Positions 1 through 64,000 of a DNA stretch of 64,000 bases are shown piece after piece; positions within the stretch are counted from its first letter, which is position 1, and the number at the start of each line of letters is the position of its first letter. The DNA comes from Candidatus Peribacteraceae bacterium. Lineage in GTDB: Bacteria; Patescibacteriota; Gracilibacteria; Peribacterales; Peribacteraceae. The translations under genes and the position numbers were made by a program. The stretch lies in the NCBI GenBank assembly GCA_028703445.1, contig JAQVMW010000007.1, positions 18,935 to 82,934 of the forward strand, written 5' to 3'. Under the pieces are notes generated by a model. It made no database searches. It saw only the letters and a program-made list of their open reading frames with translations, and was not told the origin of the DNA.

Positions 1-156
1 AACTTCGAGCTGGCCATCGCAGTAGCGGTTGCAGTCTTTGGAATTGGATCCGGTGCAGCCTTCGCTGCTGTCATCGGACCGCTCGTTGAAGTGCCCGTTC
101 TCATTGGTTTGGTGAACGTTGCACTCATGTTTAAGCAGAAATACTCGTGGCAGTGA
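1..156 (+). CDS. ACR3-family arsenite efflux transporter, C-terminal fragment
   Basis: Open from the window edge: [51 protein letters not shown]; matches the conserved C-terminal helices of ACR3. Confidence 0.85.
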
Positions 157-223
157 ATCGTCGAAGTACGTCGTACCACTCAACCATCCCTTCAATAACC
201 GAGTTTTCGATCCGCATGCCTCG

Positions 224-358
224 GGCTGCCACTACGCGCACGTGACCGTGCTGCCTATACGCTACAAATCCCTCATCGTATCCAGGTTCGACTTGTCCGA
301 CATAGCCCGAGGGCGAAGTCGGGTTCCCTGTTGGGCTGACCTACTGTCCGTGGTGCTC
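224..358. repeat. 135-bp direct repeat, copy R1
   Basis: Matches 7579..7713 with 4 mismatches by eye. Confidence 0.95.
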
Positions 359-380
359 GGCAGCAAAAATCGATATGAAT

Positions 381-926
381 TCAAGAATTGGATGAGGAAG
401 TGTCTTGAGGGAAGCTTCTTACGAACATCTCCATATCTTCGAATACTTCGGGAATCATCCTATCGGCTTCTGTTATTGGTAAGTTTTGGAGGGATGTGAT
501 GATGGAAGACCAAGATCGGCCCACCAGATACAGACGCATCTTATGGCGCAGCGAATGGGTATAGGCGAGGCACCAGGCTGTGAAGACTTCCGCCATCGTT
601 CCGAGTGAACCTTCCTGTGCCACGATCAACTCGCTGTCCGCGATCAATTCCCGCATACGATCGAAGAGATCCGGCTGTTTTCGTTCTTCCGTGATGTGGC
701 GGTTGGCGGCCTTGGGGTCGAAGGTGGCATTCGTGATCCCCAGTACCCGCCCGCTTACGTCTCTCACCCCTTCGGCAACCGCTTCCATGAGACCGTAGTA
801 CCCGCCGCACTTCACGGTGTAGCCGCGTTCGGCGAGGAATCTTCCCAAGCGTACGCCGTCACGGTACTGCTCCGTATTAGGAGCGTAGCCGGAACCGCCG
901 AAGGTCGTGGCGAATTTTTCGTTCAT
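381..926 (-). CDS. LOG-family / TIGR00725-like Rossmann-fold nucleotide-binding protein
   Basis: CGGYYGLMEAVAEG...GRVLGIT and EGSLGTMAEVF motifs. Confidence 0.75.
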   Translation of the reverse strand: MNEKFATTFGGSGYAPNTEQYRDGVRLGRFLAERGYTVKCGGYYGLMEAVAEGVRDVSGRVLGITNATFDPKAANRHITEERKQPDLFDRMRELIADSELIVAQEGSLGTMAEVFTAWCLAYTHSLRHKMRLYLVGRSWSSIITSLQNLPITEADRMIPEVFEDMEMFVRSFPQDTSSSNS

Positions 927-963
927 GGGAGGATAACGGGGAAGGTACGGTACACCACTGATG

Positions 964-2235
964 TCATGAGTCGAGGCCGATAACGTCTTTCATGGCTGCG
1001 GAGAACTCACGCACAAAACCGGCAGTGGTGAAGAGTCCGGATGGGAGCGATATGCTCCCGGATGTGTACAACTGTTCTGCAATCCCTGCCGCAAAGGCTT
1101 CGGGCTCGGGAACTCCATAGGGAAGCTGATATTCGTAACCCGGGAGTAAGCGTGTATTGTCATTAAATCCGTAGGGTTTGTACGTACGGAATTTCGTGGT
1201 TGGAACGAGCTTCGCATACGGCCGGAAGACATCATTGAAATTCAAGTCACAGGCTACAACGCGGCTGCCCATGAGCAGGGCATCCATGGGAATGCGCGGT
1301 GTGTAGTCGGTTCCGCTCGGAAAAGCGAGCACATCCATATGCGTGAGAAGAGCGAGAAGATCCACATAGGGAATCTGCCTCTCAAGCAGACGGATGCCCT
1401 TCGCATCTTGGACAATCGAGCGGATTTCATCCGACTGCGTTCCTGTTCCCATCATCACAAGACGCGCGGATGGAACCAGCTTTTCCACCAACGGCCAAAT
1501 TTCCTGTGCCAGAAGAACCGCATTCTTTTCGGGGTCGATGCGCCCGAAGCATCCGACTACATGCTCTCCTTCTCCCACAAATTCAGCGATCCCCAGTTCG
1601 TTGAGTATATTCGGCGCTCTCTTCCGCGCCTCGGAGAGAAATTCGTGGTCGACGAATTTGTGCACCACATGAATTTTATCTTCGGCCTGAGGATAACGCC
1701 GCCTGATGAGCCTCGCGTCATTTTCCTGCAAAGCGATGATGCCGTCCGCCTCTTCAAGTGAACGATCATAGTCGCGATGATAGCCGGAAAAGATGTTCCT
1801 CTGATCCCCAGACACAAGCGCCATCTTCGCAAGAAGCAGAGTTTTCGCACGAGTTTGTCCGACTGCCTCAATGAGTTTCGCACCGCACAACGGATGGTAG
1901 GTGAGATATAAAACGTCCATTCCGAATTCCTCCATCAGTTTGTGAATGCGCCCCAATCGTATGTCATATCCATCGATGGCATCTTGCACATTGGCAACTG
2001 GAATGTGCGGATACGGAAGAGGATGCAAAATGTTCTCCGCATGGTATGCAACCAGACCTTCATCGAGCATTTGAACGGGGGGACGTTCCGTCGATGCGGT
2101 GACTCCAACGACATTTCGGAACTGCATTTGTTGGAGTGCACGCACCGTAAAGGCTGCCTCAATGATGTGTGCACTGTGCTCGGGAGGAAAACCCGCGAAG
2201 ACGCCGATGGTTGCATCACGCCGTTCCATCGTCAA
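964..2235 (-). CDS. glycosyltransferase, GT4-like
   Basis: HVVGCFGRIDPEKNAVLLAQEIWPLVEK, MGTGTQSDEI and C-terminal donor-site pattern. Confidence 0.75.
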   Translation of the reverse strand: MTMERRDATIGVFAGFPPEHSAHIIEAAFTVRALQQMQFRNVVGVTASTERPPVQMLDEGLVAYHAENILHPLPYPHIPVANVQDAIDGYDIRLGRIHKLMEEFGMDVLYLTYHPLCGAKLIEAVGQTRAKTLLLAKMALVSGDQRNIFSGYHRDYDRSLEEADGIIALQENDARLIRRRYPQAEDKIHVVHKFVDHEFLSEARKRAPNILNELGIAEFVGEGEHVVGCFGRIDPEKNAVLLAQEIWPLVEKLVPSARLVMMGTGTQSDEIRSIVQDAKGIRLLERQIPYVDLLALLTHMDVLAFPSGTDYTPRIPMDALLMGSRVVACDLNFNDVFRPYAKLVPTTKFRTYKPYGFNDNTRLLPGYEYQLPYGVPEPEAFAAGIAEQLYTSGSISLPSGLFTTAGFVREFSAAMKDVIGLDS

Positions 2236-3155
2236 TCGAGGTGCTGTTGGGCGAAGGAGAGAGCTGCCGAGTAGTGCTGTAGGAGAGCCTCGAGATCGAC
2301 GGATGTTCGCCCGGCAATCCAGAGGAACCCATGGATATCCTCTTCGCAGAATCGGGCAATCGCCGCCAGGAATTGCTGCCGTGACAACTTCTGCATTTCC
2401 CCCAGGGGAGAATGCTCAACGTACATCTCCAGGTGTTCTGCGGACTGCTGCGGATCGCAGCAGGCATGGTTGAACGTTGTATGAGCCCATTCCTGCTGCA
2501 CCGTGCCGATGCCGAGCGCATCGAAGTCGAGAATGGCAGTGAGGGCATCCCCACAGAACAGCAAATTCTGCCGTTCGAAATCGCGATGGACGAGCGAAGT
2601 CTGCGGTGCAGCCGGCGCTGCCACTCCTTGGTAGCACTCCCTGCATCGCGCGATCAGGGACTGGATGGTTCTCCCCGGAGGAATTTCCGTTTCTTCCTCC
2701 GCGCTCCCCGTTTGAAACGGGCGGATGTCCGCTCCTTCTGCAACGATCCGTGAGAGCTCCCGGTGGAGTGTGTCGAACCCACGGATCACCTCACGATGCT
2801 GCCGCTCGGACATCGGGTCTTTCTGATGGTGCTGCCAGCCGACGAGTGACCTTCCCTCGACCCATGGAGTCAACCACGCCGGACGGCCGTTCATGTCGAT
2901 CACACGATGACCGCTCCTGGAAAGGAGAGGCTGTGCAACAGGCACCGCGCACACCTGCCCGACGACCTCTGCACGCGCTGCGGCTTCTCTCGCAGTCCTC
3001 TGTTGAAATTCCGTCAGTGCGAAGACTCCCCGGTCAGTCTCGATGCGGTAGGTCGTGTTCACGAAGCCGTGCGGATGCCGTTCGCAGTGACGGATGTTTC
3101 CGATGTCATACTGCGATGCGGCGGTTTCCCCTGCGAGCAGGTGTTCAGCGGGCAT
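2232..3155 (-). CDS. phosphotransferase of APH / homoserine kinase type II-like family
   Basis: GFVNTTYRI, LVHRDFERQNLLF, AILDFDALG motifs. Confidence 0.8.
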   Translation of the reverse strand: MPAEHLLAGETAASQYDIGNIRHCERHPHGFVNTTYRIETDRGVFALTEFQQRTAREAAARAEVVGQVCAVPVAQPLLSRSGHRVIDMNGRPAWLTPWVEGRSLVGWQHHQKDPMSERQHREVIRGFDTLHRELSRIVAEGADIRPFQTGSAEEETEIPPGRTIQSLIARCRECYQGVAAPAAPQTSLVHRDFERQNLLFCGDALTAILDFDALGIGTVQQEWAHTTFNHACCDPQQSAEHLEMYVEHSPLGEMQKLSRQQFLAAIARFCEEDIHGFLWIAGRTSVDLEALLQHYSAALSFAQQHLD

Positions 3156-4455
3156 GGTGGCGGAGAACGGATATCAGAGAGTCCAGCGTTGCCTCGACGC
3201 AGTACTGAATCTCCTGGGAGGTCGAGACGTAGGGTGGTACGAGGATGATCGTGTTGCCGATGGACCCGGCGAGGATGTTTGACTGCTTGAGTTTTTGGCA
3301 TGTCTCCGCGGCGATCGCGGGTGCGTGTTCCCCCATCTCAGGCGAGAACACCTCGATGCCCGCCATCAACCCGCGCTGGCGCACGTGGACGCGGGGATCC
3401 TCACCGGAAGCGGCGCGTAGCGATGTTTCAAACGCGGACTGCAAAGTTCGGATCTGCGTTTGCATTTGTTGCGTTGAGAGAACGTCGATGTTTTTGAGGG
3501 CTGCGGCGCAAGCGAGTGGATTACCCGAGAAAGTGTGTCCGTGCATGAGAGGATCGCAACCGTGGGAACGGGCGTACATGTCCCCCACCTTCGGGTGGAT
3601 CAACACGGAAGCAAAAGGTATGTATCCTGCGCTGATTCCTTTGCCAAGGAGCAGCATATCGGGTTTGAGGCCGAGGTCCTGGTAGTGAAAGCGACTCCCT
3701 GCCCGGTGAAATCCCGTTGCCACTTCATCAACGATGAGCAGACATCCGGTTTGATCGCAGATCTGCTGGATTGCAGCCAACTCTTCCGGCGGGACAGGCA
3801 CGATGCCGCCCGCTCCATGGAGCGACTCGACGATGATGGCCGCAATATCGTCCGTGCCCTTCCCCGTGGCTTCCGCAAGGGAAGGGTGGCTGGTTCGGCG
3901 GAGGTGCTTCTCGCGTTCGGTGACCGCTTCCGATGCCACGAGTTCGGTCCGGTACGGTCGCATCTGCCGGAAATCCTCGTATTCGTCGCCCCCATTCACG
4001 CTCATGGCCCCGATCGTTTCGCCGTGGTAGGAATTCTGCAGGGTGATGATGCGCTTCCGTTTGTCTTCCCCCACCCGATGCCAGTAGTCCAGCGTGAGTT
4101 TCAGCGATGCATCGACTGCTTCGGAGCCGGAGTTGCAGAAGAAGGAATAGTACCCGTCGAGGCCGGCAAAACGGGGGAGACGCTCCGCGAGCTCGATGGC
4201 TCGTCCGTGCGCCTGGCCGTGAAGGGAGGTATGCGCGATGCTGTCGAGCTGCGCATGGAGAACTTCGGTGATGTCCGGGTGACGGTGCCCCAAATTCGCC
4301 ACCCAGAGGGAAGAGGTTCCGTCGTAGAACTTCCTCCCGTTGGTCGTGTGGAGGTAGGGCCCCTCGCCATGGTCGACGATGACCGGATTCTGCATGTCCT
4401 CCGCTCCCGTGAAAGGGAGGAGGAGCCGATCGGGAATGAAGGAGAATGCTGCCAT
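3145..4455 (-). CDS. class III aminotransferase, BioA-like
   Basis: GTSSLWVANLGHRHPDI, FCNSGSEAVDASLKL, HGETIGAMS, LIVDEVATGFHRAG, LLLGKGISAGYIP. Confidence 0.88.
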   Translation of the reverse strand: MAAFSFIPDRLLLPFTGAEDMQNPVIVDHGEGPYLHTTNGRKFYDGTSSLWVANLGHRHPDITEVLHAQLDSIAHTSLHGQAHGRAIELAERLPRFAGLDGYYSFFCNSGSEAVDASLKLTLDYWHRVGEDKRKRIITLQNSYHGETIGAMSVNGGDEYEDFRQMRPYRTELVASEAVTEREKHLRRTSHPSLAEATGKGTDDIAAIIVESLHGAGGIVPVPPEELAAIQQICDQTGCLLIVDEVATGFHRAGSRFHYQDLGLKPDMLLLGKGISAGYIPFASVLIHPKVGDMYARSHGCDPLMHGHTFSGNPLACAAALKNIDVLSTQQMQTQIRTLQSAFETSLRAASGEDPRVHVRQRGLMAGIEVFSPEMGEHAPAIAAETCQKLKQSNILAGSIGNTIILVPPYVSTSQEIQYCVEATLDSLISVLRHHAR

Positions 4456-4458
4456 ACG

Positions 4459-5529
4459 TCATCCTAAAGGAGTGTTCCCGATGGAGCTGTAGGGATAGAA
4501 ACCGCAACGATGACAGAGATTTGTCCGTTCGAAGAGGTCATGGATGAATCGCCTGCAGAAATCGATGACGCGCTCGCTCTCCCAAATCTGTTGCAGCGTC
4601 TGCTCTCTCGTGTCTCCGAGGATGTGTTCTCCGTTGTAGTCCGCATTGCAGGGGACAACCCGGCCATCCGAAAGGATAGTGAGCGACGTGAGAGGGATGC
4701 GGCAATCATGCTGAAACACGGTGTCGCCCTCGGTAACCAGATCATGGGGGACATCGGGGTACGGAAAGAACGGCTTGATATGGACATGGACTCCCGGCAC
4801 CGCTCCCCAATCCTGCACGAACGAAACTTCGGGGGCGTTCGCCATCTGTATCAGCTGTACATCGAGTTTCGTCTCCGTCCCCAGGACGGACTTGGCTTCC
4901 ACGATGTCATGCATGCGCTGGATCATGGTGTCGAACGAATGGACGCGCACGCCCCTCACCCGCTCGAAATCTTCCGCCGTCGTGCCGTCGAGGCAGACGA
5001 TGAGCCTGTCCAGTTGCAAGCGGAACAATTCCCGCGCGGTATCGAGCTGCATGTTGACGATCGTGTCGGAGAACTGGACGGGGAACGACGCGTGTTCTTT
5101 GATGTAGCCGACGCGCTCGAGCAGCTTCGGATCGAGGGTCGGACTGCCGAAGTGATGCAACCGGAGTCCCGTCACGTCGTACGCGCTCCCGGGCCACACG
5201 AGGGAGGGCGGCGGGTCCCGGAGGAATGTTGCACGGCCTTCGTCCCGTGCGTCCTTCTCCCTCTCTGTGTCTGCGATCTGATCGACGAGGGAATGGAAGA
5301 GCTCCGTCCCCATCGCCTGGACCTTCCGCGTCATCAAGTTCGGTTTGCCTCTCGGGCACATCACGCACTTCATGTTGCAGGCATTCGTCGTCTCGATCTG
5401 ATCGATGGAAGCGAGGGGGGAGCGGTTCTCCATGACCATGTTGAACACCTCATCGGGCTTCCTGCTACCGTCGAACATCGTCCGGATCCCGTCCTCTTCC
5501 GTCTTCCGGTAGAAGGCATGATCGATCAT
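4459..5529 (-). CDS. radical SAM protein with SPASM-like C-terminus
   Basis: CNMKCVMC motif; C-terminal GRVVPCNADYNGEHILGD...CHRCGF. Confidence 0.85.
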   Translation of the reverse strand: MIDHAFYRKTEEDGIRTMFDGSRKPDEVFNMVMENRSPLASIDQIETTNACNMKCVMCPRGKPNLMTRKVQAMGTELFHSLVDQIADTEREKDARDEGRATFLRDPPPSLVWPGSAYDVTGLRLHHFGSPTLDPKLLERVGYIKEHASFPVQFSDTIVNMQLDTARELFRLQLDRLIVCLDGTTAEDFERVRGVRVHSFDTMIQRMHDIVEAKSVLGTETKLDVQLIQMANAPEVSFVQDWGAVPGVHVHIKPFFPYPDVPHDLVTEGDTVFQHDCRIPLTSLTILSDGRVVPCNADYNGEHILGDTREQTLQQIWESERVIDFCRRFIHDLFERTNLCHRCGFYPYSSIGNTPLG

Positions 5530-6716
5530 GTCAGGAAGGGGGAGAGATGCCCCAGCATTTCCCGCGCCATGGCGGGCGCATCGTACCGGCGGACATTGGC
5601 CTTGTACGTCTCGGGGTCGGCCTGTCCGTTCCGGTCGAGTGTCGCGGAGATCTTCTCCGGCAGATCGGATCCGTCCTCCGCGAACAGTAATTCCGGCGTG
5701 TGGGGAACCAGCTCGGGGAATGCGCCGACATTGGGACAGAGCACGGGGTTCCCCGTTGCGAGGATGTCCGCAACCGCCATGCTCCAGAGCGCCGACGGCT
5801 TCACGGGGGCGATGCCGAGATCGACGCGGGAGAGGAGTGCGTGGTACTGCTGCCGCGTGGAGCAGTGGATGCGATCGACGAACGGAAGGTTGCCGAGATC
5901 TTCGCGAAATTGCCGCACACCAGGATCCAGCCGGTTCCGCTCCAGAGAACGTTCGCCCGTGGGGTCCGTCACGACGAAGTGGATGTCCCTCGTGGATGCC
6001 ACCTGACGGACGGCATCGATGACCTGCTGCGTTCCGTAGTGCTTGTAGAGTCTCTGGTTGTAGAGGATATGTGGCATGCCGTTCTTCCTCTTCGGTTGCG
6101 TGAAGAGCTCGGATTCGATGGGAGGCGAGAACACTTCGAGCTGCGGATCGAGAGCGGCTCGGTACCGCTCCCTGTAGGCGCGCAGGAGGATGTCTCTCCC
6201 GAAAGCGCTCCCGATGAATGCCTTGTCTGACAATTCCAGCGCCTCGAGGTTCCTCCCCAAGATGGGAACAGCCGAGAACCCGTGCAGGTTCTGGCTCGGA
6301 TCCAATACCATCCCCTGCGCATCGTAGTGGAACGGGAGGTAGTGGTAGTACGAGACCGCGGGAATTTCCTTTCCGTACATGGAGGATAGCAGCGTCTTGA
6401 AATTCAACGTGCTCTCCGGCTGGTTATTGTAGAGGAGGTCGACTTGCGGCAGGTGCTGGAACCGATCCTTCAAAGCATGCCAATCGAAGTGCAGCCGCGT
6501 GGAGAATTTGTCGAACTTGGTATGGAACGGAATCATGGAGATATTCGGATGCCACTGCTCCGTGTTCAGACGGTGTCCGAGGAACAGCACACGAAGGTTG
6601 CGGCGCATCTCGCAGAGGTGCGTCCACAGGAGCTTCTGGAAGATGTAGCCGCTGTCCGCTTCGAAGTTCGAATCGTTGCTGACGTTGAGATTGACGAGGA
6701 CGGTTTTTTCAAGCAT
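5526..6716 (-). CDS. glycosyltransferase-like protein
   Basis: C-terminal LLSRVDLGIAPVKPSALWSMAVADILATGNPVLCPNVGAFPELV resembles GT-B donor domain. Confidence 0.6.
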   Translation of the reverse strand: MLEKTVLVNLNVSNDSNFEADSGYIFQKLLWTHLCEMRRNLRVLFLGHRLNTEQWHPNISMIPFHTKFDKFSTRLHFDWHALKDRFQHLPQVDLLYNNQPESTLNFKTLLSSMYGKEIPAVSYYHYLPFHYDAQGMVLDPSQNLHGFSAVPILGRNLEALELSDKAFIGSAFGRDILLRAYRERYRAALDPQLEVFSPPIESELFTQPKRKNGMPHILYNQRLYKHYGTQQVIDAVRQVASTRDIHFVVTDPTGERSLERNRLDPGVRQFREDLGNLPFVDRIHCSTRQQYHALLSRVDLGIAPVKPSALWSMAVADILATGNPVLCPNVGAFPELVPHTPELLFAEDGSDLPEKISATLDRNGQADPETYKANVRRYDAPAMAREMLGHLSPFLT

Positions 6717-6788
6717 AAAGGCATTAACTTTAGCACCAGATACCGTTCATGCAAGCTTCGTTTTTTGTGTTCTACTAGCGCAAATTTG

Positions 6789-7472
6789 CTATTCTCTCTC
6801 CTGAGAACGCGCGAGAATGCCAGGAAGATCCCCGATGGATGCCACGATGCGACATCGTGGATCGAACGTGAAGTGCCGCGAGTAGTCGGTGGGGATGATG
6901 ATGACAGGTATTCCCGCCCGGAGCGCGTTCTGATCGGTGGGCGTGTCGCCGACATGGAGACATTCCTGCGGTGAAACGCCGTAGTGCCTCATGATCGTGC
7001 GGAAGTACTCGGGATTGCTCTTCCTGCCCTTCACCAGTGCCCCATGTCCGATGAACGAGAAGTACTCGGCAATGGAGAAATTGTGGAGGTATCGTTCGAG
7101 TTGCTCCTTCGTCTCCCCGGAACCGATGGCGAGCGAGAAGGATGGGGAGAGCGTCTTCAGCGTCTCCAGCACGCCCGGTTTCATGCGGACGCGGGGGAGG
7201 ATGTCGTCCGTGTAGTAGCATTCTCGTACCATGCGAAGGATCACTTCCCTCTGCTCCGGAGGGATATCCAGTGCGTCGAGACAATCGTCGTAGCCGTTCC
7301 TCGCGTAGAACACTTCGTCGATCGCAATGCCCGAGGGCGCCAGCGCCCGTTGCAGCTCGCGAAACATCAGTTCATCGGTGTTGAATAGAACACCATCGAC
7401 ATCGAAGATGATGACTTTTGGCGTCAGCACGTTGCTGTCGGGTTTTCTGAGCATGGGATTGCAATGATACAT
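6789..7472 (-). CDS. HAD-superfamily phosphatase
   Basis: VIIFDVDGVLFNTDELM, IGSGETKEQLE, HVGDTPTDQNALRAGI. Confidence 0.85.
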   Translation of the reverse strand: MYHCNPMLRKPDSNVLTPKVIIFDVDGVLFNTDELMFRELQRALAPSGIAIDEVFYARNGYDDCLDALDIPPEQREVILRMVRECYYTDDILPRVRMKPGVLETLKTLSPSFSLAIGSGETKEQLERYLHNFSIAEYFSFIGHGALVKGRKSNPEYFRTIMRHYGVSPQECLHVGDTPTDQNALRAGIPVIIIPTDYSRHFTFDPRCRIVASIGDLPGILARSQERE

Positions 7473-7578
7473 GATTGAGTATGAGAATTATGGGGTAGGA
7501 CCAGCCACCACGGGTACCCGACCGTTTGGCTATGTATGTACAACCCCAAGGTTCCTCGAACGGTTCGATTCCTTTCGT

Positions 7579-7713
7579 GGCTGCCACTACGCGCACGTGA
7601 CCGTGCTGCCTATACGCTACAAATCCCTCATCGTATCCAGGTTCGACTTGTCCGGCATAGCCCGAGGGCGAAGTCGGGTTCCCCGTTGGGTTGACCTACT
7701 GTCCCTGGTGCTC
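7579..7713. repeat. 135-bp direct repeat, copy R2
   Basis: Matches 224..358 with 4 mismatches by eye. Confidence 0.95.
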
Positions 7714-7775
7714 TGAAATATTAACTTTATAAGTTCTTGTAAAGATGCTAAACTTTATATAGTTCTAAAGTACCC

Positions 7776-8699
7776 ATGACCATTCCTCAAAAACTGCAGG
7801 CAATTCAGCGGCTCTCCGGCGAAAGCCAAACAGTGATTGCGGCGAAACTCGGCGTCACCTTCGTGGCATTCAACCGGTGGATGAATGGCAAGGCCGTACC
7901 ACGAAAGAAAGCACAAGAACGCATTGATGCTCTGTATCGAGAGTACACGGGTCTCACCGTGATTCCTGAGAAAGAACTGCAGGCAAAGAAGGGTATTGTT
8001 CTCCTCAAAGCGAAAGAAGTGGAGAATGTTCTGCATACCATTCTCGTGAATCCGGATATTCGCGACCAATTCATTCTCACTCTGACGTATACCAGCAATT
8101 CCATCGAAGGGAGCACGCTCACAAAAGCGGAGACGGCAGTGATTCTTTTTCAGAACGCGGCACTGGCGGATAAGACTCTGACGGAGCAGCTGGAAGCAAA
8201 AAATCATCAGACGGCTCTCCTCTATCTCTTCGATCATCTTCATGGACACAAGGCTGTTGATGAGCATCTCTTGCTCAAGCTGCACGGGATGCTGATGAAC
8301 GGCATTCGTCCTGATGCCGGTTCCTATCGTCATCACGGCGTGCGTATTGTCGGTGCCGATCTTCCGACGGCGAATTATTTGAAGGTGCCTTCTCTGATGG
8401 AGAAGCTTGCTCAAGACTTCATGATTTCCCGCGGGGATATCATCGCGGATACCGCGGATATTCATGCTCGCTTCGAAAAGATTCATCCTTTTTCGGATGG
8501 AAACGGCAGAATCGGACGACTTCTACTACACGCCATGTTGCTCGGGAAGAATCTTCCGCCAGCCGTGATCCGACCGGAGCGCAAACGTCTGTACTATTCC
8601 TTCCTCAACATCGCTCAGAAAAAAGGCGATACGAGCCTGCTCCAAGATTTCTTTTGTGATGCCGTCCTTGATGGATGGGATATCGTCGACAGGAGGTGA
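7776..8699 (+). CDS. HTH-Fic domain protein
   Basis: N-terminal HTH (QTVIAAKLGVTFVAFNRWMNG), inhibitory-type SNSIEG, Fic core HPFSDGNGRIGR. Confidence 0.92.
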   Translation: MTIPQKLQAIQRLSGESQTVIAAKLGVTFVAFNRWMNGKAVPRKKAQERIDALYREYTGLTVIPEKELQAKKGIVLLKAKEVENVLHTILVNPDIRDQFILTLTYTSNSIEGSTLTKAETAVILFQNAALADKTLTEQLEAKNHQTALLYLFDHLHGHKAVDEHLLLKLHGMLMNGIRPDAGSYRHHGVRIVGADLPTANYLKVPSLMEKLAQDFMISRGDIIADTADIHARFEKIHPFSDGNGRIGRLLLHAMLLGKNLPPAVIRPERKRLYYSFLNIAQKKGDTSLLQDFFCDAVLDGWDIVDRR

Positions 8700-8769
8700 G
8701 GACGCAGACGTGGTTCGACCGCACTGTTCTGCCACCCTTTCATTTTCCCTGTGTGGTACACTTTCCCTC

Positions 8770-8934
8770 ATGGAAAAAATCCGCATCGAACAACACAGCT
8801 TTACGGGCGGTCTGTGGCTTGCCCTCTGGCTCTTCACCATCGGCTTTTTGCATCTCAGTTTCTGGAAAGGGGTCCTCGCTGTGATTATCTGGCCGTACTA
8901 CATCGGGATCGCCGTGAGCGGGCTTCTGGGATAA
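8770..8934 (+). CDS. small membrane protein (54 aa)
   Basis: MEKIRIEQHSFTGGLWLALWLFTIGFLHLSFWKG...; TACACT 7 nt upstream of ATG. Confidence 0.6.
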   Translation: MEKIRIEQHSFTGGLWLALWLFTIGFLHLSFWKGVLAVIIWPYYIGIAVSGLLG

Positions 8935-8972
8935 TCGTTCGGTTCCTGCTCTGTGGGGGCTATACTGTGTCC

Positions 8973-9530
8973 ATGCGCATCTTCGCCCTCGAAACGGATA
9001 CGGAAAAGCTCAAGAAGCGATTTCTTTCAGAAGGGGAGCAGGAGGTCATGATGACGTACTACCATGGCCTTTCTTTCTTTTTCGCGAGCCTGCGCGAAAT
9101 GATCCTGACGATTATTCTCGTTGCGATCGGGATTGCTGCGACGGCATGGGGAGTTCCGCTCGGATGGACGGTGGGTATCCTCTTTCTACTGTGGTTCGTA
9201 TTCGTGTTCTTCAATCTTCTCCGTGCGTACATCGACTGGGCGTACGACTTCATCCTCGTCACGACCGACAAGATCATTTTCGTGGATCAAACCTCTATTT
9301 TCCGGCAGGAGATCAAGCCACTCAATCTCGAGAATGTGGGCGGCGTGAGCACACAGACGCAGTACTGGAATATTTTCCCGTTCGGAATTGTGAGTGTGCT
9401 CCTCAAGGAGGGATTGGGCGGAGATCGTATCGTCAAGAAGTTCGTGCCGCGTGCGCAGGAAGTGGCGGCCAAGATCAGCGAGGTCGTGACCAAGTACCAG
9501 CGGTTCGATCATTTGCCCGAGAAGCAGTGA
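8973..9530 (+). CDS. PH-domain-like membrane protein
   Basis: Two hydrophobic helices then DFILVTTDKIIFVDQTSIFRQEIKPLNLENV; TATACT 6 nt upstream of ATG. Confidence 0.65.
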   Translation: MRIFALETDTEKLKKRFLSEGEQEVMMTYYHGLSFFFASLREMILTIILVAIGIAATAWGVPLGWTVGILFLLWFVFVFFNLLRAYIDWAYDFILVTTDKIIFVDQTSIFRQEIKPLNLENVGGVSTQTQYWNIFPFGIVSVLLKEGLGGDRIVKKFVPRAQEVAAKISEVVTKYQRFDHLPEKQ

Positions 9531-9648
9531 GCCTCTCTTCCCCTCTCCCGCGGGGAGAGGGAATATGTTTGTGTCCACGATTTACTACGAAAAATCCGCG
9601 AGGGACACTCGCGGACTTGTTGTTCATTCGAAAGGATGGACGTGATCG

Positions 9649-12600
9649 TTAACGGACGATGTCCGCCTCCAGCATGTTGTTCCCCTCATTGCTCTCCTGG
9701 GTCTGGTTCGTCTGATCGACCGTCGCGCGGATCCTTTGAGCCTGCATAGGAATCAATCCCGAGGAGATCGTCAGGATGCGCGGATAGGCGGTGTCTGCAG
9801 GATCCAGAGCGCTGTTGCCGGTGGATCCGAACAGCAAATGTGCGCTGCCCGCAGCGTCGATCCACTCGAAGCGCATCTCTGCCTTGTTCGATGGAACGAT
9901 GACAGTGCCGATATTGGCGAGGGTGTAGCTGAAGTGCGTGCTGTCGGGCATGGAGAATTGTTTCAGCCAGAGATCGGGGAGTCCTGCAGCAGCGCTTGAA
10001 CTTTGGCTCGACGCCTGACGGGACACAGACGAAGAAGACGATGCCGCGCGTGAGGAAGAGCTTAAGGATCGGGAGGAGGCAGAGGATGTTGCGCGCGAAG
10101 AGCTGGAGGATGCGCGGGGCATATCTACGCCTGTTGCAGAGTAAGAAGCCGAAGTGGAGGCCGCAGAGCGGGGATCCACAAGGAGGTACATCCATCCGCA
10201 ATTGTCGTTGTAATTGCTTTCGGGGGCGATATGATGGTCATTGACGCAGGCCGTCACGCGGTGCGCACCGGGAAAGACGTTTTGCGGCAGATCGTCCGTC
10301 GCATAGCGCGTGCTCCAGCTGAACGAGAACTGTCTGTTGGGGTTCAGCGGAGGAATCACGCGTTCCAGCGAGGAGGTGAAGATACGGGTGCTGTCATTGA
10401 ATTCGTAGAATTGCAGGCGGACGAGCGCTTCGGCGGAGCGCACGCGACCGATATTCTTCACTTTCCCCATCGCTCCCCACTGATTTCCCTCTGTGATCGT
10501 CGTCGGTGAGGTGACGAAATCGACGATCGTGAGGTTGGCTGCATTGGTCGAGGTGCTTGCGGTACTTGCTGTAGAAGAGCGTGCCGAAGAAACTGCAGAA
10601 GACGACCGTGCAGAAGACCTGCTGGACGAGACGGCGGAAGAAGATCTCGATGACGAGGAAGACGATCGTGAAGAAGAGGAGAATGACGAGCTCGATCGGG
10701 AGGTCGATGCCGGAATCGTTACCATCACGTACTGTGATGCGTTGTTGCGCTCATTACTTTCTGTGACGTCGTGCGCAAGGTCCGCGTAGGACCGGAATTG
10801 CCAATCTCCTGCGTCGAACGGCCTGTCGGTCGAATATTGTCCAGCGTTCGTCCATGTCACTTCTCTTGTCTCATCCGCTCGCAAGCCGGAAATTGGCTGT
10901 CCAACTCCGAGGAAGTTGCCGACGCCGTTGCGCCGGGCATCGAGGGAAACTTCGAGCGTCGTGGTGGAGGTCGCTCCAATATTCTGAACAATTGCACGAG
11001 CATTCACTCTTCCGTTCCCCGACGGGGTGACAGTCAGAGAGGTGACGACGTAGTCGGAAAGGGAAACCTGAGAGGATGTGGAGGATGACGAACTCAATCG
11101 GGAGGTCGTGGAGGACCGCGCTGACGATCGGGCAGACGATACTGCAGAAGATCTACGAGAGGAGATGGCAGACGATCGTTCGGAAGATCGTGCAGAGGAA
11201 ACAGAAGACCGTGCTGACGACCTTGAAGAAGCAGCGCTCGAAACGAACGATCTCACACTCGATGAGCGGGAGGCAGCCGAAGTGGTGGTTCCGTACTGAG
11301 GAATGATCACCGTCATGGGCGGGTAACAGTTATTACCCTCGTTCGTTTCGCGGAGACTTTCCCATACGTCCGCACAGATGTGGAATTCGTAGGTACCGGG
11401 AGTGTAGGGCAGACCGGAGTAGTCTGCGAAGTTCGTCCAATTCATCTCTTCCTCTGCCTCGGGGCGAAGTGCCGAGACGTAGCGTGCCTGCATGATCCGC
11501 GTCCACGCTGTCACGCCCTGTCGGCGGTACTCCAACGCGGCATAGGAGTAGTTCTGGGAATTTCCGTTGCCACTGTTGCGCACCACAGCCCAGGCGTTGA
11601 TCCGGCCGTCGGTGCCGCTGGGCGCGACATTCATAGAGGAGATCACGTGATCCGGGAGGCCGGAAGTAAGCGCGCTGGACACGGATGATCTCTGGCTGGA
11701 GGCCACGCTCGAACGGGCGGTGGAAGCAGCGGAAGAGGCGCCAGCCGCAGTACCCTGTGCGGTGAAGGTGATCGATTTGCAGTCGTTTGCGGCATTGCTG
11801 TCCGCCGGACTGTCATTTTCATTGTCGATGCAGGCAGTCGCGCGATGCGTGCCAGTGGTTAACGTCCAGCCGTTCCGCGGCGCGAGCACCGAGCTGCTCC
11901 ACACGGCGGTGTCCGTCGCGTTCGTCGAGAGCGGCTTGATGCCGTAGGTCATCACATCCCTGACGTTGTCGATATCCAGACGCGCGTGTGCCCACTCGTT
12001 TGTGGATGCTCCAGTATTCTTCACGACAACCGTCATGGCATAACCCGTTGTGTCCTGATAGAAGCGAAGATCCTGTAGCGAGAAATCGGGAACGGCGACG
12101 CCCGCCTGCGGGCCTTTCATCGCGAAGGTGATTTGTTTGCAATTATTCGCCGCGTTGCTGTCCGCCGGATCCCCATTCTCGTTGTCGATACAGGCGATGG
12201 CCGTGTGGTATCCCTCCGTCCCGACCCAGCCGTTCTTGGGTGGCAGAGAGGCGCTGCTCCACACGGCGGTGTCCGTCGCATTCGTCGAGAGCGGCTTGAT
12301 GCCGTAGATCATCACCCCGCGGACACCATCGATATCCAACCGCACCTGCGCCCATTTTGAGGTGGAAGCGCCGTTATTCTTCACGGCCACGGTGATGGCG
12401 TACGCCGTGGCATCCTGGAAGAAGCGCAGATCCTGCAGCGAGAAATCGGGGGTCGCACTCACGGAGCTGGCCCGCGAAGAAGTGGCGCGGGAGCTCGCAG
12501 CGGAAGAGGATGATCCTCCGACGGGTACTGTCCGGAATACCAACGTGGAGCAGTCATTGGAGGCATTGGCATCGTATCTGTACGCCTCCACGTCTGTGCT

Positions 12601-13029
12601 CGACGGAAGATGGAGACACACCTTCATGGCATGGGTGCCGGCAATCCGCGACCACCTGATAGGAGGAGTGGCACCCGATGTTCCCCATTGGACAATGTTG
12701 GTGGCACCTACGGACAATGCTCCGACGATGTTGAGTGTGGAGGTGTAATCCCAGGTGCCATTGTTCCCCTCATCGATTTGCAATTGGACGAAATCACGAT
12801 GCGTCCCTCGCGTCTGTCCCACGTTCCTCACCCGGCCGTGGAAAGAAACTTCCTCGCCGGCTTCCGGGAGAGCGGGGGAGACAAACAGATTTTCCACGGC
12901 GTAGTCGGGGAGAACGCTGCTCGTCTGTGCCTGGAGAGGGGTGCGCCCATTGAAGAGCACGGTTCCGGCGAAGACCGCCGCGAGAGAAAGGTAGACAGAC
13001 AGGAGTGTCTGCATGCGCGATGGGACCAT
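9649..13029 (-). CDS. secreted multi-CARDB surface protein with Ser/Arg-rich linkers
   Basis: N-terminal signal-like segment; repeated CARDB-like modules separated by SSRSSARSS-type linkers. Confidence 0.75.
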   Translation of the reverse strand: MVPSRMQTLLSVYLSLAAVFAGTVLFNGRTPLQAQTSSVLPDYAVENLFVSPALPEAGEEVSFHGRVRNVGQTRGTHRDFVQLQIDEGNNGTWDYTSTLNIVGALSVGATNIVQWGTSGATPPIRWSRIAGTHAMKVCLHLPSSTDVEAYRYDANASNDCSTLVFRTVPVGGSSSSAASSRATSSRASSVSATPDFSLQDLRFFQDATAYAITVAVKNNGASTSKWAQVRLDIDGVRGVMIYGIKPLSTNATDTAVWSSASLPPKNGWVGTEGYHTAIACIDNENGDPADSNAANNCKQITFAMKGPQAGVAVPDFSLQDLRFYQDTTGYAMTVVVKNTGASTNEWAHARLDIDNVRDVMTYGIKPLSTNATDTAVWSSSVLAPRNGWTLTTGTHRATACIDNENDSPADSNAANDCKSITFTAQGTAAGASSAASTARSSVASSQRSSVSSALTSGLPDHVISSMNVAPSGTDGRINAWAVVRNSGNGNSQNYSYAALEYRRQGVTAWTRIMQARYVSALRPEAEEEMNWTNFADYSGLPYTPGTYEFHICADVWESLRETNEGNNCYPPMTVIIPQYGTTTSAASRSSSVRSFVSSAASSRSSARSSVSSARSSERSSAISSRRSSAVSSARSSARSSTTSRLSSSSSTSSQVSLSDYVVTSLTVTPSGNGRVNARAIVQNIGATSTTTLEVSLDARRNGVGNFLGVGQPISGLRADETREVTWTNAGQYSTDRPFDAGDWQFRSYADLAHDVTESNERNNASQYVMVTIPASTSRSSSSFSSSSRSSSSSSRSSSAVSSSRSSARSSSAVSSARSSTASTASTSTNAANLTIVDFVTSPTTITEGNQWGAMGKVKNIGRVRSAEALVRLQFYEFNDSTRIFTSSLERVIPPLNPNRQFSFSWSTRYATDDLPQNVFPGAHRVTACVNDHHIAPESNYNDNCGWMYLLVDPRSAASTSASYSATGVDMPRASSSSSRATSSASSRSLSSSSRAASSSSSVSRQASSQSSSAAAGLPDLWLKQFSMPDSTHFSYTLANIGTVIVPSNKAEMRFEWIDAAGSAHLLFGSTGNSALDPADTAYPRILTISSGLIPMQAQRIRATVDQTNQTQESNEGNNMLEADIVR

Positions 13030-13114
13030 AGGAAGGTGGGGAAGTGTGTTTTATGTATATTATAGAACGATTGCCTCATTTATACCAGATCCCCTTTTGC
13101 TCTCGGCAGAGAGG

Positions 13115-15532
13115 TTAAACGGCTTCCCGTAGTGCCCGTATTTGTGACGCCGAGAGGATGTGTGCCAGTTCCTCGTCCTTTATCTCCTTCAGGGCTTCGA
13201 GTGAACCGAAGCGTTTCAGGAGCTTCACCTTAGTCTGCGGCCCGATGCCGGGAATGGAGTCCAATACAGAAAAAACGGCGCGTTTCTTCGCCCGTGTTTC
13301 GCGGTGCGCGTTGGCGAAGCGGTGTGCTTCATCACGCAGGCGCATGAGGAGGAAGCGCGCGGGCGAATCTTTTGCAAAAGTGACGGGGTTTGGATTCCCC
13401 GGGACGAAGATTTCCTCTTCCTTCTTTGCGAGTCCGATGACGGGAATCGGCTGATGCAGTTCCTCCAGGATTTCCAAGACCGCGCTCAGCTGGCCCTTGC
13501 CGCCGTCGATCAAGAGGAGGTCGGGCAGAGCGGAGAGCGAAGAATCGGCTACATGTTTGGCCACTTCGAACATCATGAGAACACAGGACGTATTCTTCCC
13601 GAAGCGCTTCTGGCAGCGCCTCATTTTTTGCAGTACGGGCGCAGGCGCCGTCTGAATCACGCGGAAGCCGAGCTCGGCGTAGTACGCTTCGAGCGGGGGA
13701 TCGGTGACCAGGTACACCTTGCCCCGCTTCACGGACTTGAGGAGCTTATGGATGATGAGGCGGCCGAGGGAGTGTCCGCGTTCGTGCCGGTCGACGAAGA
13801 GCGAAGCGAGCTCCACAGTATTGTCTTTGTGGCGGTGCAGCCGGCCGAAAGCGATGATTGTCCCCGCGCGTTCCGCCACCAGAAATTCTTTGAATGTGAT
13901 GCTGGCACAGTCGAGTCCCGCGGAAGGATGACGCATCATCTTCTCGATGGTCTTCTGGTCCGCCGTGCGCGCTCTGCGGATCGTGATGCCAGTGTTCTTG
14001 AACATTTGTTCTTCGCGCCTGGGGTCCTGCATCAGGTGGAGTAAGCGCCTCTTGATCACTTCTTTAAGCGCGCGGTAGTCATCGATTTCTCCTTCGCGGA
14101 TGGTTTTGAGGGTGAACGATCGGTACTGATCGTTTTTTGGCTTGCCATCAACGAAAACGGACATGCTCCCGACCGTTTCGGTGCCACTTAAATGCGAAAT
14201 ATCGTACCCCTCAATGCGCTTGGGGGCGGTCGGCAGGCCGAGTGTCGTCTTCAGTTCCTTCAGAGCGTCCGACACGTTGCGCGCGGCGGCCTCCCAGCTG
14301 GTTTCGAAGTGCTGCACTTTCTCGCACGCGTTCTCTTCGGCGAGGCGCAGGAGCGCGGGAAGCTTCCCACGCTCCGGGATACGCATCGTCACCTTCGATC
14401 CCCGGCGCTCCGAGAGCCACTCTGTGAGGAGTTTGGGATCCTCGATATTCTCGGCGAGGATCAGGAGCGGCGGCACGTCCGGAGCATCCACGTAGTACTG
14501 CGGCAAAAATTGCGTGAGGGCATCGGCTGCATTTTCCGCATGACCAAGCAGCGTAAACGATGACTCGTCGATCACTTTTCCGTTCCGTTCTTTCAGCAGC
14601 ACGACGTGCACGCGGTTTCCCTCCACGGCGACGCCGAACACATCGGCATCCTCGCCCGAAGTATCCGAGACGATCTGCTTCTCCGAGAGGCGCTGGATCG
14701 TCTGCAGCGCGTCACGAAGTTTTGCCGCCTGCTCAAACTTGCGTTCACGCGCAACGGCTTTCATCCGCGCCGAGAGGAGGGCGAGAGCATCCTCAGTTTT
14801 CCCTTTTAGAAAATCGATCACACCTTCAATCGCCATCGAGCCGTAGGCATCGGGCGTCACGCAGCCGATGCAGGGGCCGCAACACTGTTTGATGTGGTAA
14901 TCGAGGCAGGGCGTGGGGCGGTCGCGATGGGTGACCCTCACCCCTACCCCCTCTCCCTCGGTCCCTCCCCCGCGGGGGGAGGGAAGTTTGCCTGTCACAG
15001 GCTCAATTCCCATCTTGCACGTGCGGTACGGAAAGACGCGCCTAAGCAGCGTGAGGGTGTCGCGGATTTCGAATGCGCTGACGTACGGACCGAAGTATTT
15101 GGCCTTGCCTGCCCGGCGAAGCCCGAAGGGCGACGTCGGGTCTTCCGTCGGCTTGCGCACGAGGTCGATGCGCGGAAATGGCTCCTGTAGCGATATTCGC
15201 ACGTACACGTAGTTCTTGTCGTCCTTCATCAGCACGTTGTATTTGGGCTTCTTCTGCTTGATGAGATTCGTTTCGAGAATGAGCGCCTCAAGCTCCGAGT
15301 GGGTGACGGTTACCGAGATGTCGGCTGCTTTTTCCATCAGTGACTGCTTCCAGGGTCCGAGTTGTGCCTCCTTAGTGAGGTAGCTCGTCACGCGCTTACG
15401 CAGGTTCAGGGCTTTGCCGACGTAGAGCACGGTGCCTTTGGCATCGAGCCAGCGGTAGACGCCGGGTTTCGTCGGCAGTTTCGCAACGCGCTTCTTCAGC
15501 TCCGATTCCTTTGGATTCTTCTTCTTGGGCAC
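13115..15532 (-). CDS. uvrC: UvrC excinuclease subunit carrying an internal GNAT domain
   Basis: GIY-YIG (KPGVYRWLDAKGTVLYVGKALNLRKRV), YFGPY, CLDYHIKQC, RIEGYDISHLSGTETVGSMSVF, LIDGGKGQL, HhH SIPGIGPQT; likely GTG start at 15532. Confidence 0.9.
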   Translation of the reverse strand: MPKKKNPKESELKKRVAKLPTKPGVYRWLDAKGTVLYVGKALNLRKRVTSYLTKEAQLGPWKQSLMEKAADISVTVTHSELEALILETNLIKQKKPKYNVLMKDDKNYVYVRISLQEPFPRIDLVRKPTEDPTSPFGLRRAGKAKYFGPYVSAFEIRDTLTLLRRVFPYRTCKMGIEPVTGKLPSPRGGGTEGEGVGVRVTHRDRPTPCLDYHIKQCCGPCIGCVTPDAYGSMAIEGVIDFLKGKTEDALALLSARMKAVARERKFEQAAKLRDALQTIQRLSEKQIVSDTSGEDADVFGVAVEGNRVHVVLLKERNGKVIDESSFTLLGHAENAADALTQFLPQYYVDAPDVPPLLILAENIEDPKLLTEWLSERRGSKVTMRIPERGKLPALLRLAEENACEKVQHFETSWEAAARNVSDALKELKTTLGLPTAPKRIEGYDISHLSGTETVGSMSVFVDGKPKNDQYRSFTLKTIREGEIDDYRALKEVIKRRLLHLMQDPRREEQMFKNTGITIRRARTADQKTIEKMMRHPSAGLDCASITFKEFLVAERAGTIIAFGRLHRHKDNTVELASLFVDRHERGHSLGRLIIHKLLKSVKRGKVYLVTDPPLEAYYAELGFRVIQTAPAPVLQKMRRCQKRFGKNTSCVLMMFEVAKHVADSSLSALPDLLLIDGGKGQLSAVLEILEELHQPIPVIGLAKKEEEIFVPGNPNPVTFAKDSPARFLLMRLRDEAHRFANAHRETRAKKRAVFSVLDSIPGIGPQTKVKLLKRFGSLEALKEIKDEELAHILSASQIRALREAV

Positions 15533-15556
15533 GGGACTATCATGCCATGAAACGAG

Positions 15557-15623
15557 GAAATAGAGGATTGAAAGGAAATAGAAGAAATAGAGGATTGAAA
15601 GGAAATAGAAGAAATAGAGGATT
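15557..15623. repeat. 27-bp tandem repeat, about 2.5 copies
   Basis: Unit GAAATAGAGGATTGAAAGGAAATAGAA. Confidence 0.9.
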
Positions 15624-15729
15624 TTCTCTTCATGCCTCTTAGCAGCCGATCTTTTATTTCCTTTCATTCTTTTATTTCCTTTATTTCTTTTCTCTACGCC
15701 ATCATTACTTTTCGGTCTACGATATCTCC

Positions 15730-16533
15730 GTGTCTGCGCAGCCGCTTGTCTCGGCCATCATCGTCACCACCTGGTCAGCGCAGGATGCAGTGAAGTGCGT
15801 GCGGGCGCTTCTGCAGCAGACCGTTGCGAGCGACATTGAAATTCTGGTCATCGACAACCATTCCGAGGATGACAGCATCGGCACGCTGCGGGCGCATTTT
15901 GGCCATCATCCGCATGTCCGGCTGCTCGAATCCAACCGCAATCGCGGATACGGTGCGGGCAACAACTACGCGGCGAGATTTGCCAGCGGCGAGTATTTGT
16001 TGATCATCAATCCCGATAACGAGCTGGAGCCGACGGGTGTGGAGCGCATGGTGCAGATGTTCCGGGCGGATCCTTCCATCGGCATTCTCGCGCCGAAATT
16101 GGCGTATCCCGATGGACGGGTGCGCGAGTCCGCGCGGGCGTTCCCCACGCTCTTCGATGTCCTGATCAAGCGGACATTCCTGCAGCATATTTTCCGCCAG
16201 AGGCTTCGGCACTACCTGCAGACGGATGTGCCGGATGCTCCCGTCCGCGACACAGATTGGGTGGTGGGGGCGTGCCTCTTTTTCCGCAAGGATTTCTTCG
16301 ATCAGCTTCAGGGGTTCGATGAGCGGTTCTTCCTCTTTTTCGAAGATATGGACTTGTGCCGACGCACGCATCTTAAGGGCAAGCGGGTGGTTTTTGCTTC
16401 CTCTATCGTGGCGCGGGATCGCAGGCAGCGCCTGAGCGGAGGGGGCTTCTTCTCCCTTCTCCTGCGCAGGACGGGGCGCATTCACATCGCAAGCGCACTG
16501 AAGTACTTCTGGAAATGGAGGTCGGAGGCTTGA
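15730..16533 (+). CDS. glycosyltransferase family 2
   Basis: VSAIIVTTWSAQDAVKCVRALLQQT, VIDNHSEDDS, NPDNEL, FFFRKDFFDQLQGFDERFFLFFEDMDLC. Confidence 0.88.
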   Translation: MSAQPLVSAIIVTTWSAQDAVKCVRALLQQTVASDIEILVIDNHSEDDSIGTLRAHFGHHPHVRLLESNRNRGYGAGNNYAARFASGEYLLIINPDNELEPTGVERMVQMFRADPSIGILAPKLAYPDGRVRESARAFPTLFDVLIKRTFLQHIFRQRLRHYLQTDVPDAPVRDTDWVVGACLFFRKDFFDQLQGFDERFFLFFEDMDLCRRTHLKGKRVVFASSIVARDRRQRLSGGGFFSLLLRRTGRIHIASALKYFWKWRSEA

Positions 16534-16652
16534 GAGGTTGAACCTATCTGGCTTCCCTAACCTTTCAAACTTCTCCAACCCCAATAGAATCCCCAAAAAG
16601 TCCTTGGTACAGTTGACCATATCTCCCTCCTCCCGTACCCTTTTCGGGCTTT

Positions 16653-17354
16653 ATGGAGATGGTTGTGCTTAAAGCAACGGCCCGGGGGGAGCAGTCCCCC
16701 AAAGAGCTTCGGCGTGCGAACGGTGTTCCGTGCGTGTTGTATGGCAATGAGGTAAAGAATACCCAGGTGCAGTGCGTCTCGATCGAGCTCACCAAGGCCT
16801 TTACCAAGGCAGGTGAGAACACACTGGTGGATCTGGATATCGACGGCAAGAAAGTTCCGGTGCTCTTCCACGAGCTCCAGTACGATCCCATCACGGGGCA
16901 CATCACTCATGTGGATTTCTACGCGGTGAACCTCAAGAAAGAAATCGAGGCTCCGGTGCCGATCCGCTTCACGGGCGAGGCCCTGGCGGTGAAGGAATTC
17001 GCCGCAGTCATCGTGACGGTGCAGAACCACGTGACGGTGCGCTGTCTGCCGATGCTCCTGCCGCACGATATCGAGGTGACGCTGAGCAAGCTCGCTCAGG
17101 TTCACGCTGTTATTAAGGTGTCGGATCTCATTGTCCCGGCGGGAGTGACCATTTTGGATAGCCTTGAGACGGTGCTCGTCACCGCGCAGGAGCAGCGGAA
17201 GGAGGAAGAAGTCGTGGCAGCTCCGGCGGCCACGGTCGAAGGAGTACCGGCCGAAGGAGTGGTTGCCGGTGCGGAAGGCGCTCCGGCAGCGGAAGGCGCT
17301 CCGGCAGCTTCGGCAGCTCCGGCCAAGAAAGAGAAAAAGGGGAAGGACGAGTAA
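16653..17354 (+). CDS. rplY: 50S ribosomal protein L25/Ctc
   Basis: LRRANGVPCVLYG, FHELQYDPITGHITHVDFYAV, C-terminal CTC domain. Confidence 0.9.
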   Translation: MEMVVLKATARGEQSPKELRRANGVPCVLYGNEVKNTQVQCVSIELTKAFTKAGENTLVDLDIDGKKVPVLFHELQYDPITGHITHVDFYAVNLKKEIEAPVPIRFTGEALAVKEFAAVIVTVQNHVTVRCLPMLLPHDIEVTLSKLAQVHAVIKVSDLIVPAGVTILDSLETVLVTAQEQRKEEEVVAAPAATVEGVPAEGVVAGAEGAPAAEGAPAASAAPAKKEKKGKDE

Positions 17355-17373
17355 GCAATTCATTCTTGTTTCG

Positions 17374-18408
17374 ATGCACAAACGTCTTCTTACCAAAGCG
17401 CAAATTCGTTCACTGGGTGTCGCGGTCGGTATTGTCTTTGCGGTATTCTTCGCGAGCGCTTTTCTCGTGCGGCTCATCGTACCGGGATCATCCGCTTCTC
17501 TGTCCGGTTGGGAGCCTGCACGACATCGACAGTCGGGGAGTGCTTTCAGTGACGCGACGATTCTTTCTAAACTGCGGATTCCCAGCGACGTGCCGCGCAA
17601 GCGCCTGCTCGCGGTGATGATCGAGAACCACGAGAGCGCACGTCCGCACCAGGAGGGCATCGATGATGCGCTCATGGTGTGGGAGTTCCCCGTGGAAGGG
17701 TTCATCTCGCGTTTCGCCGTTGTATTTGACGCGGATAATCTGCCCAAGCGCATCGGGCCGGTGAGGTCGCTTCGGCCGTACTTCATCGATGCCCTGCAGC
17801 CGCTCGTCTCGACAGTCATTCATGCCGGTGCGAGTCCCGAGGCGTACGCAAAGGCGCGTCGCGGCGACATTGCAGCCATCGATCTCCTCTCGCATTACGG
17901 CAGCGCGGAGCGCGACGAAACGATTCCCGAGCCGCACAATCTCTTCATCCAGAGTTCCGAAATCATGAAATTCCCCGGTGAACCGATTACAGAAACCCCT
18001 TGGCCGCCCTATGCAATCGGCGGCGGAGTCAGCGTGCCGGAAGCACTCACGGTGAAGCTCAATTTTCACAATCCCGACCACGACGTCGTCTACCATTACT
18101 CCCGGATCAGGGATGCCTACGTGCGCTCCAGCGGTTCCGTTGATGATCAGGGTCATCCGCGCAATGTCCTCGTGCTCGAGATGCCTGTGACGGGGGTCGG
18201 CGAGGTGGGACGTCTGACGATTCCGGTGACAGGCAAAGGCCGTGCACTCCTCTTCAGCGGGGGAAAAGTGCAGGAAGGATTGTGGCGCAAGAAAGGTCTG
18301 ATGAGTTCCTTCGTCTTCGAGACAGAGGATGGTTCGCCGCTCCTCTTCGCTCCCGGACAGACGTGGGTGACGTCGCTTCCCGGTTTTGATCGGGTGAAGT
18401 GGGAATGA
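17374..18408 (+). CDS. DUF3048 (YerB-like) protein
   Basis: N-terminal TM; LLAVMIENHESARPHQEGIDDALMVWEFPVEG and RIGPVRSLRPYFID. Confidence 0.8.
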   Translation: MHKRLLTKAQIRSLGVAVGIVFAVFFASAFLVRLIVPGSSASLSGWEPARHRQSGSAFSDATILSKLRIPSDVPRKRLLAVMIENHESARPHQEGIDDALMVWEFPVEGFISRFAVVFDADNLPKRIGPVRSLRPYFIDALQPLVSTVIHAGASPEAYAKARRGDIAAIDLLSHYGSAERDETIPEPHNLFIQSSEIMKFPGEPITETPWPPYAIGGGVSVPEALTVKLNFHNPDHDVVYHYSRIRDAYVRSSGSVDDQGHPRNVLVLEMPVTGVGEVGRLTIPVTGKGRALLFSGGKVQEGLWRKKGLMSSFVFETEDGSPLLFAPGQTWVTSLPGFDRVKWE

Positions 18409-18412
18409 AAAT

Positions 18413-18527
18413 TTCGTGGAAGGGCAACCCTTGGTTTCCCTCCCACGAACCCACCCTTCCTTTAGAGGTTTGTCCTCCAGCGCTGGGGCCCGGCGCAGCC
18501 ACCCAGCGCTTCGGACAGCTTGTTTTA
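18413..18527 (+). ncRNA. repeated two-hairpin 3' element, copy 1
   Basis: H1 TTCGTGGAAGGGCAACC...; H2 TGTCC-tcc-AGCGCTGGG...CCCAGCGCT-tc-GGACA. Confidence 0.65.
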
Positions 18528-18659
18528 TTGACGAGTCCCTTCCGGTTTCACTTTTCTGCCCGCATCTTTGCTTTGCCGATCTTCATCTCTTTGTAGCGCT
18601 TCACCCGGCTTCGTCCGTCGAGACTACGCCGAGGTTTTGCTGTGTTCTCTGCATACGAA

Positions 18660-18995
18660 CTACTCCGCTTTTCGGGCCTTTGTTTTGGCGAGCCGCTTCT
18701 CTTTGTACCGCTTCAGTTGCGGTTCCAGTTTTTCGATGCAGCGGTCGAGTGCCTCGATCATATCGGGCTTGCGCGATTCCGCACGCAGCACTTTTTCGGG
18801 CAGCTCCACGGTGACGATGACCATGATCTGATCGCGTTCTTTTCTCGTTTTCTGCCGTTCCACCTCGAGGCGGATGGCCGACGCGGCATCCTTCACGCGC
18901 TTGCAGTAGGTGGCGATCTTGCCGATTTTGCGCGCCACGGTGGGCAGTTCCCTGCCCGTGAAGCTGAAGTTCTTCTCGAAGTGCTGGATGTTCAT
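18660..18995 (-). CDS. hpf: ribosome hibernation promoting factor HPF/RaiA
   Basis: Short HPF-fold protein MNIQHFEKNFSFTGRELPTVARKIGKI...EALDRCIEKLEPQLKRYKEK. Confidence 0.75.
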   Translation of the reverse strand: MNIQHFEKNFSFTGRELPTVARKIGKIATYCKRVKDAASAIRLEVERQKTRKERDQIMVIVTVELPEKVLRAESRKPDMIEALDRCIEKLEPQLKRYKEKRLAKTKARKAE

Positions 18996-18997
18996 GA

Positions 18998-19020
18998 TAG
19001 GGTTAGGGTTAGGGTTAGGG
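18998..19020. repeat. telomere-like (TAGGGT)n microrepeat
   Basis: tagggttagggttagggttaggg, 3.8 copies. Confidence 0.95.
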
Positions 19021-19176
19021 AGTACCCCTCTTCGCTCCTAGCGGAGCTTCGTGGGGCAGGGGAGGTAGGAAATGTGGTCTTTGCACTCTAGCAGATACCG
19101 CCATTCTGTGCGCGTTTGGAGGTTGAGGGAAATGGGGTTTTTGTGGTAGAATAGTAGTAAATTCCCCAAAACAAAC

Positions 19177-20364
19177 ATGACTGGATTAGAGAACAATCTG
19201 TCCGCTCGATCTCCTGATGCTGAGCCAAATAAAACGGAGGCTTCGAAGGGAGATAAAGTAGGAGAGAATGCCGTTCCTCGCGAACGGCCTGAACAGAAAA
19301 TCCAACAGAAAGAGAGTGTGGTTGGGATGACAAAAGACAGACTGGAGGCCACAAAAATTGAAGTTGGTGGTTTTGCTACCCCTCAGAAGACGGAGACACA
19401 ACCAGTGGTACCAACAACCCCTGAGGAGGAAGACTTGGGCACGAGCAAAGGTGCGATGGACAAGATCAGCGACGGGATGCAAAAGGTGTTCGAACTGATT
19501 CAGAGATTCATGAAGCAGATCCAGGCGATGGGTTCCTCCACCCTGCGCGGCATGGCCAAGACGCTCGGCATGCTCGGATTCAAGCCGGCGGCGGAATGGC
19601 TCAACGAGATGGCGGGCGCCGACTACGCGGAACTGATGTCCGCCCTGAAGAAGGGCAATTTGACGCTTTCTCCGCTCAACCTGGAAGATCCGAATGCGAA
19701 GGCGCAGACGGAGCTCTCGGAAGGCGCGCAGATGCTCATGGCCGAACAGTACAAAGCACTCGCGCAGACGCGCGGCCCGGCATTCACCCGCGAGGTGTTC
19801 TACAGCGAGACCGTGACTGCGTGGAAGAAGCAGGGAGGCAACGGCAGCAAGACGCAGATCACCGTGGAGGATCTGCAGGCCATGGCCGCTGCCAGCAAGG
19901 AATTGCTTCCCACTCTTCCCGGTCAGGTGGCGCAGGCACAACAAATATTCGCTTTGGCGTTGGAGAATCTGCCACCCACTTCTCTGCTCAGTAATCAGCC
20001 GACGAATGTCGATGTGGATGGGCAGGTCATCGGAGTTCGCGTTGTCCAGGATGGCACTGTGATGATTCATAAAGGAGCGGATGTAACCCGTTACCGGTTG
20101 GTACCGGCAGTTGAACGTTTCGGTATCACTGACATGAAGGTAGGCACTGCTGCCAATCTGTCGGTTAGTCGTGCACTTTGGACTCCTCAGGGAATGCTGG
20201 TTGATGCTGTGGTGACGTATCAAAAAACTGATGGAAATTCCGGCATTCTTCCCAGTCAAACGAAAACTCTGCAGATGCAGGATATGAAGAATTTTCTTGC
20301 AGCGGTTGCCACGAATGCTCCTCTGCCCGTCACAGTGGCTGAATTGAAGTTCGAGAAGGCGTAG
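19177..20364 (+). CDS. hypothetical protein
   Basis: 395-aa ORF, first of a four-gene co-directional block. Confidence 0.7.
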   Translation: MTGLENNLSARSPDAEPNKTEASKGDKVGENAVPRERPEQKIQQKESVVGMTKDRLEATKIEVGGFATPQKTETQPVVPTTPEEEDLGTSKGAMDKISDGMQKVFELIQRFMKQIQAMGSSTLRGMAKTLGMLGFKPAAEWLNEMAGADYAELMSALKKGNLTLSPLNLEDPNAKAQTELSEGAQMLMAEQYKALAQTRGPAFTREVFYSETVTAWKKQGGNGSKTQITVEDLQAMAAASKELLPTLPGQVAQAQQIFALALENLPPTSLLSNQPTNVDVDGQVIGVRVVQDGTVMIHKGADVTRYRLVPAVERFGITDMKVGTAANLSVSRALWTPQGMLVDAVVTYQKTDGNSGILPSQTKTLQMQDMKNFLAAVATNAPLPVTVAELKFEKA

Positions 20365-20396
20365 AGCTTTGAAATCTTTTTTACACAAATATTTCC

Positions 20397-21743
20397 ATGG
20401 CAACAGAAACACCAGCAGAGGCAGTCAAGACGTCACCGGAGACTTCCCGTGATGTCACTCAGCAGGTGAATGATTTCCTGAATAAGCTCAAGACAGATGT
20501 GGAGCAGAAGACCACTCCGGCAGATAAAAAGGAGATTGTTAGGTTGGGTGTTGGTCAGTTGAGCACGGAGCAACGCGAAGAGCTGAGCAAACGCATGGAA
20601 GAGCACAAGGAAGGAATCCCGCGTGAACTTCTGGAGGATCTGATCGGCGTTCTGGATGTGACCGATGAGCGCAAAGCGGCACTCAAGGCGGATATTGAAT
20701 CCGGTTCAGACAAGAAAAAGCCCGAAGGCTGGATGGTGTGGGCGGGGGATCAGATGAAGAGCGGAACGGAAAAGGTGGGCCAGTGGACAGATTGGCTTAT
20801 GGGCAAGACAAAATCAGGTGTGGGTTTTGGGTGGGATAAGACCGTCGAGGGACTGAAGACTGCCGGCGAATGGATGATGAGTATCTGGAGCAAAATCGAA
20901 GGTTCAATCGGGAAAGTGCGGGCGGGAATTGCCATCGCACTGGGCGGGGTGGTCGCCAAGATGGAGAAGTTCCTTCCGGTATGGCTGAAGGATGGTTTCA
21001 ATATGATTGTGGGGAATTACGGTGTCTTCTATGCCACGATCAATCGTCTGGGCGTGAAGATCAAAGAAGGGGCAACGCAGGTTGCTCAGGGTGCCCAGGA
21101 ACAGGTGCAGGCATCCGTCGATACATTCTCGAAGATTTATGACCAGGCGAAGGCATGGGGCAATACGGCGCTGGATTTCCCCAGCTTCATTCTAGAAGTG
21201 GCCAATCGCCTCAAGGTTCAAAAGACATCACTTGAATTCACCATGGCCGAGATGGTCGCTATGGCGGGCATCGTCGCCGGTGAAAAGCAGGTCATACCTG
21301 CAGCGCCTGTGGTTGCTCCGGGTGTGGCTCCCAGTGCGGCTATTGCCGGTGTGGCTGCGGCTCCGGGAATCGCTCCCGCTGCCGTTCCTGAGCAGTTGGC
21401 ACGGAAGGAAGTACAGTCCCTCACGGTCAATGGCGTTGACATCTCGCAGGTGGAAGAAAAAGGCGAAAAGCTTCTGAAGATGGGTGAAAAGAACTATCGC
21501 GTCAATGCGGGTGTTCCTGTCTCTGTTACAAAGATCGAAGAACTGAGTGACGGCAGCGTTGCTTTTACCGGGACAGTGGCTGAATTTTTGCCCGACACGA
21601 TCAGTGTCACCAAGAAGCAACTTGAGAGCGTTGTGGACGAACTGAAACGCACAATAGGCAGCAAGAAAATCGAAGTGACCTATAGGAATTCCAAGAATGA
21701 GGAAATCAAAAAGAAAATAACGTTCGAAGTTATTGTTTCATAA
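20397..21743 (+). CDS. hypothetical protein with amphipathic/hydrophobic segments
   Basis: 448-aa ORF in block. Confidence 0.7.
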   Translation: MATETPAEAVKTSPETSRDVTQQVNDFLNKLKTDVEQKTTPADKKEIVRLGVGQLSTEQREELSKRMEEHKEGIPRELLEDLIGVLDVTDERKAALKADIESGSDKKKPEGWMVWAGDQMKSGTEKVGQWTDWLMGKTKSGVGFGWDKTVEGLKTAGEWMMSIWSKIEGSIGKVRAGIAIALGGVVAKMEKFLPVWLKDGFNMIVGNYGVFYATINRLGVKIKEGATQVAQGAQEQVQASVDTFSKIYDQAKAWGNTALDFPSFILEVANRLKVQKTSLEFTMAEMVAMAGIVAGEKQVIPAAPVVAPGVAPSAAIAGVAAAPGIAPAAVPEQLARKEVQSLTVNGVDISQVEEKGEKLLKMGEKNYRVNAGVPVSVTKIEELSDGSVAFTGTVAEFLPDTISVTKKQLESVVDELKRTIGSKKIEVTYRNSKNEEIKKKITFEVIVS

Positions 21744-21764
21744 TTATTCATTTCTTCTTCTCCC

Positions 21765-21962
21765 ATGCCCGCAAAGAAACTCGAACACAGTCTCTCTCCC
21801 GATGCCTCGCCCGTCGAACGGATGCAGCACTGGATTCACGGGAAGTATGACCGCGTCATCAATCCTCTCGTGGTCGGCGGGGCCGCCGCGACCGGAAGAG
21901 GCCTCAATACCGCAGTGCGTGGCACTGCAGAATTCCTGCGCTCGGTTTTTTCCCGTTCCTAA
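21765..21962 (+). CDS. small hypothetical protein (65 aa)
   Basis: ORF MPAKKLEHSLSPDASPVERMQHWIHGKYDRVINPLVVGGAAATG between two block genes. Confidence 0.6.
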   Translation: MPAKKLEHSLSPDASPVERMQHWIHGKYDRVINPLVVGGAAATGRGLNTAVRGTAEFLRSVFSRS

Positions 21963-21971
21963 AGGTATTTC

Positions 21972-24900
21972 ATGATTTCTCATGCTCATTTCGGTTGGCA
22001 ATCCGAATCCCTGTGCGAGAAGAGGCTCCTCTCCCGAAATGTGGAGGTTCTTCCCGATCAGGTTCTCGAAACATTTTTGCAGCCCAATCAGAATGTCGAA
22101 CAGATGGAGCAGGCCGTAGGAAAGCTGGACGAACAATCTCCTGTGTATCAGGCCATGGTGGAGCGCAGCAAGGCACTTTCCGAAGACCAGCGGAAGGTGA
22201 TCGATTCCAACTGCGAACGACTTCGGAAAGAGACACAGATGAAGACTGAGACACTGCAGAAGATCAGTCTTCTGCAGCGCGACATCAAAGCTTCCCGCCA
22301 AACAGCTTCCGCTGCTCCTGTGGCTGCAGCCGAGCCAAATGCTCTTGAGCGAACGTGGGACTGGACGAAAAACAAAGCTCAGGCCGGATGGGAGTGGACG
22401 AAGGATAAGGCGAACGCTGGATGGGAACGGACAAGGGAATTTGCAAAAGAGCATCCGACCCTGACGATTGCTGTCGGGTCCACACTCGGAGTGGCATTGA
22501 TCTATAAGCTCTGGAAGTGGTGGAAAGGCGAAAAAAAAGGGGAAGAGGATACGGGGAAGAATAAGGAGAAATCGACAAAGAAGGAAAGCACCTTCTGGAA
22601 GATTGTGAAGTGGATTCCGGGTGTGGGACTGGTGGCGTTGCTTGCGGCTGGAGCGGGGTATGGAATCTATGAAGGCGTCCAATGGATGAAAAAGAATCTT
22701 AGCTCGTTGGATCAGGCGAAGGCATTGCTCGCGAATGCAGAAAATCGTCTAAAGTCTATGGTGGGATTGGGAAACAAGGCCGAACAGTATGGGTTGAGCG
22801 AAGAGAATTATCACAAAGCCGTACGGGCATACAGGGAGGTCTATCAGGAAAATCCCGAAAAAGGCGCAGAGATCATTCGGTCAATTTCTGGTCTGAAAGA
22901 CGGGGAGACAAGCCCTGATTACCAGAAATTTATGGAGGATATGGGAAGAAAATTCGAGAGAAAATCCGAAAATGGCATTCAGTATGCTCACATTGATGTA
23001 GTCATTGAGAACTACGAACAGCATTTTGAAACAGCGCTGAAACATCTTGAACAATGGATTGTGGGGCATCGCTACGAGGCTCTGTTCGCGGCGTACATTG
23101 CGAATAGGTTCGGGTTGCTTCTGCCGATCATCAGGGGCGGAGGTTCTGCGGCGGTACGGGCCGTGAAAATTTCAAAGGAAATGCTGACATGGGGCATCAG
23201 ACATCCGATTATTTCCCTCTTTGCCGCAGGCGGCGCCATTTTGGGAATGCGCGCAGCAGTGAAGGCGGGCAAAGAACTGTGGATGCCCGAAAATTTTAAG
23301 CAATTGGGAAAAGCGTTCAGTGAGAACAGGCGCATTCTGCTGCCCGCAGAGGAAAGTGCGATTGTGGAAAAGGCAGAGGAACTTAAAGATCATGTTATTG
23401 AATTTGCCCGGTCGGGCGAGGACTTCGGTCCATGGGTCATGAGAAAACTTGGCCAGTATGTCAAAGAGCTGGATGAAAATGTCCCGAAATTGCTCGGTGC
23501 TTCGCGCGAGAAGATCGTATTTGAAAACAACAGTGCGGGGCTGGGGAATTTGCAGCGTTGGCTCGAGGAGAGAAAAGAGAACGCTCCAACTTCTACAGAG
23601 GATATCCAGTCGAAGATCGGGGAGAAGTGTGACAATGCCTTGGCGCAACTGGCAGTTTTTCAAACGGTATTTCTTGCCGATCGGTGTGGTGCACAGGTGG
23701 TGAGCGGTAACCGGCTGCAACAGGCGCAGGAATCGCTTCGTCAGTCTCTTAAAGCTTTGCAGATCACACTCGTGACCGGTGCAGATGGAATTTTGCGTTG
23801 GAAACAGCAGAGTGGAAATGTGATCGATCTCTGCGTCGATCCTGCAGTCACGAGCAAGGATGAAATTTTCCGGATTTCCAGCCGCATGCGATTTGCAGAA
23901 GAGTCTGGTCTCTCTCATTTTTGTTCGAGGATTGTGCAGCATAGTCGGCTGCTTCTGGGAGAGAGCACTGAGGTAGGAAAAAAACTCCCGTTTGCGGGGC
24001 GCAGCGATGTCGTGGCGATGGTGATCGGTCCATTCCTCTACGTCGCGGATCTGCGCCATATTCGGGATTTCGTCATCTTCAAAGTTCCCCGTGATGTGGT
24101 CGGTGGGCTATGGAACGAACCCACGAAGTGGGACAAAGCCGCGACTGTGGCAACGGGTATGACGGAAACAGGTCTCTTTTCATTAAGCGCCAGCGTGCTT
24201 GGTACCACCATCAAGCGATTTGCCGTAGGCGGTGGGCCGATCTTTCGGTTTAATGCAGGGGAAATCATTCAGGGGAGTATTCCGGGTTGGGCACAATGGA
24301 AGATGCTCAGAGATACCTATCGTGGCAGCAAAGATGTGAGCCTGATGAAAAATTTTATTTCCGAATACCAGTTGGGCTCCGGCCTCCTGAACAGGTTTTC
24401 CGGTTATCGACGTGCCTGGTATATCAGCACGGTATTAGGGAAGGCTGGTGTTAAAAATATTGCATGGATTGGCATCGTTGAACATAGCCAGGATCTCAAT
24501 GAGTTGAACACCATTGCGGGTAAGTTGGGATTGAGACATCTCATCACGCCCGGACTGACGCCCGATGATGCACGAATTATTCTGAAAAAAAGCATCATTG
24601 ACAACATGAAGAAGGTGAAGATGCGTGAGTTGTCGTTGAAAAACTGGGGGTCGCGTCTCGCTGTATCCGGGCCCGTTCGTGACTATCAGGCCATATGGAA
24701 TGATGTGTTGACCTGGTACAACGCAAAGGCGGGTCTTCCACCGCCTTTGCCCATAGCGCCACCACCTGTTTCTGGTGGGGCCGCCGTTCCGCCGCCGCCT
24801 GCTCGTCCATCGGGCGTGCCTCCGCCACTTCCCAAGGCGAAGGCCACTCCGCCTCCACTCCCTGGTTCGAAGACTGCAGCTGCGACTGCTCCGACACCCC

Positions 24901-26996
24901 CGACCAAACCTGTTGTATCTCCTCCTCCGCTTCCGAAGAAGACCGGTAGCCAACCTCCACCACTTCCCCAGTCTCCCTCTGCGCCCGTTTCCTCTCCGGT
25001 TCAACCGTCAACCAAGCCCGCATCATCTCCACTTTCACCTCCCGAATCGAAACCCGTTCCCTCAACGGCTACAGCCACGGAAACTCCTCCATCGAAACTC
25101 ACTCCGGCCGATCGCGGCGTACGTCCGAACGTGCCGGATGGCGAAGGGGCGAGCGCGCTCGATGGGCAGCCCGAGGGTGTGAAGCAGGTGGCACGGCAGG
25201 GGGCGGCTGCGGAAATGGCAGAACGATCCGTTGAGACGCTCGATGATCTCAAGAAACAAGTGCGCTCGGCGCAGCAGGCAGGAAATCATGCGGAAGTCGC
25301 GCGTCTTCTCCATGAGAACAGGGCTGCTCTCAAAGCAGCGGAGGGAACCGACGAAGAGGCGAAGACGCTCGTGCGCGCGCTCGAGGGAGCCGAAAAAGTT
25401 CAGGCCAAGTGGGCAAGATTTGTGGGTCGGGGATTGGCGGGTCTGGGCGTGCTCGTGGACGTATTACTCGTTTCTCTGAATGAGTGGGAAATCTCTCGCG
25501 CCCGGCAACAGGGCAACGCCGGTCTTGCGGAAGCACTGCGCAAGAAGCGCCAGTCGCTCGTGGGAGCGGGGGCGGGGGGACTCGTGTGGGGGACAGGGGA
25601 ATATGCGCTGACGGCTGCCGTCGGTGCGGAGGCTGCAAACGCATCCATTCCGTTTCTCTCCGTCGGGTCCGTCGCCGCGTCGGGATGGCTTGCGGGCGGC
25701 GTGCTCGCCATTCCCGTCGCCTGGGCCGGCATCCACAGCGAAGCGATCTTCGACGCCGTGAAGGAGTGGAACAAGGATGAGCAAGCGTATTTGCAGGAAG
25801 ATGGAGCCGCGCTCCTCAGCGAAATTCAAAGGAAAGAGACGGAGCGGACGGTTGGTCAGGGTGCTGCCTATGGGGATACCACGTTCCAGTGGCTGTGGAA
25901 GAAACTTTCACCGACGTGGTCAAAGAAGGAATACGAGGACTACTACCGGAAGATGTACGAAAACTCGGAGCACATCAACCGGAACATGCGTGAGAAGATG
26001 TTCTCGGCCTACTTCTTGCAGTACACGCAGCCTCTCCTGGCGGCCGGTGACCTCGCGCTCGCACAGGAACGCACGCGCACGCTCATCCAATCACAGGGAA
26101 TCGACGATGTGCAGAAGCAGAAAGAGCTCTTCCAGCAAACTCTCGCGGCTATCGCCAAGCCGCGGTTGCAGGAAGCCGTGGTCGCCAAGCGGCACTTCCT
26201 CCAGAGCGTGCTGATATGTGATTTCTGGACCGTTCCGCCACTGGAGCTGGCCAAAGCGGACGCGTATGCGGAGCTTGTGCAACTGCGCCAGCAGCTTCAG
26301 AAGCAAGGGAAACCGCTCGCCTTCCGGTACAGGACGGCGAACGGCGAGGAGCGCATGCTTGATCTCGCGGAGTTCGGCAAGAGTGGAGACCTTCTTCCGG
26401 AAGTGCGCAGGTCCATCCAGGATGTCGTTCTGAAGTATCACGAGGAAACGCAGGTGACAGATTTGTTCAGGAAACATTTCCAGAAGGGTGCCCTTATCGA
26501 TGCCGCCGACGGGTCGCAGAAGGAAGTTGCACAGTCGGCGTTCCGACACGAGGTTCGTGCGGATGTGCTCCATCGCATTCGTCATTCCATTTTGCGCGCG
26601 GAACAGAGAATTCGGGATTCCGCTCTTTCTGCGGAGAAAAAAGATGTCGTTCGCCTGCAGCTCAAGCATGAGTTCGAGGAGAAATTCAGCACGTTCATGA
26701 CTCTCCTCTCCAATCCGGCATGCAGCTTTGAGGACTACCGTCATACATTGCATGGACTGGAATTGATCTGGGAGGATGCGAACAGGCCGGAAAATGTCTA
26801 TCAGAGGAATCAGTCGGCTCTCAAGGAAGCCATCGAACGGCCTGCCGCTCCGGTGGCCATTCCCTTTGGCATCGTCGATACCAGTTTCCCTGCAATTCAA
26901 GCGGCCAAGAGGCAAATCCCGTCACAAGACTTGGCAGGTTTCGAACATTTGCTCGATGAGGTGGATACACCTTCGCAGGAGGGACAGGGAAGTTGA
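21972..26996 (+). CDS. giant hypothetical membrane protein (1674 aa) with proline-rich hinge
   Basis: Single uninterrupted ORF; several TM segments; PPPLPIAPPPVSGGAAVPPPPARPSGVPPPLP region. Confidence 0.85.
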   Translation: MISHAHFGWQSESLCEKRLLSRNVEVLPDQVLETFLQPNQNVEQMEQAVGKLDEQSPVYQAMVERSKALSEDQRKVIDSNCERLRKETQMKTETLQKISLLQRDIKASRQTASAAPVAAAEPNALERTWDWTKNKAQAGWEWTKDKANAGWERTREFAKEHPTLTIAVGSTLGVALIYKLWKWWKGEKKGEEDTGKNKEKSTKKESTFWKIVKWIPGVGLVALLAAGAGYGIYEGVQWMKKNLSSLDQAKALLANAENRLKSMVGLGNKAEQYGLSEENYHKAVRAYREVYQENPEKGAEIIRSISGLKDGETSPDYQKFMEDMGRKFERKSENGIQYAHIDVVIENYEQHFETALKHLEQWIVGHRYEALFAAYIANRFGLLLPIIRGGGSAAVRAVKISKEMLTWGIRHPIISLFAAGGAILGMRAAVKAGKELWMPENFKQLGKAFSENRRILLPAEESAIVEKAEELKDHVIEFARSGEDFGPWVMRKLGQYVKELDENVPKLLGASREKIVFENNSAGLGNLQRWLEERKENAPTSTEDIQSKIGEKCDNALAQLAVFQTVFLADRCGAQVVSGNRLQQAQESLRQSLKALQITLVTGADGILRWKQQSGNVIDLCVDPAVTSKDEIFRISSRMRFAEESGLSHFCSRIVQHSRLLLGESTEVGKKLPFAGRSDVVAMVIGPFLYVADLRHIRDFVIFKVPRDVVGGLWNEPTKWDKAATVATGMTETGLFSLSASVLGTTIKRFAVGGGPIFRFNAGEIIQGSIPGWAQWKMLRDTYRGSKDVSLMKNFISEYQLGSGLLNRFSGYRRAWYISTVLGKAGVKNIAWIGIVEHSQDLNELNTIAGKLGLRHLITPGLTPDDARIILKKSIIDNMKKVKMRELSLKNWGSRLAVSGPVRDYQAIWNDVLTWYNAKAGLPPPLPIAPPPVSGGAAVPPPPARPSGVPPPLPKAKATPPPLPGSKTAAATAPTPPTKPVVSPPPLPKKTGSQPPPLPQSPSAPVSSPVQPSTKPASSPLSPPESKPVPSTATATETPPSKLTPADRGVRPNVPDGEGASALDGQPEGVKQVARQGAAAEMAERSVETLDDLKKQVRSAQQAGNHAEVARLLHENRAALKAAEGTDEEAKTLVRALEGAEKVQAKWARFVGRGLAGLGVLVDVLLVSLNEWEISRARQQGNAGLAEALRKKRQSLVGAGAGGLVWGTGEYALTAAVGAEAANASIPFLSVGSVAASGWLAGGVLAIPVAWAGIHSEAIFDAVKEWNKDEQAYLQEDGAALLSEIQRKETERTVGQGAAYGDTTFQWLWKKLSPTWSKKEYEDYYRKMYENSEHINRNMREKMFSAYFLQYTQPLLAAGDLALAQERTRTLIQSQGIDDVQKQKELFQQTLAAIAKPRLQEAVVAKRHFLQSVLICDFWTVPPLELAKADAYAELVQLRQQLQKQGKPLAFRYRTANGEERMLDLAEFGKSGDLLPEVRRSIQDVVLKYHEETQVTDLFRKHFQKGALIDAADGSQKEVAQSAFRHEVRADVLHRIRHSILRAEQRIRDSALSAEKKDVVRLQLKHEFEEKFSTFMTLLSNPACSFEDYRHTLHGLELIWEDANRPENVYQRNQSALKEAIERPAAPVAIPFGIVDTSFPAIQAAKRQIPSQDLAGFEHLLDEVDTPSQEGQGS

Positions 26997-27041
26997 CGGC
27001 GGCACGGGTCACTCTGTCCATTTTCGGCTATTCTGTTCAGC

Positions 27042-27875
27042 GTGTCCCTCTCGTATTCCCAACTCAGGAGGTACAGGACCTGTCCCCGCCAGTACGAGTT
27101 TTCGAACATCAAAAAAATTCCGTGGGGAATTTCCGAAGGGGAGAGTTTCGGGGCGAGCGTGCACAATGCGCTGAAGAGGTGGGGGGAGGCTGAGTTAGGG
27201 TTAGGAGTAGGGTTAGGGGGTAGGAAGAAGAAAGACGGGACGAGGGAGGATCAGTTGGGTCTCTTCATTCCGGAGGAACGACCGCAAACCGGACTTCTCA
27301 CGGAGGAGAAACTTCTCGAAATCTGGCACCAGTCCTTCGTGTTCAATACGTTCCCCACGCAATTCGAGGCGGATTTCGCGCGCAGGCGCGGAGAGGGGCT
27401 GATGCGGCAATTCTTTCTCTGGTGGTCTCAGGCTCCGCATTCGGTTCTGGCGGTGGAGAAGAGCTTCACACTGGAGATCGACGGAATGCACATCGCGGGA
27501 CGGCTGGATCGTGTCGAGCGGACGGAGCAGGGAGTACGCATCGTGGATTACAAGACCACCGCACCTTGCACGCAGGAGGAGGCCGATGCGGATTTGCAAC
27601 TCTCGCTGTATGCGCTGGCGGCAGAGCAACTCTTTGAGAAGCCCTTCGACTCCGCTCAGGGTAAACCTTGCACGGAGCTGCTTCTCCTCTTTCTTTCGGA
27701 TGAAGGCGTAGTGGAACGCTCTACAATGCGGTCAGTTTCCCAGCTCAAGGACGCACGCACACAGCTCAAACTCATTCGCGAGCGCATTTGGGCGAAAGAC
27801 TTCCGGCCGACGCCGAGTGTGCATGCGTGTAAGCGATGCCCGTACAGAGGAGTGTGTGATGTGGCGGCTGTTTGA
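27042..27875 (+). CDS. PD-(D/E)XK nuclease-superfamily (RecB-like) protein
   Basis: YSQLRRYRTCPRQYEFSNI; GRLDRVERTEQGVRIVDYKT; C-terminal CKRCPYRGVCDV. Confidence 0.85.
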   Translation: MSLSYSQLRRYRTCPRQYEFSNIKKIPWGISEGESFGASVHNALKRWGEAELGLGVGLGGRKKKDGTREDQLGLFIPEERPQTGLLTEEKLLEIWHQSFVFNTFPTQFEADFARRRGEGLMRQFFLWWSQAPHSVLAVEKSFTLEIDGMHIAGRLDRVERTEQGVRIVDYKTTAPCTQEEADADLQLSLYALAAEQLFEKPFDSAQGKPCTELLLLFLSDEGVVERSTMRSVSQLKDARTQLKLIRERIWAKDFRPTPSVHACKRCPYRGVCDVAAV

Positions 27876-27990
27876 TTCATGAAAGGAAAACCTAGCGGTT
27901 TTCCTCTCATGAGCTCTCTTTTCCCTTTAATGGTGTGCCTCCAGCGGTGGGTCCCGTCTAAGCCACCCACCGCTTCGGCACAAATTATTT
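27876..27990 (+). ncRNA. repeated two-hairpin 3' element, copy 2
   Basis: H1 TTCATGAAAGGAAAACC-tagc-GGTTTTCCTCTCATGA; H2 TGTGCC-tcc-AGCGGTGGGT...ACCCACCGCT-tc-GGCACA. Confidence 0.7.
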
Positions 27991-28068
27991 CATTGGCTCT
28001 CAGATCGTTTTTCTCTCCATAGTTGTCACGATGCACTATCGGATCGATTTCCTTTATACTCCTAGCAT

Positions 28069-28491
28069 ATGACTCCTCTCTCCGACACGCTCCGTACCTA
28101 CCTCTTCCTCATCCCGCTGGTCGTACTCGTGCTCTCGGAAATCGTGAAGTACGTTGTGGAAGAAATGAAATCCGGTGCCGGGCATCGCCACCTCTTCCAG
28201 CAGGGCGGCATGCCCAGCAGCCACTCGGCTTTCGTGATGTCGCTTCTCATCATTGTCGGCCACAAAATGGGCACGGATTCCGTCGAGTTTGCCATTGCCA
28301 CGGTCTTCGCCTGTATCGTCTGGTACGACGCCATCGGGGTCAGGGCGGTTCTGGGGGAACAGGCGCGGGTCCTCAACGTGCTCCAGCACTTCCACCGGCT
28401 TAAGGAGACTTTGGGGCATTCCTTCACCGAGGTGTTCGCGGGGATCGCCTTTGGGGCTGTGGTGACGATGATTGGCATAGCGGTGAGTTAG
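28069..28491 (+). CDS. divergent PAP2 family (DUF212/YuiD-like) protein
   Basis: QQGGMPSSHSAFVMSLL, WYDAIGVRAVLGEQARVLN. Confidence 0.85.
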   Translation: MTPLSDTLRTYLFLIPLVVLVLSEIVKYVVEEMKSGAGHRHLFQQGGMPSSHSAFVMSLLIIVGHKMGTDSVEFAIATVFACIVWYDAIGVRAVLGEQARVLNVLQHFHRLKETLGHSFTEVFAGIAFGAVVTMIGIAVS

Positions 28492-28686
28492 TTCATGAGA
28501 GAAAAACCGTAGGTTTGTCTCTCACCCCTCGACTTCGCTCGGGGTGACCAATTGATAATGCTTCTTTGATGAATTGAGGTGACCCTGAGCTTGTCGAACG
28601 GGTCATGAGCTCTCTTTTCCCTTCAGTGGTGCGGCTCCAGCGGTGGGGCCCGTCTTAAGCCACCCCGCTTCGCCGCGGTTTTTTTG
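28492..28686 (+). ncRNA. repeated two-hairpin 3' element, copy 3, interrupted by palindromic repeats
   Basis: H1-like stem, inserted CTCGACTTCGCTCGGGG, then CTCTCTTTTCCC and H2 GCGGC...GCCGC, T-run. Confidence 0.6.
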
Positions 28687-28744
28687 ATTATGGCCATCGC
28701 TTGTGTTTTTTCTGGTGTAGGATGTGTTCATCCCGTTTCCTTTC

Positions 28745-30022
28745 ATGCTGCTTTCGAAACTCTTCACCAAGACCTCCAAAGATGCCGCGGCCGATGCGCA
28801 GAGCATCAATGCCGAGCTTCTCACGCGCGCAGGGTTCATCCACAAGAGCATGGCGGGCGTGTACTCCTTCCTGCCGCTGGGACTTCGGGTTCTGCGCCGG
28901 ATCGAGCAGATCGTCCGCGAAGAGATGAATGCCATCGGCGGTCAGGAAATTCTCATGTCGGCGCTTGCTCCGCGCGAATACTGGGAGAAGACGGGCCGGT
29001 GGGACAAGAAAGTCTTCGAGCCGCTCTTCCATGTTCCGGCTTTTGGCGAGCAGGAGTACGCCCTCAATCCCACGCACGAGGAGGTGGTGGTGCCGCTGGT
29101 GCAGCGGTACGTGCACTCGTACCGGGATCTCCCCTTCGGCTGCTACCAGATCCAGACGAAGTTTAGAAACGAACTCCGGGCCAAGTCGGGCATCCTCCGG
29201 GGGCGCGAATTCCTCATGAAAGATCTCTACTCGTTCCATGCCGACAGTGCCTCTCTGGATCAATACTATGAGCAGGTGCAGGGTGCCTATGACAGGATTT
29301 TCGAGCGACTGGGTCTCGCGAATCGCACCTACCTGACCTACGCCTCCGGCGGTTCCTTCTCGCCGTATTCCCACGAATATCAGGTCCTCCTGCCGCAGGG
29401 AGAGGATGCCATTTTCGTCAGCGTCGAAGCGGAAAAGCAGGGAAAGCGCATCGCGGTGAACCGCGAAATTTTCGACGCCAAGAAGACGACCTGCCCCGTT
29501 ACCGGCGGCCGGGAATTCCGCGAGGAGCGCGCCAGCGAAGCGGCCAACATCTTCAAACTCGGCCAAAAGTTCTCCGATCCGTTCTCTCTCACCTTCACCG
29601 ACGAGGGCGGCGCAACTCATCCCATCATCATGGGCTGTTATGGAATCGGCATTTCCAGGCTCATGGGTATCATCGCGGAGGCATTTGCGGACAAGGCCGG
29701 TCTCGTGTGGCCTCTGTCCGTCGCCCCCGCGCAGGTGCTGATCGTGCCGCTGGCGAAGGACGATCAGGAGGAGCCGTACACCGTGGCACAGGACCTCTAC
29801 CGTTTGCTTTCGAAGAAGGGGATTGCCTGCCTGCTCGATGACCGGCTGAAGGATTCGGTCGGCTCCCGGCTCAACGATGCGGATCTTCTGGGCATTCCCA
29901 CGCGCATCGTCGTTTCCTTAAAGAGCCTGAAGGCGGGAGGAGTGGAGGTGAAGGACCGCGCGTCCGGAAAGGTGGAAGTGATTGCGAAGGGGAACGTGAT
30001 CGAGTCTCTCTCTGTCCACTGA
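28745..30022 (+). CDS. proS: prolyl-tRNA synthetase (short form)
   Basis: AGVYSFLPLGLRVLRRIEQIVREEM, PTHEEVV, RNELRAKSGILRGREFLMKDLYSFH, GCYGIGISRLMGIIAE. Confidence 0.92.
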   Translation: MLLSKLFTKTSKDAAADAQSINAELLTRAGFIHKSMAGVYSFLPLGLRVLRRIEQIVREEMNAIGGQEILMSALAPREYWEKTGRWDKKVFEPLFHVPAFGEQEYALNPTHEEVVVPLVQRYVHSYRDLPFGCYQIQTKFRNELRAKSGILRGREFLMKDLYSFHADSASLDQYYEQVQGAYDRIFERLGLANRTYLTYASGGSFSPYSHEYQVLLPQGEDAIFVSVEAEKQGKRIAVNREIFDAKKTTCPVTGGREFREERASEAANIFKLGQKFSDPFSLTFTDEGGATHPIIMGCYGIGISRLMGIIAEAFADKAGLVWPLSVAPAQVLIVPLAKDDQEEPYTVAQDLYRLLSKKGIACLLDDRLKDSVGSRLNDADLLGIPTRIVVSLKSLKAGGVEVKDRASGKVEVIAKGNVIESLSVH

Positions 30023-30124
30023 TTGCCTGACATCCGCTTCCCGGGCTGCTTCTCCGGACTCCAAGCTGCCGGCTATCAACTTCTTCGTATCGGGGTTATA
30101 CTTCCTGCCGTTTCCCCTTTCTCA

Positions 30125-30535
30125 ATGAAAAAACTCTCTCTTCTCATCGGCACGCTCGGCGGAGCGATGGCGGGGTACCTCTTCAGCAATCAGAAGCTGC
30201 GCAAAGATCTTGCAGGGGCCAAAGATGCCGAAACCGCCGCGCGCCTGCTCGGCAAGCACCTGCAGCAGGATGGCAAGAAGCTGGCTGCCCAGGCGCAGGA
30301 GTTCGTCGAGAGCGATGAAGTGCAGAAGAATTGGAAGAAAGCGAAGACGTATGCGCAGGAGTCATTCGATGTGGCGCGCAAAGAACTCACAAAGCTCGTG
30401 AGCCGTGCCGAAGAGGCGACATCCGATGTCGCTGGTGAGGCGGGGGCCACTGCGCGAAAGGTCGCCAAAAAGGCCGTGCGCAAGGCAAAGAGCACGGCGC
30501 GTCGCATGCAGACGAAAGTGCGGAAACTTCTGTGA
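30125..30535 (+). CDS. YtxH-like small protein
   Basis: N-terminal MKKLSLLIGTLGGAMAGYLFSNQKLRKDL, Lys/Ala-rich helix. Confidence 0.5.
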   Translation: MKKLSLLIGTLGGAMAGYLFSNQKLRKDLAGAKDAETAARLLGKHLQQDGKKLAAQAQEFVESDEVQKNWKKAKTYAQESFDVARKELTKLVSRAEEATSDVAGEAGATARKVAKKAVRKAKSTARRMQTKVRKLL

Positions 30536-30687
30536 TCTGATCCGCCCGATCTCAGGTGAGGAATTGCCAAGTACAAAATTTGTGGCGAATTCATTGGTCT
30601 CTCATTCGATACTGATACTTTTCTGATTGACTTGCCCTGTTCTCACAGTACCCTGAGATTACTTTTGCATCTTTTCCATTCGATTCT

Positions 30688-31152
30688 ATGAAGCCCATTA
30701 TTTCACTCTCCGCTGCAGCTTTGCTGCTTGCAGCCGCGGTGCCAGCGTTCGCAATGGTCAATTCCTCCGCCGTGACCAATCGTATGTCCCGCCGTCTTCT
30801 CGAGGATAAGACTCTGTCCGAGCAGCGTGTTCCGGTTGGGGCCGTAGAAACCACAGTTCTTCTGCGCGAGCGCAAGGAGATCGCGCCGAGCACCTCTGGT
30901 TTTTCCAGTCTGAGCCGTTCGCGCATCATGACGCGCATTCACACACTGCGTGGCGCACGCACGCCGGAGTCACGAGGCGATCGTCCGAGTCGCCGCAGCA
31001 TCATCAAGGATGCGGAGTCTATGCTCGTTCTGCCCCCCGCATTGGTGCAGACCGGCGATGCCGAGGCCACGGTCACGATCACACAGAAAGTCACCCGCCG
31101 TACGCTCATCAAAATGACCGAGGATGTCAATCGTGTGCAGGTCGGCCAGTAA
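30688..31152 (+). CDS. secreted hypothetical protein
   Basis: Signal-like MKPIISLSAAALLLAAAVPAFA. Confidence 0.6.
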   Translation: MKPIISLSAAALLLAAAVPAFAMVNSSAVTNRMSRRLLEDKTLSEQRVPVGAVETTVLLRERKEIAPSTSGFSSLSRSRIMTRIHTLRGARTPESRGDRPSRRSIIKDAESMLVLPPALVQTGDAEATVTITQKVTRRTLIKMTEDVNRVQVGQ

Positions 31153-31343
31153 TCAGTGTTTCACCGGCAACAAAGACACCGTTTGAAAAAGCGGTGTTTT
31201 TTATATTTTTGAAAGAAGGAGTTCCTAGGCGTTTGGATCAATGGATAATGACCGCTGCCTAGGAACCCCTCATTTTCGGAAGGAAAAAGGGTCCTTCCTT
31301 GTGTGCAATTCTATAAATCTCCCCCTTTCTTGCAAGGGGTTAA

Positions 31344-33315
<1,972 letters not shown>

Positions 33316-33423
33316 AATTCACTGAAAAGTTACTTGGCTCTGAGCGCCAATACAAATAATATTTCTGCGTAGAATGTGATGTAAAGGAGTATATAGTTTT
33401 GCATATCTTTCTCTCATATTTTC

Positions 33424-34080
33424 ATGGATTCTGTTTCCCCGTCGGCATCCGCCCGTCCCGTCTTCGACCGCAAACTGGTCATCGCGCTCACGCTCTACCT
33501 CACCGCGCTCTTCGCTTCGAATACCGTGGGCATCAAAATCATGCCGTTCATTTTCGGCACGCATCTTTCCACGGCCATCTTCGCCTTTCCGCTCGTCTTC
33601 CTCACGACGGACGTGGTCGGCGAAGTCTACGGCAAGGCCCATGCACGCGCGTTCGTACGCATGGGCTTCTACAGCATGGTCGTCTTTTTGATCTTCAACG
33701 CACTCAGTAACGTCATGCCCACCTCTTCCGAATTCCGCATGCCCGAGGCCTACAACCAGATTTTCAGTCTGTCGCTCCGCTTCACGTTCGCCTCGCTGAT
33801 GGCGTTCATCATCGGGGAGTACCAGGATGTCTTTTCCTTCTTCTTCCTCAAGGCGAAGCTGGGCGGTCGTGCCTTCTGGCTCCGGTCCAACCTCTCGAAC
33901 CTGTGGGGGCAGTTCATTGATTCCTCCATCTGGTTTGCCATCGCGTTCATCGGTGTCTATCCCTTCAGAATAATCGTCCTCATGATGATCCCCTGGTGGC
34001 TCTTCAAATTCGGCATGGGGGTCGTGTATACGCCTTTGAGTTACGTGGGGATCTGGCTCCTCCGGCGACCGGAACGCTAG
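33424..34080 (+). CDS. queuosine precursor transporter (YhhQ/VUT family)
   Basis: FASNTVGIKIMPF, PLVFLTTDVVGEVYG, SNLWGQFIDSSIWFAIAF. Confidence 0.85.
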   Translation: MDSVSPSASARPVFDRKLVIALTLYLTALFASNTVGIKIMPFIFGTHLSTAIFAFPLVFLTTDVVGEVYGKAHARAFVRMGFYSMVVFLIFNALSNVMPTSSEFRMPEAYNQIFSLSLRFTFASLMAFIIGEYQDVFSFFFLKAKLGGRAFWLRSNLSNLWGQFIDSSIWFAIAFIGVYPFRIIVLMMIPWWLFKFGMGVVYTPLSYVGIWLLRRPER

Positions 34081-34138
34081 GACACAAACGCGCCGTATCA
34101 CTGGAACCGTCCGCGGTTTTGCTGCATACTGCCAGCCG

Positions 34139-35077
34139 ATGAATCTTTCCCAGACAGTCCGCGGGGTCACCTTCTTTAACCCCACTGTTCTCGCATCGGG
34201 CATCTGGGGCATCACCGCATCGAGCTGGCGCCGCGTCGCGGCAAACGGGGCGGGGGGGATCACCACGAAGTCCCTGTGGCTTGCGGAACACAAGGGGCAT
34301 CCCAATCCCACGATCATTTCGACGGAACACTGGACGCTCAATGCCGTCGGTGTGCCGGATGCGGGGATCGAAAAGGCGCGCGAGGAGATCGGTGATTTTA
34401 ACAAAAAGAAACTGGTCCCGCTCATTGCGAACATCATCGCGAACACCGTGGATAACTACGGAAAGACTGCGGTGGAAATTGTGAAGCTCAAGCCGGATTT
34501 CCTTGAAGTGAACATCAGCTGTCCCAATGTGGAAGATGAGTTCGGCAAGCCATTCGCCTGCTCGGTGCGCGATGCTTCCGCGGTCACGAAGGCGGTAAAG
34601 GCGGTCAGTGGCAAGATTCCGGTTTTCATCAAGCTCTCGCCGAACGTCGATGATATCGGCTCCATCGCTTCGGCCTGTGCAGAGGCCGGTGCCGACGGTT
34701 TCACCGTCATCAATACCGTCGGGCCGGGCATGGCGATCGATTTGCGCAGCAGGCGTCCGATCCTCGCCAACAAGGTCGGCGGCATGTCGGGACCGGCCAT
34801 CAAGCCCATCGCGGTTCGCTGCATCGCGGATGTCTACCGGTCCACAAACGGTAAGCTCCCCATCATCGGCACGGGCGGAGTGATGACGGGCGAGGATGCC
34901 ATCGAGTTCCTTCTTGCAGGAGCGTCGCTCATCGGCATCGGCACTGCGATTGCCTACCGGGGCGCCGAGGTCTTCCGCCTGGTCTGCGAAGAGATGACGG
35001 CCTGGTGCGAGACGGAAGGCGTGAAGAAGATTTCCGAGCTCACCGGCGGCATGCACAGGGAACGCGCGTCTCGCTAG
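34139..35077 (+). CDS. pyrD: dihydroorotate dehydrogenase (class 1B-like)
   Basis: LANIIANT, LEVNISCPNV, GGMSGPAIKPIAVRCIADVY, IIGTGGVMTGEDAIEFLLAGA. Confidence 0.9.
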   Translation: MNLSQTVRGVTFFNPTVLASGIWGITASSWRRVAANGAGGITTKSLWLAEHKGHPNPTIISTEHWTLNAVGVPDAGIEKAREEIGDFNKKKLVPLIANIIANTVDNYGKTAVEIVKLKPDFLEVNISCPNVEDEFGKPFACSVRDASAVTKAVKAVSGKIPVFIKLSPNVDDIGSIASACAEAGADGFTVINTVGPGMAIDLRSRRPILANKVGGMSGPAIKPIAVRCIADVYRSTNGKLPIIGTGGVMTGEDAIEFLLAGASLIGIGTAIAYRGAEVFRLVCEEMTAWCETEGVKKISELTGGMHRERASR

Positions 35078-35117
35078 GAGAATGGCCACCGTGCTAGAGT
35101 GGAGTTCTGCTTTGCCT

Positions 35118-35582
35118 ATGCGTGAGCATCTTGATCGGTGGTGGCTTGGTTTCTCCTTCCTGATCATTCTTGTCATACCGGGAATGGCGAGTGCCCATGA
35201 CTATTTTCCGGGTCTCCTCACGCTCTCCCATTGGCAACTGGTGATTGTAGATTTCTTCATCGAAACCGTGGTTCTCGCGGTTTTCCTCCGGCTTTCCGTG
35301 GTGCGGGCATTTGCCATTTCGATGTTCATGAACGTCGTTTCAGTGATTCTTGCCGAGTTGATTCTCTGGGGAACGCTGGATTTCCTCTATTCCATCAGGG
35401 GATTTCTTTCTTTTGAGGAGGTACTCCTGCTGGCCGCAATCATCATCATTGTTCTCGTGGAGTGGGTGATCGTGAAGGGAGTGCAGCATCTGCGGTGGGG
35501 GAAGGCATTATCCACACTGCTGATCGCGAATGCATTATCGGTCATCGTGGGTGCCGGTTTGCTGAGGGTACTGGGGTCTTAG
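35118..35582 (+). CDS. integral membrane hypothetical protein
   Basis: Four or so hydrophobic helices; located between pyrD and pyrK-like gene. Confidence 0.6.
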   Translation: MREHLDRWWLGFSFLIILVIPGMASAHDYFPGLLTLSHWQLVIVDFFIETVVLAVFLRLSVVRAFAISMFMNVVSVILAELILWGTLDFLYSIRGFLSFEEVLLLAAIIIIVLVEWVIVKGVQHLRWGKALSTLLIANALSVIVGAGLLRVLGS

Positions 35583-35650
35583 CGTCATTATTCCATTCCT
35601 CTGCCGGCGGAATGGTCTCTTTTATATTTGTGTCTTATACTGCTCTTGCC

Positions 35651-36490
35651 ATGACAGAGATCTTGCGCCGCTGTAGCCGTTCCTCTGCGCAGAAAAATCT
35701 TCCGAGGACATATCCCGTTGCCGGTATCAGGAAGGAAACAACACATGTTCACACATTCACGTTCAACGTTTCGCTCGGTGCCAAGCCCGGCCAGTTCGTG
35801 ATGGTGTGGCTGCCGGGAGTGGATGAAGTGCCCATGAGTGTTGCCAACGATGACGGCAAGAAGCTGCAGATTACGTTCTTCGCGGTCGGTGATACGACGA
35901 AGAAGCTGGCAACGCTTAAAAAAGGGGATCTGGTGGGTTTGCGCGGCCCCTTCGGGACGCACTACGAGTGGAAACCCAAACAACATTTGGCGCTTGTGGC
36001 GGGTGGCTATGGCGCGGCGCCGATGTTCTTTGCCGCTTCCGAGGCTGCGAAGGACGGCTGTACGCTCACGGCGATCGTCGGTGCCAGAGCCAAGGAGCAC
36101 CTGCTCTATCTGGACGCCTTCAAGCGCTTACCCCGCACCACACTTTCCGTGGCGACGGACGACGGTTCGCAGGGTCACAAGGGCTACAACGTCGAGCTGC
36201 TCGCTGAACTCCTCAAATCGAAGAAGAAGCCTGACCAAGTCTTCGCCTGCGGGCCGGAGCGCATGCTCGTTAAAGTTTCCGATCTCTGCTTTCAGCACGC
36301 TGTTCCCTGCCAGCTCTCACTGGAACGGTACATGAAGTGCGGGTACGGGCTCTGCGGGAATTGCGTGGTGGATCCGTTGGGCATCCGCCTGTGCACCGAT
36401 GGCCCGGTTGTGAAGAATGATCTCGCCCGCAGTATTACGGAATTCGGTAAATACCACCGCGATCATCTGGGAAAGAAGCATTCTCTCTAG
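35651..36490 (+). CDS. PyrK-like dihydroorotate dehydrogenase electron-transfer subunit
   Basis: FNVSLGAKPGQFVMVWLPGVDEVPMSV, LVAGGYGAAPMFF, C-terminal MKCGYGLCGNCVVDPLGIRLCTDGPV. Confidence 0.85.
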   Translation: MTEILRRCSRSSAQKNLPRTYPVAGIRKETTHVHTFTFNVSLGAKPGQFVMVWLPGVDEVPMSVANDDGKKLQITFFAVGDTTKKLATLKKGDLVGLRGPFGTHYEWKPKQHLALVAGGYGAAPMFFAASEAAKDGCTLTAIVGARAKEHLLYLDAFKRLPRTTLSVATDDGSQGHKGYNVELLAELLKSKKKPDQVFACGPERMLVKVSDLCFQHAVPCQLSLERYMKCGYGLCGNCVVDPLGIRLCTDGPVVKNDLARSITEFGKYHRDHLGKKHSL

Positions 36491-36551
36491 AGTATTGGCA
36501 GAGAAAAGGGGAGAACGCGAAGCCCATGCTCTAGGGAAAAATCAAGCGAAA

Positions 36552-36578
36552 TTGGCACTCATGTATTGAGAGTGCCAG
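36552..36578. promoter_or_regulatory. CIRCE (HrcA) operator
   Basis: TTGGCACTC-N9-GAGTGCCAG; overlaps TTGAGA(36566)-N17-TATGAT(36589). Confidence 0.88.
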
Positions 36579-36624
36579 TCTGTTCTGTTATGATTGGTGT
36601 CTTCTACTTCTTCCCCCCTTTTCT

Positions 36625-36672
36625 ATGGTTGGCGGTGGTAAAGGAGGTTGCTGCGGTTGCGGGTCCTGCTAG
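36625..36672 (+). CDS. 15-aa Cys/Gly-rich peptide MVGGGKGGCCGCGSC
   Basis: ATG..TAG ORF directly downstream of the CIRCE promoter, followed by a GC hairpin/T-run. Confidence 0.6.
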   Translation: MVGGGKGGCCGCGSC

Positions 36673-36703
36673 GCACGACCTTCGCACATTCTCCCGGGAA
36701 GAG

Positions 36704-36733
36704 GCGGATCTCCTTTTGGGGCCGCCTTTTTCA
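36704..36733 (+). terminator. Rho-independent-like terminator after the micropeptide
   Basis: GGCGGatctccttttggggCCGCCttttt. Confidence 0.7.
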
Positions 36734-36734
36734 A

Positions 36735-36935
36735 ATTCATGAGAGGCAAACCTGCCCTTCGGCTCCGCTCAGGGCCTTCGGCGGTTTTTCTCTCACCCCT
36801 CGACTACGCTCGGGGTGACAACGTTGGAAATTCTTTCTTGTGACGATTGGGTGACCCAGAGCTTGTCGAAAGGGTCATGGGCTCTCTTTTCCCTCAAAGG
36901 TGCGGGGCACCCACCGCTTCGCCGCAATTATTTCG
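36735..36935 (+). ncRNA. repeated two-hairpin 3' element, copy 5 (degenerate, with palindromic insertions)
   Basis: H1-like TTCATGAGAGGCAAACC...GGTTTTTCTCTCA, CTCTCTTTTCCC, truncated H2 ending CACCGCTTCGCCGC. Confidence 0.5.
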
Positions 36936-37185
36936 ATTTTTGACAAAACTGAATAAGTTTTTCTTTCTCCGTCTTTGTCCACGTTTTCACCTGCGCTTCA
37001 CGTCTGCGGGCATCGCCCAGCGTGGCAAACTGTTCGTGGTAAACGAATCGTACGGGACGATGCGCACGCGTGTACTTGGCGCCCTTTCCCTCGTTGTGCA
37101 ATTGTTCGCGTTTCTTCAAATCAATGCACGAACCTGCATACAGCGATCCGTCACAGCAGCGGGCGAGATAGAAATAATGGGGCAT
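36928..37185 (-). CDS. GIY-YIG domain protein (UPF0213-like)
   Basis: YFYLARCCDGSLYAGSCIDLKKREQLHNEGKGAKYTRAHRPV. Confidence 0.88.
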   Translation of the reverse strand: MPHYFYLARCCDGSLYAGSCIDLKKREQLHNEGKGAKYTRAHRPVRFVYHEQFATLGDARRREAQVKTWTKTEKEKLIQFCQKSK

Positions 37186-37331
37186 GCGCCGGGGAAGTAT
37201 AGAGGATTTACTATCGTCTCAAATTCGCAGATATATGAGAAATACTGACTAGAATCGGATATTCGAGTAGAATTTCGTTAATTGTACATACTCTTAATAT
37301 GGTTTATAATAGTCATTAAGCCCACACACCT

Positions 37332-39398
37332 ATGAAACACCAATCATTCCTGCAGTGTCTCCCACTGGTAACTGTCACCGGATGTTTCACGATGTTTTTC
37401 ATCTTTCTCGCTCTGTCGTGGCAATCCGCTCCGTCCCTGCCGGCGTATGTGAACGGTGGCACGATCACCAACAGTCCTTTCAACGATGCGATCCCCGATT
37501 GGGCCGCAGAGTCCATCCTCTCCCTGCACAAGCAGGGAATCATCCGGGGATATGACGACGGACGGTACGGAGCGGGCGACCCCGTCACGCGCGGTCAGGT
37601 GGCAACGCTTCTTTTTCGCATCCTGCAGGCCAGAGGTCTCCTGGTATCCGATATATCCGGCTGCAATCAGGAATTCGATGACGTCGATGAAACACACTTC
37701 GCCTTCAGCGCGCTCTGCATACTCAGACTGAACGACCTTGCAAAATCAGCCAGGCACTTTGCACCGGATAGTCCCGCGCCGCGCGCCGTGACCGCAGCCA
37801 TCATGGTCCACACGCTCGGCCCGACACTCCTCCAGTCTCTGAACGAATCGCTTGATGATGTTCTGGCCAGGGGACAGATATTCCCGGATGTCTCTCACTA
37901 TTCCCCGTATTATGAAGACATCGCGGTCGTGAATGAGACAAACATCATGACGGGATATCCGAACGGAACATTCGGCCCCCATGATTCCCTGAATCGTGCG
38001 GAGGCCGCAGTGATCATGCACCGTCTCGTCCAGTGGATCGATACGGATCACATTTCGACCATCGTTCCCGACAATCAGCAGAGTTCCGCTTCGGTCCATA
38101 CGAACGGGCAATGCCCCGGTGCGGATCTGCAGACGGACCCGGAAAACTGCGGTTGGTGCGGAAACGTCTGCGCTTTCGATCACGCACAGGCCACCTGTAT
38201 CGACGGAGGATGCTCCATCGCTTCCTGCGATTTCGGCTGGTCGAATGCAAATTATGCCCCGGAAGACGGTTGTGAAGAGAAGTGGGATGGCATTACTCCC
38301 CCCGTTTCCGCAGCGTCTTCCTCGGTGCGGACTTCCAGCAGATCTTCTGTCGCGGCTCGTTCCTCATCGAGCACGACAAGCCGGTCAGCGAGTCATTCCA
38401 GCGCAAGTCCGCTTCCGGATTACACCGTCGAGAACATTACCGCCGGGCCTTCGGGGGCCCCGGGCGGTGTCATCTATCAGGTGACGGTCGGGAACCGCGG
38501 CAGTGTGAACGGCACGCAAACCACGCAGACATCCCTCGAAATCTGGTTCAACGATGACAGCCACGATGTCGACGAATTGGGAGTGCTCTCTACCTCGCCT
38601 GTCGGGACCATGAGTTCCCGGGCACTCTTCTGGACCGGGCACTCGATCGTGCTCCCCGGAAGGCACCGGATCATGGCCTGTGCGAACGTTTTCAGCGCTG
38701 CCGGTTCCGTCATGCCGGAATCAGACCGGCAGAATAACTGTGCGGCGATCTACGTCACGGCGAGCGGCGCAGGCGCCGGCTCCAGTTCCGCGGTGTCCGC
38801 AGGAGGATCAAAATCGGTCATGCCGACGCACTCGGCCTCGTCCTCGGTATCATCGGGCCTCCCCAGCTTCATTCAGTCTTCGAGCAGCTCTGCCGGCGCG
38901 GCGAAATCGGTCATGCCGACGGGTTCCTCTTCTTCGAGTTACCAGAGCAGTGCCCAATCGTCATCCGGCGGTGCCTACTCCGCTCCCACGCAGTACCAAA
39001 ATTCATCCTCCCCCATGGTTCAGATGCTGCCGAACCTCATCGCACGGGATATGACCATGCACCAAGGATCACAGCTGTCGTTCATGCCTGACCTCTCCGT
39101 AACGGTGGGAAATACGGGGCATTCAGCGACAGGGCCGTTGAAGGTACGTCTGTATTTGGACAAGGAAGATGATGGTTCCTTCGATACCTGGGCGACGACA
39201 TCGATCATGAATATCGGCCCGGGTACCGAGCAACAGGTGTACTGGACCAACGGTTTGAGCGAAGCGGATTTCGTGTGGGTTCCCGGATCGCAGAAAGCAT
39301 ACTTCCGCGTCTGCGCCGACGCCGACCGTATGGTTCTGGAGTCCAACGAACGGGATAACTGCACGGAGCTTGTGTACGATCCGAGCGATATCCAGTAA
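37332..39398 (+). CDS. SLH-domain surface protein with CARDB-like modules
   Basis: IPDWAAESILSLHKQGIIRGYDDGRYGAGDPVTRGQVATLL; Ser-rich linkers; CARDB-like C-terminal repeats. Confidence 0.8.
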   Translation: MKHQSFLQCLPLVTVTGCFTMFFIFLALSWQSAPSLPAYVNGGTITNSPFNDAIPDWAAESILSLHKQGIIRGYDDGRYGAGDPVTRGQVATLLFRILQARGLLVSDISGCNQEFDDVDETHFAFSALCILRLNDLAKSARHFAPDSPAPRAVTAAIMVHTLGPTLLQSLNESLDDVLARGQIFPDVSHYSPYYEDIAVVNETNIMTGYPNGTFGPHDSLNRAEAAVIMHRLVQWIDTDHISTIVPDNQQSSASVHTNGQCPGADLQTDPENCGWCGNVCAFDHAQATCIDGGCSIASCDFGWSNANYAPEDGCEEKWDGITPPVSAASSSVRTSSRSSVAARSSSSTTSRSASHSSASPLPDYTVENITAGPSGAPGGVIYQVTVGNRGSVNGTQTTQTSLEIWFNDDSHDVDELGVLSTSPVGTMSSRALFWTGHSIVLPGRHRIMACANVFSAAGSVMPESDRQNNCAAIYVTASGAGAGSSSAVSAGGSKSVMPTHSASSSVSSGLPSFIQSSSSSAGAAKSVMPTGSSSSSYQSSAQSSSGGAYSAPTQYQNSSSPMVQMLPNLIARDMTMHQGSQLSFMPDLSVTVGNTGHSATGPLKVRLYLDKEDDGSFDTWATTSIMNIGPGTEQQVYWTNGLSEADFVWVPGSQKAYFRVCADADRMVLESNERDNCTELVYDPSDIQ

Positions 39399-39419
39399 AT
39401 GATGACAAATCGGGTTAAG

Positions 39420-39494
39420 TGGCAGCCTCACGGGGAATCGAACCCCGATTCCAGGAATGAAAATCCTGTGTCCTAACCGTTAGACGATGAGGCC
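39420..39494 (-). tRNA. tRNA-Glu (anticodon TTC), CCA encoded
   Basis: GGCCTCATCGTCTAACGGTTAGGACACAGGATTTTCATTCCTGGAATCGGGGTTCGATTCCCCGTGAGGCTGCCA folds as a cloverleaf. Confidence 0.95.
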
Positions 39495-39608
39495 AGAGAG
39501 AAAGAAAGAGCGAGGAAAGGGTATGGCAGAGCGCGGAGGAGCGCCAGAGGGTAGTGGCTGAAACATGCAGAAAATGCTATAATAGCGGTGAGAATACCAA
39601 CAGCCCCA

Positions 39609-39986
39609 ATGGTCCTCCGAACGCTTCGTACCTCCTTCATCCTGGCCGGCCTCACGATTCTCGTCTCCACGGCAGGGAATGTTCACACTATCATGCGCGC
39701 GAACCTGACGGAGCAGGGATCCACGCTCACCAATTTGAAGATCGAACAGATGTCCACTGCGGAAATTCGTCAGCACCTGAGTGCGCCGGAACGGGCAAAG
39801 CGCAGCGTCTCGGCCGAGATCGCCCTCGGGAGCATGCTGCTGCTGCTCGGGCTTGGATTGCATGCGTACATCAAGCGCAGACTTCCGGATGAGCGTGCCG
39901 TAAAGGTCCACGCCGCTCCGGCTGCATTTGGGCGTGACAAGCGAAAAATGGACCGGTGGTTTCTGTGGATGACGGTGCGGATGTAA
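39609..39986 (+). CDS. small membrane hypothetical protein
   Basis: Two hydrophobic segments; TATAAT about 30 nt upstream. Confidence 0.55.
   Translation: MVLRTLRTSFILAGLTILVSTAGNVHTIMRANLTEQGSTLTNLKIEQMSTAEIRQHLSAPERAKRSVSAEIALGSMLLLLGLGLHAYIKRRLPDERAVKVHAAPAAFGRDKRKMDRWFLWMTVRM

Positions 39987-64000: not shown

Follow-up and report, generated by a model that had tools for sequence, protein, structure and literature searches.

A glycine- and cysteine-rich micropeptide gene under putative HrcA/CIRCE control in Candidatus Peribacteraceae

Behind a CIRCE operator, the putative binding site of the repressor HrcA, a Candidatus Peribacteraceae bacterium carries a stand-alone gene of 15 codons whose product, MVGGGKGGCCGCGSC, contains 4 cysteines and 7 glycines. 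Homologues of this gene were located at 51 loci, spread over 50 of the 75 genomes that represent its family/order, a group of uncultured, ultra-small CPR bacteria (Patescibacteria). We consider it very likely that the gene is, in this genome, real, translated and controlled by HrcA. The whole proposal, according to which an HrcA-repressed stand-alone gene encodes a translated micropeptide acting as a stress-induced thiol ligand that buffers soft metals, earns somewhat better than even credence. Chaperones, proteases and HrcA itself make up the known HrcA/CIRCE targets, and the literature searched yielded no stand-alone micropeptide as a target. The gene family appears to be new; no account of the peptide was found in the open-licence literature searched. 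Conserved, regulated genes of 8–29 codons thus exist that are called by no annotation pipeline, and genes this short can be found by looking behind known operators. The HrcA heat-shock regulon would gain a non-chaperone, cysteine-rich target, and uncultured, genome-reduced bacteria a candidate for metal/thiol protection.

The locus and its regulatory signals

The window, meaning the whole stretch of 64 kb that was analysed, belongs to a genome of 1.37 Mb that is 98.75% complete. Within it, pyrG, pyrD and pyrK precede the micropeptide locus, the features of which are listed in Table 1. The overlap of the CIRCE with a promoter of the form TTGAGA-N17-TATGAT, put forward in the original prediction, was confirmed. 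It had further been held that the peptide, with its 15 residues, was the sole downstream open reading frame (ORF). The peptide is as described, but it is not alone, since an ORF of 50 aa starts at about position 36590 in another frame. The longer ORF was rejected as the product, as it is not conserved in the orthologues, and an internal AAAGGAGG, which resembles a Shine-Dalgarno sequence and falls within the Lys-Gly-Gly codons, was discarded likewise, being absent from the orthologues. On neither strand of the 64-kb window was a second ATG ORF of 9–31 aa with at least 15% Cys and at least 25% Gly found.

Table 1. Features of the micropeptide locus and related elements in the 64-kb window
Feature	Position	Strand	Support or remark
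CIRCE operator (putative HrcA-binding inverted repeat), TTGGCACTC-N9-GAGTGCCA	36552..36577	+	aligned in orthologues
-35 element TTGAGA, within CIRCE	36566..36571	+	same register in same-genus members
-10 element TATGAT, 17-nt spacer from -35	36589..36594	+	conserved T/A columns
Pyrimidine-rich leader (...CTTCTTCCCCCCTTTTCT), abutting the start codon, no Shine-Dalgarno	36601..36624	+	like dnaK, groES and hsp20 leaders
Micropeptide gene, 15 codons + TAG	36625..36672	+	homologues at 51 loci; codon changes mainly synonymous in close pairs
Intrinsic terminator, GAGGCGG...CCGCCT stem + T5	36700..36731	+	GC hairpin and T-run
pyrK, dihydroorotate dehydrogenase B electron-transfer subunit; outside the micropeptide transcription unit	35651..36490	+	upstream neighbour in 28/34 loci
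pyrD, dihydroorotate dehydrogenase	34139..35077	+	syntenic
Second CIRCE of the window, upstream of hsp20 (ATG 44466, minus strand)	44498..44523	-	

The exact form of CIRCE found at the micropeptide gene occurs there and nowhere else in the 1.37-Mb genome, while near matches stand before dnaK, groES, clpC, hsp20 and hrcA, the products of which have Pfam support (HrcA, Cpn10, Clp_N/AAA, Hsp70 and HSP20). The hrcA gene itself lies at G000:C17 (PF01628, E=7e-23). The putative link to HrcA and heat shock, likewise foreseen, is thus supported both by an operator that overlaps the promoter and by the presence of the repressor gene. The likeness to the HrcA/CIRCE regulon extends from the operator, its overlap with a sigma-70-type promoter and the HrcA gene to the pyrimidine-rich leader. 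The leaders of dnaK, groES and hsp20 are rich in C and T (TTTCCCC, CTTCCCC) right up to the ATG and lack a Shine-Dalgarno sequence; the leader of the micropeptide gene is of the same kind, which supports the called start codon. Such leaders are not universal, since a simple rule detects one at 7 of the 39 long ORFs of the window. On the CIRCE-controlled genes of this lineage, TTYCCCC before the ATG is possibly a translation-start signal. A kinship of the peptide with the Gly/Met-rich C-terminal tail of GroEL was considered and rejected; the GroEL of this genome ends in an ordinary GGGGGMDF.

Distribution of the gene

A BLASTN search with positions 36530–36730 retrieved full-length homologues from six relatives, with 72–81% DNA identity from the CIRCE through the ORF and all matches stopping near the ORF end. 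The peptides encoded there are MSGGEKGGCCGCC, MAINGGEGGGCGCGSC, MIGGGKGGCGGCCGYTGGGGCCGC, MSGGEKGGCCGLMGGGGGCGCGSC (twice) and MFGGGKGGGGCGGCCGCC. Sequence-only models (R1, then R2), which run from the CIRCE to a point shortly beyond the start codon and touch the ORF with their last columns alone, were then searched against 75 genomes of the family/order, 361 of the class and a phylum sample of 389, the E-values being rough. In the class search, 39 matches had E<=1e-7, and a Gly/Cys micropeptide follows 38 of them, all in the window's own family (f1). Relatives with a CIRCE and then such a peptide, which the original prediction had proposed to look for, do exist. Because this set was selected by the operator/leader model and not by peptide composition, it forms the unbiased core of the evidence. 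The total of 51 loci combines the model matches with loci inspected downstream of pyrK.

No member was detected in 25 of the 75 family genomes. Some of the 25 are incomplete; others, certain nearly complete ones among them, may have lost the gene or carry it elsewhere. CIRCE-linked forms were not found outside the window's family, either in the class (361 genomes) or in the phylum sample (389 genomes), and the weak class and phylum matches that were checked proved to be groES, clpC or other CIRCE genes. A pattern of CIRCE plus TTYCCC searched over GTDB genomes occurs at no fewer than 80 loci; among the matches listed, one has the peptide, on a Peribacteraceae contig.

The single exception among the 39 matches is a 139-aa protein in genome G063. 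The CIRCE-like site before it (G063:C3:22053-22130, L109, minus strand) precedes a signal-peptide-like N-terminus (MKSFVRMAIAAGISMSLITPGFAY...), and the start of the protein is similar to that of window ORF 30688–31152. It is a possible further non-chaperone target of HrcA.

Composition and possible function of the peptide

The 51 members are 8–29 residues long, with 2–7 cysteines each, and average 44% Gly and 24% Cys; for the members from the looser ORF scan, which were chosen partly by composition, such figures are biased upward. CGC is the commonest motif (32 members), followed by CC (26) and CxxC (24), and the last cysteine lies at most three residues from the C-terminus in 50 of the 51. 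Some members contain internal repeats, for example MISGPGCGSCGFGPGCGSCSFGPGCGSCS, while the smallest, MTGGCGCK and MTGPGCGC, have 8 residues and 2 cysteines. Both the number of cysteines and the length vary freely, even among species of one genus. Genomes G092 and G088 (L316, L317) contain divergent His/Cys-rich members, MSGEHCNCGFCGGGHC and MSGEHCNCGFSGGGHC, without a CIRCE and without the replacement palindrome described below.

The free variation in cysteine number and length would point to a buffer whose capacity matters rather than to a folded domain with one partner, and a constant terminal dithiol on a glycine chain is more readily understood in a buffer or chelator than in a binder of one particular protein. 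The mini metal-binding or redox peptide originally suggested agrees with the composition and is plausible, and a function as a metal/thiol ligand is, judged from sequence, reasonably probable. According to the mechanism that we propose, the stand-alone HrcA-repressed gene would yield a flexible, Gly-rich chain of 8–29 residues with a terminal cysteine pair or cluster (CGC, CC, CxxC). Misfolded protein occupying the chaperonin would lead to loss of HrcA activity, whereupon the micropeptide promoter would open along with those of dnaK, groES, clpC and hsp20, and the cytosol would fill with a small, unfolded dithiol or multithiol ligand. Most likely, this ligand would then buffer or sequester soft metal ions (of the Zn, Cu(I), Cd/As type) that damaged proteins release or are endangered by, and would thus resemble a mini-metallothionein or a phytochelatin encoded by a gene.

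Metallothioneins, both of the bacterial SmtA type and yeast CUP1, offer a lead in this respect, being likewise small and Cys-rich, with CxC, CC and CxxC spacing. Yeast CUP1 is, moreover, stress-induced under the control of heat-shock factor. The cysteine content given above and the C-x(0–2)-C spacing present in 49 of the 51 members are of the metallothionein kind. However, the micropeptides are far smaller than SmtA or CUP1, have no fold and form no sequence family. A metallothionein cluster needs about 7 or more cysteines, a number reached by a single member of the 51, and the 8-residue, 2-Cys members are too small to enclose a metal cluster in the metallothionein fashion. Phytochelatins, (gamma-Glu-Cys)n-Gly, are produced enzymatically from glutathione and contain gamma-peptide bonds. 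They are likewise tiny, unfolded thiol peptides with a variable number of thiols in CxC-like spacing, whereas the micropeptide is gene-encoded. Hsp33, a heat-shock protein with a zinc/redox switch, uses CxC and CxxC thiols; the micropeptide has similar thiol motifs but lacks a chaperone domain and is not related to it in sequence. We would class the family with the stress-induced small Cys-rich peptides, with a real chance that its nature is categorically new.

Alternatively, and this is the strongest rival, the C-terminal CGC, CC or CxxC dithiol may make the peptide a diffusible, ribosomally synthesized disulfide reductant or isomerase, or a thiol buffer of low molecular weight, with the task of repairing heat-damaged proteins under disulfide stress. 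All members have at least two cysteines, the CGC motif is frequent, and MTGPGCGC and MTGGCGCK amount to little beyond a CGC tripeptide. According to Woycechowsky & Raines (2003), as cited in PMC3173608, CGC on its own mimics disulfide isomerase, its reduction potential being −167 mV. That mimic is a synthetic tripeptide, of which the micropeptide would be the gene-encoded counterpart. On the other hand, about half of the members have CC or more than two cysteines, beyond what a dithiol needs, and no reductase partner gene is linked to the locus, so that this explanation seems unlikely to us, if worth keeping in mind. A preference for metal buffering over a purely redox role is itself tentative, somewhat short of an even chance on the peptide sequences. 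A RiPP-like product might also be imagined, the ORF encoding the precursor of a peptide that is modified after translation or exported and is of a size comparable to microcin C7. The ORFs stand alone, can be as short as 8 codons, and are Gly-rich at the N-terminus and Cys-rich at the C-terminus; among the loci inspected, however, no conserved maturation or export gene adjoins them, which makes this improbable.

Selection on the coding sequence

Three close pairs of loci differ in 11 codons, with 10 synonymous changes and one nonsynonymous, while random single changes in these ORFs would be synonymous in 24% of cases (P about 5e-6). Third codon positions hold 10 of the 12 nucleotide changes in these pairs (P about 5e-4). 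Dinucleotide shuffling of 34 homologous loci gave a Gly/Cys ORF in 2 of 10 200 tries, as compared with 34 of the 34 real loci; the shuffled loci had been selected for such ORFs, and the unbiased figure is the 38 of 39 obtained in the model search. Since nearly all codon changes in the close pairs are synonymous, the substitution pattern indicates that it is the amino acids of the peptide, and not an RNA, that are under (purifying) selection. Conservation across 50 genomes, together with the synonymous changes in the close pairs, lends strong support to the predicted CIRCE-controlled gene for a Cys-rich micropeptide.

It could still be argued that what is conserved is a small RNA under CIRCE control, in which the ORF is incidental, given a short transcript that closes with a strong hairpin at 31 of 34 loci. 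Yet the changes fall on third positions while the amino acids are kept, the sequences of leader and terminator diverge freely, the locus has no match in Rfam, and the composition of the peptide persists even at loci whose operator, leader and stem have diverged in sequence. We regard an RNA product as very improbable.

Replacement of the operator

A CIRCE matching the consensus (TTAGCACTC-N9-GAGTGCTAA), or deviating from it by 1–2 mismatches, is found at the promoter in about 39 of the 51 loci, and the canonical CIRCE is absent from 12. In eight genomes from three genera (g5, g20 and g27) that lack it, TTGACAATTRGTTYAGTWCTAAACTA stands before the micropeptide instead (loci L305–L307, L309–L311, L327 and L328). 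This element spans the region from −35 to −10, and its centre, between the two, is the perfect palindrome GTTTAGTACTAAAC. Four further genomes (G070, G025, G088 and G092) have neither a CIRCE nor a palindrome of the GTTTAGTACTAAAC type. A CIRCE kept where the peptide is not conserved would, by the original prediction's own standard, have counted against it; what is seen is the reverse, as the peptide persists without a CIRCE in several genera. On the sequence evidence, the peptide stays in place when its regulator is exchanged, and regulator swapping on one micro-gene becomes directly open to study.

Half-sites of GTTTAGTACTAAAC agree at 7–8 of 9 positions with the DtxR/IdeR box TTAGGTTAG, as listed in PMC524172. 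This is a lead, although the centre of the palindrome has 2 nt and that of the DtxR/IdeR boxes 1 nt (PMC524172). When up to two mismatches were allowed in the three genomes searched, GTTTAGTACTAAAC occurred essentially at the micropeptide locus only, so its regulon gives no clue. It is tempting to speculate that the family is the genetically fixed counterpart of glutathione and phytochelatins across the lineage, a ribosomally made dithiol serving the cell as its low-molecular-weight metal and redox buffer, which HrcA would switch on along with the chaperones and which a regulator binding to GTTTAGTACTAAAC would control in other genera. We hold this bolder idea to be doubtful; were it true, no smaller stand-alone stress genes would be known, the shortest of these having 8 codons.

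Genomic neighbourhood

The gene pyrK lies directly upstream, on the same strand, in 28 of the first 34 loci, a position that looks like inherited synteny. One might suppose from it that the peptide serves a specific partner protein, for example by handling a cofactor for, or protecting, the Fe-S subunit PyrK, which has a Cys-ligated Fe-S domain. The micropeptide gene, however, is equipped with a regulated promoter and a terminator of its own; it lies more than 1 kb further on from pyrK in G069 and G071, is on a different contig in G022 and G031, and in G063 is convergent with pyrK. In genus g27 (G030, G079 and G080), where the search for PyrK gave no match, the micropeptide gene directly follows a different pyrD. 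A dedicated PyrK partner is therefore highly unlikely, and since the peptide is kept both where the CIRCE has been lost and where another PyrD type has taken the place of PyrK, the peptide itself appears as the conserved entity.

A terminator hairpin with a T-run is present in 31 of the 34 loci checked, with differing stem sequences. Downstream, the neighbours are unrelated or convergent, without a conserved gene running in the direction of the micropeptide gene. The gene, with its own terminator and a downstream side that is not co-directionally conserved, is thus monocistronic. The idea of a ribosome-stalling cysteine sensor, raised in the original prediction, is not supported: a leader peptide or attenuator would agree with a short Cys-rich ORF with several adjoining Cys codons behind a regulated promoter, but the terminator comes next and the following gene of the window (36928–37185) is on the opposite strand, and we regard this explanation as very improbable.

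A convergent gene downstream of the micropeptide is common to 17 genomes. It belongs to a family of membrane-protein-like products of about 130–150 aa without a match in NCBIfam, to which window ORF 39588–39986 is related, and in many cases it is the first gene to follow, on the opposite strand. Finally, G098 has two micropeptide genes, one of them behind a second, partial pyrK, all within 12 kb (G098:C35:61134-73260), which suggests a local duplication.
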